A stretch of 64,000 nucleotides of DNA, taken from contig JAQTLX010000001.1 of the NCBI GenBank assembly GCA_028714695.1, positions 124,001-188,000 of the forward strand, given 5' to 3'. The position numbers were made by a program, and so were the translations under genes. The stretch is from Ignavibacteria bacterium (GTDB lineage Bacteria; Bacteroidota; Ignavibacteria; Tepidaquicellales; Tepidaquicellaceae). Below the pieces are notes generated by a model, which was not told the origin of the DNA, searched no databases, and saw only the letters and a list, made by a program, of their open reading frames with translations. Numbering within the stretch: the first letter of the stretch is position 1; every line of letters begins with the position of its first letter. This document shows positions 1 to 64,000 of the stretch, in pieces.

Positions 1-110
1 TTAATATAGTTGACCGCGACCCGCATCTTCGTATGCACGAACACGAAATGATTAGAAAAGAACTGCTTAAAAAATACAAGGATTCCATGTATCTTATGAA
101 CATTGCCTGA
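1..110 (+). CDS. recG: C-terminal end of probable ATP-dependent DNA helicase RecG (partial)
   Basis: The frame beginning at base 3 is open from the window edge to a TGA at 108-110 and gives 35 residues. The stretch DPHLR, then a basic/acidic helix, then KKYKDS near the stop resembles the extreme C-terminus of RecG, the branched-DNA helicase that remodels stalled replication forks. Only this tail is in the window, so no helicase motif can be checked and the identification rests on a short resemblance. It reads in the same direction as the sugar transferase that follows 95 bases downstream. Confidence 0.5.
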   Translation, partial: NIVDRDPHLRMHEHEMIRKELLKKYKDSMYLMNIA

Positions 111-205
111 AAAACAAGGATTTTAATTACTTTTTCCAAAATTTCATTTATCATTTAGTATTTATTCCAAAAAACATATTTTAATATAAAATTATAAAAC
201 AGTCT

Positions 206-1624
206 TTGCAAAAATCATCAAAAACCGAAATAGTACTGCCGTTACTAACAATCCTCCTGGATATGGCTGCTATTTTTTCCGCATACCTTATTTCGTATTA
301 TGTCAGATTTTTTACTTTTTATGCAAATCTCTTTCCGATTGAAAAAGGGCTGCCTGAATTAAAGGGATATATTTACTTTGCATTGTTTACGATGCCTGTA
401 TGGGTTCTTACATTTCATAATTTTAAAATGTATAAGCCGCGGAGAAATGTATTTATCGGGGATGAATTTGTACAGATAGTTAAATGCGTATCAATCGGTA
501 TTTTTTTGTCAATCGGAATAATTTTCTTTTTCAGGGAATATCCTTATTCGCGTCTTGTTTTTGTTCTCTTGTGGTTAATCGCACTAATATTGATTACAAT
601 TGAGAGATATATTTTACTGAAGGTCGAAAAAACATTTTATAATAAAAATATCGGGCTGAAAAATGTTGCCGTAGTCGGAACAAATGAAATGGCGGATAAG
701 TTATACGGAACATTCAGTAAAGATAAATTTACGGGCTTCAACGTCCTCGGGTTTTTCTCATTATCGGCTCCAGGTGAAGAATTCCTCAAAAACAAAACTT
801 ATATCGGCGATTATCAAAGCATTCCGTTAAAGATAAAAGAATTAGAGATTCAGAAACTTCTGATTGCGCTGTCACCGGAAGAAAACGAATATTTGTATAA
901 AATTATAAAATTGTGCGAAGGTATTAATATTGAGTTCATGCTGGTTCCTGATTTTAACGAGGTGCTGACCAGCAGGCTGAAAATATCGGAGATTGACGGC
1001 ATACCGTTTATGATTATCAAATCATTCCCGCTCAATATATGGAACAGGGCAGTTAAAAGAATTTTTGATATCTTTGCCTCACTATTCATATTAATATGCA
1101 TTTCGCCGTTCTTTGTTTTGCTTTCGATGCTTGTCAAATTGACGTCAAAAGGTCCGCTCTTCTACAAGCAGGAAAGAGTCAGTCTTGACGGAAGAAAATT
1201 CAATATGCTTAAATTCCGTTCGATGAAAATTGACGCTGAGGCAGACGGAAAACCGCGATTCGCTTCGAAAGATGACAGCAGGTACACGCCTGTAGGTCTG
1301 TTTATCAGAAAATATTCTCTTGACGAACTTCCGCAATTTCTGAACGTGCTCAAAGGCGATATGAGCATCGTGGGACCGCGTCCGGAGCGGGAGTATTTTG
1401 TCAATATTATGAAAGACTCTGTCAGCAAATATCTCGAAAGACACAGAGTCAAATGCGGAATAACGGGCTGGGCACAGGTGAACGGTCTCAGGGGGTCGGA
1501 AACATCCATGCAGGCAAGAATAGACTATGATATTTATTACATTGAAAATTGGTCTCTGGTCTTCGATATTAAGATTATTCTGAAGACAATAAAGGAAATG
1601 TTTTTTTCCAAAAACGCTTTTTAA
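206..1624 (+). CDS. Polyprenyl-phosphate sugar-1-phosphate transferase (WbaP/WcaJ-type), exopolysaccharide initiation
   Basis: This 472-residue membrane enzyme would transfer a sugar-1-phosphate from a nucleotide sugar to undecaprenyl phosphate, the first step of exopolysaccharide or O-antigen assembly. About four N-terminal membrane helices lie at residues 8-140, followed by a CoA/NAD-binding-like fold at 150-270 (VAVVGTN at 154-160) and another hydrophobic segment at 288-310. The bacterial sugar transferase domain fills the C-terminus. Its family motifs are visible: YKQERVSLDGRKF at 320-332, LKFRSM at 335-340, DELPQFLNVLKGDMSIVGPRP at 373-393 (abridged here), and GITGWAQVNGLRG at 418-430. 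The start is TTG; no ATG nearby gives a better N-terminus. It lies about 34 kb from the exopolysaccharide operon that starts at 35321, and that operon has no initiating transferase of its own, so the two may work together. Confidence 0.9.
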   Translation: MQKSSKTEIVLPLLTILLDMAAIFSAYLISYYVRFFTFYANLFPIEKGLPELKGYIYFALFTMPVWVLTFHNFKMYKPRRNVFIGDEFVQIVKCVSIGIFLSIGIIFFFREYPYSRLVFVLLWLIALILITIERYILLKVEKTFYNKNIGLKNVAVVGTNEMADKLYGTFSKDKFTGFNVLGFFSLSAPGEEFLKNKTYIGDYQSIPLKIKELEIQKLLIALSPEENEYLYKIIKLCEGINIEFMLVPDFNEVLTSRLKISEIDGIPFMIIKSFPLNIWNRAVKRIFDIFASLFILICISPFFVLLSMLVKLTSKGPLFYKQERVSLDGRKFNMLKFRSMKIDAEADGKPRFASKDDSRYTPVGLFIRKYSLDELPQFLNVLKGDMSIVGPRPEREYFVNIMKDSVSKYLERHRVKCGITGWAQVNGLRGSETSMQARIDYDIYYIENWSLVFDIKIILKTIKEMFFSKNAF

Positions 1625-1660
1625 CGAAACGATTATATAAATTAATTCAGAAAGAAAAAA

Positions 1661-2023
1661 TTGATACCCGTAATAATATTTTTCGCTCACACTGTTTTTC
1701 TTGCATGGGCATTCGCAAAATCATATCAGAACGACGGACTTGTGCAGGCATTTCTTAACGTATTTTTTATTGTGATACTATTTACCGTCGGATGGACGCT
1801 CTCTGACCTGTTCGTCGGATTTATTATTTCCGCTGACGGTTACGAAATTGCGCTGCCGTCCGGCAAACTCCCGCTCTTTTTCCTTAAACTAACCGGCTTT
1901 GTCAAATTATACGGAAACGGATTCGGGAAGTTAATTCCTAAAGACTCTATTTCTCTTGTTGTTTTGACAATTATTGAATACTTTTTCTATAGATTCTATT
2001 TTAAACAAACGACTGTGAAATAA
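1661..2023 (+). CDS. Small integral membrane protein of unknown function
   Basis: A 120-residue, strongly hydrophobic protein with about three membrane helices (residues 2-18, 29-55 and 98-114) and a short loop containing a glycine/lysine-rich stretch near 80-93. It starts at TTG 36 bases after the sugar transferase and ends 2 bases before the next gene, so it is probably cotranscribed with both. I do not recognise a family. Strong hydrophobicity on this strand and tight packing argue for a real gene. Confidence 0.6.
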   Translation: MIPVIIFFAHTVFLAWAFAKSYQNDGLVQAFLNVFFIVILFTVGWTLSDLFVGFIISADGYEIALPSGKLPLFFLKLTGFVKLYGNGFGKLIPKDSISLVVLTIIEYFFYRFYFKQTTVK

Positions 2024-2025
2024 AT

Positions 2026-4086
2026 TTGAATTATCTGCGGCTAAATATATTATTCTTTTTAGCAATTCTTTTTTCCGCCACATTACTGTTTCCAAAAGAA
2101 TTATCCGTAAAGCGGAAAAACAGCGTAATGCTTCAGTTTGTAACAACGAACGGTTTCGGAAATAATCTTTACATTGATAATGTGATTTCCGGAAGAAGAC
2201 CGGATTTTGATATAGCAGTTACTTCCATAAATAATATTAAGAAAGATACTACATATCTTCCGAATGTTGCGAGTGTTACATTGCATCCGTCGATTAACGT
2301 CACAAATCTCGGTCTTGCAAATTACGGTTCTATATATTCGATAAATCTTGAAATTCCCGAACTACAGTATACATCCACGTTGTATGATTCTTCGATATTC
2401 TCTGGACAGACAAAAACCATAATAATGGATTCGGTAGTGATTCCAACGAGTATGAATTTCAGTTTGACTGCTTATCTGGGTTCGATTGCGGATTCAAACA
2501 ACTTTAACGATACGTTGAAACAGAACTCGGTATTTCTTAAAGCGGTTGCTAAGAATCTATTCATAGAACAATTCACTTCGGCAACATCTCCTTCATGCGG
2601 CGCGAATGATCAGTTCCTCGACACACTTATTTATAATCATTTTAACAGTGTCTGCGCCGTTAAGTATCATACAGGCTTTCCCCCGCCGGGAATAGATTCG
2701 ATGTATCTCGCTGATTCTATCCAGGTGAACCAGAGGAGAAATTATTATTTTGTTAATACCGTACCATACACGGTATTGAACGGCAGAAGCAGACTTCCTT
2801 TGCCGTATTATTCTCTCGATTCTTCTATCTATAAATATTATTTCGTTGATACAATAAATAACGGATCGCCTGTTTCGATTGCCGTAACCGACGCACTGCT
2901 TCCCGGAGACACAATTCAGTCGACAATATCCGTCAATTTCCTTTATCCTGTTTCAGGGAACAGACTACGGTTAAAGATTGCGGCAATTGAAAAACTTGTT
3001 TCGTATTCTAATCCGATAGGGGCAAGCGGTGAATCACAGTTCTACGATGTATTCAGAGCCATGCTGCCGGATTCTGCGGGATATCCCATAAGCGGTAATC
3101 CGGGTAGTTCGCAATTCGTAATAAAATATCATGTGGATTCATTGTGGAAAGATACATCGATGTATACAGTAGCGTTTATTCAGAATGATGAAAACAGGGA
3201 TGTCATTAATTGCGCCAAAAGCATATATATGAAATCCGCAAGAAGACCGATGTCTTTTGCTAAAGCAAACAGAATTGCAAAGCCGGATTTCGACAAAAGA
3301 GTTTTTCCGAAAGCGAATTTCTTTTCAAAGAACAGTTACCGTTTACCGGGCGATTCGTCTTCCTATTTCGACTATCAGAATTTCGAAGGACCATTTCCGC
3401 CTCCGGGATGGATAATTTCTAATCCCGACGGATATCTCTCTTTCGAAAAGTTTGTCGGTGTGAACGGAGTAACGCTTGGAGGAAACAGTTCAATTAGAAT
3501 TCCTTTCTACGACTACGCCAATATCGGACAGAAAGATACTCTATACAGCGCTCCATTTGACAGCGTTTCTTCATACGATACATTGTCATTCGACTACGCT
3601 TACGCGGTATATCTGTCGACGTTCGTTGACAGTCTGACTGTAAATATTTCGACCGATGCAGGAAGTTCCTGGACGAATATTTTTAATGAAAGCGGTTATG
3701 AACTCGCTACTGCGCTTTCGACTACTCAGCCGTTTTATCCTTATAATTCATCCCAGTGGAAAACTTTTAGGTATCCTTTGGATGCAGTACTTCCGCCTGA
3801 GAATACTTTTAGTGCGGTTCCAAATTCATACGAACTTTTGCAGAATTATCCGAATCCCTTTAATCCGAAGACATCGATAACGTTTAGAATTCCAAAAGAC
3901 GGATTTGTGACTCTTAAGGTTTACGATATTCTCGGACGTCTGATGAAAACCGTTGTTTCTCAGTTCCGTAAAGCGAACTCATATACTGAAGTGTTTGACG
4001 GTTCGGGTTATTCAAGCGGAATTTATTTCTACCGATTGGACGTAAACGGATTTGCACAGACAAAGAAGATGGTTATTCTGAAATAA
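2026..4086 (+). CDS. Secreted Omp28/thioredoxin-like protein with type IX sorting domain
   Basis: A 686-residue exported protein. An N-terminal signal peptide (residues 1-24, hydrophobic core LFFLAILFSATLLF) is followed by a CARDB-like region. A thioredoxin-like Omp28-type domain starts near residue 180 at FIEQFTSATSPSCG, where the usual CxxC is SxxC. Around residues 450-590 there is a jelly-roll-like adhesin domain with the opening FEGPFPPPGW. The last 75 residues are a type IX secretion sorting domain: NYPNPFNP, then VTLKVYDILGRL, then GIYFYRLD and a basic end. Known type IX cargo is exported through the outer membrane and anchored or released. The start is TTG, 2 bases after the preceding stop. 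The substrate or target is unknown. Confidence 0.8.
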   Translation: MNYLRLNILFFLAILFSATLLFPKELSVKRKNSVMLQFVTTNGFGNNLYIDNVISGRRPDFDIAVTSINNIKKDTTYLPNVASVTLHPSINVTNLGLANYGSIYSINLEIPELQYTSTLYDSSIFSGQTKTIIMDSVVIPTSMNFSLTAYLGSIADSNNFNDTLKQNSVFLKAVAKNLFIEQFTSATSPSCGANDQFLDTLIYNHFNSVCAVKYHTGFPPPGIDSMYLADSIQVNQRRNYYFVNTVPYTVLNGRSRLPLPYYSLDSSIYKYYFVDTINNGSPVSIAVTDALLPGDTIQSTISVNFLYPVSGNRLRLKIAAIEKLVSYSNPIGASGESQFYDVFRAMLPDSAGYPISGNPGSSQFVIKYHVDSLWKDTSMYTVAFIQNDENRDVINCAKSIYMKSARRPMSFAKANRIAKPDFDKRVFPKANFFSKNSYRLPGDSSSYFDYQNFEGPFPPPGWIISNPDGYLSFEKFVGVNGVTLGGNSSIRIPFYDYANIGQKDTLYSAPFDSVSSYDTLSFDYAYAVYLSTFVDSLTVNISTDAGSSWTNIFNESGYELATALSTTQPFYPYNSSQWKTFRYPLDAVLPPENTFSAVPNSYELLQNYPNPFNPKTSITFRIPKDGFVTLKVYDILGRLMKTVVSQFRKANSYTEVFDGSGYSSGIYFYRLDVNGFAQTKKMVILK

Positions 4087-4115
4087 ATATTCTTTAACCC
4101 TTCAAAAAATTATTT

Positions 4116-7100
4116 TTATTTCACCAGATCTTTTTTAATAATACCTTTTACGAGTGTAACTAAATCTTTTTTCAGAAATGGTTTTGAAAGATAATGCGTG
4201 CATCCTCTTTTAATGAATTCTTCTTTCTCGTTTTTCATTGCATATGCAGTAACTGCTACGATTGGTGTTTTTTCATAGCCGTTCATTGCTCTTATTAATT
4301 CAACAGTCTGAATTCCGTCAAGACCCTTGCCAAGATTTATATCCATTAATATCGCGTCGTATTTTTTAATGCCGGCTTTTTCGAGTGCATCTTTGCTGCT
4401 AACAGCAACATTTATTTCGCAAATATTTCGCAAATAATTTTTTACAAGTAAAACAGCGGGTGCTTCGTCTTCAACGTAAAGAAATACAGGCAAATCATCA
4501 TTGCCGGACGGCAGAATTGAAGGATCCCTTTCTTCTTCTTCCTGAATATTATCTCTTTTTCTGGTTTTAATTTTATTTATCCTGCTTATATCGGCGGGAA
4601 GCATAACTTTCATGGTTGTGCCTTCGTCGGCAACACTTTTCTCAACACAAATTTCACCCTTAAGTTTTTGTATGAATTTTTTGGTTATGCTGAGACCCAG
4701 TCCGGTGCCTTCAAATGTTCTGCCGTAACCTTCGCTGACCTGTCTGAATTCTTCCCATATAAGATCCCATTTGTCTTCAGGAATACCTATCCCCGTATCT
4801 TCAACTCTTATAACGGCATAATTGATGCCGTTTTGAATTTCACTGTTGACTCTGACTACGACTCCGCCTTTTAAAGTGTATTTGACAGCATTGTTTATAA
4901 GATTATTCAGAATCTGGCGTGTTATTCTCTTGTCAATATTTATAATAAATTCTTCAGGAACCGAATCGTGTATAAGATAAAGACGTTTGTTAGAAGCGGA
5001 TTTCTGAAACAAACCTATTACTTCGTTTACTTCCGAGATAAGGTCAAAACTGGAAACCTTGATATCAATTTTATCCGATTCGACAAGCGAAAGATCAAGA
5101 ATGAGGTTCAGTGTTTCCATAAGACGCGAACCCCCTTTGTGTATCATTTCAGCAAAGTGTTTCTGTTCTTCATCCTGAATTTCACTCGAAAGCATTTCGG
5201 AAAATCCAAGAATGCCGACCATCGGAGTTCTGAGTTCATGGCTCATATTGGCAAGGAAATTTGTCTTTACCCTGTATAGTTCTTCCGCTCTTTCTTTAGC
5301 AATTCTGAGTTCATTTTCGAGAATCTTTCTTTCAGTTATATCGTCAATAGTGAGCAAAATTGTTTTCTGCGGCTCTAATGTTGCGATGGAAGTACTGAAA
5401 AGCACTGTTTTCCGTTTATGTCTTGCATTAACCTCGAATGTAAAATATGAATGTTCAACTTTAGTATATTCTCTTCCCGTTTTCAAAGTATCAATCAATG
5501 AAATCCGCAAGTTACAATCCTTGCAATTGTCGCTGAATCCGCATCCTTCGGAAGTTAATATCGAATTGACACACTTGAGTAAATCTCCGCACTGACTGAA
5601 CAATAACTCGCTTTCAACTTTATCGGAAAGATTCTTACCCGTTCTGTTGATTTTGAGTATTTCACCCCTGCTGTTTAGAAGAAGCATTGTAGCGGGTGCA
5701 TTGTCGAATATTACCTGAAGTTCTTTTTCGCTGTCAATTAATTTCCTTTCCGCTTTTCTTCTCTCTGTTATGTCTCTCGATACGCCGAGAAAGAACCTGA
5801 AATTATTATCTTTATCGAATACAGGCGTAACTGCAACTTCAGTCCATACGGTTGTACCGTCCTTGCACGGCTGCTCAATTTCTTTTATCGTAATGTTTAC
5901 ATCAGGTTTATCGTTTTCCAAATCATTCAAAAATACCGCGAATGAATCATTAATAACCTTTAATGAGTCCGGGCAAACAACTTCGGACATTTCCTGTCTC
6001 ATGACTTCATCTACCGTATATCCTCTTAATTTAAAAACAGACGGGCTCACATATATAAATTTACCTGCGGCGTCTATTGTCCATATGACGTCGTTTATAT
6101 TTTCCGCAAGCATCCTGTAATTCGCTTCGTTCTCGCGGATTTTAATTTCCGCTTTTTTTAATTCGGTGATGTCATTTATGCTTGCCAGAATGTATTTTTT
6201 GTTATTAAGATTTATAACGTCTGCGGAATATAAGCCGATGATTCTCTCGCCTGATTTGTTCCTTACTGTAATTTCCCTGTTGGTTATTGCTTTTTTCTCC
6301 GATAATTCTTTTACTATGAAATTTCTTTCGCTGATATCGTACCACAGGTTGAGACCGGCTACTGTTTTTCCTAATATTTCATCATAAGAATAACCTGTCT
6401 TTCTCACAAATCCTTCATTCACTTCATTTATTATACCGGTGTCCAGTTCGGATAATATTATTGCATACGGCGCGGAACGGAACGCCTTCGAATATTTTTC
6501 TTCGTTGTCCGCGATAATCTGCTCTGAGTGTTTTTTCTCCGTAATGTCCCGATGTACCCACATTCTGCTTATCTTCTCACCGCTGACAGATACGGGTATG
6601 AAATCAACAGTATATATCCTGCCGTTTTTCAGTTCTATCTCTTCCCCGTAAAGCGGGATTTTTTCTTTTATGCTGAAAGCAATTAACTCTGCTATCTTTT
6701 CCGGATTCACATATCTTGCCAAAACAATTGGAAGAAAATCCTTTGCCGGCATACCGATTAGTTCCTTTTGTCTGCCTTCGAGGTCAAACTGCTCGCAGTA
6801 AATGTTGTTAACATATTCAATCCTGTCATCTTCTCCGACCAACAGAATCCCGGCATATATGTTGGATAAAATTTTATTCAATTTATTCGTAAACTCGCCG
6901 GATTCGGTTTCAATTTTTTTCCTGATTGAAATATCCTGAACGACCGCCTGAATATATTTCTTTCCGTCCGTTTCTATTATGCTTGCGCTCACTTCAGCCG
7001 GGAACTGCTCTCCCGATTTTTTAATATTAATAGTCTCAAATCTTGTTTTTCCCTTTGATATTAATTCGCTGAAATTTTTTGCGGGGGATGTATTAAACTC

Positions 7101-8306
7101 TTTCGCGCGGATATCGAAGATGTTCAAATTTCTAAACTCCTCTTGTGAATACCCGAAAATATCAACCGCTCTGTTGTTTGCTTCTATCACATTTCCGTTT
7201 TCTTCGAGCAGAAATATCATGTCATTTGCATTCTTAAAAGCCTCGGAATAATGCGTATGTATTACTTTCCTTTCCAGATCCGATTTCATATGCTCTATCG
7301 TTATAGATTTTTTTCTGTTATGATAGAACCATACGAAACTTGTACCGATGAATCCTATTACCAATATTAAAAATAATATTACATTTCTTCCTTCCTCTTT
7401 CAACGAGTCAAATACTTCTCCGCTGTCAATCTTTGTAATCAGTATCCAGTCCGAACCTTCAATATTCGATATATTTGCAAGTACATTTACGCGTCTGTAA
7501 TCGATACCTTCGGTAAGACCTTTAATTCCTTTGATTGCCTTAATTCCAACCAATTCCTGATTTTCGGGAAGGTCCGGAATAGATAATTTCAATGCGGAAT
7601 TTTTCTGATGTCTGATATTATTAAGGAATAATATTTTCCCGCCGTCATTTTTGATAAGATATGTTTCGGCACTCGAACTTTCAACCGGCCATTTCTGAAT
7701 AAAAGGATAAAGGTAAGCATCCGGGTCCGTTTCAAGAATTAGTCCGCCCTGATACTCATTGTCGTAAAAGAATGTTGCAAAAATGTCCAGATGAATTTTA
7801 CCGGATGAACTGCAATTATAAAACTCGCTGAATACGGGTGCTTTATTCGGGATTGATTTCTTGTATAATTCGAGCGTCTCATCACATATATTCTGTTCTT
7901 TATCATTAAGTGTCAGTAAAATTTTACTGTCCTTGTCAAGAACAAAAACATTTGAATACTGACCGGATAGTTTTAATATATCGATTCCCGATTTTATTAA
8001 TTCCAGATTCTTTGTCTTATCGGCTGATGCGTAAAAATCTTTAAGTCTGTCTATAAATCCTTTGTTCATTGAGAACAGTATCGCATCTATAATTCGTTCA
8101 CTGCGCCATTGCTTAATTTCATTGACCTTAAGGCTGGATATCGAAGAGAGATTGGAAAATGTATTCCGTCTGATGTGTTCCTTCTCGGTTTTGAAATAAG
8201 TTATTCCTGCAATAATGATGAAAACGGTTGAAATGACAAATATAACTATCAGATTTCTTGTGAGGTTGGAAACCCGGTATTTTTTATCCATATTCAGTAA
8301 ATACAT
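4116..8306 (-). CDS. Multi-PAS hybrid sensor histidine kinase with C-terminal receiver
   Basis: A 1396-residue inner-membrane sensor. A membrane helix near residues 18-38 and another near 308-330 enclose a periplasmic Cache-like sensor region. Five PAS modules follow (roughly 355-470, 475-595, 605-725, 730-855 and 860-985). Then come HisKA with phospho-acceptor His in FLANMSHELRTP, a HATPase domain with GIGIPEDKW and GTGLGLSI, and a receiver domain whose phospho-acceptor Asp is in ILMDINLG. The fifth PAS has a cysteine-rich insert (CGDLLKC, then CGFSDNCKDC) that could bind metal or sense redox. A second possible start lies five codons in. The gene is monocistronic and converges on the type IX cargo gene; no partner regulator is adjacent, consistent with an internal phosphorelay. 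Confidence 0.9.
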   Translation of the reverse strand: MYLLNMDKKYRVSNLTRNLIVIFVISTVFIIIAGITYFKTEKEHIRRNTFSNLSSISSLKVNEIKQWRSERIIDAILFSMNKGFIDRLKDFYASADKTKNLELIKSGIDILKLSGQYSNVFVLDKDSKILLTLNDKEQNICDETLELYKKSIPNKAPVFSEFYNCSSSGKIHLDIFATFFYDNEYQGGLILETDPDAYLYPFIQKWPVESSSAETYLIKNDGGKILFLNNIRHQKNSALKLSIPDLPENQELVGIKAIKGIKGLTEGIDYRRVNVLANISNIEGSDWILITKIDSGEVFDSLKEEGRNVILFLILVIGFIGTSFVWFYHNRKKSITIEHMKSDLERKVIHTHYSEAFKNANDMIFLLEENGNVIEANNRAVDIFGYSQEEFRNLNIFDIRAKEFNTSPAKNFSELISKGKTRFETINIKKSGEQFPAEVSASIIETDGKKYIQAVVQDISIRKKIETESGEFTNKLNKILSNIYAGILLVGEDDRIEYVNNIYCEQFDLEGRQKELIGMPAKDFLPIVLARYVNPEKIAELIAFSIKEKIPLYGEEIELKNGRIYTVDFIPVSVSGEKISRMWVHRDITEKKHSEQIIADNEEKYSKAFRSAPYAIILSELDTGIINEVNEGFVRKTGYSYDEILGKTVAGLNLWYDISERNFIVKELSEKKAITNREITVRNKSGERIIGLYSADVINLNNKKYILASINDITELKKAEIKIRENEANYRMLAENINDVIWTIDAAGKFIYVSPSVFKLRGYTVDEVMRQEMSEVVCPDSLKVINDSFAVFLNDLENDKPDVNITIKEIEQPCKDGTTVWTEVAVTPVFDKDNNFRFFLGVSRDITERRKAERKLIDSEKELQVIFDNAPATMLLLNSRGEILKINRTGKNLSDKVESELLFSQCGDLLKCVNSILTSEGCGFSDNCKDCNLRISLIDTLKTGREYTKVEHSYFTFEVNARHKRKTVLFSTSIATLEPQKTILLTIDDITERKILENELRIAKERAEELYRVKTNFLANMSHELRTPMVGILGFSEMLSSEIQDEEQKHFAEMIHKGGSRLMETLNLILDLSLVESDKIDIKVSSFDLISEVNEVIGLFQKSASNKRLYLIHDSVPEEFIINIDKRITRQILNNLINNAVKYTLKGGVVVRVNSEIQNGINYAVIRVEDTGIGIPEDKWDLIWEEFRQVSEGYGRTFEGTGLGLSITKKFIQKLKGEICVEKSVADEGTTMKVMLPADISRINKIKTRKRDNIQEEEERDPSILPSGNDDLPVFLYVEDEAPAVLLVKNYLRNICEINVAVSSKDALEKAGIKKYDAILMDINLGKGLDGIQTVELIRAMNGYEKTPIVAVTAYAMKNEKEEFIKRGCTHYLSKPFLKKDLVTLVKGIIKKDLVK

Positions 8307-8467
8307 TTATTCAGACAATTATTTCCGGTTCTGATTGCAGAATCAATCAACTTCGAAATTAATTATGCTCAATTAGGGAATGTTGAAAAGTAAAATATAA
8401 CTTTAATATTTTCAAGTTCTTTATTTTTTTATATACACAACCCGATGCCGCTGCTATCGATATGCGA

Positions 8468-10192
8468 TTATTTAATAAAAAAATATTTCGCTTCGGGATG
8501 ATGAACAATAATCGCATTGGTCGTCTGCTCGGGCACCATCTGCCATTCTTCCGTAAGCGTAACGCCGATTCTTTCCGGGTTAAGCAAATCAAAAAGGATT
8601 TTATTGTCTTCGAGTTCCGGGCAGGCTGGATATCCGAATGAATATCTTGAGCCTCTATAGCCCTGCTGGAATATTTTCTTAATGTCCGCTGAATCGTCGC
8701 TGTCAATCCCGAGCTCTTTCCTGATTATTTTATGCCAGTATTCCGCAAGTCCTTCGGCGGTTTCGACCGATAAGCCGTGGAAATAAAGGTAATCAGTGTA
8801 TTTGTCTTCCTTGTAAAGTTGCTGCGCATATTCTGATGCCTGCTGACCGACTGTAACAATCATGAAAGGAACCACATCCAAAATGCCGCTGTCCTTTGAT
8901 TTGAAAAAATCGCTAATGCATAAATGCTTTCCCGAAGGCTGTCTCGGGAAACTAAATCTCTGCCATTCTTCAACGCCGTCAATCTTCAGATTGTCAAAAT
9001 CCGTTTCCCATTCAAGGCTTGAATTCTCAGAGTTCTTCCGTTTATAAATTATTAAATCGTTACCGTCCGAATTGCAGGGGAAGTATCCGTAAATAACTTT
9101 CGGCGTGAGAAGATTTTCCCTCTTCGCTTTAAGTTTAAGTTCGTTGAACTTCGGATAAATTTCTTCCTTAAGAAGTTTGTCGTATTCTTCGTCGGATTTT
9201 TTCTTGTCCTTGTAAACGTTCCAACTGCCTCTGAAAAGTGCGACTTCATTTATGTATTCAAATGCTTTTTCTAAAGGAATGTTCTCAACAATCCTGCTGC
9301 CGAGAAATGGAGGGCAGGGAACGGGAACATCGGTCTTTACGTCCGATTTAATAGTTACTTCAGGTCTTTTTCTTGATTTCTTTTCTTTCATTTCGGCGGT
9401 TCTCGGGTCGGTGTATATTTCAAGTTTCGGTCTTTCGCCTTTCCGCTTGTATTCCATAATTGTGTTCATGAACTTCAGTCCGTCGAATGCATCGTTCGCA
9501 TAATACACATCGCCTTTGTACATTTCCCTTAGTTCGCCTTCTACAAACCTTTTGTTTAATGCCGCACCTCCAAGTATTACCGGAGTTTCGAGATAACGTT
9601 CATTCATTATTTCGAGATTCTCTTTCATGATGGCAGTCGATTTCACAAGCAGTCCGCTCATTCCAATCGCATCTGCTTTTTCCTTTTCATAAGATTCGAG
9701 CATATTCTCAAGCGGACATTTTATTCCAAGATTGATAACTTTAAAGCCGTTATTGGTTAAAATAATATCGACAAGATTTTTTCCGATGTCGTGCACGTCG
9801 CCTTTAACGGTTGCTAGCACAAGAGTACCTTTCGCGCTATCCGTTTCGGATTTTTCCATGTAAGGTTCCAGATATGCCACGCAGGTTTTCATGCATTCCG
9901 CCGATTGAAGCACAAACGGCAATTGCATCTGACCGGAACCGAACAATTCCCCGACGACTTTCATTCCGTCCAGCAGTATGTCGTTTATAATCTCGAGAGC
10001 GGAATATTTCTTCAATGCCGAAGTCAGGTCTTTTTCCACGCCGATTTTATCGCCGTCAATAATCCTGTTCTTAAGTTTTTCCTCTATGGTGAAATTTTCA
10101 GTATCCTGTATTTTTTTGGCTTCGCCTTTTCCGTCTGCGTAATAAGCCATCAGTTCGGTTAAAGGATCATATGTGCATTTTATATTTTTCAT
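8468..10192 (-). CDS. metH: Cobalamin-dependent methionine synthase, C-terminal half (cap, B12-binding, AdoMet-activation domains)
   Basis: This 574-residue protein matches only the C-terminal part of MetH. A helical cap domain covers about residues 35-112 (VVGELFGSGQMQLPFVLQSA). The Rossmann cobalamin domain has DVHDIG at 132-137, where His134 would be the lower axial cobalt ligand. The reactivation domain holds the AdoMet-binding RxxxGYPACP motif at about 516-525. The homocysteine- and folate-binding domains, roughly the first 640 residues of E. coli MetH, are absent, and the upstream space is filled by an ATPase gene whose stop codon abuts this ATG. The frame begins naturally in the linker before the cap, so this looks like a split enzyme rather than a broken gene. 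The partner must be encoded elsewhere. It is probably cotranscribed with the ATPase. Confidence 0.9.
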   Translation of the reverse strand: MKNIKCTYDPLTELMAYYADGKGEAKKIQDTENFTIEEKLKNRIIDGDKIGVEKDLTSALKKYSALEIINDILLDGMKVVGELFGSGQMQLPFVLQSAECMKTCVAYLEPYMEKSETDSAKGTLVLATVKGDVHDIGKNLVDIILTNNGFKVINLGIKCPLENMLESYEKEKADAIGMSGLLVKSTAIMKENLEIMNERYLETPVILGGAALNKRFVEGELREMYKGDVYYANDAFDGLKFMNTIMEYKRKGERPKLEIYTDPRTAEMKEKKSRKRPEVTIKSDVKTDVPVPCPPFLGSRIVENIPLEKAFEYINEVALFRGSWNVYKDKKKSDEEYDKLLKEEIYPKFNELKLKAKRENLLTPKVIYGYFPCNSDGNDLIIYKRKNSENSSLEWETDFDNLKIDGVEEWQRFSFPRQPSGKHLCISDFFKSKDSGILDVVPFMIVTVGQQASEYAQQLYKEDKYTDYLYFHGLSVETAEGLAEYWHKIIRKELGIDSDDSADIKKIFQQGYRGSRYSFGYPACPELEDNKILFDLLNPERIGVTLTEEWQMVPEQTTNAIIVHHPEAKYFFIK

Positions 10193-12619
10193 TTAAGTGT
10201 TTCCAATATATTTTTCTCTTACCTTATGCACCGCGAAAAGCAGCACTGACGATACAACAGTTATGCATAAAATAAATATCCAGTTGATAAAGTTTAAGTG
10301 AATAATTTCGTAAAATATTCTTAATACTCTCAACACTTTCAGGTCTATATTAAATCCCGCAAGGAATACAAAAAGGGCTATAAGAAGTATTCCGTATGTA
10401 TAATAGATTTTCTTTGAACCGCCCGATTCGGATGCCACGATAAAGAAGTTTATAACAGCAAGAATAACAAGTATCGTTGTGAGCGACATGTGCAGTTCCG
10501 GTCTTGTAAGCCCCGCATATATGTGGAAAACCAATTGCGACAGCACTGTAACGGCGGCCATAATAACGGATGAAGTTATTACGAATGAGAATACTTCCTT
10601 TGTGAAATTTACGCATTTCGAAATATTGTTGTTCTTCAGTGTGATAATGAATGCGGGAAGCCCGATACTGAATACATTCAACAAAGAAATCCTCCTCGGC
10701 GTAAGCGGAAAATCTATAAACGGCAGGAATGAAACCACAGTCAGCAAAATCACAAGAAAATTTTTCGTGAGAAATAATTTCGATATCGAACTTACGGAGT
10801 TTACAATCTTATTTCCCTCGTTGAATATTTCGGGAAGAAGCGAAAATTTATTTTTCAACAGAACTATATCGGCAACTTCCTTTGTGATTGCGCTTCCTTC
10901 TTCCATCGCTATGCCTATATCGGCGGATTTTATCGCTGGTAAATCGTTAACGCCATCGCCTATCATTGCAGTATGTTTTTTGAACTTCCTGAACGTCTTA
11001 ATGATATTAAGTTTATGCTCGGGCTTTAATCTCGCGAACACTGTCTTTTCAAAAATCGATTCATTGTAATCTTTTTCGTTCATCGAGTCGAGCATTGTAC
11101 CGGTTACCATTTCGTCAAGACAGACGTCCCATCCTATTTCTTTCAGTATGGCTTTCACCGCTTCCGGTGAGTCGCCGGTCAGTATTTTAAATTTTATTCC
11201 TTTGTCCCGAAAAAGATTAATCGCTTCGAAAACATCTTTTCTCACAGTGTCCGTAATTGATATAATGCATAACGGCTCGATTTCAACTTCAGTGCTTTCG
11301 TTTATTCCTTCAAGCGAGCCAGGGCTGCTCACAAGCCCGAACAACAGCGTCCTGTATATTCCAAGATTGTTTTCTCTGAAAATATTTTCTATCGCGGTTT
11401 TGTTTCCGCCCGTATGTTCAAGCAGCATGTCGTATGCACCGAATATGAAAACTTTTTTTTCGCCGTTTATTTCAAGTTCAAGCAGTGTCCGCTTAGTCGC
11501 GGAACTAAAAGGCATTTCGTTTAAGTATTTCGCGTTTTCTATCGCAGGAAGATTTTCAAGCGAACGTATTGTCGCGTTCTTTTCCGTAGAATGAAAAACA
11601 AATGTACCGAGAAATTCTTTTATCTGCTCTTCCGTATATTTGCTGCCGATGATGTTTAATGAATGAAGGCGCAGTTTGTTTTCCGTGAGCGTCCCTGTCT
11701 TGTCCATGCAGACATATTCAACGTTCGAAAACGATTCTACCGCATTCAACTTCTGTATAATGGCACCAATCTTGCTAATCCTGTATACACCAAGCGCGAA
11801 TGTTATCGATGCTGTCAATACAAGTCCTTGCGGTACAAGCGATATTAATATCGTCGCGATTTTCCTTATATGCTCGGTGTATGTGTAATAAGGATTAACG
11901 GTAACATGATATGAAATGATTTCCGCAATCGAGAGCAATACAGCGATGCCGAAGAGCAGTTTTAAAATAAGATTAATTTGTTTCTGAAGCGGAGTAAGTA
12001 CGAATTTGTATTTCTTCGCGAGATTCGTAACGCTGTTAGCATGGCTTTCATCGCCGAGTTTCACGGCTTTGTAATATCCGCTTCCCGAAACACAGAAACT
12101 TCCGGATAAAACTTCATTGCCTTCTTCTTTGTCAATCGGAACGGATTCGCCCGTTAAAAGCGATTCGTCAATTTCAAGACTTCTTGAAAACACTACAGTG
12201 CCGTCAACAACAACCTGGTCGCCGCGTGTAAGTTCAATTACATCGTCTTTGACTATTTCCGCACGGTCGATGCACGTATTCTTTCCGTCGCGCATAACGT
12301 TCACCTGAGTTTTCAAAAGCAGGTTAACCTTATCGAGCGCTTTCTTCGCCCTGAATTCCTGATACAGTGCGATGGATGTGTTTGTAAGCGCAATGAAAAA
12401 TATTCCGATGGAATCGAGCAATAATCTTTCATCGTGATATTTCAGATAAAAGAATATTACCATCAGGACGATGCTTAATGTGATTACATTGAATAGCGAG
12501 AAAATGTTTTCAACGACAATTTCCCGATACGTCTTCGTTTTGTGAGATGCGAACTTGTTAGTAAGTCCTTGTTTCTGCCTCTCCCTTACTTCGCCTGATG
12601 TTAAGCCTTGTATTTCCAT
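10193..12619 (-). CDS. P-type cation-transporting ATPase, CtpE-like (probably calcium)
   Basis: An 808-residue P-type ATPase of the inner membrane. The actuator loop TGES is at residues 156-159, the phosphorylation motif DKTGTLTEN at 306-314, and the hinge motif GDGVND occurs in the P domain; about ten membrane helices are present. The conserved TM4 site reads VPQG (262-265) rather than the PEGL of classic calcium pumps. That variant, with the following GLVL and the lack of N-terminal heavy-metal domains, resembles mycobacterial CtpE, a reported calcium importer. The substrate is inferred from this resemblance only. Its TAA is directly followed by the metH ATG, and pyrG ends 22 bases upstream of its start. 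Confidence 0.88.
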   Translation of the reverse strand: MEIQGLTSGEVRERQKQGLTNKFASHKTKTYREIVVENIFSLFNVITLSIVLMVIFFYLKYHDERLLLDSIGIFFIALTNTSIALYQEFRAKKALDKVNLLLKTQVNVMRDGKNTCIDRAEIVKDDVIELTRGDQVVVDGTVVFSRSLEIDESLLTGESVPIDKEEGNEVLSGSFCVSGSGYYKAVKLGDESHANSVTNLAKKYKFVLTPLQKQINLILKLLFGIAVLLSIAEIISYHVTVNPYYTYTEHIRKIATILISLVPQGLVLTASITFALGVYRISKIGAIIQKLNAVESFSNVEYVCMDKTGTLTENKLRLHSLNIIGSKYTEEQIKEFLGTFVFHSTEKNATIRSLENLPAIENAKYLNEMPFSSATKRTLLELEINGEKKVFIFGAYDMLLEHTGGNKTAIENIFRENNLGIYRTLLFGLVSSPGSLEGINESTEVEIEPLCIISITDTVRKDVFEAINLFRDKGIKFKILTGDSPEAVKAILKEIGWDVCLDEMVTGTMLDSMNEKDYNESIFEKTVFARLKPEHKLNIIKTFRKFKKHTAMIGDGVNDLPAIKSADIGIAMEEGSAITKEVADIVLLKNKFSLLPEIFNEGNKIVNSVSSISKLFLTKNFLVILLTVVSFLPFIDFPLTPRRISLLNVFSIGLPAFIITLKNNNISKCVNFTKEVFSFVITSSVIMAAVTVLSQLVFHIYAGLTRPELHMSLTTILVILAVINFFIVASESGGSKKIYYTYGILLIALFVFLAGFNIDLKVLRVLRIFYEIIHLNFINWIFILCITVVSSVLLFAVHKVREKYIGNT

Positions 12620-12641
12620 TCGTTAACTGCTCAAATATACA

Positions 12642-14979
<2,338 letters not shown>

Positions 14980-14983
<4 letters not shown>

Positions 14984-15267
14984 TTTTTCTTTTTAGTGTT
15001 TGGTTTCGTTACTTTGTAAATACTTTTCTTTTCAGAAACAGAACCTGACTTTGTATCATCTTTGCCTCGGGAAGCATTTTTATTGTGCACGGGCGGAATC
15101 TTTTTTGTTTTACCCGTGTCTATATTGAATAATTCGAGTTCATCGAGTTTATCAATATACCCGAACAGCACGTTCATGTCCTTTAGAAGTTTGCTTCTGT
15201 CTTCAATCGAGAATTTGCCTTTAGCGTGTTTCTCGATTTTCTTTATGTCGTCCATTGAAATGCTCAT
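14980..15267 (-). CDS. gatC: GatC-like subunit of aspartyl/glutamyl-tRNA amidotransferase
   Basis: A 95-residue protein. The first 65 residues follow the GatC pattern: an N-terminal helix with IKKIEKHAKGKFS, then a second helix with LFGYIDKLDELELFNID, the segment that wraps GatA and GatB. The remaining 25 residues are a lysine-rich low-complexity tail ending in KKKK, which is unusual for GatC. GatA and GatB are not in the window. The ATG is 4 bases from the plsC stop and its own stop overlaps kdsB. If genuine it helps make Gln-tRNA or Asn-tRNA by transamidation. A GatC-derived protein with another role cannot be excluded. Confidence 0.7.
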
Positions 15268-15271
15268 GCCG

Positions 15272-15958
15272 TTAAATTAGATTTTTTACAATAACTTTTT
15301 TAATGTCTTCCGGGAATGCCTTGTCTTTAACGAAAGGCATCGGTTTATCTATTACTACTTTCACTTTTCCCGGAGTGATTTTCAGACTGTTCGGATTTAG
15401 TATTTCACTTGTGCCTGAGATTGAAACGGGAATAATATCCGCCTGCGTGAAATCCGCAAGCATGAAAATACCTTTTTTAAATTCCTGAATCTGCCCCGTT
15501 CTGCTTCTTGTGCCTTCGGGAAAGATTGCGATTGAAATATCTTTAGTAAGCATATTTGCCGCCTGCTTCAGCGACTCTATTGCGCTTCTGGCGTTTTCCC
15601 TGTTGATGGGGATATAACCGCCGAGGTACATTGCCCAGCCGAAGATGGGAACCTTCGTAATCGATTTCTTATAAATGAAACGAATATTTCTCGGAACCGT
15701 GCACATAAGAATCGGAATATCGAGATAACTCAGATGATTCGAAATTATGAGATATTTTTTATTGTCATCGAAAGACCCGCGAACGTCAACATCCATTTTA
15801 ACTCCGCAAATAATGAGCACGCTTCTTGCGAAAGTCCTGTAAACAAAATAAGTGCCTTTGCCTTTTGAAACCCAGTTTACGGGTGTGAGTATTATTGAGA
15901 GCGTTGCCAGCACAACGCCCGAGATGATAATAAGAAATAATCTGATGTAATTTATCAA
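15272..15958 (-). CDS. plsC: 1-acyl-sn-glycerol-3-phosphate acyltransferase (PlsC family)
   Basis: A 228-residue membrane-associated acyltransferase that makes phosphatidic acid from lysophosphatidic acid. The catalytic NHLSYLD (HX4D) motif lies near residues 74-80, the glycerophosphate-binding FPEGTRSR motif near 145-152, and an N-terminal membrane helix spans residues 5-25. It is the first gene of the run plsC-gatC-kdsB-pyrG-ATPase-metH. The upstream region is the repeat-rich intergenic tract, so the operon promoter should lie just beyond 15958. Confidence 0.93.
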   Translation of the reverse strand: MINYIRLFLIIISGVVLATLSIILTPVNWVSKGKGTYFVYRTFARSVLIICGVKMDVDVRGSFDDNKKYLIISNHLSYLDIPILMCTVPRNIRFIYKKSITKVPIFGWAMYLGGYIPINRENARSAIESLKQAANMLTKDISIAIFPEGTRSRTGQIQEFKKGIFMLADFTQADIIPVSISGTSEILNPNSLKITPGKVKVVIDKPMPFVKDKAFPEDIKKVIVKNLI

Positions 15959-16025
15959 ATCTATTTAACTATTTTTGAAATCGTCTTTTAATTTACGTCT
16001 AATTATTTTATGTCCTGACTTTTCA

Positions 16026-16128
16026 GTTCTTTCCCGCGGGAAATAAGAAAAAGTTTTTCTCTGTGTATCTCTGTGTCTTCGGCGCCTGCCCGCCGCCCGA
16101 AGGCTCGCCGTGGCGAGTTTGGCGGGTG
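16026..16128. repeat. GC-rich dispersed repeat, left copy
   Basis: This segment contains GTTCTTTCCCGCG followed by an A-rich run, and at 16096-16117 the hairpin-forming CCGAAGGCTCGCCGTGGCGAG. Related sequence recurs on the other side of the AT-rich island at 24009-24043 (GTTCTTTCCCGCGG, then GAAGGCTCGCCGAGGCGAG) and in part at 24121-24180. The copies are in direct orientation. Confidence 0.7.
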
Positions 16129-16220
16129 CATCTCTGTGTGTTCTCTGTGTATCTCTGTGAAACCGCTCTAGCTCCTGTTTTTCTTCTAAGTTCTAAATTC
16201 AAGATTAAATCTCTGTGACC

Positions 16221-16815
16221 CGCTTTTGTTCCTGTTTTTCTTCTAAATTCCGCGTCCTTTGCGTCCCGATGTTCTTTATCGGGATAATTTCTAGATTCTG
16301 TTCTTAAATCATTTCAAAATCTTAGAAATCGCCTTTTATTTCTTTTTGTCATTCGGCGTAAGCCGGAATTCAATTGCCGATTATCAAGATCCGCGTGTTT
16401 ACTCTGGTTACTATGTTGAAAATCAGCCTTGTATGACTCCTGCGTAGTAACCCAAAAAGTGACTGTCAGGAGTTACCTCCTGACAGAAAAGACTCCGTAA
16501 ACTTGCTCTTGTTTTTCTTCTAGATTCTAACTCCTAAATTCTAGATTCTGCTCTTTGAACCTTCTCTTGCTCCTGTTTTTCTTCTAAATTCCGCGTCCTT
16601 TGCATCCCGATGTTCTTTATCGGGATAACTCCTAACTTCTAGATTCTGCTCTTTTAACCTGCTCTTGCTCTAGTTTCTCTTCTAAATTCCGCGTCCTTCG
16701 CGTCCCGATGTTCTTTATCGGGATAACTCCTAACTTCTAGATTCTGACTCCTAGATTCTGTACTCAAAACTTGCTCTTACTCTTGTTTTTTTTCTAGATT
16801 CTAGATTCTGCCCTT
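16221..16815. repeat. Imperfect direct repeats of an approximately 90-base unit
   Basis: Three good copies lie at about 16221-16306, 16562-16651 and 16659-16747, with partial copies near 16491-16556 and 16769-16815. Each full copy contains TTCTAAATTCCGCGTCC, then a hairpin TCCCGAT-(7 nt)-ATCGGGA, then CTTCTAGATTCTG or close variants. The spacing is irregular and no open frame is conserved, so this is a dispersed intergenic repeat and not a CRISPR array. Confidence 0.75.
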
Positions 16816-16819
16816 AAAT

Positions 16820-17362
16820 CTATTTCACTATCTTCGAAATCGCCTTAAACATTTCACTTCCCGACACCTCGCACAACTCAAACAGAATCGATTCATAAGT
16901 CGAAACAATCGCGCCTTCCTGTCTCATCCTTTCAATAGCGGCTATCTTATCATTCGGATTCCTTGACGAAACGCAGTCCTCTATAAGCACAGGCTGGTAA
17001 CCCAGAGCAATCAGGTCAACCGTTGTCTGCAGCACGCACACATGCGATTCGATACCCGTGATAATAACATTCTTCTTCTTACTGCTCTTAAGCGCCGAAC
17101 AAACTTCATCCGACCCGCAGCAGGAGAAAGACATTTTCTCGATATGAGTAAAAGCGCCTACAGCATCGCTCACCGGTTGAATCGTATGACCCAGACCTTT
17201 CGAATACTGTTCCGTAACAATCATATCTATTCCAAGAACTTTAAGACCCTGAATCAGCCTTACAGTATTTTTCGTCAGGTTCTCGTTATCATGAATAAAC
17301 GGATAAAGTCTATCCTGAATATCAATAATCAAACCCGCGGTTTCATCTCTTTTGATTCTCAT
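16820..17362 (-). CDS. Isochorismatase-family cysteine hydrolase (YcaC-like)
   Basis: A 180-residue alpha/beta hydrolase. The family triad is visible: Asp14 in GLIIDIQDRLYPF, Lys76 in EKMSFS and nucleophile Cys109 in TGIESHVCV, with the usual cis-peptide region just before the Cys. Length is typical for the single-domain family. Members hydrolyse diverse amides and related substrates; the substrate here cannot be read from sequence. The gene stands alone between two repeat tracts. Base composition resembles the rest of the chromosome rather than the AT-rich island next to it. Confidence 0.88.
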   Translation of the reverse strand: MRIKRDETAGLIIDIQDRLYPFIHDNENLTKNTVRLIQGLKVLGIDMIVTEQYSKGLGHTIQPVSDAVGAFTHIEKMSFSCCGSDEVCSALKSSKKKNVIITGIESHVCVLQTTVDLIALGYQPVLIEDCVSSRNPNDKIAAIERMRQEGAIVSTYESILFELCEVSGSEMFKAISKIVK

Positions 17363-18359
17363 ATAAGAAAATGTTTTTTTGTTGTCTTCTTTGTTGTCTG
17401 TCTTTGTTCTTCTTCCTTGTCATCCCGCGCTTGTGCGGAATCTTTTTGTTTGTCATTCCGGCGAACGCGTGAGGCGGTTCTCATTTCAAAGCCGGAATCA
17501 ACGCATATTTTTTTCTTGTCATTCCGGCAAAATTCAACGAACTGCCTTGGCAGTACGTAATCCACTCTTGCTTTTTTCTTGTCATTCCGGCGAACGTCAA
17601 CGAACTGCCTTGGCAGGACGGAATCCATCAAAACTCTTTTTTATCTTGTCATCCCGAATGCTTTTATCGGGGATCCACATTATTTGAACGCCAAACAAAA
17701 AATATTGAAACGTTCCGGACCTGAAAGAATGACAACTTAGAATTGGCTTTAATTTAACCAAATTATACAATAAAAACTTCGGAAAAAAAGAGTAGAGATT
17801 GAGCCGCTAATTTACGCTAATTAAATCTAATTATGAAAATAGATCGTAAAGAATCAGCCACGGTCCCCGTTTAAGATTGGCCGGGGATGACAAAGAACTT
17901 ATGCACGAATTACACTAATTATTTTATATCTTTTCTCTGTGAAATCTCAGTGAAACTCTGTGAACCAATTTTTAAAATCTCTTATATAAACCGCCCAAAC
18001 TAATATTATATAAGTTAATTAATCCGATACAATAAACACCCGCAATAAAAATAAGCTGCTGAAAATAATCGTGTTGCTTTGGAATCACACTTGTTTAATA
18101 TCAAAAAATAATAAAAAACGAATAATAATATAAAAAAATAGTCTTGATTTTATATGATATTATTATTAATTATATTTGTAATAAATGTTATAAATAGGAG
18201 AAAATTTATAGAAACGTTTATATCAATAAATTTAGAATGAATATATTCCTACATCTCAATTTCATAATTTCCATTAAATTATTAAATATGCACATTACAA
18301 AATAATTTAGAATTTACAATTTATTACAATAATTCGATTATAAAAAAAATATTCAATAT
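17363..18359. other. Non-coding tract: palindromic repeats followed by AT-rich leader of the island
   Basis: The first 320 bases hold several copies of a GTCATTCCGGCGAA-type repeat. The next 250 bases contain degenerate repeats such as CTCTGTGAAATCTCAGTG near 17935. From about 18000 the sequence becomes extremely AT-rich up to the first island gene. Frames read through the repeat are compositional artefacts. The promoter for the island operon probably lies in 18100-18359, but I cannot pick a site with confidence. Confidence 0.75.
17417..17675. repeat. Cluster of GTCATTCCGG-type palindromic repeats, left of the island
   Basis: Copies begin near 17418, 17451, 17518, 17580 and 17647. Each starts GTCATTCCGG or GTCATCCCG and ends GGAATC or GGATCC, giving an overall inverted-repeat shape. 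Two copies contain the internal hairpin CTGCCTTGGCAG. A 39-base copy at 17579-17617 occurs in inverted orientation at 23832-23870, matching at 35 of 39 positions by my alignment. Confidence 0.8.
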
Positions 18360-20648
18360 ATGAAATATATCGAGATTGAAAAAGAAATTAAAGAAATTGT
18401 GGATAATCACCTTAATCTAAAAAGAACATTTACTGATTTGCCTTTCCAAAAACTATCATTGAAAAAAACTCATCCTCGCTCAATTAAAAAAGAATCTGTT
18501 TTTATTAATGATCCAATATTCAGGGCTTTAAGAAAAGTTTTTAATTATATATATACTGAATTCGAAAATTCCGAAAATGCGGATAATGTTTGGGAAAGAA
18601 TTTATGCTTTTCCACCAGAAGAAGAATTTCGCGATACAGAGTATAGTGATCCTTTATCTAATAAATCAACAATTGATTATATTAATGCCAGTTCTACAAT
18701 TTGTGAAAATTTTCTAATGAATCTATTACAGAAAGCGAAAGACTTACACAGAACCACATTTAGTTTAAAAGCAGCAAGTAATTTATCCAAATTTTTTGTC
18801 ATTGGTGATATTGGTATAGGTAAAACATCTTTTTTTAAATATATATATTCAAAATATAAAAATGTAATCAGAGAGAAAAAAATTTTTTGGCTTCATTTGG
18901 ATTTGAATAATCAATACCTCAGGAGACTTTCAATACCAGAAGCTATAAAGTTTGAAGTCGCCAGACAGTTTAGGAAAACTATTTACGATAATCTTTCAAA
19001 TGAAAACACTTTAGAATTCGAAAAACATTTAAAAACTTTTTTTAAATATGATATTGAAGATTTTAGCACAATATACAGAGATTATAAATCCGTTTTTGAA
19101 TATGAGCAAACCGAACCTTACAATAAGAATTTGCAAATTGGGATTATAAAATATATTGAAAAAATGTATTCTCCGATATATATAATTGATGGTCTAGATC
19201 AATTTTCAAATGGAGAAGAAATCCCACAAAAATTTGAGGATATTAAAGATATTATTTCTGATTTTAACAGATCCGGAGTATTTCTATTTATTATGCGAAA
19301 AGATACACATTTGCGATTTTTGGATAGTTATTCTGATGTAGCTAATTCAAAAACACTATCTAGGTTATCATCGAATTTTAAGAAGCTTGAGATTATTCCA
19401 GCGAAATTATTTGACATTATATTTAGAAGATTTGATTTGCTTGTAAGCGATTATGAAAAAATAATTTTGGAAAATCGAAGTAGTATTCTAAACGAAGGGC
19501 TAAATGAATCAGAATCAAATATTGAAATAAAAGCAAATGAATTGATCGAAAAATTAAAAGTTGATGATTTTAATAATATTACAACACTTAATTCTTATCT
19601 AGAAATATTTTTTATTTTTTTATATAAAGGTATTAAGCCGGAAAAGGAAATAGATTTCGATACTTGGGATATTAAAAGGGCAATTAGCGACTTCAAAAAT
19701 TTTATTGGTACTAATTTTAGAGTCTTAATGGATGCGATAAATATTATACATGATGTGTTCCTTGAAGCTCTTAGTATATCAAAAATTACAATTTCGGATG
19801 TCATTAATTTGAGTAATTTATTAAAACTTGAGAGGAGTCTATTCTTTAATAGAATAAATGATCATGCTTTAAATACTTATAAAAGTATTATGAAAAGGGA
19901 TTATAAAGTAATTCCTATGCTATTAGAAGGATATTCTCATTATTCTCATCCATATAATTATGAACTAGATTCAATAGAAGGTAAAATTGGATTATTCGAA
20001 AACAGAAGTAGCTCACGCTTTATTTATAGCATCTTTTATCCAGTTAACGTTGAAGATAAACAAGATATATATACTTTATTACTTAAAGTAAGGATATTGC
20101 AATTTTTAAATTTTAATTTAAAATCTGATATAACAGAACCAGTTTTATTAAATTATTTCAGTAAATACTTTCCTTATGAAATTAATAAAGTGAATAATGC
20201 TATTGTTGAGCTCTGTAAATCTTTATTAATCGAAATCGAAATCTTACCTGCAGGTCATAGACTACGAATAAGTAGGACTGGTGAAAATCATATAAATTTT
20301 TTGATAAAAGATTTTGGGTATTTAAGGATTATTTTAGATGATATCTTAGTTCCTTCTGGATTTGAGGAACTATTTATTGACCAGTCACCGGAATTATATT
20401 CATCTAACCGTGAACACTGGATAATCAATCAAGTACCAAGAGTCGCCCTTTTTCTATTGCTAATCAAAAACGTAGAATTTTGGGAAGAGGCCAATTCCAA
20501 AATTGCAGATTTTACGAAATGGAGAATATTAGAAAAAATTAAATCCACTGTTGTTAATAGGGTAATTAAAATATGTGTGAAACATGATATTGAATTAAAA
20601 ATATTGAAAGAATCTTTCCAAAGGAGTTTTGCAAACATTAGACTTTAA
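18360..20648 (+). CDS. P-loop NTPase of STAND/AAA type, unknown function (island gene 1)
   Basis: A 762-residue, probably cytoplasmic protein. About 140 N-terminal residues of unknown fold precede a P-loop domain with Walker A GDIGIGKTS at 149-157 and Walker B IYIIDGLD at 273-280. A following FLFIMRKDT segment at 309-316 sits where a sensor-1 strand would be expected. Beyond residue 330 the protein is long, helical and charged, with a possible winged-helix-like region around 560-660. This layout recalls STAND or Orc/Cdc6-like ATPases used as regulatory switches, but no family is recognised. The ATG has no clear Shine-Dalgarno site. The second island gene starts 75 bases downstream on the same strand, so the two are probably one transcript. 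Codon use is extremely AT-biased compared with neighbouring housekeeping genes. Confidence 0.75.
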   Translation: MKYIEIEKEIKEIVDNHLNLKRTFTDLPFQKLSLKKTHPRSIKKESVFINDPIFRALRKVFNYIYTEFENSENADNVWERIYAFPPEEEFRDTEYSDPLSNKSTIDYINASSTICENFLMNLLQKAKDLHRTTFSLKAASNLSKFFVIGDIGIGKTSFFKYIYSKYKNVIREKKIFWLHLDLNNQYLRRLSIPEAIKFEVARQFRKTIYDNLSNENTLEFEKHLKTFFKYDIEDFSTIYRDYKSVFEYEQTEPYNKNLQIGIIKYIEKMYSPIYIIDGLDQFSNGEEIPQKFEDIKDIISDFNRSGVFLFIMRKDTHLRFLDSYSDVANSKTLSRLSSNFKKLEIIPAKLFDIIFRRFDLLVSDYEKIILENRSSILNEGLNESESNIEIKANELIEKLKVDDFNNITTLNSYLEIFFIFLYKGIKPEKEIDFDTWDIKRAISDFKNFIGTNFRVLMDAINIIHDVFLEALSISKITISDVINLSNLLKLERSLFFNRINDHALNTYKSIMKRDYKVIPMLLEGYSHYSHPYNYELDSIEGKIGLFENRSSSRFIYSIFYPVNVEDKQDIYTLLLKVRILQFLNFNLKSDITEPVLLNYFSKYFPYEINKVNNAIVELCKSLLIEIEILPAGHRLRISRTGENHINFLIKDFGYLRIILDDILVPSGFEELFIDQSPELYSSNREHWIINQVPRVALFLLLIKNVEFWEEANSKIADFTKWRILEKIKSTVVNRVIKICVKHDIELKILKESFQRSFANIRL

Positions 20649-20723
20649 TTGATATTTGTTTCGAGAAAAAAATTTAAGGTGAATTATTCTAAAATTGATA
20701 CTTAGCCAATTAAAATAATATAC

Positions 20724-22691
20724 ATGAGAATTAATAAATTGTTCATTGATAATAATATTACGAAAGATTTCGGACTGAAGCCTATCCGGTTGGAAAATAT
20801 TGGAAAGGTAGTTGCTTTCTTTGGTAAAAACGGATCAGGTAAAAGTAGAATATTGGATCAATTGTCAATATATATTAGAAATATATCAGCTCATAAAATA
20901 TATTCAGATTATTTTTCAAATTTACCAAATAGGGATGATTTTGATATTTCTAAATTCGAAAAAATCTATGATCTATTAAAATTAGAAACCGAATTAGAAG
21001 AAGTAAAATATTTATTAACAATCCATAGCGAAGATACTGATCTTAAAAGGAAATTGTCTATTATTAATTCGCAAATTATGCGATTTTTGCAAACAGATAA
21101 TTCAGAATTTAAAGATTTAATTATTCGAAAAGAAAATTTTGATCAATCTATAACAAATGTAATAAACAATTATGTTAATATTATTAATATTGACGAATTA
21201 CTAAAAATAGAATCAGAACTATCTAAAAATGATAATAAATTAACTAATTTATTAAGTCACGATACTTTTGCTTATTTAGAAACCGAGGATGAATTAATCA
21301 AGCAAGGAATGATGCATTATTTAGCTGTACTTGCTAATAAATTAGCTTTGTCTAAGTTAATTTGCAAAAATAGCGATGAGTTAAAAAGTGACAAAACTTA
21401 TCGTGATTATAAGATGTTGTCTGAAATAATAAGTGAACTTATTGGCCATGAGCTTAAACACGAAATAGATCGAGGGAATTTAAAAGCAGATGTTGATGAT
21501 GTTGGGGGAATCAAGGGAAGGTTTCGAATTAATAATAGGGAGATTAATTTGAAAGAATATTCCCCTGGGCAAAAAATTCTTTTAGCGTTTTGTTTTTATT
21601 TATTTATAAAAGGTAAAGTATCGAATGCAAAATTAAAAGACAAAATATTTATTATTGATGAACTTGAGACTCATTTACATCCTGAAGTACAAATATTATT
21701 AATAGAAAAACTTAAGGAAATTATTGGGGATACTGGCCAATTGTGGATGGCGACTCATTCTATAAATATTTTATCACATCTTAATTTAGATGAAATATAT
21801 TTAGTAGAAAATGGAGAAATAAAAATCCCAGGTTCAATTATACCTGAGAAAGCATATAACGCATTGATGGGAAACAATACGAATGTCTTAAAACTAAATA
21901 ATTTTGTGCTTGATATATCAAATTGGGCTTTTTCAAATTTTATGATTCAGTGTTTTGATGATCCTAGTGTTATTATTAGCCCAAAGCCAAATGATCCGCA
22001 AATAGAACTTTTCAAAAATATCTTTAAAAATGAAAAACGGATAAGAATATTGGATTATGGATCTGGAAAAGGCAGATTATATAAAGAAATATCTAAAGAT
22101 AAAAGATTAGATGATTTAGTTGATTATGCTGCAGTCGATCAGAATAAAGAAAATATTAATTATTTAAGGAAAATCGGAATCCAAAATTCGATGAAAGATA
22201 TTGATTTATTAATTGGATTTGAATTTGATATAATTATAATGATGAATGTGTTGCATGAAGTCGATATAAATAAGTGGGAAAATATATTCAAAAGTATGCA
22301 TAACAAATTGAACGATAATGGTTTACTTGTTATATTGGAAGATAAGTTTATACCTAATGGGGAAATGCCTAACAAAATAGGTTTCCTGATTCTTGGATTA
22401 GAAGAATTGCAGAAACTATTCGACTTAAAAGAACTACCTTCGTCAATAGTTTCCAAAAGTAGCAAATATGAAGACAGATTATTATGTGCGCTTATTTCTA
22501 AAAATCAGATTGCGAACGTGAATAGAAATACTATTACAAGTTCAATCCAATGCTTAAAAAATAACAGTTTTCAGAAAATTGATGAATTACGTGAAAATAA
22601 AAATATCGAAAAAATAAAAAAAGGTCACCTTTCTGCTTTATATACTCAATTATATGTAAATTCTATTTTTGCTTTGAGAGAACTTTCTTGA
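20724..22691 (+). CDS. ABC-type ATPase fused to a class I SAM-dependent methyltransferase (island gene 2)
   Basis: A 655-residue two-domain protein. The N-terminal ABC/RecF-like ATPase has Walker A GKNGSGKS at 34-41, a helical insertion at about 55-250, the signature-like YSPGQK at 279-284, Walker B with catalytic Glu IFIIDELETHLHP at 308-320, and the H-loop ATHS at 343-346. This resembles OLD/AAA15/AAA21 ATPases of defence systems. Where those often carry a TOPRIM or nuclease domain, this protein has a Rossmann methyltransferase: motif I LDYGSGKGR at 443-451, acidic VDQN at 471-474, IIIMMNVLHEV at 503-513 and a post-motif strand LLVILEDKF at 534-542. No DPPY/NPPY or PCQ DNA-methylase motif is visible, so the target is more likely protein, RNA or a small molecule. 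The last 60 residues are unassigned. It pairs with the NTPase upstream; a joint role in phage defence is inference. Confidence 0.85.
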   Translation: MRINKLFIDNNITKDFGLKPIRLENIGKVVAFFGKNGSGKSRILDQLSIYIRNISAHKIYSDYFSNLPNRDDFDISKFEKIYDLLKLETELEEVKYLLTIHSEDTDLKRKLSIINSQIMRFLQTDNSEFKDLIIRKENFDQSITNVINNYVNIINIDELLKIESELSKNDNKLTNLLSHDTFAYLETEDELIKQGMMHYLAVLANKLALSKLICKNSDELKSDKTYRDYKMLSEIISELIGHELKHEIDRGNLKADVDDVGGIKGRFRINNREINLKEYSPGQKILLAFCFYLFIKGKVSNAKLKDKIFIIDELETHLHPEVQILLIEKLKEIIGDTGQLWMATHSINILSHLNLDEIYLVENGEIKIPGSIIPEKAYNALMGNNTNVLKLNNFVLDISNWAFSNFMIQCFDDPSVIISPKPNDPQIELFKNIFKNEKRIRILDYGSGKGRLYKEISKDKRLDDLVDYAAVDQNKENINYLRKIGIQNSMKDIDLLIGFEFDIIIMMNVLHEVDINKWENIFKSMHNKLNDNGLLVILEDKFIPNGEMPNKIGFLILGLEELQKLFDLKELPSSIVSKSSKYEDRLLCALISKNQIANVNRNTITSSIQCLKNNSFQKIDELRENKNIEKIKKGHLSALYTQLYVNSIFALRELS

Positions 22692-23034
22692 ATTTGGCTA
22701 TTTAAAATTATAATTTTTTTTAAATAATTGATAATTAAATATATTTAGTCCTTGGTTTTCTTGTTTTAAGAAATAATTGACATCCTTTTTTGGAAAGGCA
22801 AAATGCTGTAAAAGATAATTACAAAACAAATGTTATTAACCCTTAACAACTCCTTCATAATCTCCATATTATCAACTCTTTACTTATTCCTGTGGTCATT
22901 TATTGAATAATCTGAAGAATAATTTCTTATTTTTGAAGAGACAAACAGTATTTTGTCTCTGTTCTTTGAAATATTTTTTTTTACGAAAGATACCGGAATT
23001 TATTAGCGGAACATATTAATCTTCGAAAGACAAA

Positions 23035-23212
23035 ATGATACCTGAAATGATACCTCAGGTATCATCGAGTAAAAACTGGAAAAACAAATATTTATCATTA
23101 TATATCGTGTGAAATGATACCTGAATGATACCTTTTTTGAAAAATCATATAAAACTGCGATTTTGTATCGGAATCGAGTATTTTGTCATATCATGGTATC
23201 ATTTGGTATCAG
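23035..23212. repeat. Cluster of seven ATGATACC / GGTATCAT motifs (iteron- or operator-like)
   Basis: Forward copies of ATGATACC begin at 23035, 23047, 23114 and 23125. Reverse copies begin at 23058 and 23195 (GGTATCAT) and 23205 (GGTATCAG). Within each group the starts are 10-12 bases apart, about one helical turn. Copies two and three form a perfect 9-base inverted repeat around one central base. Such phasing is typical of binding sites for a multimeric protein; the function is unknown. Confidence 0.8.
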
Positions 23213-23224
23213 GTCGGTATTGTC

Positions 23225-23281
23225 ACATTTGGTGATGTTTTATCTCATTTTGTGACAAGTGTAATATCCCATTTTGTGACA
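23225..23281. repeat. CATTTTGTGACA direct repeats
   Basis: Two exact copies of CATTTTGTGACA lie at 23246-23257 and 23270-23281, 24 bases apart. A diverged copy (CATTTGGTGA) lies near 23226, and an inverted TGTCAC directly precedes it. They follow immediately after the ATGATACC cluster. Confidence 0.7.
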
Positions 23282-23538
23282 GATTGGTTTCGTTACATAT
23301 GGGAATTTCCATAAGAATTTTTCATACAGATTTACCATTCAGATTCCCCATAGGAATTTTCTTTTGGGCTTTTCAGCAGAAACATTTGAATATAGAATAT
23401 CCGACAAGGCAAAGTCTTTGCGATAATTTTTTCTGTTTTTGATTTCCGACAAAAATCCAGATTCATTTCACTCATACCGGGTGCAAATAACGCACACTCG
23501 GAAATAACAAGTCGAGTACGCAATATTCAGATGAAGAA

Positions 23539-23632
23539 AATGACATACTCAATGACATGTTCGAACCGAACTCAAATATTTGATTATCAAGTGTTTATAT
23601 TTTTAAAATGACATATTTGACACAAATGACAT
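23539..23632. repeat. Four AATGACAT direct repeats
   Basis: Copies start at 23539, 23551, 23607 and 23625, all in the same orientation, in an AT-rich setting without a credible gene. Related TGACA words continue to about 23740. Confidence 0.6.
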
Positions 23633-23805
23633 ATAACATTTTTTCTGCTGAGTATTATCTCCATAATAATAATACACTTATTTTCTTAATCGCCAAATTC
23701 CTTATGTCAAATCAGTCATTTCCTGACATATTATTGACAGGTATTTATTCAGAGTTATTTTTATTAAATAATAAATTTTATCTCAATGCGTTTTTCTCTT
23801 CCTCC

Positions 23806-23878
23806 TGGATGACCCGGAGGGTGCCCCCAGCCTGCCAAGGCAGTTCTTCGACTTTCGCCGGGATGACAAACCCGGAAT
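23806..23878 (-). repeat. Inverted copy of the GTCATTCCGG-type repeat, right of the island
   Basis: Read on the minus strand, 23832-23870 gives TTGTCATCCCGGCGAA and then GAACTGCCTTGGCAGG. It matches the plus-strand copy at 17579-17617 at 35 of 39 positions by eye. The two therefore form a long-range inverted pair bracketing the AT-rich island. Because the family is multicopy on the left side, it may also be a dispersed genomic repeat unrelated to island mobility. Confidence 0.75.
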
Positions 23879-24008
23879 ATTTTCTTCGGTTTGTTCAAAC
23901 TCGTTCTTTAATTATTTTTTGTCTCTTTCCCACGAGTAATAAAAGGAAGTTTTTGTTAGTGCTATTCGTGTTCTTATTTGTGAATGCTCTTGATCTTGTT
24001 AAGTTTCC

Positions 24009-24180
24009 GTTCTTTCCCGCGGCCGAAGGCTCGCCGAGGCGAGGATATAGAAAAGTTCTTGTTCTGAATTAGTGATAATCCGTGATAATTCGTGGCTGGT
24101 TCTTGCACTTTTTAAGTTGCCGCTCTTTCCCTTCCTTCCCGCGAGCAATAAAAAAAAGTTCTTCTCCGTGTTCTCGGTGT
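24009..24180. repeat. GC-rich dispersed repeat, right copies
   Basis: 24009-24043 contains GTTCTTTCCCGCGG and a CTCGCCGAGGCGAG hairpin matching the left copy near 16026-16117. A second, partial copy with CTTTCCC, CCCGCGAGCAATAA and AAGTTCTTCTCCGTG lies at 24123-24180. Confidence 0.7.
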
Positions 24181-24366
24181 CCTCAGTAGTGAAAATCTCT
24201 TTCTTCAAATTAGAGAAAATTCGTGCAAATTTGTGTCAGAAAGTTTCGGCTCTAAAAGTTCTTCTACTAGATTCTAGATTCTATATTCTAAATTCTCCTC
24301 TTATTGCATTTCAATTCAACCAAATTTTGAATAAATTCATGAAAATTAAAGAAAAGGACATTTCAT

Positions 24367-25014
24367 ATGAAAATCTTCATTGATACAGCGAATCTTAATG
24401 AAATAAAAGAAGCCGCGGATATGGGATTGCTCGACGGTGTTACAACTAATCCGTCACTGGTTGCCAAAGAAGAACATAAGGATTTTAAAACAATGCTCGA
24501 AAAAATCTGCGCCATTGTCGACGGCGATATAAGCGCCGAAGTCGTTTCCACTGACTGCGCCGGGATTATTAAAGAAGGAAGAGAACTCGTAAAAATTCAC
24601 AAAAATATAGTCGTAAAAGTACCGTTGATTAAGGAAGGTCTCAAAGCGGTCAAGACGCTGTCAGATGAAGGCATCAAAACTAACGTTACTCTCTGCTTCT
24701 CGCCCGCACAAGCGCTTCTGGCGGCAAAAGCAGGCGCGTACCTCGTAAGCCCGTTCGTCGGAAGACTCGACGATATCGCTTACAACGGTATGGATTTAAT
24801 CGCTCAAATAGTTCAGATTTATCAGAATTATAATTATGAAACACAGGTGCTCGTCGCATCGATTAGGCATCCAATGCATTTTGTAGACGCATGCATGCTC
24901 GGCGCGGACGTCTGCACAATGCCGTTCAAAGTTATCGAAATGCTCGCGAAACATCCGCTCACGGATATCGGACTTGAAAAATTCCTCGCGGACTGGAAAA
25001 AACTTAATTCGTAA
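24367..25014 (+). CDS. fsa: Transaldolase / fructose-6-phosphate aldolase (TalC/FSA family)
   Basis: A 215-residue cytoplasmic aldolase of the short transaldolase subfamily. The N-terminus [24 protein letters not shown] at about 25-32, the Schiff-base lysine in [11 protein letters not shown], and SPFVGRLDD are diagnostic. It would interconvert sugar phosphates in the non-oxidative pentose phosphate pathway; transaldolase and F6P aldolase activity cannot be told apart here. It reads towards gcvT, whose start is 36 bases downstream. It marks the return to normal base composition after the island. Confidence 0.93.
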
Positions 25015-25050
25015 TACAGGTCATTTAAGAAAATTTTAAAATTACAGTAT

Positions 25051-26133
25051 ATGAAAAAAACAGCGTTCAACGAGATTCACAAAAAATTCGGCGCTAAACT
25101 GGTTGAGTTCGCAGGTTATGAAATGCCCGTACAGTATGAAGGTATTATTGCCGAGCATAAAGCGGTAAGGAATTCAGTCGGTGTGTTCGACGTGTCGCAT
25201 ATGGGCGAAGTTCAGATTCACGGTAAAGACGCATTCGCATTCGTACAGAAAATTACTACTAACGATGTATCACAGTTGTTCAAAGGAAGAGTCCAGTATT
25301 CATCTATGTGCCTGCCCGACGGCGGCATCGTAGACGATTTGCTGGTTTACCATTGCGGCGATTATTTCATGCTGGTTATTAACGCTTCGAACGTTGAAAA
25401 GGATATCAACTGGATGAAGCAAAACGTATTCGGCGACGTTACTATAAAAGATATTTCAGACGATACTTCTCTGCTCGCGATTCAGGGAAAACATTCCCTT
25501 AGTCTTCTTCAGAAACTTACGGACACTGATCTCTCTAAAATCGAATATTATCATTTCGAATTCGGAAAGATTGCCGGACAGGATGTGATTATTTCACATA
25601 CAGGTTACACAGGCGAAAAAGTCTGCTTTGAAATTTATTCTTCATCGGATGTGCAAAAATCCGAAGCGCTCTGGAATGCGATTTTCGAAGCGGGAAAAGA
25701 ATTCGATGTGAAACCTATCGGACTCGGCGCAAGAGATACACTCAGACTTGAATATGCGTTTAGGCTGTATGGAAACGATATGGACGAAACGACAAACCCG
25801 CTCGAAGCAGGTCTGGCGTGGATTACAAAACTCGACAAAGGAGATTTTAACGGAAGAGAAGCAATACTCAAATCGAAAACGGAAGGTCTTAAGAGGAAAC
25901 TTGTCGGATTTGTAGTAGAAGATAAAATGGTTGCACGCCACGGGCAGGACGTATATGTCGGCGGTAAGAAAGTCGGACACGTCGCAAGCGGCGCACCATC
26001 GCCAATGCTCGGAAAAAATATCGGAATGCTCTACGTTGAAACCGAATTCAGCAAATCCGGAAACGAAGTTGAAATCGACGTCAGAGGCAAGAGAGTCAAA
26101 GCGGTTATCGTGAAGACTCCTTTCTTAAACTAA
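25051..26133 (+). CDS. gcvT: Glycine cleavage system T protein (aminomethyltransferase)
   Basis: A 360-residue enzyme that moves the methylene group from the lipoyl-bound intermediate to tetrahydrofolate, releasing ammonia. The N-terminus with [13 protein letters not shown], the VFDVSHMGE motif and the folate-site Asp region [12 protein letters not shown] are clear, and the C-terminal barrel domain is complete. Length is standard. The rest of the system (GcvH, GcvP, Lpd) is not in the window. A hairpin with a T-run follows the stop. Confidence 0.97.
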
Positions 26134-26157
26134 GAGTTTAATAAGTTATTATATTAT

Positions 26158-26190
26158 TCGGGGGATTTATTATGAGTCCCCTGATTTTTT
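26158..26190 (+). terminator. Intrinsic terminator after gcvT
   Basis: TCGGGGGA and TCCCCTGA pair with one mismatch around an 11-base loop and are followed by six T residues. It lies 25 bases after the gcvT stop and just before the comB start at 26210. Confidence 0.75.
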
Positions 26191-26209
26191 GAAAATTAAT
26201 TTGTTTTAA

Positions 26210-27043
26210 TTGGTTAACATTACAGTATTTTTATCACAGTCTTTGATTCAGGATGATATGGTCCTGAAAGACAGGAACGTGGTGGTTATTGACGTACTTC
26301 GCGCTTCATCGACTATTCTGACGGCGCTCGTAAACGGAGCAAAGGAAATTATTCCTGCCGAAAGCGTATCCGTCGCGGCGCGCATATCCAAAGGGTTGGG
26401 GAACTCTATACTTTGCGGTGAAAGAAACGGAAAAGTAATAGAAGGATTTAAAATGGGAAACTCGCCGTTCGAGTACACTCCCGAAGTGATAGCGGGAAAG
26501 ATATTGATTTTTTCCACTACGAACGGAACGTTATCGATTACAAAATCGAAATACGCGAAGAACTGTGTGATTGCCGGTTTTCTGAACCTTACTGCAGTCG
26601 CGAATTATCTCGCCGAACTCGATGAAGATTTCACGATTATATGCTCAGGCAAGTTAAATGATTTCTGCATCGAAGACGCTGTCGCGGCAGGGATGCTTAT
26701 TGCAAAACTTACGGAGTTGAAGGGCAAATCGAATTATCAACTTCTGGATTCTGGATACATAAGTTATAAACTCGCGAAACTTCTTGGCTATAAGAATACG
26801 AAACCCGACACGAACAAGATTTTCAATATACTTAAAGATTCCGAACACGGAAAATATCTTACGTCGCTTGGTTTCGGCGATGACATGAAATATTGTTCCG
26901 AACTGGACGTGTATGATAAACTCCCGTTTTATAAAAACAACGTGATTAAGTTAAAGGAAACATTCGAGGCTGAAGCCACGGAAAAATCTAAGATGAAAAG
27001 AGTCAACATAAGCAATAAATTACATCTGGGCAATAAAGAATGA
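26210..27043 (+). CDS. comB: ComB-family 2-phosphosulfolactate phosphatase-like protein
   Basis: A 277-residue protein of the ComB family, magnesium-dependent acid phosphatases that act on 2-phosphosulfolactate in coenzyme M synthesis. The family motifs VIDVLRASSTI (about residues 26-36), LCGERNGKVIEGF and GNSPFEY, and the ATTNGT-like STTNGT, are visible. Bacteria that make no coenzyme M often carry the gene, where its role is less clear. The start is TTG; the last four bases overlap ftsK. Cotranscription with ftsK is likely, with no known functional link. Confidence 0.85.
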   Translation: MVNITVFLSQSLIQDDMVLKDRNVVVIDVLRASSTILTALVNGAKEIIPAESVSVAARISKGLGNSILCGERNGKVIEGFKMGNSPFEYTPEVIAGKILIFSTTNGTLSITKSKYAKNCVIAGFLNLTAVANYLAELDEDFTIICSGKLNDFCIEDAVAAGMLIAKLTELKGKSNYQLLDSGYISYKLAKLLGYKNTKPDTNKIFNILKDSEHGKYLTSLGFGDDMKYCSELDVYDKLPFYKNNVIKLKETFEAEATEKSKMKRVNISNKLHLGNKE

Positions 27044-29607
27044 ACAAAAGGATGAAAGCAAAACTTTCGGAAAAACCGTCCGAAAGCAGGAAAAGAAAAA
27101 CAGACAAAGAGGAATTCAGAATTTCCGAAAACTTCAAGATAAGATTAATCGGAATGCTTCTGACTGTTCTCGGTCTGCTGCTTATCATTGCGGTATTTTC
27201 CTATTCCAAAGCGGATACACAAACTCTGCAGAGGTTTTCATTCTTCGATATATTCAGAAAAGAAACTTATTCATCGCTTTATAAAATCAATAACCTTCTC
27301 GGCGTAGCGGGAGCGTATGTCGCCAACGTTTCGATTGAAAGTCTGTTCGGATATTTTTCCGCTATAATTCCCGTTACAATAATTATAATTGGTTTCACTC
27401 TTTTCAGAAGAAAAGGATTGTACAAACCGGTAACAATTTCGGTTTACCTTATACTTCTGATGGTTTTTTTGTCCGGTACCGCGGGTCTCTCAAGAATACT
27501 GTTCGGCACGGAACGCATATCCGGCGCGTATTGCGGCGCAACGGGAAATTTCATTTCATCCGTATTCTATTACGGACTCGGCTCAATCGGCGCGTCAATA
27601 ATTTTTGTTGTTGCGATAGGTCTTACCGGAATGCTGCTTGTTGACGGCAACATTTTGAAATCGCTTGCAAGAATGAGATTGCTGTGGGAAAAAATTAAAG
27701 AGAAATTTAAAAAAGAAAAAGAAGATTTAACGACTGAAATAGAAGAAAAGAAAGTAAGAAAAGAAGAAGCGAAAGAAGAATCGTCAATTGAAGCGGCACT
27801 AAGAAAAGAGAGAGAAAAAATCAAGCGCGCGAAGACAGGAAAGGTCAACGGCGAAGAAACGATGATTAAAGAAACGGGTATAAACCGCCCGAAGAGCGAT
27901 TTGCATTCTGCTTCCAATGAACCCGAAGAAGAAGTTGAAGAAGAAATAATCGAAAAGCCTAAAGAAGATAAACTATCAAAGAAGAGGAAAAAGGACCTGA
28001 ATTCTCTGCTCGTTGACGAACCGAAAAAAGTTGGCGCCACTGAAATTGATATTAACCCTGAAAACTCGAATGAACTTGACGGAATTGAAAGCAAGCAGGA
28101 AGATGATTTTGTTGAAGAAGAACTTCTTGACTACAAAACTCCGCCTCTCGATATTCTTGAATCGCCTTCGAAGGAAGAAAACGAACTTATTTCAGACGAA
28201 GAACTTAAACATAACGGCAGGCTTCTTCAGGAAAAACTTCTAAAGTTCGGAATCGAAATTATTGATATTGCGGCTACTCCGGGACCTGTGGTTACTTTGT
28301 ACGAACTTGTTCCCGCGCCTGAAGTGAAACTTTCGAAAATTGAATCTCTTCAGGATGATATCGCTCTTGCAATGAAGGCAAGAGGAATCCGCATGATTAT
28401 TCCGATACCCGGCAAAGGCACAGTCGGTGTTGAAATCCCGAACAGCAAGTCGCAGATGGTAAGGGTGAAGAGCGTTGTGTCGTCGCAGAAATTTCTGGAT
28501 AGCACGAAAAAACTTACTGTCGCTTTCGGCAAAATGATTGACGGCGAAATATTCGTCGATGACCTTTCAAAAATGCCGCACGTGCTTATTGCAGGCGCGA
28601 CAGGCTCCGGAAAAAGCGTTGGCATAAATACGATAATCGCGTCGCTGCTTTACAAAATGCATCCTTCGGATTTAAAGTTTGTAATGATAGACCCGAAGAA
28701 AATCGAATTGAGTCTGTATTCCAAACTTAGAAATCATTTTGTCGCGACATCTAATGATATTAATGAAAGCATTGTAACAAGTCCGCAAAATGCCGTTTCA
28801 ATTCTTAAAAGCGTTGAAATGGAAATGGAACAGAGATACGATAAACTTGCGAATGCGGGCGTCAGAAATATAGATGCTTATAACGAAAAATATAAAGACG
28901 GCAAACTTAAGAACAACGAAGTTATAAGGCATAGAAAAATGCCGTACATTGTTGTTATAATCGATGAACTTGCGGATTTAATGATAACTGCAAAACGCGA
29001 CATTGAAGAGCCGATTGCAAGAATAGCGCAGATGGCGCGCGCGGTTGGAATACATTTAATCGTCGCTACTCAGAGACCGTCAGTTGACGTAATCACCGGT
29101 GTTATCAAGGCGAACTTCCCTATAAGAATTGCATATCAGGTCGCATCTAAAATCGACTCGAGAACAATTCTGGATATGTCTGGCGCAGACCAGTTATTAA
29201 GAAACGGAGACATGCTTTATCTTTCTTCCGCGTCTCCAAAACCTATCAGGATTCAGAATGCGTATATATCGACTGAAGAATGCGAAAGGCTCGTTGATTT
29301 TATTGCATCTCAGAAAGGATATTCAAAACCATATTTACTTCCTTCAATACTTAAGAAAAAAGGAATTAACGGATTCGGCGACAGCGACTGGGACGAAATG
29401 TTTCCCGATGCCGCGAGATTAATTCTTAAACTTCAAAACTGTTCCACATCCACATTACAGAGAAGACTAAAACTCGGCTATGCACGCGCGGCGCGAATCG
29501 TTGACCAAATGGAAGCCGCAGGAATAGTCGGACCCAATCAGGGCGCCAAAGGACGCGAAATACTTGTGTCTGAGGACGAACTGGAAGAGATACTTATGGG
29601 GCTCTAA
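27040..29607 (+). CDS. ftsK: DNA translocase FtsK/SpoIIIE
   Basis: An 855-residue septal DNA pump for chromosome dimer resolution and segregation. About four membrane helices lie within residues 35-205. A charged Lys/Glu-rich linker covers roughly 210-385. The motor follows, with Walker A AGATGSGKSVGIN, the MIDPKKIELS motif, Walker B VVIIDELADLM and ATQRPSVDVITG. The C-terminal winged-helix gamma domain (about 785-850) contains STLQRRLKLGYARA, which recognises KOPS sites. The length and single-protein layout are typical. The ATG overlaps the comB stop. Confidence 0.96.
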   Translation: MNKRMKAKLSEKPSESRKRKTDKEEFRISENFKIRLIGMLLTVLGLLLIIAVFSYSKADTQTLQRFSFFDIFRKETYSSLYKINNLLGVAGAYVANVSIESLFGYFSAIIPVTIIIIGFTLFRRKGLYKPVTISVYLILLMVFLSGTAGLSRILFGTERISGAYCGATGNFISSVFYYGLGSIGASIIFVVAIGLTGMLLVDGNILKSLARMRLLWEKIKEKFKKEKEDLTTEIEEKKVRKEEAKEESSIEAALRKEREKIKRAKTGKVNGEETMIKETGINRPKSDLHSASNEPEEEVEEEIIEKPKEDKLSKKRKKDLNSLLVDEPKKVGATEIDINPENSNELDGIESKQEDDFVEEELLDYKTPPLDILESPSKEENELISDEELKHNGRLLQEKLLKFGIEIIDIAATPGPVVTLYELVPAPEVKLSKIESLQDDIALAMKARGIRMIIPIPGKGTVGVEIPNSKSQMVRVKSVVSSQKFLDSTKKLTVAFGKMIDGEIFVDDLSKMPHVLIAGATGSGKSVGINTIIASLLYKMHPSDLKFVMIDPKKIELSLYSKLRNHFVATSNDINESIVTSPQNAVSILKSVEMEMEQRYDKLANAGVRNIDAYNEKYKDGKLKNNEVIRHRKMPYIVVIIDELADLMITAKRDIEEPIARIAQMARAVGIHLIVATQRPSVDVITGVIKANFPIRIAYQVASKIDSRTILDMSGADQLLRNGDMLYLSSASPKPIRIQNAYISTEECERLVDFIASQKGYSKPYLLPSILKKKGINGFGDSDWDEMFPDAARLILKLQNCSTSTLQRRLKLGYARAARIVDQMEAAGIVGPNQGAKGREILVSEDELEEILMGL

Positions 29608-29616
29608 TTCAATTAT

Positions 29617-29781
29617 CAATTAGTAATTAATAATTAATAATTAGTAATTAAAGAACAATAAACAACAAACCCTAAATTAAAAACAATTAGTAATTACTGA
29701 AATATAATTGAAGAACTATATTTTACAAATACTGAATTACCAATGATTAATTACTAATTACTAATTATTAATTACTAATTG
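29617..29781. repeat. 33-base near-perfect inverted repeats (MITE-like) between ftsK and deoC
   Basis: The arms at 29617-29649 and 29749-29781 match at 32 of 33 positions in inverted orientation and enclose 99 AT-rich bases. A partial internal copy (CAATTAGTAATTACT) is also present. The right arm supplies the stop codon and last few codons of deoC. The element sits between the converging ftsK and deoC genes, so it may serve as a bidirectional terminator or be a small non-autonomous mobile element. Confidence 0.75.
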
Positions 29782-30631
29782 AAAGAACGAGATCATTCAG
29801 CAATGAAGACGCGCCGATTCTGAACAATTCAGGTTTCAGCCATTCGTCACCAACGATATTTTTTACAAGCGATGCATACGCAAGCGCTTCATCGGTTTTC
29901 CTGATTCCTCCTGCAGCCTTGAATCCGATTTTCTTTCCTGTTGAATCGAAATGTTCTTTGATTGCTGTAAGCATTACGTAAGCCGCATCGAGCGTTGCCG
30001 CGGGATTTATTTTTCCTGTTGAAGTTTTGATAAAATCGGCGCCCGCTTCGATTGCGAGTTTACTTGCTGCATAAATATTACCCGGAGTTTTCAGTTCGCC
30101 TGTTTCGAGTATAACTTTCAAATGAACATTACCGGCTTTGCAAAGTTTGCTGATTTCGAAAATTTCGTCGTATACGAGTTCATAGTTACCGGAAAGGAAT
30201 TCGCCCCTTGAAATTACCATATCGACTTCATCGGCGCCCTGTTTGATGCAATAGTCTACTTCTGCAAGTTTGAGTTCGAGAGGTACCTGACCAGCAGGAA
30301 ATGAAGTTGCAACTGTAGCAGTCTTAATTCCGGTACCTTTCAATAAATCCTTAACCTTTGCTATGAAACGCGGGTAAATGCAGACTGCCGCAACAGAGGG
30401 AATATCTTTATTTTCAGACGATCTTATGGCTTTTTGGCATAACACACCGACCTTTTCGAAAGTATCATTACCTTCAAGAGTAGTAAGATCAAGAAAAGTA
30501 ATCAATCTCTTCACATTAAAGACATCTTTCTTTAGTTGTTCTTTTGTTGATAATTCTTTTAATATGGCGTTTATATCTGTATTATCGAGTTTTTTAATTG
30601 AATCTTCTATCTTTGTTTGAAATTTATTCAT
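29768..30631 (-). CDS. deoC: Deoxyribose-phosphate aldolase
   Basis: A 287-residue class I aldolase that splits 2-deoxyribose-5-phosphate into glyceraldehyde-3-phosphate and acetaldehyde. The catalytic Schiff-base lysine lies in FIKTSTGKINPAAT, with GADEVDMVISRG and KVILETGEL before it and the phosphate-binding GIRKT after. It is longer than E. coli DeoC by an N-terminal helical extension of about 40 residues, as in several Gram-negative relatives. The final codons and stop lie inside an inverted repeat, so the exact C-terminus may have been reshaped by that element. Confidence 0.95.
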   Translation of the reverse strand: MNKFQTKIEDSIKKLDNTDINAILKELSTKEQLKKDVFNVKRLITFLDLTTLEGNDTFEKVGVLCQKAIRSSENKDIPSVAAVCIYPRFIAKVKDLLKGTGIKTATVATSFPAGQVPLELKLAEVDYCIKQGADEVDMVISRGEFLSGNYELVYDEIFEISKLCKAGNVHLKVILETGELKTPGNIYAASKLAIEAGADFIKTSTGKINPAATLDAAYVMLTAIKEHFDSTGKKIGFKAAGGIRKTDEALAYASLVKNIVGDEWLKPELFRIGASSLLNDLVLSISN

Positions 30632-30833
30632 TATAATCAGTTTTTTACAATTTAGTATATTTATTTAATATATTACATACAATTGGGTAACCATAACAAG
30701 TTAAAAGTTTACTTTAAATTCTATTTGTTATTTACTAAAAAATAATTATTTTAGCGAAGTAGTATATGGGGAGCTATAATTTCCGGGGGAGAAATATAGC
30801 AAAAAAATAATAATACTAAAATAAAATTATAAT

Positions 30834-31226
30834 ATGAAAAAAGCATTTATCTACCCGTTTTTACTGGTCTCATGCCTGCTGTTTTCATTGTTGTCCTCTT
30901 GCACTTCAAGTGATGACGAAGATATCTACGTATTAAAAGATACAGTAGTATTAAATATAGATACTCTGATTAAAGAGCAAAGGAACGAACAGAAAATTAA
31001 TCTTGTATTCGTCATACAACTTGCAGCATTTAAGGAATTAAATTATGCTGAAGCGTTCAGGGATAAAGCGAAAGAAAAACTCAATGCTATCCCGGATTTG
31101 AGGAAAACGAACAGCGTTTACCATGTAACAATTGGTAAGTTCAATGATGCAGCATCAGCCCAGGATTACCTAAATTTTGTGAAATCGAAGGGCTTCCAAA
31201 ATGCTTTTGTAAAATCATTAGATTAA
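30834..31226 (+). CDS. SPOR-domain lipoprotein (first of a tandem pair)
   Basis: A 130-residue lipoprotein. A hydrophobic signal ends in the lipobox LLSSC near residues 19-23, followed by an acidic SDDED stretch. The C-terminal 70 residues form a SPOR domain (VFVIQLAAFKELNYAEAF, then YHVTIGKFNDAASAQDYL), a fold that binds denuded septal peptidoglycan. It is followed after 13 bases by a second, similar lipoprotein. The two share layout but differ in sequence, suggesting an old duplication. Envelope or division-site localisation is inferred from the domain. Confidence 0.82.
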   Translation: MKKAFIYPFLLVSCLLFSLLSSCTSSDDEDIYVLKDTVVLNIDTLIKEQRNEQKINLVFVIQLAAFKELNYAEAFRDKAKEKLNAIPDLRKTNSVYHVTIGKFNDAASAQDYLNFVKSKGFQNAFVKSLD

Positions 31227-31239
31227 ACGGAGATTGAAT

Positions 31240-31647
31240 ATGAAAAATTTGCTTAATACAATTTTAGTCTTATTTGCTTTTGTTATCTCGATAGTTCTCA
31301 GTTCCTGCTGTGCGGACAACGAATGCGCGGAAGAGGATATTTACGGGAAAACTATTGTAAGGCAAACCGATACACTTTACAACGTGAATCCCAAGTTAGT
31401 CAGAGGACCGTTTTATGTGCAGATTGGTGCATACGCGAATAAATCAAACGCGGATGCATTTGCAAGCGATTCAAAAAAACAGTTAAGACTGACGGTTACG
31501 ATAAAGCAGACGAAAGACGGCATATACAGGGTTATAATAGGTGAATACAAAACAGTTGAAGAGGCTGACGAAGTACTTACAACAATAAAGAGGCAGGGAT
31601 TCAGCGATTCATTTGTCAGAGACGACGCAGGTCCGATTTCTAAATAA
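31240..31647 (+). CDS. SPOR-domain lipoprotein (second of a tandem pair)
   Basis: A 135-residue lipoprotein. The ATG at 31240 is preferred over an in-frame TTG two codons upstream because a purine-rich CGGAGA precedes it. The signal peptide ends in the lipobox VLSSC, with a second Cys directly after it. The SPOR domain occupies about residues 60-130 (FYVQIGAYANKSNADAFASD, then YRVIIGEYKTVEEADEVL) and fits the family better than the first copy. It is 15 bases upstream of folD and is probably part of the same transcript. Its expected role is binding glycan strands at the division site. Confidence 0.85.
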   Translation: MKNLLNTILVLFAFVISIVLSSCCADNECAEEDIYGKTIVRQTDTLYNVNPKLVRGPFYVQIGAYANKSNADAFASDSKKQLRLTVTIKQTKDGIYRVIIGEYKTVEEADEVLTTIKRQGFSDSFVRDDAGPISK

Positions 31648-31662
31648 ACGGGTATCAGAAAT

Positions 31663-32544
31663 ATGAGCAGTGAAAAGATAATTGACGGGAAGCTCATTTC
31701 GTCACAGATAAAGAATGAGGTAAAAGAAGAGACGCAGAAATTATTCTCGGAAAAAGGAATAAAGCCGGGTTTAGCATTCATACTTGTCGGAGACGATCCG
31801 GCATCGCAGATTTACGTAAGGAATAAAGGCAGGGCTTGTGAAGAAATAGGATTTCATTCCATAACAAATGTACTTCCCGAAACCACTGAAGAAAACGAAC
31901 TTCTCGAATTAATTCATAAATACAATCACGACAAAAACATCCACGGACTACTTGTCCAGTTACCGCTTCCTAAGCACATCGACGAAGAAAGAATTATCGA
32001 GGCAATTGATTACAAGAAAGACGTCGACGGTTTTCATCCTCATAATGTCGGAAGATTGCTGACAGGACATAAATGTTTTATACCCTGTACGCCATTCGGG
32101 ATAGTGGAAATGATGAAGCGTTATAATATTGAAACAAAAGGAAAGAACGTTGTCATAATCGGCAGAAGCAACATAGTAGGAAAACCGATGGCGAGTTTAT
32201 TCCTGAGAAAAGATTTGAATTCCACTGTTACCGTATGCCACAGCGCTACAAGGGACATCAGGGAATTTTCATTAAATGCCGATATACTGGTTGCGGCAAT
32301 CGGGAAACCTGAATTTGTAAAAAAAGAGATGATAAAAGATGGTGCTGTTATCATCGATGTCGGAATAAACAGGATAGAAGACAAGAGTTCGCCTAAAGGT
32401 ACACGGTTAATAGGCGATGTGGATTTTAAAGATTGTTATGATAAATCTTCAATGATAACTCCTGTGCCGGGAGGTGTAGGATTAATGACGATTGCCATGC
32501 TTATGAGAAACACACTCGATGCGGCATCGGGAAAAATATTCTGA
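31663..32544 (+). CDS. folD: Bifunctional methylenetetrahydrofolate dehydrogenase / cyclohydrolase
   Basis: A 293-residue enzyme interconverting 5,10-methylene- and 10-formyl-tetrahydrofolate with NADP. The substrate motif YVRNKGRACEEIG, the KDVDGFHPHNVGRL motif, the NADP site GRSNIVGKPMA and the C-terminal TPVPGGVGLMT are all present. Length is typical. It overlaps the prmA start by one base. It follows the SPOR lipoproteins on the same strand, with no evident functional link. Confidence 0.97.
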   Translation: MSSEKIIDGKLISSQIKNEVKEETQKLFSEKGIKPGLAFILVGDDPASQIYVRNKGRACEEIGFHSITNVLPETTEENELLELIHKYNHDKNIHGLLVQLPLPKHIDEERIIEAIDYKKDVDGFHPHNVGRLLTGHKCFIPCTPFGIVEMMKRYNIETKGKNVVIIGRSNIVGKPMASLFLRKDLNSTVTVCHSATRDIREFSLNADILVAAIGKPEFVKKEMIKDGAVIIDVGINRIEDKSSPKGTRLIGDVDFKDCYDKSSMITPVPGGVGLMTIAMLMRNTLDAASGKIF

Positions 32545-33392
32545 TGAAAAAAGGAAAAATCAACAAAATAACGATAGGCTTCAGCGGTAATTCTTACGAT
32601 ACGCTCATAGCATATTTATACCAGCACGGAATTCTCGCATTTGAAGAGCACGAATCGGCGATAGACATATATCTTGACACTTCGTCGAAAGAAGAATTTC
32701 TTATTGCATTCATGAAAGATTTTAAAGGCGGAGATGCCGAATTATTGGTTGATGAAATCGAAAACAAGAACTGGAATGAGGAATGGGAAAAGAGCATTGA
32801 GCCGATATTCATAGAAGATAAGATAATCATTTATCCTTCATGGAGAAAAAACGAAATCACAAAATACAAAAACCGCATAAAGGTAAGGATAGACCCAAAG
32901 ATGGCATTCGGAACCGGACATAATGAAACGACGCGGCTTGTTCTGAAATTAATGACACAGTATTTAAGCGCAAAAGACAGATATTTGCTTGATTACGGAT
33001 GCGGAACGGGCATTCTTGCAATTGCCGGAATAAAGATGGGAGTTGAAAAAGCGGTTGCAAATGAAATAGATGAGGATTCGATTGAAAATGCGGTTGAAAA
33101 TTTCTCTGCAAACAGAGTATCGGGCAAAATAAAATTATATCAATGTCCGATTGAAGAAATAGCGGAGAAAAATTTTGATGTAATATGCGCGAACATAATC
33201 AGTTCGGTGATCATAGAAACATTAGGACAGATTAAATGCAGAATGAAGAAAAATTCCAAACTGTTTCTTTCCGGAATACTGAAAGAAGAGAAAAGAAAAA
33301 TCTCCGGTGCGCTGAAAAGAAACGGATTCGAAATTATTGATATTCAATCGGAAGCGGAATGGCTGGGAGTTTACGCAAAAAATATTCAGTGA
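32544..33392 (+). CDS. prmA: Ribosomal protein L11 methyltransferase
   Basis: A 282-residue SAM-dependent methyltransferase that trimethylates ribosomal protein L11. The N-terminal substrate-binding ferredoxin-like domain (about 1-100) ends near WNEEWEKSIEPI. The motif MAFGTGHNETTRL is diagnostic of PrmA. The SAM-binding motif LLDYGCGTGILAIAG and the later CANIISSVI complete the catalytic domain. The start overlaps the folD stop, and the stop is overlapped by a cupin gene. Confidence 0.95.
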   Translation: MKKGKINKITIGFSGNSYDTLIAYLYQHGILAFEEHESAIDIYLDTSSKEEFLIAFMKDFKGGDAELLVDEIENKNWNEEWEKSIEPIFIEDKIIIYPSWRKNEITKYKNRIKVRIDPKMAFGTGHNETTRLVLKLMTQYLSAKDRYLLDYGCGTGILAIAGIKMGVEKAVANEIDEDSIENAVENFSANRVSGKIKLYQCPIEEIAEKNFDVICANIISSVIIETLGQIKCRMKKNSKLFLSGILKEEKRKISGALKRNGFEIIDIQSEAEWLGVYAKNIQ

Positions 33393-33706
33393 AGAATTTT
33401 TTCGATATACCTGCGGGGAATGATTTCAAAGAGGAATATTTCGAATCTTTATTTGTTTCAAAAAGTATCAGGGTCGAAAAAATCATATCAAAAGGGAATA
33501 CAACACAAAAAGGCAAATGGCTGAAGCAGAGAAGTGGCGAGTGGGTCGTTTTGCTTCAGGGAAAAGCAGAGTTAAAGTTCGAAGACAGCAGTATCAGGCT
33601 TAACAAAGGTGATGCTTTATATATTTCTCCGAATACAAAGCACAGGGTCGAATATACGAGTAAAAGACCTTTATGTCTGTGGATTGCTGTTCACATCCTT
33701 AAATAA
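33389..33706 (+). CDS. Small cupin-domain protein
   Basis: A single-domain cupin of 105 residues if translation starts at the GTG at 33389, whose GTGA overlaps the prmA stop. An in-frame ATG at 33359 would add ten residues but overlap prmA by 34 bases. The cupin strands are visible: GEWVVLLQGKAELKFED (motif 1), then LNKGDALYISPNTKHRVEYT (motif 2, with the GD turn and His), and a hydrophobic end. Such proteins bind a metal or small ligand; the function here is unknown. Confidence 0.8.
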   Translation: MKNFFDIPAGNDFKEEYFESLFVSKSIRVEKIISKGNTTQKGKWLKQRSGEWVVLLQGKAELKFEDSSIRLNKGDALYISPNTKHRVEYTSKRPLCLWIAVHILK

Positions 33707-33721
33707 TTAAAATTTTATCAA

Positions 33722-35098
33722 ATGGAAAATGTTATTCCTTCACAATTCAGGGAAAAGGAGTATAGGGCAAGAAGATTCCAGAACTGGATAATAATCGGAT
33801 TTCTTTATTCCTTGTTCTACATGACGCGTTATAATTTTTCGGCAAATGCGCCGACTTTGCAGGCGATATTCGGATGGACAAAATCTGATCTCGGTATTTT
33901 CGAAACGCTGCTTCCGCTTGTTTACGGTCTTGCGGTAGTAATCAACGGACCAATAGCCGATAAGATAGGCGGGAAAAAATCATTTCTTATCGGTTGTGTA
34001 GGCGTTGTAATAATGAATTTTCTGTTCGGCTGCGCGGGATACATGGTTACAACTCCAGCGATAATGAGCGGCAAAGAAGTTACGAAGGATGCGGTTCTTA
34101 TATTCGGATTTACTAAACAATCATTGCTCTGGACAATGGCTATAGTTTGGGCTGTTAACGGTTATTTTCAGGCATTCGGGGCGTTATCGATTGTGAAAAT
34201 CAATGCACAGTGGTTTCACATCCGGGAAAGAGGAACGTTCGCGGCAATATTCGGAGTGCTTATCCGATTCGGATTAATATTGTCATTTTCAGTAACGCCG
34301 TTTATAGCGTCATCATTGTCGTGGAAGTGGGCATTCTGGATTCCGGCGATGTTTGTATTTGTCCTTTTTTTCCTGACGTTATTTTTCGTAAAGGATACAC
34401 CTGCACAGGCGGGCTATAATGACAGAGATACGGGCGACGGGGCATATGATCCTAACGAGAAGGTTGGCTTAGGTGAAGTGTTAAAGAAAGTTTTCGCAAG
34501 CAAGGTTATGTGGATGATAGGAATCGGTTCGATGATGATAGGATTCGTAAGAAGGAGCGTTGTTGATGCGTGGTATCCGGTTTATTTCAAGGATATTTTC
34601 GGAGTATCCGGTACTGATGCGCCTTATCAATTGGCTGCATGGGGTATTGCGATATTCGGTATCATCGGTGGTTTCGTTTTTGGTATCATGTCGGACAGAA
34701 TATATAAAGGCAGACGCGCTCCTGTAATTGTTTACGGATTCATTGGTATGGTTGTAATTTTACTATTATTTGCTTTATCCGACTATTTCACGATGGGTCC
34801 ATATTTTGCGGCTATAATGATTATGTTATTATCATTCTTCGTTAATGGTGCTCACGGAATGATAGGCGGAGCGGCATCAATGGATTTCGGCGGCAGGAAA
34901 GCAGCGGCAACGGCAGCGGGATTAATTGACGGATTTCAGTATTTAGCAGGTGCATTTGTAGGTCAGGCGGTAGGATATATAACGACAAATTACGGCTGGC
35001 AGGCATGGAAATTATGGCCGATTCCTTTCGCGATAATCGGTGCAATTATCATGTCACTTTTATGGAACACTATGCCCAAGGGAAAATCGGGACATTAG
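33722..35098 (+). CDS. MFS transporter of the organophosphate:phosphate antiporter (GlpT/UhpT) family
   Basis: A 458-residue inner-membrane transporter with about twelve helices. The N-terminal YSLFYMTRYNFSANAP and GIFETLLPLVYGLAVVINGPIADKIGGKK carry the OPA-type TM1 arginine region and the MFS loop signature. The central loop contains YNDRDTGDGAYDPNEK. The family exchanges glycerol-3-phosphate, hexose phosphates or phosphoglycerate for phosphate; the substrate is not readable here. It ends the forward run that begins with the SPOR genes. About 220 bases separate it from the exopolysaccharide operon. Confidence 0.88.
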   Translation: MENVIPSQFREKEYRARRFQNWIIIGFLYSLFYMTRYNFSANAPTLQAIFGWTKSDLGIFETLLPLVYGLAVVINGPIADKIGGKKSFLIGCVGVVIMNFLFGCAGYMVTTPAIMSGKEVTKDAVLIFGFTKQSLLWTMAIVWAVNGYFQAFGALSIVKINAQWFHIRERGTFAAIFGVLIRFGLILSFSVTPFIASSLSWKWAFWIPAMFVFVLFFLTLFFVKDTPAQAGYNDRDTGDGAYDPNEKVGLGEVLKKVFASKVMWMIGIGSMMIGFVRRSVVDAWYPVYFKDIFGVSGTDAPYQLAAWGIAIFGIIGGFVFGIMSDRIYKGRRAPVIVYGFIGMVVILLLFALSDYFTMGPYFAAIMIMLLSFFVNGAHGMIGGAASMDFGGRKAAATAAGLIDGFQYLAGAFVGQAVGYITTNYGWQAWKLWPIPFAIIGAIIMSLLWNTMPKGKSGH

Positions 35099-35320
35099 TC
35101 TGAAATGCTGCGGAAATTGTTATTTTTCGCCATTTAATACTACTTAAATATATTTAGTTTTATGATAAAAACAGATATATTTAAAAAAAATTTATATAAT
35201 TGAAATACACTCATTTATAATTCCAAGAAGATGTTTTATCAAGGAAAATTCAAATATTTTGTACATTCGTTTATATAACAGGTGGGAGTATAACCCTAAA
35301 TACTAATTAAAAATGGCGGG
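35099..35320 (+). promoter_or_regulatory. Probable promoter and untranslated leader of the exopolysaccharide operon
   Basis: 222 AT-rich bases separate the transporter stop from the first polysaccharide gene, the largest gap before a run of closely packed genes. No terminator hairpin or clear promoter hexamers stand out. A GGCGGG stretch directly abuts the first ATG. The operon encodes its own UpxY-like antiterminator, and such proteins act on early leader RNA, so this leader is the likely site of action. That assignment is inference. Confidence 0.4.
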
Positions 35321-37591
35321 ATGGATCAAGCAAGCATGAATAACGACAATAAACAGATTCCACAAAAAACGAATCAAGTCCCTTCAAACAGTCTAAAAGA
35401 ATATCTGGGAATTGTAAGGTCAAATTTATTTCCGATAATACTGATTTTTATAGCCGGTATTATTGTTACTTTGCTTTATGTTGTAAATGCAGTTGACATT
35501 TATAAGACAGTTACGACGGTGAAGATTACAAAACCTCAGGGAAGTATTTTAACGACTTCACTTATGCCTGAAGCAGAAAGTTTTGCAAGTGACAGATATA
35601 TATCCAACGAAATTGAAATTTTAAAAAGTAATTCAGTCCGTGAACAGGTTGCCACAATATTATTTGATTCGATAAAAAACAGCAGTGATAAGTCAAAATA
35701 TTTTTATTTGCTGAGTGCAAAATCAGGAAACGAGAGTAAACCTACCGACATTAAAACATTAACTGCCATGTTATCCGGAATAGCATCGATTAATCAGAAG
35801 AGAGGACTTGATATAGTTGAAATAGAAGTCCAGAGTCCTTCAAATTACGAAGCGGTATTAATAGCGGATGTATATGCAAACACGTATCAAAGAATTAATC
35901 TTGATTTCAGCCGGAGGGAATTAACGACTATAAGGGAATTTTTGGGGCAGGAAAAGGAAAAGAAGTTTAAGGAACTTGCAAATGCGGAAACATCTATTAG
36001 GGATTATCAACAGAGGGGCGGGATAATGTTTTTGGATGATCAGGCAAAGAAAATCGTTGACGAATTATCAAATTATCAGGCATATAAAAGCGCAACTGAG
36101 GTGGACTTGTTTTCTAAACAGAAAGCATACACTGAAATAAGGTCAGAACTGGACAAGGTAGATAAAAGTGTTGTAGACTATATAGACGGGCATGTGAATG
36201 AATCTTATATGATCGAATTGCAGAAGAAAGTCGCGGATCTTGAGATACAAAAAGACTTAGACATTTCAATATTATCCGATGCAAAACTTAAGGAGAAAGT
36301 TTCGAACGATTACCAGAAAAAAATAAATCCTTTAAGAAAGAGTCTTGAAGAAAGAGAGAATGCTATTAAATTAGGATTACTCAGCAGTACGCCTCAGGAA
36401 AAAAGCGTATTATATCAAAAACTGTTTGAAACAAACATAGATATATTAACGGATAAAGCGAAAATCGGCAGTTATAATAAGGTACTTGCAAAAAATGAAT
36501 CTTTATTTGATAAAATACCCGCTCAGAGTATTGAACTTGCCCGACTGGAAAGAGATAAAAAATCAAACGAAAAATTATATCTGACATTAGAGGAAAAATA
36601 TCAGGAAGCGATTGTAAACGAAAGGGCTCAACTCGGGAATGTCAGTATTGTTGACCATGCATTGTTATCTACAAGACCTTCGAAACCAAACAGGCAATTA
36701 ATAGTTGCGATTGGTGCTATGCTCGGTTTATCGCTGGGAATAGCGTTTGCATTTTTGAGAAATTATCTTGACAGATCAATTAAGACACCGGAAGAAATTG
36801 AATTAAAGGGAATTTCAGTATTATCGTGGGTCCCATCGATTGAAGAACTTAAAGAAGTAGGTTCATCTCAAATAGAATTTATTGTAGCAAATAAACCGAA
36901 TGCATCCGCGTCCGAATCATTCAAAGCCCTCAGGACGAGAGTTATGTACTCAAAACTCGAGACAGAACTGAAAGTAATATTAATTACAAGTTCTGTGCCT
37001 GCAGAAGGTAAAACAACCGTTGCTTTGAATTTAGCGGGAAGTTTTGCTCTGGCAAATAAGAAAGTTCTTTTGCTTGATTGCGATCTTAGAAAGCCGAGAA
37101 TTCATTCGATATTTCAGACAGAAAGATATCCCGGATTGAGTGATTATTTGTTTTCCAATGTTGGGTTTGAAGATGTTTTAAGGTCTACGAGGCTTGAAAA
37201 CTTGAATTTCATTACCAGCGGTACAATTCCGCCGAACCCTTCGGAACTGCTTGGGTCGAAGCAGATGCTGGATTTTCTAGAGTTGTTAAAAACTAAATAC
37301 GATATAATTGTACTTGACTCGCCGCCATTTATTTCTGTCACGGATGCCGAAATATTGTCAAGAATATCTGACGGAACAATACTCGTAGTACAGGCGAATA
37401 AAACACCTATTGATGCTTTTATAAGGACACACGATAGAATCGAGTTTAATGAATCGCACAAATTTCTGGGTTCAGTACTTAATAATTTCAGCATTAAGTC
37501 TGCTTACGGATATTATTATAATTATTATTATTATTATTCGAAACCCGAAAGTAAGGATAAAAAGAAAATAAAAGCAGACATTAAATCATAA
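35321..37591 (+). CDS. wzc: Polysaccharide co-polymerase fused to BY-kinase (Wzc-like)
   Basis: A 756-residue inner-membrane protein controlling polymer length and export. A Wzz domain with flanking helices (about 36-60 and 465-487) encloses a long coiled periplasmic region. The cytoplasmic tyrosine kinase carries Walker A PAEGKTT near 560-566, Walker A' LLLDCDLRKP and Walker B YDIIVLDSPP near 660-669. The C-terminal tail has nine tyrosines clustered at 729-739, encoded partly by a TAT/TTA microsatellite, followed by a lysine-rich end. Autophosphorylation of such a cluster is known to regulate assembly. No Wza exporter or Wzb phosphatase lies nearby. An alternative ATG lies five codons downstream. 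Confidence 0.92.
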   Translation: MDQASMNNDNKQIPQKTNQVPSNSLKEYLGIVRSNLFPIILIFIAGIIVTLLYVVNAVDIYKTVTTVKITKPQGSILTTSLMPEAESFASDRYISNEIEILKSNSVREQVATILFDSIKNSSDKSKYFYLLSAKSGNESKPTDIKTLTAMLSGIASINQKRGLDIVEIEVQSPSNYEAVLIADVYANTYQRINLDFSRRELTTIREFLGQEKEKKFKELANAETSIRDYQQRGGIMFLDDQAKKIVDELSNYQAYKSATEVDLFSKQKAYTEIRSELDKVDKSVVDYIDGHVNESYMIELQKKVADLEIQKDLDISILSDAKLKEKVSNDYQKKINPLRKSLEERENAIKLGLLSSTPQEKSVLYQKLFETNIDILTDKAKIGSYNKVLAKNESLFDKIPAQSIELARLERDKKSNEKLYLTLEEKYQEAIVNERAQLGNVSIVDHALLSTRPSKPNRQLIVAIGAMLGLSLGIAFAFLRNYLDRSIKTPEEIELKGISVLSWVPSIEELKEVGSSQIEFIVANKPNASASESFKALRTRVMYSKLETELKVILITSSVPAEGKTTVALNLAGSFALANKKVLLLDCDLRKPRIHSIFQTERYPGLSDYLFSNVGFEDVLRSTRLENLNFITSGTIPPNPSELLGSKQMLDFLELLKTKYDIIVLDSPPFISVTDAEILSRISDGTILVVQANKTPIDAFIRTHDRIEFNESHKFLGSVLNNFSIKSAYGYYYNYYYYYSKPESKDKKKIKADIKS
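37511..37539 (+). repeat. TAT/TTA trinucleotide microsatellite in the kinase tyrosine tail
   Basis: Repeated TAT codons, interrupted by a single AAT, encode eight of the nine clustered tyrosines at the C-terminus of the BY-kinase. Gain or loss of units would change the number of phosphorylatable tyrosines without shifting the frame. Confidence 0.75.
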
Positions 37592-37596
37592 TATAA

Positions 37597-37878
37597 TTGA
37601 ATTTAAAATTATTAATAAAGAAGAACGTCCAACTTTCAAGGTGTCCAAACTGCAATACAATTGCATCATTGCGTAGAAGCCGTTCAAGAAACATAACTGA
37701 GAAAATTCTAAAAAAAATGAAAGTAAGCCCTTATTTCTGCCAATCTTGCGGATGGAGGGGGCGACTGCTTACTTATAAACTCAGCAGAAATTTCTTTAAA
37801 TTAATAATTTTATATGTTTTTCTAATGCTGGCAACGGCATATATAGTCCTGAAATTTTTAAGAAGTTATTTTGATTAA
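37597..37878 (+). CDS. Zinc-ribbon membrane protein of exopolysaccharide operons
   Basis: A 93-residue protein with two CxxC knuckles (RCPNCN at about 15-20 and FCQSCGW at about 48-54) separated by a basic stretch with RRSRSRN, followed by one membrane helix at 69-88. The N-terminal part would form a cytoplasmic zinc ribbon anchored by the C-terminal helix. It starts at TTG, 5 bases after the kinase stop. Small zinc-ribbon proteins with a basic spacer of this kind occur near polysaccharide genes in other bacteria, but I know of no assigned function. Confidence 0.7.
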   Translation: MNLKLLIKKNVQLSRCPNCNTIASLRRSRSRNITEKILKKMKVSPYFCQSCGWRGRLLTYKLSRNFFKLIILYVFLMLATAYIVLKFLRSYFD

Positions 37879-37894
37879 ATAAACACCGTATTAT

Positions 37895-38404
37895 TTGTCA
37901 TCAAGTAGGTGGTTTGTTATTCATACAAAACCAAGAAACGAGAAAAAAGTATTAGAGCAGGTACTTGTCAGGGATATAGAGGCATATCTTCCTATGATAG
38001 AGACAATTCGTTTTTGGTCGGACAGGAAAAAGAAAGTGCAAGTTCCGCTTTTCCCCGGTTATGTTTTTGTGCACGGGGATGAATCGGAAAGAAGAAAAGC
38101 GATATCCGGTACATACGGTGCAATCAAGTATGTAATGTTTCAAAAAAGACATGCTGTTATAAAAGATGAGGAGATTTCCAATATAATGATATCTCTGAAA
38201 GCTCCTGACAGGATTAGAATTGAAGATGCCCAAATGTCTGTTGGAGATCTTGTTGAGGTAACCTACGGTTTGTTCAAAGGATTAAAAGGATTTATTACAC
38301 AGATTAGAGGTAATTACAAATTAACAGTCAATATCATCGAATTAAATACGACATTCAGCGTACAACTAAGTAATGCCGAAGTCAATCTTGTAAAAAGACT
38401 ATAA
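37895..38404 (+). CDS. NusG-family transcription antiterminator (UpxY/RfaH-like)
   Basis: A 169-residue specialised NusG paralogue. The NGN domain (about 5-110) opens with WFVIHTKPRNEKKV and contains VQVPLFPGYVFV. The C-terminal KOW domain begins near residue 118 with MSVGDLVEVTYGLFKGLKG. UpxY and RfaH proteins load on RNA polymerase early in capsule or LPS operons and prevent premature termination. Here the gene lies third in the operon, after the kinase and the zinc-ribbon gene, and starts at TTG. It probably promotes full-length transcription of this 10-kb operon. Confidence 0.88.
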   Translation: MSSSRWFVIHTKPRNEKKVLEQVLVRDIEAYLPMIETIRFWSDRKKKVQVPLFPGYVFVHGDESERRKAISGTYGAIKYVMFQKRHAVIKDEEISNIMISLKAPDRIRIEDAQMSVGDLVEVTYGLFKGLKGFITQIRGNYKLTVNIIELNTTFSVQLSNAEVNLVKRL

Positions 38405-38420
38405 TACTTAAAAGAAATAT

Positions 38421-39728
38421 ATGGATTTAATTGCAAAAGTAAAGACAAACAAATTTGTTGTCGGAATTATCGGCATGGGGTATGTAGGTTTACCTTTAGC
38501 GCTGGAATTTGCATCAAAAGGGATTCGAGTAATCGGTTTTGATTTAGATCCTGAAAAGGTAAAGTTACTAAACCAAAAGAAAAAATCTTACATAAAACAT
38601 ATTTCATCAGTTAGAATTGCAGAGCAGGTAAGCCGGAAAATGCTTGTTGCCACATCGGATTTTTCCAAATTGAAAATACCAGATGTTATTATTATCTGTG
38701 TGCCTACTCCGTTGAACGTCAACAGGGAACCGGATTTGAGTTACGTACTGAATTCTACGCGGGAAATTGCAAAGCATCTCAGGAAGGGGCAGTTGGTATC
38801 TCTCGAGAGTACGACATATCCCGGAACAACTGATGAGGATATGTTATCGATATTATCAAAAACAGGTTTGAAAGTGGGAAAGGATTTTTATTTGTGCTTC
38901 TCTCCGGAAAGGGAGGATCCTAATAATCCCGTTTACTCGACTTCAACGATTCCTAAAATTGTCGGCGGGGTAACAAAAAAATGCAAAGATGTTGCCGTAA
39001 TGGTGTATGGAAAAGTGATTAAGAAAATAGTACCTGTATCGTCAACAAAAGAGGCTGAAGCCGCAAAACTTCTAGAAAATATTTTCAGGTCAATAAATAT
39101 AGCGCTAGTTAATGAATTGAAGACAGTTTTTGACAGGATGGGCATAAATATATGGGAAGTTATCAGGGCAGCATCAACAAAACCGTTCGGTTTTACTGCA
39201 TTCTATCCAGGACCGGGTTTAGGCGGACATTGTATTCCAATCGATCCGTTTTATCTTACATGGAAAGCGAGAGAATTTGATATATCGAGCAAGTTTATAG
39301 AACTTGCCGGCGAAATAAATACTTCGATGCCGTTTTATGTTATTGAGAAAGTTATACATGCTCTTAATGACCACAAAAAATCAATTAAAGGTTCGAAAAT
39401 ATTAGTACTTGGACTGGCATATAAGAAGGACATCGATGACTTAAGAGAATCGCCGTCGCTTAAATTAATAGAGTTGCTTCAGGACCACGGTTCAGTAGTC
39501 GATTATAATGATGATTATGTAACGAGCATACCAAAACTGAGGAGATACAATTTTAAGAAAAAATCGGTTTCTTTGAAACCGGCAATGATAAAAAAATATG
39601 ACCTTATATTGCTTTCTACAGATCATTCGTATTATGATTACGGAATGATTTTAAAAAACGCAAAAATTATTGTTGACACAAGAAATGGTTTCGGAAAATA
39701 CAAAAGTAAAAAGATTTATCTGGCATAA
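38421..39728 (+). CDS. wbpA: UDP-N-acetylglucosamine 6-dehydrogenase (WbpA-like)
   Basis: A 435-residue nucleotide-sugar dehydrogenase that oxidises the C6 hydroxyl twice with NAD to give a UDP-uronic acid. The Rossmann motif VGIIGMGYVGLPLAL is at about 13-27. The ESTTYPGTT segment and the catalytic-cysteine motif GPGLGGHCIPIDPFYL follow. WbpA-type specificity for UDP-GlcNAc is inferred from the downstream wbpB, wbpD and wbpE homologues, which use that product. It starts 16 bases after the antiterminator gene. Confidence 0.9.
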   Translation: MDLIAKVKTNKFVVGIIGMGYVGLPLALEFASKGIRVIGFDLDPEKVKLLNQKKKSYIKHISSVRIAEQVSRKMLVATSDFSKLKIPDVIIICVPTPLNVNREPDLSYVLNSTREIAKHLRKGQLVSLESTTYPGTTDEDMLSILSKTGLKVGKDFYLCFSPEREDPNNPVYSTSTIPKIVGGVTKKCKDVAVMVYGKVIKKIVPVSSTKEAEAAKLLENIFRSINIALVNELKTVFDRMGINIWEVIRAASTKPFGFTAFYPGPGLGGHCIPIDPFYLTWKAREFDISSKFIELAGEINTSMPFYVIEKVIHALNDHKKSIKGSKILVLGLAYKKDIDDLRESPSLKLIELLQDHGSVVDYNDDYVTSIPKLRRYNFKKKSVSLKPAMIKKYDLILLSTDHSYYDYGMILKNAKIIVDTRNGFGKYKSKKIYLA

Positions 39729-39731
39729 AAG

Positions 39732-40859
39732 ATGGGAAAAAAGAAAAAAGCATTAATCACGGGTATTACCGGGCAGGATGGAAGTTACCTTGCCGAAATT
39801 CTTCTTGATAAAGGATACGAAGTGCACGGTATCATAAGAAGGAGCAGTTCATTTAATACAGGCAGAATAGACCATTTATATAGTGATAAAAACATACTAA
39901 ATAAAACTATGTTTCTGCACTATGGTGATGTTACTGATACGAGCAATCTTAACAGGCTGCTGGAAAAAACCCAGCCTGAAGAAATCTATAATCTCGCAGC
40001 GCAGAGTCACGTTAAAGTTTCTTTTGAGATTCCTGAATATACTGCTGAAGTAGATGCAATGGGCACTTTACGTTTTCTTGATGCCATCAGGGAAACAGGT
40101 CTAAATACAAAATTTTATCAGGCATCAACAAGCGAATTATTCGGTAAGGTTCAGGCAATACCTCAAAATGAAGACACGCCGTTTTATCCCAGAAGTCCAT
40201 ACGGAGTGGCAAAAATTTACGGTTACTGGATAGTTAAAAATTATCGTGAAGCGTATAATTTATTTGCATGCAACGGTATCTTATTTAATCACGAATCTCC
40301 AAAAAGGGGAGAAACATTTGTCACAAGAAAAATTACGCGGGCTGTTTCCAGAATTATTTGCGGATTACAGTCGAATTTTTCATTAGGTAATCTTAATGCA
40401 AAAAGGGATTGGGGCTATGCTCCTGAATTCTGTGAAGGCATGTGGCGAATACTGCAGCAAAACATCCCTGATGATTTTGTGCTGGCAACAGGCGAAACAC
40501 ACACTGTCAGGGAATTCGTAGAATATGCTTTTAAATATTGCGGTGTGGAAATTGAATGGAAAGGGGAGAATGAAAATGAAAAAGGCTATATCAAGTCAAT
40601 AAACAAGGAGTGGATTACTGATAGTCTATCGATGATGGGTGATTTATACTTTAATCTTATATTAAAGTATATTAAAAAAGGAGATATGGTTGTGTATGTA
40701 GATAAAAACTATTACAGGCCCACCGAAGTTGATTTATTAATTGGTGATGCTTCAAAAGCAAAGAAAATTCTCGGATGGGAACCGAAAACAAAACTGGAAG
40801 AACTTGTTAAGATAATGATAACTTCGGATATTGAAAAAGTATTAAAACGGGGATTTTAA
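39732..40859 (+). CDS. gmd: GDP-mannose 4,6-dehydratase
   Basis: A 375-residue short-chain dehydrogenase/reductase enzyme producing GDP-4-keto-6-deoxymannose. The NADP motif [13 protein letters not shown], the HYGDVTDT motif, the active-site [10 protein letters not shown], the catalytic YGVAK-type [12 protein letters not shown], and [16 protein letters not shown] are characteristic. No fucose synthase (fcl), rhamnose reductase or perosamine synthase is in the window, so the final sugar is unknown. It sits between wbpA and wbpB, three bases after wbpA. The C-terminal half contains a longer loop before [10 protein letters not shown] than E. coli Gmd, within the range I expect for Bacteroidota-type enzymes. 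Confidence 0.95.
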
Positions 40860-41833
40860 TGTCTACAAAAATTAATACAGGTATAATCGGGTGCGGTAAA
40901 TGGGGTATTAATCACGTAAAAACGGCATTTGGTCTGTTGGGAAGTGATTTAATTCTTGTGTGTGATACAAACGAGGAAAGCCGAGGTAAAATTGAAAAAA
41001 TATCAGCATCAATTAAATTTACTACCGATTTAAACGATATTCTTCTGAATAAAGATATTAACTCGGTTATTATCACCACCCCTGCTGAGACTCACTTTGA
41101 AATTGCACAATTATGCCTGGAGCATGATAAGCATGTATTAGTGGAGAAACCTTTAACATTGCTTTCTTCGGAGACTGAATCGCTGATAAATATTGCTTAT
41201 GAAAGAGGTTTGAAATTAATGGTAGGTCATGTTCTTTTATATCACCCCGCTATTTTAAAACTTAAAGCAATGATGAACGATGATTTTATCGGGAAGGTGC
41301 AGTATATATACAGTAACAGGCTCAATCTCGGGACAATCCGAAAGGAAGAAAATATTTTATGGAGTTTTGCTCCGCATGATATTTCAGTGATTCAATATCT
41401 GCTCGGAATGAAACCTGTAAGTATTTTTGCAGAAGGAGCGACATTTCTTCAGAAGGATATTGAAGATACAACATTAACGTATATAAAATATCCGGATAAT
41501 GTACACGCTCACATTTTTGTAAGTTGGCTTCATCCATTCAAGGAGCAGAGGCTGGTTGTAATTGGTGATAAAGGTATGATTGTGTTTGAAGACAGTCTGA
41601 AGACAGAAAAATTAAAATATTACAGAAAAGGGTTTAATATTATCGATGGTGAGGTTGAAAAATTCGATTCTGATTATGAAGTTATTCCTTTTGAAAACAA
41701 ACAACCACTGGAAGAAGAGCAAAAACATTTTTTTGATTGTGTTATTAATAACTTAACGCCTAGAACAGACGGTCATCACGCCAAGGAAGTTCTTGAAATT
41801 CTTGAGATTGCTCAATCAAAATTAAAAAGATAA
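40859..41833 (+). CDS. wbpB: Gfo/Idh/MocA oxidoreductase, UDP-GlcNAcA 3-dehydrogenase-like (WbpB/WlbA)
   Basis: A 324-residue NAD-dependent oxidoreductase. The Rossmann motif TGIIGCGKWGINHVK is at the N-terminus, and HVLVEKPLTL holds the catalytic lysine of the family. In the WbpB/WlbA pathway it oxidises C3 of UDP-GlcNAc-uronic acid. Position between the wbpA and wbpD/wbpE homologues supports this. Its start codon shares one base with the gmd stop, and its stop shares one base with the next gene. Confidence 0.85.
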   Translation: MSTKINTGIIGCGKWGINHVKTAFGLLGSDLILVCDTNEESRGKIEKISASIKFTTDLNDILLNKDINSVIITTPAETHFEIAQLCLEHDKHVLVEKPLTLLSSETESLINIAYERGLKLMVGHVLLYHPAILKLKAMMNDDFIGKVQYIYSNRLNLGTIRKEENILWSFAPHDISVIQYLLGMKPVSIFAEGATFLQKDIEDTTLTYIKYPDNVHAHIFVSWLHPFKEQRLVVIGDKGMIVFEDSLKTEKLKYYRKGFNIIDGEVEKFDSDYEVIPFENKQPLEEEQKHFFDCVINNLTPRTDGHHAKEVLEILEIAQSKLKR

Positions 41834-42429
41834 TGGAAGAAAAAAAGTATTTTATTAATGAACATGCCGTTGTAGACGACAATGTTCAGATTGACGAAGG
41901 AACAAAGATTTGGCATTTTTCGCATGTTCAATCCGGAACTAAGATAGGAAAGAAGTGTATATTGGGTCAAAATGTCAACATTGGTAATAATGTTACGATA
42001 GGTAATTTTGTTAAGATACAGAACAATGTTTCAGTTTATGAGGGTGTTGAACTTGAAGATTATGTGTTTTGCGGACCGTCGATGGTGTTTACAAATATTC
42101 TTAACCCGAGAAGTAAATATCCTCAGGTAGGCGCGGAATTTTATATTAAAACTCTTGTGAAAGAAGGTGCTTCTTTAGGAGCCAACAGCACTATTGTTTG
42201 CGGAGTTACGATTGGAAGATTTGCATTTGTAGGAGCAGGCGCTGTTGTGACAAAAGATATTCCTGATTTTGCTTTAGCAGTAGGCAACCCGGCAAAAGTA
42301 AAGGGCTGGTACAGCGAAGCAGGAAAAAAACTGATTTTCGATGAAGTGGGAATCGCATTTTGTGAAAAATCAGGCAAAAAATATAAATTCGAAAATAATA
42401 AAGTAATTGAATTAAATCAAACAATATGA
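41833..42429 (+). CDS. wbpD: Left-handed beta-helix N-acetyltransferase (WbpD/WlbB)
   Basis: A 198-residue hexapeptide-repeat acetyltransferase. Repeats such as GTKIGKKCILGQNVNIG and the following turns run through residues 30-150 and form the left-handed helix. CGPSMVFTNILNPRSKYP is a strongly conserved WbpD/WlbB segment. It would transfer acetyl from acetyl-CoA to the 3-amino group, giving UDP-2,3-diacetamido-2,3-dideoxy-glucuronic acid. It overlaps the aminotransferase gene by four bases. Confidence 0.9.
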   Translation: MEEKKYFINEHAVVDDNVQIDEGTKIWHFSHVQSGTKIGKKCILGQNVNIGNNVTIGNFVKIQNNVSVYEGVELEDYVFCGPSMVFTNILNPRSKYPQVGAEFYIKTLVKEGASLGANSTIVCGVTIGRFAFVGAGAVVTKDIPDFALAVGNPAKVKGWYSEAGKKLIFDEVGIAFCEKSGKKYKFENNKVIELNQTI

Positions 42430-43604
42430 AAGTCCCATTATTAGATTTAAAAGCTCAATATAGAAGTTTAAAATCAGAACTTGACGATACGATTATAAAG
42501 ATAGCCGAATCTCAGTATTTTATATTAGGTCCCGAGGTAGAAAAACTTGAAAAAAATATTTGTGATTATCTGAAATGCAAGCATGCTGTCGGTGTTTCTT
42601 CCGGAACTGACGCATTGTTAATATCTTTAATGGCAGTTGATATTAAGCCGGGCGATGAAGTTATTATTCCTGATTATTCTTTCTTTGCGACTGCAGGTGT
42701 TATTTCCAGATTAAATGCGATACCTGTATTTGTTGATATAGATTTGAAAACATATAATATTGATGTAAATAAAATCGAATCGAAAATAACTCCGCGCACG
42801 AAAGCAATAATTCCTGTACATTTATACGGGCAGGCTGCCGAGATGGGAAAGTTAAATGAAATTGCGGGTAATTACGGATTAAAAGTTATTGAAGACGGCG
42901 CCCAGGCTATTGGTTCTCAGTATATCGGCGGAAAGTATTCCGGTACATTAGGCGACATTGGATGTTTCTCATTCTTTCCCAGTAAAAATTTAGGATGTTT
43001 CGGCGACGGCGGGATGGTAACGACAAATGATGACGCATTATACGAGAGACTAAAGATATTGCGTGTTCATGGTTCTAAGCCAAAATACTATCATAAAATA
43101 ATCGGCGGAAATTTTCGTCTGGACGCAATACAGGCAGCGGTGCTTAACGTTAAATTGCCGCATCTTAATAAATGGTCTCAAAAAAGAAGAGATAATGCAA
43201 AACTCTATGTTGATCTTTTTGTGAAATCAGGATTAAGTGAAAAGCCGGGAATAACAGAATATTCGAAAGCGAATAAAATTCTCTTGCCGGAAACAGTATA
43301 CGATAATGCAGGATTAACAAATTATCATATATTCAATCAATTTATAATCAGGGCTGAAAAAAGAGATGAATTAAGGACATTCTTATCTGAAAAAGAAATA
43401 GGGACGGAAATTTATTATCCGATCCCATTTCACAGACAGGAATGTTTTAATGAACTCGTAAAGAATGCAAACTATACGGAAAACGAATTCATTAATTCCG
43501 ATATCGCCTCAAGTGAAACAATTGCGCTGCCAATATATCCGGAATTAGATAAGGAACAGATTCGTTTTGTAGTAGATACTATCAGTGATTTTTTCACAAA
43601 GTAA
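42426..43604 (+). CDS. wbpE: DegT/DnrJ/EryC1 sugar aminotransferase (WbpE-like)
   Basis: A 392-residue PLP-dependent aminotransferase. The N-terminus PLLDLKAQYRSLKSELD, the cofactor-binding VSSGTDALLISL, and the PLP lysine in FFPSKNLGCFGDGG are typical. It would aminate the 3-keto sugar made by WbpB. Together with wbpA, wbpB and wbpD it completes the route to UDP-GlcNAc(3NAc)A; no WbpI epimerase is present, so the gluco rather than manno form is expected. A Wzi-like gene follows after 12 bases. Confidence 0.92.
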   Translation: MKVPLLDLKAQYRSLKSELDDTIIKIAESQYFILGPEVEKLEKNICDYLKCKHAVGVSSGTDALLISLMAVDIKPGDEVIIPDYSFFATAGVISRLNAIPVFVDIDLKTYNIDVNKIESKITPRTKAIIPVHLYGQAAEMGKLNEIAGNYGLKVIEDGAQAIGSQYIGGKYSGTLGDIGCFSFFPSKNLGCFGDGGMVTTNDDALYERLKILRVHGSKPKYYHKIIGGNFRLDAIQAAVLNVKLPHLNKWSQKRRDNAKLYVDLFVKSGLSEKPGITEYSKANKILLPETVYDNAGLTNYHIFNQFIIRAEKRDELRTFLSEKEIGTEIYYPIPFHRQECFNELVKNANYTENEFINSDIASSETIALPIYPELDKEQIRFVVDTISDFFTK

Positions 43605-43616
43605 TCCACTGGAGAG

Positions 43617-45299
43617 ATGATTCGTCTTTTCAAAATATTCCTGATATTTATTCTTTTATCGTTCGGAAGATTGGTATTGAGTCAGGTTGAATTAGTGCCG
43701 GTTGGACATCCTGTGTACGACTTCCTGAAAAAAATGCAGGTCGAAGGTATAATACCCGGGTATTCGTCAGTGAAACTACCATTATCCCGTTCGAAAGTGT
43801 CTTTCTATCTTAATGAAATTCATAAATCCGAAAAGATATCATCTATTGATAAATCGCTTTTGAGTGAATTTGATTTGGAGTTTTATTTTGACATGAACAG
43901 GGACAATAGTCGTTCAGTATCTTTACTGGGAGATAAAAAAGGATTTTTGCTGGATGAAAATAAATACAGATATCTTTACAGTTATACCGATACTAATGCG
44001 TCATTAATGATAAATACTGTCTGGCGGGGCGGAATATACAATAATAAAGGCGACTCTCTTCTAAACAATTCTGCAGGCACCGGAGATATAGGAATTAAGA
44101 CCAGAGGGACGTTATTTAATAAATTGGGATTTTCGTTCGAATTACATTCAGGAAAGAAATTGTTCGGGACGGAAAAATCATCCGATTTCCTTACGATGAC
44201 AAATATAGATCTTAAGTCAGACAGGGAATTTTCATCACACGGAAATTACTATACAAATTACAGGGGTTATATAAGGTACCAGACTGAAAACGGCTTTCTA
44301 AGTGTTACAACAGGGAAAGACAATTTTACTTTCGGCACAGGATATCTGAATAAAATGTTTTTATCGGAGAGTGCGCCGGCTTTTAGTTTTATAAAACTCG
44401 ATATAGATTATAAGAAAATAAGTTACTCTTTTTTTTACGGCTCAATAAAAGGCGATTCAGTTGACGTTGAGTTACAGTCAAAAAATATTGCAGGACACAG
44501 ACTTGATATCAAGTTTACGGACAGGATTAAAGCGGGATTTTATGAATCAGTAATAATTAGTAATAATCCGTTCAGTTTTTCTTACTTTAACCCATTCAGT
44601 TTTATTACTTCGGCAAATTTGAATTCGGGCGCGAAGGAAACTACGCTTGACAATAGTCTTATGGGTATCGATTTTGAAATTAATCCGGTAAAAAATCTTG
44701 CTATACAGGGCACATTTTTGTTGGATGATATTAATTTTGCTTCATTAAGTGATACATCTTATCTTGCTAATGATAATAAGTTCGGATATCAGGTAGGTTT
44801 GATATGGACAAAGCCATTTTCCCTGAATAATTTTGTGTTTATTGCGGAATATTCCCGGTTAGACCCTTTTGTTTATTCCCACAGATCAAATAAATCTTCA
44901 TATACGAACTGGGGAATCTCGATGGGTCACCCAATGCCGCCGAATTCCGACGAAATTGCTCTGACGCTGAAAGTAAATGTAACATCCAGAATAAAATGCG
45001 ACCTGAGTTATCAGTTTCAGCGTTCAGGATATGGCATAATATTCGGACCAAACGGAGAGATTCTGTATAATTTTGGCGGAAACATAAATTACGGCAATGG
45101 AGACTTTTTTATAATTAAGAATAAATTTTTAAACGGATTCAGGGTTAACAAGACATTTTTTACTGTAAACATTAATACGCAGTTTATAAGGCAGTTATAC
45201 CTTAATTTATTATACAGATATATGAATTATAATCTGTTATATTCAGGTAACGGCAAAACGGACAATTCATTGTATCTCGGATTGGTATATGAATTCTGA
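43617..45299 (+). CDS. Wzi-like capsule-assembly outer-membrane beta-barrel protein
   Basis: A 560-residue exported protein. A signal peptide (about 1-22, ending near VLSQ) is followed by a short helical domain with HPVYDFLKKMQVEGIIPGY. The rest consists of amphipathic strands with aromatic girdles ending in a terminal phenylalanine (YLGLVYEF), as in outer-membrane barrels. The overall pattern matches the capsule assembly Wzi family, which holds capsule at the cell surface. It directly follows the sugar-nucleotide genes, supporting a role in polymer attachment or export. Confidence 0.8.
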   Translation: MIRLFKIFLIFILLSFGRLVLSQVELVPVGHPVYDFLKKMQVEGIIPGYSSVKLPLSRSKVSFYLNEIHKSEKISSIDKSLLSEFDLEFYFDMNRDNSRSVSLLGDKKGFLLDENKYRYLYSYTDTNASLMINTVWRGGIYNNKGDSLLNNSAGTGDIGIKTRGTLFNKLGFSFELHSGKKLFGTEKSSDFLTMTNIDLKSDREFSSHGNYYTNYRGYIRYQTENGFLSVTTGKDNFTFGTGYLNKMFLSESAPAFSFIKLDIDYKKISYSFFYGSIKGDSVDVELQSKNIAGHRLDIKFTDRIKAGFYESVIISNNPFSFSYFNPFSFITSANLNSGAKETTLDNSLMGIDFEINPVKNLAIQGTFLLDDINFASLSDTSYLANDNKFGYQVGLIWTKPFSLNNFVFIAEYSRLDPFVYSHRSNKSSYTNWGISMGHPMPPNSDEIALTLKVNVTSRIKCDLSYQFQRSGYGIIFGPNGEILYNFGGNINYGNGDFFIIKNKFLNGFRVNKTFFTVNINTQFIRQLYLNLLYRYMNYNLLYSGNGKTDNSLYLGLVYEF

Positions 45300-45314
45300 G
45301 GCTTGAAAAAAAAC

Positions 45315-45360
45315 TTGATTTTTATTTGAAATTAGAATAAATTATTAAATAATAAGAGGA
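45315..45360 (+). promoter_or_regulatory. Possible promoter and ribosome-binding site for the 45367 gene
   Basis: TTGATT at 45315-45320 and TAAATT at 45338-45343 are 17 bases apart, an acceptable sigma-70-like pair. AAGAGGA at 45354-45360 is a good Shine-Dalgarno site six bases before the ATG, stronger than for most genes in this window. This gene may be expressed separately from the operon upstream. Confidence 0.4.
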
Positions 45361-45366
45361 TTAGTT

Positions 45367-46104
45367 ATGAGTAAAAAAACATTACTGTTTGTATGCCTAT
45401 TTATAGGCATCATCGGAGTAGGTGGAATCAATGCGCAGGGTTACACTCCTCCGAGTATGGTATTTGGAATAAGTTTAGATGGTAATCTGGCAACAAATGA
45501 TGCGCACGGTTCTGCGCTTGATAATACAACGGTATCGTCAAGTACTTATGGAATGGTTTGGGGCAGAGGAGCATCTTTATACGCAAAGTTTGGATTGGGT
45601 GTAAGGAAAAATCACCGCATTACTGTTGCTGCTACATATAATAAAATGGTTCACGACGATTCAGGGGAAATGCCTTTCTTTAATTTCAGTCCTGTTGAAC
45701 CTTATACAAATTACGATGTAATTTCCGGTGCATTCGGATATGAATATTCTTTCAATCCAAGATGTAAGAATAAACAATATATCGGGTTTGCCGTTACAAC
45801 CAACTACATTGTTATTAATAATAAAGGATTATCCAATGCACCTGCAAGTATAGAGAATTCTTTCAGAATCGGATTACAGGTTACATCAGGATACGAATGG
45901 ACGCTTGACAAAGCTCAGACGTACGGTATTTTTATTGGTGTACGGTACAATTTGACAAATATTCTTGGAACAAAGAATGCGGACGGATCTTTGAATGACG
46001 GAAGCGGAACACCCGGACCGGGATTCTGGAGAAGAATCGGATTCCTAAGTCTGAACTTAGGATTTAATTTGTATTCAGGAGTTAAGCCTTACAGAGCAAA
46101 ATAA
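45367..46104 (+). CDS. Exported outer-membrane beta-barrel-like protein
   Basis: A 245-residue protein with a signal peptide cut after INAQ near residue 25. The mature part has alternating strands rich in glycine and aromatics (such as YAKFGLGVRKNHRITVAATY and GYEYSFNPRC), suggesting a small eight-stranded barrel. I do not recognise a specific family. A strong ribosome site and a following terminator frame it as the last gene of the polysaccharide region. A link to capsule export is possible but based only on position. Confidence 0.65.
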   Translation: MSKKTLLFVCLFIGIIGVGGINAQGYTPPSMVFGISLDGNLATNDAHGSALDNTTVSSSTYGMVWGRGASLYAKFGLGVRKNHRITVAATYNKMVHDDSGEMPFFNFSPVEPYTNYDVISGAFGYEYSFNPRCKNKQYIGFAVTTNYIVINNKGLSNAPASIENSFRIGLQVTSGYEWTLDKAQTYGIFIGVRYNLTNILGTKNADGSLNDGSGTPGPGFWRRIGFLSLNLGFNLYSGVKPYRAK

Positions 46105-46127
46105 TATATAATACATAAGTCTTATAA

Positions 46128-46154
46128 AGGGGCTCAAATTGAGCCTCTTTTTTT
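46128..46154 (+). terminator. Intrinsic terminator ending the polysaccharide region
   Basis: AGGGGCTC and GAGCCTCT pair with one mismatch around a five-base loop and run into seven T residues. It lies between the converging 45367 gene and mfd. Confidence 0.85.
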
Positions 46155-46163
46155 ATATTCGTT

Positions 46164-49100
46164 TCATACACTTCCGAGAAGTAAATCATTAAGAAGATTC
46201 TTCATTTCATTAATTCTGTCATTATCGTTCTCGGAATCGAGATTAACAAGAATGACAAGTTTGTCTTTTTTGTTCACAAATGAAAATTTATCATTCTTTG
46301 AAGCAGACAGCCTGCTTACGAGATTGGAAAAGAATCCACTTTTAAAAATTTTATGATTTTTATCTGTCGGGAAATACATCAGAACTTCATCGCCGTTTAT
46401 ATTGATTTTCTCAAGTCCAATATCTGTTGCTTTTATCTTGATCTCAATGATACGGAGCAGGTTTTCGACTTCGGTGTCGTATTTGCCGAATCTGTCTTTA
46501 AGTTCCTCTTCCATTTTGCCAAGGTCTTTTAGGTATCGTATTTCAAAAAGTCTCTTGTAAATATTCAGGCGTTCGGTATCGTTATTTATATATTCTTCAG
46601 GTATAAGTGCATTCAAATCATTTTCTATTATGGCGGGAATCTGTTCTTCGCGTTTTTTGATTTTCTCGCTCAATTTGTTCAGAGATTTTTCTTCTTTGAA
46701 CAGTTCCTTAAATTCAAATTCTTTAAGTTCCGATACGGCTTCTTCTATGATATCTATAAAGAGTTCAAAACCCATTTGATGCACGAAACCGCTCTGCTGC
46801 TGACCTAGCAGATTACCAACGCCTCTGATTTCCATATCGCGCATTGCAAGATTGAATCCTGAACCAAGGTCTGTATATTCTTCAATAGCCTGCAATCTTC
46901 TAATGGCGGTTGGTGTAAGTTTTCCTGCCGGGGGTGAAACAAAGTAGGCATATGCCTGTGTATCGCTTCTCCCGACTCTGCCTCTAAGTTGATAAAGTTC
47001 GGAGAGTCCGAACATATTTGCATTATTGATTATAATTGTATTAACATTCGGTATGTCCAGACCCGACTCGATAATTTTCGTACAAAAGAGAACGTTCAAC
47101 TTCTTTTCGATGAAATCAACAATTACGTCTTCAAGTTCTGCTGGAGACATCTGACCATGTGCGATACCGACTTTAGCATAAGGAACATATTCTTTTAATT
47201 TGTCGGCAAGGTCATACAGGTTCGACACTTTGTCATTTACAAAATAAATCTGCCCTTTCCTGTCAAGTTCTTTTCTGACGGATTCTGCTATTATGTTCCA
47301 ATCAAAGTTAATGATTTCGGTTGCAATCGATTTTCTGTTTTTCGGAGGTGTATTGATCACGGACAAATCCCGTGCTCCGAGCAGGGAAAAATTAAGTGTT
47401 CTCGGAATAGGTGTTGCTGTAAGTGTTAGAGTATCGACATTTGGCTTCATCGCTCTTAGTTTTTCTTTTGCTTTTACTCCGAACCTTTGTTCCTCGTCAA
47501 TAACCAGCAAACCAAGGTCTTTGAATATAATATCCTTGGAAAGAATGCGGTGTGTTCCTATAAGTATATTAACCTTTCCTTCTTCGAGTTTTTCGAGTGT
47601 CTCTTTTTGCTCTTTTCTGCTTTGAAGTCTGGAAATTACGCCTACTTCTACGGCGAAAGGACTCAATCTGTCCCTGAATGTATTGTAATGCTGAACGGCG
47701 AGTATAGTAGTCGGAACGAGCACAGCCACCTGTTTGTTGTCGAGAACTGCTTTAAACGCAGCCCTGACTGCAACTTCTGTCTTGCCGAATCCAACATCTC
47801 CGCAGACAAGTCTGTCCATCGGTGACTCATCCATCATATCTTTTTTAACATCTTCAGTCGATGTATACTGGTCGGGAGTATCTTCATAAATAAAATTTGC
47901 TTCCAATTCTCTTTGCCAGTGTGAATCTTCTGAGAAAGCAAATCCTCTCTCGGATTTTCTTTTTGCATATAAAAGTATGAGGTCTCTTGCAATATCTTTA
48001 ACTTTTTTCTTTGCCTTATCTTTTATTTTTGACCATTCTCCGCCTCCCAGTCTGGTAAGTTTCGGAGCAATTCCTTCTCCTGCGGAATACTTATTAATCA
48101 GATTGACGTAGTTAAGGTTAAGGAATATAACGTCTCCGTCGGAGTATGATAATTTCGCGACTTCCTGTTCGTTATTTCCTACTTTGATTTTTCTCAGTCC
48201 CGAATAAATTCCTATGCCGAAATCCCTGTGAACGACATAGTCGCCCGGTTTCAGTTCTTTCACCTCGTCGAAGGTCATACCCCGGAATTTTCTTTTCCGT
48301 TTTTTTATTTGCCTGAAATATCTTCCGAAAATCTGATGTTCGGTATAAACTACAAGTTTCGCGGATGGAAAAACGAATCCTTCCTGCAGTGAGTCATCCG
48401 AGTAATTTATTCTGCTACACAGGGGTTTATCATATAATTCTTCGATAAGGACATCTTCTTCATAATCTTCAAGGAGTTTTTTCAGTCTCGATGACTGATG
48501 TTCATCCGATGAAAGAATATGTAATGTATAATCCGAATAATCATGAAGATTCTTAAAAAGAGATTTTATGTTCGAATGGAAATCCGGCTGCGGTTTAGAG
48601 CCGAAGTCATAATCTGCATCAGATGATTTGAATGAGGATATAAAAATTTTACTATTCTCTTCAATGTTTTTAAAAAACAATTCATTTTCAACCGTATCCA
48701 ATTCATCAATAATAATAACAGCGTCATTTTGAATGTAATCCGAAATCGTTACCATGCCGTCAATATTCTTCGAACTGTCAGCAGCGGTAAGGTTAATACC
48801 GATAATAATCTCGCTGAGTTCTTTTGTCGAGCGTTGACTTGTTATATCGAATTCACGAATTGATTCAATAGCCTCGCCGAAGAATTCCAGCCGCAGGGGG
48901 GAATCATAATGTTCCGGAAAAAGGTCAATGATACCTCCGCGAACCGAATAATCGCCTACTCCATCAACGAAATCTTTTTTTGTAAAATTATATTCTTCAA
49001 GTTTCTCAACTAATTCTTCGAAAAGAAACTCGTCGTTTTTTCTGAGATGCAAAAGCGATTCTCTGTATTTGTCCTTATCAAGGACGGGTGTGTCAAGTTC

Positions 49101-49427
49101 TTTGGAATGCACCAATGCGATATATTCATCGCTGTTGGAGAGTGAATTGAGAGTTCTTGTCCATTCCTCGGTATCAATATTTTTCCCCGAATAAAAGAGA
49201 GATACATTCGGATTATTAGATATCAGATCAAGGTCGCCTTTTAATTTAAGTAGTTTCTCATCGGAAGAAGATACGATAATTATCTTTTTGTTGATGGTTT
49301 CAGAGATGTAAGCGATAAAAAATGCTAACAGCGATCCCTGCAATCCGGTTACTTTTATATTCCGGTCCGCACTAAGGTTTTTAAACAAAACCGAATCGAA
49401 AATCAATTTGCTTATTTTATCGATCAT
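46164..49427 (-). CDS. mfd: Transcription-repair coupling factor
   Basis: A 1087-residue DNA translocase that removes stalled RNA polymerase and recruits UvrA. The UvrB-like N-terminal region includes GVGDYSVRGGIIDLFPEHYD. The RNA-polymerase-interaction domain follows, with GDYVVHRDFGIGIYSGL near its start. The RecG-like motor contains Walker A GDVGFGKTEVA, the DEEQ box VIDEEQRFG, TATPIPRTL and QLRGRVGRSD. The C-terminal D7 region is complete. Length is slightly below the E. coli enzyme. The start overlaps the rsmA stop by four bases. Confidence 0.97.
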   Translation of the reverse strand: MIDKISKLIFDSVLFKNLSADRNIKVTGLQGSLLAFFIAYISETINKKIIIVSSSDEKLLKLKGDLDLISNNPNVSLFYSGKNIDTEEWTRTLNSLSNSDEYIALVHSKELDTPVLDKDKYRESLLHLRKNDEFLFEELVEKLEEYNFTKKDFVDGVGDYSVRGGIIDLFPEHYDSPLRLEFFGEAIESIREFDITSQRSTKELSEIIIGINLTAADSSKNIDGMVTISDYIQNDAVIIIDELDTVENELFFKNIEENSKIFISSFKSSDADYDFGSKPQPDFHSNIKSLFKNLHDYSDYTLHILSSDEHQSSRLKKLLEDYEEDVLIEELYDKPLCSRINYSDDSLQEGFVFPSAKLVVYTEHQIFGRYFRQIKKRKRKFRGMTFDEVKELKPGDYVVHRDFGIGIYSGLRKIKVGNNEQEVAKLSYSDGDVIFLNLNYVNLINKYSAGEGIAPKLTRLGGGEWSKIKDKAKKKVKDIARDLILLYAKRKSERGFAFSEDSHWQRELEANFIYEDTPDQYTSTEDVKKDMMDESPMDRLVCGDVGFGKTEVAVRAAFKAVLDNKQVAVLVPTTILAVQHYNTFRDRLSPFAVEVGVISRLQSRKEQKETLEKLEEGKVNILIGTHRILSKDIIFKDLGLLVIDEEQRFGVKAKEKLRAMKPNVDTLTLTATPIPRTLNFSLLGARDLSVINTPPKNRKSIATEIINFDWNIIAESVRKELDRKGQIYFVNDKVSNLYDLADKLKEYVPYAKVGIAHGQMSPAELEDVIVDFIEKKLNVLFCTKIIESGLDIPNVNTIIINNANMFGLSELYQLRGRVGRSDTQAYAYFVSPPAGKLTPTAIRRLQAIEEYTDLGSGFNLAMRDMEIRGVGNLLGQQQSGFVHQMGFELFIDIIEEAVSELKEFEFKELFKEEKSLNKLSEKIKKREEQIPAIIENDLNALIPEEYINNDTERLNIYKRLFEIRYLKDLGKMEEELKDRFGKYDTEVENLLRIIEIKIKATDIGLEKININGDEVLMYFPTDKNHKIFKSGFFSNLVSRLSASKNDKFSFVNKKDKLVILVNLDSENDNDRINEMKNLLNDLLLGSV

Positions 49428-50260
49428 ATAGTCATCGCAGAGCCGTAGTTCAGATACGAACTTATTTCATTACTTAATACAACGAATTCCTGCACAGAAA
49501 GAGTTTCCGCTCTTCTGGAAAAATCCAGATTGAAATCGGAGCAGATTATATTATTTGAATCAAAATAGTCTTTTAGAGAATTCTTGAGTGTTTTTCTTCT
49601 TTTCGAAAAGGCGTTTCTCACAAGGTTCCTGAATATTGTTATATTATCAACATCGTATTTATTTTTTTTGAAACTGATTTTAATCACAGCCGAAGTAACA
49701 TCCGGTTTCGGAAAAAAAGCAGTACGCGGTACGCTAAAGAGCATTTTTATATCGGAAAAAGCCTGAAACTGTACTGCAAGAATGCCGTATTTCTTCGTAT
49801 CCGATGACGATGCAACCAGTCTTTCCGCTACTTCTTTCTGAACCATAAGAACGGCTGAATCTACTGACTCCATGCTTTCCAGTAGTTTAAAAAGAATTCC
49901 GGAAGTAATATTGTATGGTATATTGCCGATGACCTTAATCTTGCTTTTGTTTTCGGCTGCATATGAATCAAGGTCGAATTCCAGAAAATCGCTGCATATT
50001 ATGTTTAATTTATCTCCGAATTTATAAATAAGATTATCAACCGACGATTTGTCTATTTCGACGGCTCTGTATTCAGGATAATCATTAATAAGGAATTTTG
50101 TAAGAGCGCCGAGTCCGGGACCGATTTCTATTATCAAATCATTTTTATCAGCGTTAAGAGAAGAAACGATTTTTCTGGAAATATTATCATCTACAAGAAA
50201 ATTCTGTCCGAATCTCTTTTTAGGCCTATATTTTTCGTATTTATCTTTAGTTGAAGACAT
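49424..50260 (-). CDS. rsmA: 16S rRNA dimethyladenosine transferase
   Basis: A 278-residue enzyme that dimethylates two adjacent adenosines near the 3' end of 16S rRNA. The N-terminal KKRFGQNFLVDDNIS, SAM motif IIEIGPGLGALT, the catalytic GNIPYNITS (NxPY) and the FFPKPDVTSAV motif are clear. It lies 6 bases after the penicillin acylase gene and overlaps mfd, so the three form an operon. Confidence 0.97.
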   Translation of the reverse strand: MSSTKDKYEKYRPKKRFGQNFLVDDNISRKIVSSLNADKNDLIIEIGPGLGALTKFLINDYPEYRAVEIDKSSVDNLIYKFGDKLNIICSDFLEFDLDSYAAENKSKIKVIGNIPYNITSGILFKLLESMESVDSAVLMVQKEVAERLVASSSDTKKYGILAVQFQAFSDIKMLFSVPRTAFFPKPDVTSAVIKISFKKNKYDVDNITIFRNLVRNAFSKRRKTLKNSLKDYFDSNNIICSDFNLDFSRRAETLSVQEFVVLSNEISSYLNYGSAMTI

Positions 50261-50266
50261 AGTTTA

Positions 50267-52798
50267 TCAAGGTGTAAGTATAAGCGTTTGCGATTTATTT
50301 TTGGTTTTAAAATCATTTACATCAAGGTATACTTTCTTATACTCGGCATTAAGCCACAGTTTGTTCTGGTCGGAGTAATTACCGTGCTGGGGCTGTCCTG
50401 ATTGTCCTGAAGGCAGTACTGACATATAATAGCCGGGCTCGTTAAAATCAAAAATAAACCGCAGCGATGGACCGATAAAACACTCAAACTCCTGTTTCTC
50501 AATTGCTTTTCTGAATGAATATTCCGCGTTAGAGACGGTGGTGCCAAGTCCTCCAATTTCGAACGGTCCGATATTAAGAATTTTGCTCAATGCCGGCACT
50601 ATTCCAAGCGGGTGTTTGATAATAACCGAATGCACATCGCCCCATTCGCATTTATTTATATCGGTCTCGTTAAATCTTTTTTTAACATTATCGAGAGCTT
50701 CAATGAAAGATTTTTTTACAAGATCGTTTCTCAGTTCGCTTTTGATTGAATCCTTTGAATTACCGAGCAGCCATGAACTATTTTCTCGAAGTATCTTGGT
50801 TGTGTTCCTTACCGGAATATTATTTACATATATATAGTCATAAAATAATTTATCGCCGAGTTTATCTTTATATAAATTTACATAAAGTCTTATCTCAAAT
50901 TCGGAGAACAGGGAAGCAAGTCCGTTTAATTTATTGCAATCATAGTCCCACTTCTTAATGCTTCCGATAATTGTCTTTTCTTCCTGAGTCAGTTTAGTCG
51001 AATCTTTATATGCTTCAATTACATATTTAAAAAATTCTTTCGCCTGAAGGCTGACAACATCGTTTTGCAGAAGTTTAAATTCCTGTGAAGTCATATTATT
51101 TTTTGACTTCAAAACTTCTTCGATTCTAGCGGCTCTATAGGGAGGTTCGTACAGGTTCGAAATATAATGCTTATAATCTTTCTGAGGTTTGTTGTTGGCT
51201 GTTGCGATATAATTATCCGAAGGATTATACACTTCCGGAAGTTCATCGGGTTTAATAAACCCAATCCATTCTACATCGCCGTATCCAGGAGTTGAAGCCT
51301 GTATCTCAGAGTTTGCAGTATTCCTAATCGGAACCTTTCCTGCAGCCTTATATCCGATATTACCGTTTACATCCGCATAAGTGAAATTCGATGCAGGAAG
51401 TCCGAAATACTCGAGTGAATTTTTGAAATCATTCCAGTTAGTCGAATGGTAGATATCATAGAAACTTCTTATTTCATCGCTTATTTCAAAACCGGTCCAT
51501 CTGAATGTAAGTAATTCGTTTCTGTTTGTCTCGAATGTATTATCGCTCATAAACCCGGTTTTTCGAAGATTTGAGATTACGGGACCTAATTTTGTATGAT
51601 AGACCATGAACGGAATTTCATCTTTAATATCTTTAATTTTTATATATTCTTCAGTGCTGTCAATTGCAACAGGTGAACTTTTATAAACGAAATTATTTGT
51701 TGAATCGCGTCTGAGAATAACGAAGTCGGCGTCATCGTTCATAAGATTAGTAATTCCCCATGAAATTTTACCGTTGGAGCCGATAGCGATGCCTGGGGCT
51801 CCGGGTATTGAAAAACCGCAAACGAGCGACCTGTCTCCAAGGTTTTTCAGTATCACTTCGTACCATTTAGAGGGAGCCTGCAGAACAAGATGCGGATCGT
51901 TGGCAAGTATGGGCTTGCCTTTATCTGTTTTCTTTCCGTTGACAACCCATGAATTGCTTCCAATATGTGTGCCGATAAGTCCGAAATAATTCCTGTATTC
52001 AATTGTCTTTTCAAAGAAACCATAGCCGAGTTCCGCCAGGTCTCGGTATTTATTTTCATTTATTATATTATTATCCGATATTTTTTTGTTGTCCTGTTCC
52101 TGCGGATTTTTCTTTTCGCTTTTAATAATAAATGGAGCATCTTCAGGATAATTCGGGAAAAAGTCTTTAGCCTTTTCTACTCCGAATTTTTTTACGATTT
52201 CACCGAATGCAAATTCAGTCATCCACGAAATATTCAATTCCCATCCCATCATTCTGATAATCATTAGAGAATGCTCGGGTTTCCACATTTCGGGTTTGTA
52301 ATTCAGGACGTCAAACTCGAGTGGGAGTTTCTTGTAATTTTCCTGAATAAATGCATTCACTCCTTTTGAATAATTGTTCAGTATGTCTTTCGATTTCTGT
52401 GAAATTTCAGGATAAAGTTTATATGCATAATTGCCGATGCCTATAGTTCGAAAGAGTTTGTCGTATTCCAGCACATCTTTGCCCATAATTTCGGAAAGTC
52501 TTCCTTCCGCAACTCTTCTTGACAGGTCCATCTGCCAGAGTCTGTCCTGCGCGTGCATATAGCCCAAAGCGAAATAAATATCCTCTTCATTTTTGGCAGT
52601 GATATAAGGAACGCCGTAATTATTCTTCACGATTTCAACTTCGGATTTTAAGCCTGCGACGGATTTAATTCCGTTTTCTTCGTAGAATGATTTGCCTGTA
52701 AGTTTATTGAAAAAGTAAAATAGCGCAATACTAACCCCCGTAATAAGGATTAGTATTCCGATTACATTAAATATTATTTTCCCGTATCTGTTGTTCAA
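50267..52798 (-). CDS. Penicillin acylase family (Ntn-hydrolase) protein
   Basis: An 843-residue exported or membrane-anchored amidase precursor. An N-terminal membrane segment spans about 10-30. A QDRLWQMDLSRRVAEGRLSE motif marks the alpha-chain region. The autocatalytic cleavage site and nucleophile serine are in HIGSNSWVVNG near residues 281-291, followed by the beta-chain motif ILANDPHL. After self-cleavage such proteins act in the periplasm on amides, for example acyl-homoserine lactones or beta-lactam side chains; the substrate is unknown. It heads the operon with rsmA and mfd. Confidence 0.92.
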   Translation of the reverse strand: MNNRYGKIIFNVIGILILITGVSIALFYFFNKLTGKSFYEENGIKSVAGLKSEVEIVKNNYGVPYITAKNEEDIYFALGYMHAQDRLWQMDLSRRVAEGRLSEIMGKDVLEYDKLFRTIGIGNYAYKLYPEISQKSKDILNNYSKGVNAFIQENYKKLPLEFDVLNYKPEMWKPEHSLMIIRMMGWELNISWMTEFAFGEIVKKFGVEKAKDFFPNYPEDAPFIIKSEKKNPQEQDNKKISDNNIINENKYRDLAELGYGFFEKTIEYRNYFGLIGTHIGSNSWVVNGKKTDKGKPILANDPHLVLQAPSKWYEVILKNLGDRSLVCGFSIPGAPGIAIGSNGKISWGITNLMNDDADFVILRRDSTNNFVYKSSPVAIDSTEEYIKIKDIKDEIPFMVYHTKLGPVISNLRKTGFMSDNTFETNRNELLTFRWTGFEISDEIRSFYDIYHSTNWNDFKNSLEYFGLPASNFTYADVNGNIGYKAAGKVPIRNTANSEIQASTPGYGDVEWIGFIKPDELPEVYNPSDNYIATANNKPQKDYKHYISNLYEPPYRAARIEEVLKSKNNMTSQEFKLLQNDVVSLQAKEFFKYVIEAYKDSTKLTQEEKTIIGSIKKWDYDCNKLNGLASLFSEFEIRLYVNLYKDKLGDKLFYDYIYVNNIPVRNTTKILRENSSWLLGNSKDSIKSELRNDLVKKSFIEALDNVKKRFNETDINKCEWGDVHSVIIKHPLGIVPALSKILNIGPFEIGGLGTTVSNAEYSFRKAIEKQEFECFIGPSLRFIFDFNEPGYYMSVLPSGQSGQPQHGNYSDQNKLWLNAEYKKVYLDVNDFKTKNKSQTLILTP

Positions 52799-53039
52799 TA
52801 TATTGCTATTAAGATAAAATTCTCAAATCGATTAAAAAAATAAAGTGAAAAAGTAAAACCACTTTTTGTATTGTTTTGCCACTGTACACGTTTAAAAATA
52901 CAATAAATCCGGAAGTAAAAAGCGAATTCGCTGGCGATGATAAAAGAACAAGAGCAGTTTCGCAGAGGGCATAGAGTAGTCGTCTGTCAAAAGAACGGCG
53001 GACATGCACCGGACGCAGAGAAGAAAGAACGGCAGAAAT

Positions 53040-54443
53040 TTATGCCGATTTCTTATTACTTGTCATAATTATCGATAGAATTCCCAGAACAGCAACAAAG
53101 AATCCGAATATGAATGTATATCTGAAACCCGAAATTATGGTATCTACCGGAATGCCCGCTGCAACCGGATTTTTCTGGGGAACAAAAAAGGCAAAGACAG
53201 CACCGAAGAAAACAACACCGAAAGCCGAGCCGAGTCTTATAGACGTCGTCATAAAACTTGACACTATGCCTTTCTGCTCTTTAGGGGCGGAGGTCATGAT
53301 CTTGTTCGTATTTGAAGGTATAAAGAATCCGATAGCAAAACCGTAGAAAGACAGAATAAGAACTAGTATATAAATATTCGTAAGAGGATTGATAATGGAA
53401 TAAGCAATTACAGAGAGAGCAATCAATACGAGCCCTATTGTGCAAACAAGTTTTGAGTTCTTTTTATCAGAGAGATAACCTGAAATATATCCCGAAAAGA
53501 ACTGGAGCAATGAAGGAACAGCCATCAATAGACCGGTCTCTTTTTTAGGGAAACCATTTACCCACTGAAGGAAAAACGGTGTAATATAAATCATTCCGTT
53601 TGTAATTATATATACAAAGATAAAAGAGAGAATGGAAAATGAAATATCCCTATTCTTTAATATTCTCAGATTAAACAGCGGAAATTTAATTTTAAATTGT
53701 CTGTATATGAACGTCAGAATTAAAATAACGGAGGCAGCAAATAATCCGATAATTTTATATGATGTCCAGCCGAAATCATCCACCGTATTGACGGCAAAAA
53801 GGAATGACAGCAAACCCGAGAAAATTAGTATCGTTCCGATAATGTCGAATTTATATTTTTCCTTTACAAGAACAGTTTTGGTCATATATTTATAAGTGAT
53901 ATACAGCGCGACAAGCCCTACGGGAACGCTTATAATAAAAACGGAATTCCATCCGAAACTTTCAACTACAAAGCCGCTCGCGGCTCTTCCTATAATACCG
54001 CCGAGCGCAGTAAAGGAATAATTAATTCCGTACACCTTACCCCGAATTTCAACCGGTATATGTGCCGCGATGATTGCAGGAGTAAGCGCAAAAAGAACCG
54101 CGCTTCCGAAAGCCTGAATAATGCGGAACAAAATCAGCGTATTAAAATCTGGTGCGAAATAGCATAGTGTGGTACCTATAAGAAAAACAAAAATACCCCA
54201 GAAATAAATAATCCTGTACCCTTTAATATCACCGAGTTTACCGAATGCCAGAAGGAAGCATGTAAGAACCAGGAGGTAAACCCAGATCACGCGTGAAGCG
54301 ACATTTGCTGCCACATTAAAATGCGATGCGATTGAAGGCAAAGTTACGCTCACTATATTTATGTCAATCCCCAGCAGGAAATGGATAAGGCTGAGATTGA
54401 TTATAAGGACAAGATATTTTTTCATAGATTCAAAATAATTCAT
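53040..54443 (-). CDS. MFS drug/proton antiporter (DHA2-like)
   Basis: A 467-residue inner-membrane protein with twelve to fourteen hydrophobic helices. The N-terminal LGIDINIVSVTLPSIASHF is the DHA2 motif D1 region. GKLGDIKGYRIIYFWGI is the loop 2-3 signature, and an antiporter-motif-like SFTALGGIIGRAASGFVVE follows. These exporters use proton influx to expel drugs or metabolites. No regulator is adjacent. An 82-base gap separates it from the upstream YCF48-repeat gene on the same strand. Confidence 0.9.
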   Translation of the reverse strand: MNYFESMKKYLVLIINLSLIHFLLGIDINIVSVTLPSIASHFNVAANVASRVIWVYLLVLTCFLLAFGKLGDIKGYRIIYFWGIFVFLIGTTLCYFAPDFNTLILFRIIQAFGSAVLFALTPAIIAAHIPVEIRGKVYGINYSFTALGGIIGRAASGFVVESFGWNSVFIISVPVGLVALYITYKYMTKTVLVKEKYKFDIIGTILIFSGLLSFLFAVNTVDDFGWTSYKIIGLFAASVILILTFIYRQFKIKFPLFNLRILKNRDISFSILSFIFVYIITNGMIYITPFFLQWVNGFPKKETGLLMAVPSLLQFFSGYISGYLSDKKNSKLVCTIGLVLIALSVIAYSIINPLTNIYILVLILSFYGFAIGFFIPSNTNKIMTSAPKEQKGIVSSFMTTSIRLGSAFGVVFFGAVFAFFVPQKNPVAAGIPVDTIISGFRYTFIFGFFVAVLGILSIIMTSNKKSA

Positions 54444-54525
54444 ATTGAAGAATCTAAAAAGTCAAAATCGACACAGATAATAAAATAGCCGAAATTACCA
54501 GCCTATTAAGATAAGATTTTTGTAA

Positions 54526-56661
54526 TTATTTTATAAGGAGCATCTTTTTTGTTATACTGAATTCACTGGAAAGTAATTTATAAAAATATATACCGCTGGA
54601 AAGTGAAGACCCATCGAATGTTGTTTCATAAGTACCTGATTTCAGGAATTGGTTTACCAGCGTCACTATTTTTCGTCCCATAATATCATACACTTCAAGT
54701 TTCACATTTCCAGAACGTCGTATTGCATAACATATTTTTGATGATGAGTTAAATGGATTAGGATAATTTTGGTATAATGAGAATCTTGACGGAACTTCAC
54801 TCGGATTAAAATTTACGATGACCGGGTCTCCGGCCATCGTTTTAATGATTGCATTTCCGTATCCGCATGTCCAACCAGTGTTCGAGTTTAAAAAGAAAAG
54901 GGAATACAGATTTCCGCTAGTACCGGAATATTCCGAAATCCAGGTTTGTCCGCCGTCGGTAGTAGAGGAAAGCGCGCCATAAGAACCTGCACTCCACCCG
55001 TTTAATGTATCTGCAAAGAATAATACACCAAAAGAAGCAGAGTTACATTTTACCCAGGTTTGTCCTCCATTTGTTGTTTTAAAAGTACTGTCCTGAGTCG
55101 CAAGCCATCCGGTTGTATTATTTACGAAAAATAAGTCTTTATAAAAATTTGAAGCCGGGTAATCTTGAATTATCCAGTTATTACCTCCGTTTGTTGTTTT
55201 ATAATATTTCCCGAGATAACCGTCCTCAACAATCCAGCCTGTATTTGGATCTTTAAAATATATTGACCGGAGATATCCGCCTGACTGTGAAAAATTATTC
55301 TCCCAGTTGGCACCTCCGTTTGTTGTTTTGAGCAATGTACTTCCTCCGACCCATCCTGTATTTTCATCAAGGAAAAAAGAGCTCAAAAGCAGGCCTGTTG
55401 AAGCGCTTAACTGAACAGTCCAGTTCGTACCGGAGTTTGTTGTTTTGAGTACAGTATTATAATGTCCTCCGACTATCCACCCTGTGTTTTCGTTTAAAAA
55501 TTTTACATTGTAAAAAGAAACAATTGATCCCGGGTTAGATTGTATCCATGTATTACCTCCGTCAATTGTCTTAGCATATAAACCCCATAATCCAACCGCA
55601 AATCCAGTATTATTGTTTATGAAATAAATCGACTCAAATGTTCCTTCGATGTACTTGCTTAATGATATCCAATTATTGCCGCAGTCGGTAGATTTCATTA
55701 CTGTGCCTTTTTCGCCGACCGATATTATTTGAGATGATCCTGAAATTGATAATGCATATAGATCATTTCTATTTGGCGACGGTGTAATCATCCAATTTAA
55801 TCCGCAATCTGTAGTTTTGTAAACACTGCCGCTGTTTGTAGCGATAAAACCTGTTGAGTAATTAATGAAATCAATACAATTGATAGAAGATGGTAACGGT
55901 CCATTATTTTGTGATGTCCAAACATTACCCCCGTTCGAAGTATATAATATCACTCCATTATATCCACCGGCCCAGCCTGTATCATTGTTGAAAAAGTGTA
56001 AGGCCCCAATTCCTCCTGGAGGGTAAGTTGTTTGAATTATCCAGTTATTACCTCCATTTGTGGTTTTTATAATGATACTATTTGTATTGGATCCGTTACT
56101 ATAACCCCCTCCGCACCAGCCTGTCATTGAGTTTAAAAATTTTATTTCAGAAAATTGACAATAGCAAAACGGGCCTGTAATATCATACCAGTTATTACCG
56201 CCATTCGTTGTTTTTATTAATTTCCCTGTACCGCCGGCCCAACCCGTATTATTATTGATAAAATCCATTCCATAAAGATTATCCAGTATACCAGTATTTA
56301 GAGGTAACCAATTGTCTCCGCCATTTGTAGTTTTTAGAACAGAGCCGTGAAATCCTGCAATATATCCCGTGCTATTATCGGAAAAACAGATTGATTGAAG
56401 GTCAGCATTTATAGACGATGCAGATTTCCAGTTTAATCCTGCATTAGTCGTTTTTAATACTGTTCCGCTCCATCCAACAGCGAATCCCGTATTTGAATTA
56501 ATCATTTTTATGTCATTGATCGGCTCACCGGTAGGATATGGATTTTGAAAAAACCATGAATCTTGAGCAACACATACAGAAGTAATATCGAGAAGGCAAA
56601 TAATAGCAAGATACAGGAAAAAAATATATAAACTATGCCGGTTGAGAGGAATTGTTTTCAA
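54526..56661 (-). CDS. YCF48/BNR-repeat secreted protein with type IX sorting domain
   Basis: A 711-residue exported protein. After a signal peptide (about 1-32, ending SVCVAQ) come thirteen repeats of the form GW-x-GG, then KTTNGGxxW, plus one degenerate copy (KTMAGD), predicted to fold into a beta-propeller as in Ycf48/HCF136. The last 75 residues are a type IX sorting domain: NYPNPFN, VKLEVYDIMGRKIV, GIYFYKLL and a lysine-rich end. Such proteins are common in this phylum and their ligands are mostly unknown. Repetition is also visible in the DNA as recurring ATTACCTCCGTTTGTTG. The gene is probably monocistronic. Confidence 0.9.
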   Translation of the reverse strand: MKTIPLNRHSLYIFFLYLAIICLLDITSVCVAQDSWFFQNPYPTGEPINDIKMINSNTGFAVGWSGTVLKTTNAGLNWKSASSINADLQSICFSDNSTGYIAGFHGSVLKTTNGGDNWLPLNTGILDNLYGMDFINNNTGWAGGTGKLIKTTNGGNNWYDITGPFCYCQFSEIKFLNSMTGWCGGGYSNGSNTNSIIIKTTNGGNNWIIQTTYPPGGIGALHFFNNDTGWAGGYNGVILYTSNGGNVWTSQNNGPLPSSINCIDFINYSTGFIATNSGSVYKTTDCGLNWMITPSPNRNDLYALSISGSSQIISVGEKGTVMKSTDCGNNWISLSKYIEGTFESIYFINNNTGFAVGLWGLYAKTIDGGNTWIQSNPGSIVSFYNVKFLNENTGWIVGGHYNTVLKTTNSGTNWTVQLSASTGLLLSSFFLDENTGWVGGSTLLKTTNGGANWENNFSQSGGYLRSIYFKDPNTGWIVEDGYLGKYYKTTNGGNNWIIQDYPASNFYKDLFFVNNTTGWLATQDSTFKTTNGGQTWVKCNSASFGVLFFADTLNGWSAGSYGALSSTTDGGQTWISEYSGTSGNLYSLFFLNSNTGWTCGYGNAIIKTMAGDPVIVNFNPSEVPSRFSLYQNYPNPFNSSSKICYAIRRSGNVKLEVYDIMGRKIVTLVNQFLKSGTYETTFDGSSLSSGIYFYKLLSSEFSITKKMLLIK

Positions 56662-56942
56662 TTTTTTATGGTTAAATTATTTATAAATATTAGAAATTTT
56701 ACTAATAATTATCAAGTGTTTTATAAGTATTGAAATAAATATGTATCTCAGAATAATGTATTTCGGATGTAAACGACAAAACTAAAATCCGCATAAGAGT
56801 ATTATTTAACGAATATTGTCACAAGTATTGTCATTCTAAATAATAGAATTATAGGGGACCAAATATTCAATAGATAAAAAATTGGATTTAAAATTAACCT
56901 TAAAAAGGATATTTTAGTGCGATTTAAATTAAAAAATAATCA

Positions 56943-59330
56943 ATGAAAAGAACTGTACTATCATTAGTAATAATCCTGTTATTATCAATTAGCACATACG
57001 CACAGACAGGTAACATACAGGGAATTGTAACGAACAAAGAATCCGGTGTAACCATATCAAATGCAGATATTCTGCTGAAAGAATCCGGATTAAAAGCGGT
57101 AACAGATGCATCAGGGAGTTTTGTTTTTCAAAATCTTACTGAAGGAAATTACAAATTAGAATTTTATCACGAAGGATATAAATCGGGCAGTCTGGAAGTA
57201 AGAGTCGAGAAAGGAAAGTCCGCAAAAGTTGAAATAAAACTTACAGCATCTGAAATAACAACCGGTGAAATCACGGTAACAAGCGTAAGGTACGAGACAT
57301 TATTAAAGGACGTTCCAATGCCAATGGAAATAATCTCGGATGACGAATTAAACAGAAAACAGTATCAGACTATATCGGATGCACTTAGCACTAAGCCCGG
57401 ATTATCGATAACTAAAGACGGAATATGGGCTACAGATATCAGTATAAGGGGGCTTAGCAAGTCCAATGTAGTTGTAAACATTGACGGAAACAGAATTGAA
57501 ACCGCAACCGATATTTCGGCAAGATTATCATTAGTAGATATGAATGATGTTGATAGGGTCGAAGTAATAAAAGGCGGTGTTTCTTCATTGTACGGAACAG
57601 GCGCTTTTGGCGGTGTCGTAAATATTTTCACAAAGAACGGGGACTTCAGCCACAAATTCTTATACGGCGGTTCACTAATCAGCGGGTTCAATTCGGTCAA
57701 TGAAAGTCCTAGCGGTTGGATGTCGTTATATTCATCCTCGGATAAGTTTTTTGCAAAAGTCAGCGGAAGCATCAGAGACGCGAAAAATATAATGACACCG
57801 AAAGGCGAGTTGCCAAACAGCCAGTTTCGAGATAATAATATAAATGCTAATCTCGGGTTCAGGCCTGTAAAGGGGCACGAATTCAGATTGTCGTATCAGC
57901 GATACAGAGCAACAGACATTGGATTACCGGGGGGAGGAACACTGTTCCCTGCAACTGCAATCGTCAAATATCCAAGGGAAGACAGGGATTTGGTATCAGG
58001 CGAATACAAGATTAAAGATATAGCGCCGCCATTAAAAGAGTTTTCCGTAAAGTACTATTATCAGTCGATATTAAGGGATGTTGACAACATTCCGAATACG
58101 ATATCGTCAGTTAAAACAACTTCAGGAAAATTGAAGCAAAAAGTTTATGTGCTGGATATAACCCCGAATGCGCGTCATTACACAAACGGACTGCAATTTA
58201 AAGCAGACTGGGTGCTGGACAATCACAATTATCTGATAACAGGAGTCGATGTATGGATGAGAGCGCTTGACAGCAAAAGAGAAAAAGTCCAAAGAATAGA
58301 AAACTATGATACAACTTCAGGCGCATTAATAAGCACCATCAACAAGACGACAGGGGAGAAACCCATACCCGACGCGGATTACAGAAGCATCGGAGCATAC
58401 GTGCAGGATGAAATTAAAGCATTATGCGATAAATTAAAAATCAGCGTAGGCGGCAGGGTTGACCAGATTAAGGTTACAAATTCGCTGGCATACCAGCCGG
58501 TTTATGAAATCGTAAACGGAACAACTAATTATACTCCTGCAGGACAAAAGATAATGTGGAATGCAAGACAGGCTGATGATATTTCATGGAGCGCAAACTT
58601 TGGCGCGATATATTCGATAACAAAGAACTACGACGTCACGTTTAATATTTCCAGATCATTCCGTTCACCTGCGCTGGAAGAAAGATACCAGTACATAGAT
58701 CTCGGAAGTTCCATCAGAGTCGGTAATCCCGACCTGGCACCTGAGAAAGGATTCTTCGTTGATTTAGGATTCAGAGTATGGAGAGACAGAGTCACTTTCA
58801 ACGGGAATGTGTTTTATAACCGTTTTCAGGATTTAGTAACCGAAATTCCTGGTACATATGAAAACAGACCGGCGTTCATAAAAACAAATATAGGTCAGGC
58901 AAGATTATACGGTTACGATTTCGACTTCATGTATAACTTCTTCAAGAGTATGGTATTGTACGGTTCGCTTGCATATGTAAGAGGCGAAGATACAGGTAAC
59001 AACGTAAACCTGCCTCAGATATCGCCTTTGAACGCACGAGCAGGGCTTAAGTTCGCAATTTATAATTATCTAAATGTTGATTTAAACACAGTATTGTTTG
59101 ATAAGCAGAATAATACAGCGGCAGGTGAATTCGACACGCCTGGATATGCAGTATTTAATGCCGGTTTGGTTTCAATGCCTATGAAAACAAAATACGCAAC
59201 CGTCCAGTTATTTGCAGGTGTGGAAAATATTTTCGATAAAGAATATAGAAATCACTTAGCCTCAAACAGGGGACTGATAACAATAGAACCCGGCAGAAAT
59301 TTTTATGCTAAGTTGAAAGTAGATTTTTAA
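56943..59330 (+). CDS. TonB-dependent outer-membrane receptor with carboxypeptidase-like N-terminal domain
   Basis: A 795-residue receptor. The signal peptide ends at STYAQ near residue 21, followed by a carboxypeptidase-regulatory-like beta domain (24-97, NIQGIVTNKESGVTISNADI). A plug domain follows (about 115-230), with SIRGLSKSNVVVNIDG and VDRVEVIKGGVSSLYG. The 22-stranded barrel fills the rest and ends in the typical LKVDF. It imports a siderophore, vitamin or similar ligand using TonB energy; nothing nearby identifies the ligand. A 281-base AT-rich gap precedes it and a terminator follows, so it is transcribed alone. Confidence 0.93.
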   Translation: MKRTVLSLVIILLLSISTYAQTGNIQGIVTNKESGVTISNADILLKESGLKAVTDASGSFVFQNLTEGNYKLEFYHEGYKSGSLEVRVEKGKSAKVEIKLTASEITTGEITVTSVRYETLLKDVPMPMEIISDDELNRKQYQTISDALSTKPGLSITKDGIWATDISIRGLSKSNVVVNIDGNRIETATDISARLSLVDMNDVDRVEVIKGGVSSLYGTGAFGGVVNIFTKNGDFSHKFLYGGSLISGFNSVNESPSGWMSLYSSSDKFFAKVSGSIRDAKNIMTPKGELPNSQFRDNNINANLGFRPVKGHEFRLSYQRYRATDIGLPGGGTLFPATAIVKYPREDRDLVSGEYKIKDIAPPLKEFSVKYYYQSILRDVDNIPNTISSVKTTSGKLKQKVYVLDITPNARHYTNGLQFKADWVLDNHNYLITGVDVWMRALDSKREKVQRIENYDTTSGALISTINKTTGEKPIPDADYRSIGAYVQDEIKALCDKLKISVGGRVDQIKVTNSLAYQPVYEIVNGTTNYTPAGQKIMWNARQADDISWSANFGAIYSITKNYDVTFNISRSFRSPALEERYQYIDLGSSIRVGNPDLAPEKGFFVDLGFRVWRDRVTFNGNVFYNRFQDLVTEIPGTYENRPAFIKTNIGQARLYGYDFDFMYNFFKSMVLYGSLAYVRGEDTGNNVNLPQISPLNARAGLKFAIYNYLNVDLNTVLFDKQNNTAAGEFDTPGYAVFNAGLVSMPMKTKYATVQLFAGVENIFDKEYRNHLASNRGLITIEPGRNFYAKLKVDF

Positions 59331-59349
59331 AATTATTCATTTTGATTAC

Positions 59350-59384
59350 AAGCCCGTTTCCTTTTAAGAAAACGGGCTTTTTTT
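59350..59384 (+). terminator. Intrinsic terminator after the TonB-dependent receptor
   Basis: AGCCCGTTT and AAACGGGCT form a perfect nine-base stem with a short loop, followed by seven T residues, 20 bases after the receptor stop. Confidence 0.9.
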
Positions 59385-59520
59385 GTGCCGTTCGTTAAAT
59401 TATGCATCTCACAAAGAAATCCATTTATTCCGTTGCCGAATTATAGAATACCTGAATTAATTTACTGTCGTATGTGTTTTAGAGAATTATAAACATTTAC
59501 AAATTAAGGAGAAGGCACAA

Positions 59521-60471
59521 ATGTCAGACAATAAAATAATTGCTGTGTTAGGCGCTACCGGCGCGCAGGGAGGCGGGCTGGTGCGTGCAATTTTAAACGA
59601 CACGAAAGACAAATTCAAAGTTCGTGCAATAACAAGAAACCCTAAATCGGAAAAGGCAGTCGATTTATTGCAGCAAGGCGCTGAGGTTGTTCAGGCTGAT
59701 TTGGATAATTCCGATAGTCTGAAAAAAGCGTTCAGTGGTGTTTATGGAATTTATGCTGTAACAAATTTCTGGGAACATTTTTCGGCTGAAAAAGAAGTAA
59801 TGCAAATTAAGAATATTGCACAGGCCGCTAAATCCTCGGATGCTGAACATGTTGTATGGTCAACGCTTGAAGATACAAGAAAGTGGGTGCATCTCGATGA
59901 TAATCGCATGCCGACTCTTGCGGGAAAATACAAAGTTCCTCATTTCGACGGAAAAGGTGAAGGCGATCATTTCTTTACTGATAATCGTGTACCGACAACT
60001 TTCCTTCTAACCTCTTTTTATTGGGATAATTTGATTTACTTTGGTATGGGTCCAAAAAAAGGGGAAGACGGCAAATATTATTTCACGATACCTACAGAGA
60101 ATAAAAAACTGCCCGGCATTGCTGCGGAAGATATAGGGAAATGCGCATACGGTATATTTACAGGCGGGAGCGGGTATATTGGAAAGACTGTTGGAATTGC
60201 AGGAGAACATCTTACCGGAGCACAAATGGCGGAAACGCTTTCAAAAGTTCTCGGAGCAGATGTTGTTTTCAGAAGCGTGCCTTTCGATGTATTCAGGAGT
60301 TTCGGATTTCCGGGAGCGGATGACCTCGGAAATATGTTCCAGTTCAAGCATGATTTTGAAGAATATTTCTGCGGAATCCGTAATGTTGACGAAAGCAGAA
60401 AACTTAATCCGGCATTACAAAATTTTGAAATGTGGACGACAAAGAATAAAAATCTTATACCTCTCGTATGA
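59521..60471 (+). CDS. NmrA-family NAD(P)-binding protein
   Basis: A 316-residue Rossmann protein of the atypical short-chain dehydrogenase class. The nucleotide-binding motif VLGATGAQGGGLVRA lies at the N-terminus and an NmrA-like GIYAVTNFWEH segment lies near residue 80. The usual catalytic Tyr-x-x-x-Lys is not evident, as in the NmrA/HSCARG group, which senses NADPH redox state rather than acting as a clear enzyme. A strong AAGGAGA ribosome site precedes the ATG. A bidirectional terminator follows. Confidence 0.87.
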   Translation: MSDNKIIAVLGATGAQGGGLVRAILNDTKDKFKVRAITRNPKSEKAVDLLQQGAEVVQADLDNSDSLKKAFSGVYGIYAVTNFWEHFSAEKEVMQIKNIAQAAKSSDAEHVVWSTLEDTRKWVHLDDNRMPTLAGKYKVPHFDGKGEGDHFFTDNRVPTTFLLTSFYWDNLIYFGMGPKKGEDGKYYFTIPTENKKLPGIAAEDIGKCAYGIFTGGSGYIGKTVGIAGEHLTGAQMAETLSKVLGADVVFRSVPFDVFRSFGFPGADDLGNMFQFKHDFEEYFCGIRNVDESRKLNPALQNFEMWTTKNKNLIPLV

Positions 60472-60502
60472 TTTCAATTAACGGTTTGTTCTGTGCAATA
60501 AA

Positions 60503-60537
60503 AAAAGGGTTTGATTTCTCAAACCCTTTTAAATTTT
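60503..60537. terminator. Bidirectional intrinsic terminator
   Basis: A perfect 12-base stem (AAAAGGGTTTGA with its complement) and a TTTC loop have A-rich and T-rich flanks on both strands. It lies between the converging NmrA gene and receiver-kinase gene and should stop both. Confidence 0.92.
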
Positions 60538-60550
60538 TTGTAAACAAATC

Positions 60551-62029
60551 CTATTTTGTAAACGGAAGGTAAATAGTGAATGTCGAACCTTTCGTGTATT
60601 CCGAATCAACTTCGATTTTGCCTGAATAAGATTCCACTATTCTCTTTACGATGGAAAGTCCCAGACCTGTTCCGCTAATGCTTCTCGTATATTCGTTTTT
60701 TACTCTAAAGAATTCGGAGAATAATCTTACTTTGTCTTCAGGTTTCATACCTATGCCTGTATCTGCAATCTTTGTTACAATGTAGTTACCCTGAGTGAAC
60801 ACATTCACATCTATAGTTCCGTTGTCCTTATTGTATTTAATTGAATTCCCAATAATATTCGTAAAGAGACGCGTGATTTCATTATTATCGGCTTTAAATA
60901 CAGGTAGATTGTCCTGATATTTTGAAGTGACTGTAACGCCTTTTTTCTTAAGTTCGAGTTCAAGAAAGTCAACGGTTCCTTTAACGATTTCACCGATATT
61001 GAGTTCTTTAAGTTCGCGCTGTTTTGTTTTCATTTCCATTCTTGAAATATCGAGCAGGTCATTTACCATTTCAACCAGTCCGTTGAGTCTGTTCCTTGAG
61101 CGGTTCATGTAATCATGCTCTTGCTCGGGTGTAACTTTCATTTCGGGATTCAGAATGATGTTCAGGAAGCCAAGTACTGCCGCCATAGGAGTTTTAAGTT
61201 CATGTGCGACCATTGAAACAAATTGTGATTTAACGTATTCAACTTTTTTCATTTCGGTAATATTTCTGATAACCGCTACCACGCCGGCTAAAGAGCCGTC
61301 AGGATGCGGTACCGGCGAACACTTAATCTCGACGACGAGTTCTCTTTCGGGTTTAAGTTCAACTTCCGCTGTGTAAGTTTTATTTTCGAAAGTTGTGTTG
61401 TCAAGAATTTTTTTGATTTGTTCGCTGATGATCGGCGGGAGAATACCTAGAATCTTTTCTCCGAGTATTACTTCGTTCAGTTCGATATACTTTATTGCAG
61501 AAGGGTTAAATAAAACCAGTTCTCCGTTCTTATTAACGACAAATACGCCGTCAGCAAGAGAATTTACGATAGTATTAAGCCGCGATTTCTCGAATGCAAG
61601 TTCAAGGAGTCTTTCTTCGCGTTCTTTTTTCAGCCTTTCGGTTTCAAGCGTTATGAGTCTTCTTTCATATCCAGCATTGAGGTTACGCAGAAGTTCTTCC
61701 GGAGTAAACGGTTTCGGAATATATGTAAACGCGCCCAGTTTTGTTGCTTCAATTGCAGTGTCATAACTCGCGTAAGCAGTAGCGATAAAACAAACCGTAT
61801 TCGGGTGCGCTTTCTTAATTGCCTTCAGTACTGTAATGCCGTCAACATCAGGCATCTTAAGGTCTATAATAGCCAGGTCATATTCAAAATCTGTAGCCAT
61901 TTTAATACCCGTCAAGCCGTTTTCAGCGGTATCAACATCAAAATTTTCGCTTTGAAGAAGGCGCTGTGTACCTATACGCAGACCTTTTTCATCATCGATT
62001 ATAATTACTTTTGGTTTTATTTCGTCCAC
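60551..62029 (-). CDS. Receiver-PAS-histidine kinase
   Basis: A 492-residue cytoplasmic signalling protein. An N-terminal receiver (about 8-122) has the acidic pocket IIDDE and phospho-acceptor Asp in LAIIDLKMPD. A coiled linker leads to a PAS domain (about 145-265). HisKA contains the acceptor His in VSMVAHELKTPMAA and the ATPase domain contains DTGIGMKPED and GTGLGLSIV. With an input receiver and an output kinase it can relay a signal from an upstream kinase. The two genes upstream on the same strand encode a lone receiver and an iron-sulfur sensor kinase, the obvious candidate partners. Confidence 0.9.
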   Translation of the reverse strand: MDEIKPKVIIIDDEKGLRIGTQRLLQSENFDVDTAENGLTGIKMATDFEYDLAIIDLKMPDVDGITVLKAIKKAHPNTVCFIATAYASYDTAIEATKLGAFTYIPKPFTPEELLRNLNAGYERRLITLETERLKKEREERLLELAFEKSRLNTIVNSLADGVFVVNKNGELVLFNPSAIKYIELNEVILGEKILGILPPIISEQIKKILDNTTFENKTYTAEVELKPERELVVEIKCSPVPHPDGSLAGVVAVIRNITEMKKVEYVKSQFVSMVAHELKTPMAAVLGFLNIILNPEMKVTPEQEHDYMNRSRNRLNGLVEMVNDLLDISRMEMKTKQRELKELNIGEIVKGTVDFLELELKKKGVTVTSKYQDNLPVFKADNNEITRLFTNIIGNSIKYNKDNGTIDVNVFTQGNYIVTKIADTGIGMKPEDKVRLFSEFFRVKNEYTRSISGTGLGLSIVKRIVESYSGKIEVDSEYTKGSTFTIYLPFTK

Positions 62030-62054
62030 TAAAATTTATTAATCTTTTTTAAAT

Positions 62055-62090
62055 AGTAAAAACCGCGGAAAAATAAAATCCCGCGGTTTT
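62055..62090 (-). terminator. Intrinsic terminator after the lone receiver gene
   Basis: On the minus strand a perfect AAAACCGCGG/CCGCGGTTTT stem with a T-rich loop ends in a run of T residues, 11 bases after the receiver gene stop. It would limit read-through into the receiver-kinase gene. Confidence 0.8.
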
Positions 62091-62101
62091 ATTTGTTACA
62101 A

Positions 62102-62512
62102 TCATTTATTTTCGAAACATTCTTCGAGTTTATTAGAAAGTTCGTCTATGTTAATCGGCTTATTAAACCATGCATCGCAGTTAATCCATTCTTTCTCTTC
62201 GCCTGTCGTAACGCCGAATTTCATTCCTGTGACCATTGTGGCGGAAGTAAGCAGGAATACCGGAATCGTTTTTCCGTATGCATCTCTTTTGATTTTATGC
62301 GCAAGAATAAATCCAGAGTCATGTTCTTCCATGATAAGGTCGAGTACTGCCGCATCCGGTTTCTCATCTTTGAAAATTTTAAACCCGCTTTCAACGCTGT
62401 CTGCAGTGACTACGAGATATCCTTTTGATTCGAGCAGCATTTTGTTTTGCTCTAATAAGTCATAGTCATCATCAACGAGCAGAATTTTCTTGGGTTTGTT
62501 TGTGTCAGTCAT
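62102..62512 (-). CDS. Single-domain response regulator
   Basis: A 136-residue lone receiver domain. The acidic pair is in ILLVDDDYDLL, the phospho-acceptor Asp in AAVLDLIMEE near residue 57, a Thr/Ser switch in LLTSATM and the conserved Lys in AWFNKPINIDEL. No output domain is present, so it acts as a phosphate shuttle or through protein binding. The 30-base gap to the upstream sensor kinase suggests cotranscription and a kinase-regulator pair. Confidence 0.92.
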   Translation of the reverse strand: MTDTNKPKKILLVDDDYDLLEQNKMLLESKGYLVVTADSVESGFKIFKDEKPDAAVLDLIMEEHDSGFILAHKIKRDAYGKTIPVFLLTSATMVTGMKFGVTTGEEKEWINCDAWFNKPINIDELSNKLEECFENK

Positions 62513-62542
62513 AATTTCTCCTTAAAGTATTATTCAAATTAT

Positions 62543-64000
62543 TTATTGTAAATTCAATGGTAATCTAATGGTAAAGACAGTACCTAAGCCCGGTTCGCTT
62601 GCCGCTCTAATATCGCCTTTATGCATTTTAATGATGCCGTAAACAATGGCGAGTCCCAGACCGGTGCCTTTCCCCATCTTTTTAGTTGTAAAAAACGGCG
62701 TAAAAAGTTTTCCCATGTTTTCTTTGGGAATTCCGTTACCCGTGTCTTTTATTTCGACTATTATATCGTTCTCGTCTTTGGATATTTTAATATTAACTTT
62801 CTTTATTTCTTTCTCTTCCAATGCTTCGCATGCATTGCTTATTACGTTCAGGAACACCTGTTTCAACTGGTCTGAGTCGCCTTTAATGGTTGTGTCATCT
62901 GCTTCGCATTCCATAAGGAAAGAAATACCTTTGAACTCAGGTCTGATTCGTATTGGCTTAAGAATTGTATTAATAAGGTCATATATATCCACCTCTGATA
63001 CTTTAAGATTGCCCTGTCTTGCAAAATTCAGAAGGTTCGAGACAATGTTTTTGCATCTGTTCGTTTCTTCCGCAATGAGGTCGAGATCTTCAATAGTTTG
63101 TTTCGATTCAAGTTTCTTATCGAGTTCTTTCTTCAAGAGCGATGTATAAAGGAGTATTGTCCCCAGCGGATTATTTATCTCATGTGCAACGCCCGCAGCG
63201 AGTTGTCCTATGGAGGCGAGTTTCTCTGCTGACTGAAGTTGTTCCTGGGTATCCTGAAGTTCCTTATATGCTCTTTCGAGTTTTTCGATAAGATACGGAA
63301 GACACATATCGTTTTCTGCCAGTCCTTTCGCTATTGCAATTGCATAGTCCCTGCAGGTAACGTATCCGCATGCTCTGCAATTAAGTTCATCCTGTTTCGT
63401 AAATTTGTTTGTCTGTGCGAGTATTTCCTTAATCTGTTCTTCATCCGGCGTCGGAATTCTTTTATCTCTGTCCTCAAATTCTCTTGACAGGTCTATATTT
63501 CTGGCATTGTATATATTGCTTTTCCAGACCTGTTTATCCGCGGACTTAATGTTATCGTTAATATAATTTATAACTTTTTCTCTTCTGGAATAATAGTTCA
63601 GATTACTGTCGATGGCAGGTCCTTTTATACATCCTTCGCAGAAAAGAATATCGATTAATCTCGCATTAATTTTATTATTGAGGAGTTCATGAAGAATCTC
63701 CTCCACCTTGCTTCTTCCCTCTACTACAATTATTTCCTTTTCCAGTATGTCATCGGAAATTTCGGCAGTTTTTATGAGACCGCCGGCAAGCGGGAATGAT
63801 TTTCCGGTCAATCCGACAGGAGCATCAAAATTTGAATCGGATAAATCGGCAATGTTAATATTTGTCAGAGCAAACATCTCTTTCAGTTCGGCGAAAGTGA
63901 GAACTGCATCAATTGCTCCTTCCACCTTTTCGTCTTTGCATTCGCTTTTTTTTGCGATACACGGACCTATGAATACCACGCTTGTGTCGTGTCCGAATGT
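62543..64000 (-). CDS. [FeFe]-hydrogenase-like iron-sulfur sensor histidine kinase (N-terminus beyond window)
   Basis: At least 485 residues; the frame is open to the window end, so the true start lies outside. Counting from the GTG at 63979, the hydrogenase H-cluster-like domain shows GPCIAKKSEC at 5-14 and FCEGCIKGP at 113-121, with Cys114 and Cys117. A small [4Fe-4S] domain follows, with Cys201, Cys204, Cys209 and Cys226 (NCRACGYVTC, then NDMC). A coiled segment leads to a histidine kinase with His266 in GVAHEINNPLGT and ATPase motifs DTGNGIPKEN and GTGLGLAIV. Related proteins are thought to sense hydrogen or redox state. The hydrogenase TSCCP motif would lie beyond the edge and cannot be checked. 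Confidence 0.88.
   Translation of the reverse strand, partial: TFGHDTSVVFIGPCIAKKSECKDEKVEGAIDAVLTFAELKEMFALTNINIADLSDSNFDAPVGLTGKSFPLAGGLIKTAEISDDILEKEIIVVEGRSKVEEILHELLNNKINARLIDILFCEGCIKGPAIDSNLNYYSRREKVINYINDNIKSADKQVWKSNIYNARNIDLSREFEDRDKRIPTPDEEQIKEILAQTNKFTKQDELNCRACGYVTCRDYAIAIAKGLAENDMCLPYLIEKLERAYKELQDTQEQLQSAEKLASIGQLAAGVAHEINNPLGTILLYTSLLKKELDKKLESKQTIEDLDLIAEETNRCKNIVSNLLNFARQGNLKVSEVDIYDLINTILKPIRIRPEFKGISFLMECEADDTTIKGDSDQLKQVFLNVISNACEALEEKEIKKVNIKISKDENDIIVEIKDTGNGIPKENMGKLFTPFFTTKKMGKGTGLGLAIVYGIIKMHKGDIRAASEPGLGTVFTIRLPLNLQ

Follow-up and report, generated by a model that had tools for sequence, protein, structure and literature searches.

An AT-rich island in the genome of an Ignavibacteria bacterium carries two adjacent genes, the second of which encodes a PtuA-type ATPase fused to a new enzymatic partner, a SAM-dependent methyltransferase. 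The gene 2 family stands alone, with no conserved neighbor, across many phyla. We give about even odds (a probability near 0.5) to the reading that gene 2 works on its own as a horizontally spread accessory gene, most likely directed against phages or plasmids, and shares a variable cargo spot with an unrelated or lineage-specific neighbor, gene 1. The initial annotation had proposed that the two genes form one two-gene system, and this proposal is not supported. Positions below refer to the window, the whole stretch of 64,000 nucleotides that was analyzed (contig JAQTLX010000001.1, positions 124,001 to 188,000); features are collected in Table 1.

Table 1. Features of the island and of the edges of the cargo spot, in window positions
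Feature	Coordinates	Strand	Basis
Isochorismatase-family hydrolase, conserved left edge of variable spot	16820..17362	-	
Left flank: extragenic repeats, then AT-rich noncoding DNA	17363..18359	.	Composition and repeat scans
Gene 1, orphan P-loop NTPase, 762 aa	18360..20648	+	Walker motifs
Gene 2, 655 aa: PtuA-type ABC ATPase (~1-370), class I SAM methyltransferase (~410-594), C-terminal helices	20724..22691	+	
Gene 2 ATPase domain	20724..21833	+	Motifs and structure match
Gene 2 methyltransferase domain	21951..22505	+	Motifs and structure match
Right flank: AT-rich noncoding DNA carrying ATGATACCT repeats and a hairpin, followed by extragenic repeats	22692..24366	.	
Transaldolase/FSA family, conserved right edge of variable spot	24367..25014	+	

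The layout described by the initial annotation, two same-strand genes in an AT-rich island between repeat tracts and amid housekeeping genes, was borne out in each respect. Both open reading frames are present where it had placed them, 75 bp apart, and their 762 and 655 codons compare with a longest chance frame of 140 codons in 200 shuffles of the region. GC content is 24-27% over 18-23 kb versus ~39% in the surroundings, and GC3 is 0.190 for gene 1 and 0.204 for gene 2 versus 0.289-0.477 in 29 neighboring genes. In codon usage, the two genes are nearer to each other than either is to the host. Genes 1 and 2 are genuine genes and foreign-looking. Repeat-rich noncoding DNA lies on both sides, with extragenic repeats at ~16.0-17.7 kb and ~23.8-24.3 kb, and the flanking genes are of the housekeeping type: nearest on the left are isochorismatase-family hydrolase, acyltransferase, KdsB-type cytidylyltransferase and CTP synthase, and on the right lie transaldolase, GcvT, 2-phosphosulfolactate phosphatase and FtsK.

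Two repeated motifs were recorded in this noncoding DNA. Five copies of ATGATACCT occur at 23035-23133, in the AT-rich DNA right of gene 2, and one inverted copy gives rise to a 15-pair hairpin; the whole window holds six copies, versus 0.4 expected. The extragenic motif AACTGCCTTGGCAG, a portion of a longer 39-nt inverted repeat, is found at 17540 and 17603 left of the island and, inverted, at 23832 to its right, with no other copy in the window. A scan of 15900-24500 against Rfam returned no match.

In related genomes, the same location holds other genes. The congener G416 has matching flanks, a transaldolase gene (C268:4320-4964) and an isochorismatase gene (C268:16339-16878), around different cargo (L171:2675-6345). 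This cargo lies next to a transport gene cluster and includes genes for a 173-aa unknown protein, a DUF2130 protein and an OLD protein, the last recognized by the PADLOC Old model at 8.7e-68 and bearing a TOPRIM domain of the OLD type. Genome G396, from the same taxonomic family, carries genes for an NgoFVII-like restriction endonuclease, a C5 DNA methyltransferase and Vsr (L176:6392-8882) upstream of the orthologous transaldolase gene, with two more genes between; the left-flank isochorismatase gene was not found at this spot. In another congener, G382, the block between the flanking genes is rearranged (L172 and L173), with an inverted segment of ~28 kb that matches window 27-46 kb, and no AT-rich or defense cargo was present at either flank. 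Together, these comparisons show a variable cargo spot between the isochorismatase and transaldolase genes.

The description of gene 2 as an ABC/OLD-like ATPase joined to a SAM methyltransferase was upheld by Pfam matches to AAA_21 (2.8e-14, residues 30-351) and Methyltransf_23 (2e-9, residues 433-539). The ATPase half contains Walker A (GKNGSGKS, 34-41), signature (SPGQK, 280-284), Walker B (FIIDELETHLHP, 309-320) and H-loop (ATHS, 343-346) motifs, while the methyltransferase half contains motif I (ILDYGSGKGRL, 442-452) as well as NVLHE (508-512) and ED..IP.GE (539-547). An AlphaFold2 model of the protein had a mean pLDDT of 76.9, with values mostly above 90 in the methyltransferase and below 50 in an insert in the middle of the ATPase. 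In structure comparisons, residues 1-390 matched PtuA, both that of Septu and that of retrons Ec78/Ec83/Eco7, with Z 15-17 across 240-280 residues; the match to 9nnb_F had Z 17.0 (271 residues, rmsd 3.8). Residues 410-594 matched class I methyltransferases (Z 13-14), for the most part small-molecule enzymes and akin to biosynthetic N-, O- and C-methyltransferases; a shared fold does not reveal which substrate is methylated. The catalytic motifs of DNA methyltransferases ([DNS]PP[YFW] or PCQ) were absent from all 41 aligned family members, on which ground a DNA methyltransferase of the restriction-modification kind was rejected, and no nuclease domain was found in protein 2. Two sets of matches were set aside: those to Vibrio phages at residues 376-517, which involve large proteins lacking the ATPase half and were attributed to chance, and weak matches to Aurora kinase that overlap the SAM-binding domain.

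The initial annotation knew of no named system with this pair of genes, and indeed no PADLOC (2023) or NCBIfam (June 2026) system fits it. Gene 2 itself also fits none of Septu, PARIS, OLD or MADS. Its ATPase half has the fold and motif order of PtuA from Septu and retrons Ec78/Ec83/Eco7, but in place of an HNH partner, PtuB, it has a fused SAM methyltransferase: Pfam finds no HNH domain in gene 1, the sole partner on the same strand, and the family has no common partner. The NCBIfam PtuA model, which is that of retron Ec78 PtuA, gave 41.7 bits, below its cutoff of 500, and the reverse transcriptase and noncoding RNA of a type I-A retron were absent from the Rfam-scanned interval, the flanking genes and the Pfam matches of gene 1. 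Similarity to PARIS consists of PADLOC AriA matches to the ATPase half in 41/41 members and a structure match to AriA (8v45, Z 14); however, there is no adjoining AriB TOPRIM partner, and neither TOPRIM nor DUF4435 was detected in protein 1 by Pfam or PADLOC. OLD and Gabija GajA share the ABC ATPase core, but where they have a C-terminal TOPRIM nuclease, gene 2 has the methyltransferase. Weak ATPase similarity to Mad3 of MADS was seen in 40 of the 41 members (best 2.4e-16), although protein 2 scored 21.4 bits against the MAD3 cutoff of 420, and no other MADS genes are present in the island. A PtuA-like ATPase is likewise employed outside Septu as PtuY of ptuXYZ; unlike gene 2, PtuY is encoded in an operon of three genes, together with DUF262 and PIN/BECR toxin partners (PMC11980606). 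In nearly all members, the ATPase half is recognized by the AriA and PtuA models of PADLOC; all matches to PtuA, AriA, OLD/GajA and MAD3 models are confined to this half and lie far under curated cutoffs where such exist, and non-defense ABC ATPase models also match the family weakly. No description of an ATPase-methyltransferase fusion of this type was found in the literature searched, and the main text of the DefensePredictor paper does not describe one (PMC13092281).

Relatives of gene 2 were recovered in three steps. A degenerate DNA pattern of the methyltransferase motif led to L034, a full-length relative with 33% identity in a prophage contig; a second motif added two more; and the resulting alignment retrieved at least 40 further relatives (L057-L096) from a scan of 84,980 species, for a total of at least 43. 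Forty-one of the proteins could be aligned over their length, and residues S280, G282, D312, E315, L318-H319-P320, T344-H345-S346, G448, R451, E512, E539 and G546-E547 are invariant among them. Nearly all members keep intact ATPase and SAM-binding motifs, with Walker A preserved in 40/41, THS in 41/41 and NVxHE in 37/41. Record titles assign members to no fewer than six named phyla (Bacteroidota, Pseudomonadota, Myxococcota, Bacillota, Campylobacterota and Planctomycetota); among them are L065 from Stenotrophomonas, L069 from Paenibacillus and L077 from Flavobacterium.

The genes adjacent to gene 2 vary from member to member. Among 104 neighboring proteins, any given Pfam family appeared at most twice, and any PADLOC family at most once. 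Most neighbors are housekeeping genes, and defense genes are not clearly enriched in a PADLOC tally made without a matched background. Co-occurrence as neighbors in distant species was the check named beforehand for the proposed pair; no gene-1-like protein was found beside gene 2 in any of the 43 recovered loci, even with HMMER filters off, and a search of 12 gene-2-bearing genomes found none at any location. A true two-gene system, with one gene sensing and the other acting, is on these counts quite improbable, even though the two genes share strand, a short gap, foreign composition and codon usage, and lie in a spot that carries defense cargo in relatives. Gene 1 itself has no detectable relatives; we retain a small probability for the pair because gene 1 could be a partner private to this lineage. 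The result removes what would have been a misleading hypothesis.

Gene 1 had been described as an orphan P-loop NTPase, and this held: Walker A (GDIGIGKT) is at residues 149-156, a Walker B-like motif (IYIIDGLDQ) starts at residue 273 (273-280), and relatives were not detected. Protein 1 matched no family in Pfam, PADLOC or NCBIfam, the best Pfam hit being AAA_22 at an E value of 0.13, and Pfam detected no HNH or reverse transcriptase domain. A C-terminal winged helix is a guess made by eye, and a single-sequence AlphaFold2 model (pLDDT 34) was uninformative. No credible relative was found in some 1,400 genomes, plasmids, phages and viral contigs, which included genomes of its own phylum (296) and class (391), the 12 genomes with gene 2, and those of other phyla (296 from that of Pedobacter, 299 from that of Stenotrophomonas and 229 from that of Paenibacillus). 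IMG/VR was scanned twice, with peptide patterns and with a DNA pattern for IxDGLDQF, again without a credible relative. "Orphan" here means within the reach of these tools, because single-sequence searches miss very distant relatives. Five weak matches were rejected: two were frames with stops, one was an unrelated ORF resembling a protease, one ran antisense to a transporter gene and one was an ABC transporter ATPase.

The initial annotation had further inferred a defense role. For the gene pair this did not stand, but for gene 2 it is plausible on indirect evidence: defense genes occupy the same spot in G416 and G396, the gene is patchily distributed (in one of five congeners; a Flavobacterium homologue of the L077 type used as query was found in 1 of 150 Flavobacterium genomes), members L034 and L054 are carried in viral contigs amid phage-type genes, and Septu, PARIS and OLD employ ATPases of the same type as the ATPase half. 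Other accessory roles would also account for the patchiness and the foreign composition. Gene 2 could instead be a non-defensive accessory enzyme, an ABC-type ATPase regulating a metabolite- or RNA-modifying methyltransferase, as the resemblance to biosynthetic methyltransferases and the predominance of housekeeping neighbors suggest; we consider this unlikely given the PtuA-type ATPase half, prophage carriage, extreme patchiness and the lack of a conserved metabolic operon around any recovered locus. The favored account of gene 2 as a self-contained accessory gene leaves the role of gene 1 undefined. A stronger version of it would make both genes independent single-gene defense cargos, with gene 1 a lineage-specific STAND/AAA-type NTPase and gene 2 a solitary fusion. 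The differing contents of the spot and the autonomy of gene 2 at other loci are in keeping with this, as is the statement in the main text of the DefensePredictor paper that P-loop NTPases are common among predicted defense proteins (PMC13092281). It is nonetheless a doubtful proposition, as gene 1 has no family match and only its Walker motifs and location connect it to defense.

PtuA/OLD-type ATPases are known to be coupled to nucleases (HNH or TOPRIM). Gene 2 may tentatively represent a widespread, unnamed family of single-protein defense systems in which such an ATPase triggers a SAM methyltransferase effector, not a nuclease, to methylate tRNA, protein or a metabolite. In the best-supported working model, the ATPase half would dimerize or oligomerize around ATP and sense infection, for example, by detecting DNA ends of foreign origin, changes in nucleotides or a protein of the phage; its conformational change would switch on the fused methyltransferase; and modification of a non-DNA target would stall the infected cell or the phage. 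We infer this division into sensor and effector, and likewise the methylated target. By analogy with Septu of E. coli B88, which cleaves tRNA-Tyr (PMC13096335), tRNA would be a reasonable first candidate. If true, the union of ATPase and methyltransferase in one chain would add a new chemistry to the list of effectors, and the single-gene nature of the family makes it easy to test.

In a tree of the family, phyla are mixed to some extent. Protein 2 of the window diverges from the other members, and its long branch is placed beside L057 from Bacteroidota, a join that may itself be a long-branch artifact. In one member, from a Cloacimonadota bin (L096:7461-9157), the reading frame breaks precisely at the methyltransferase motif (MMNVLHEID) into two overlapping frames, possibly through a frameshift, an assembly error or recoding.
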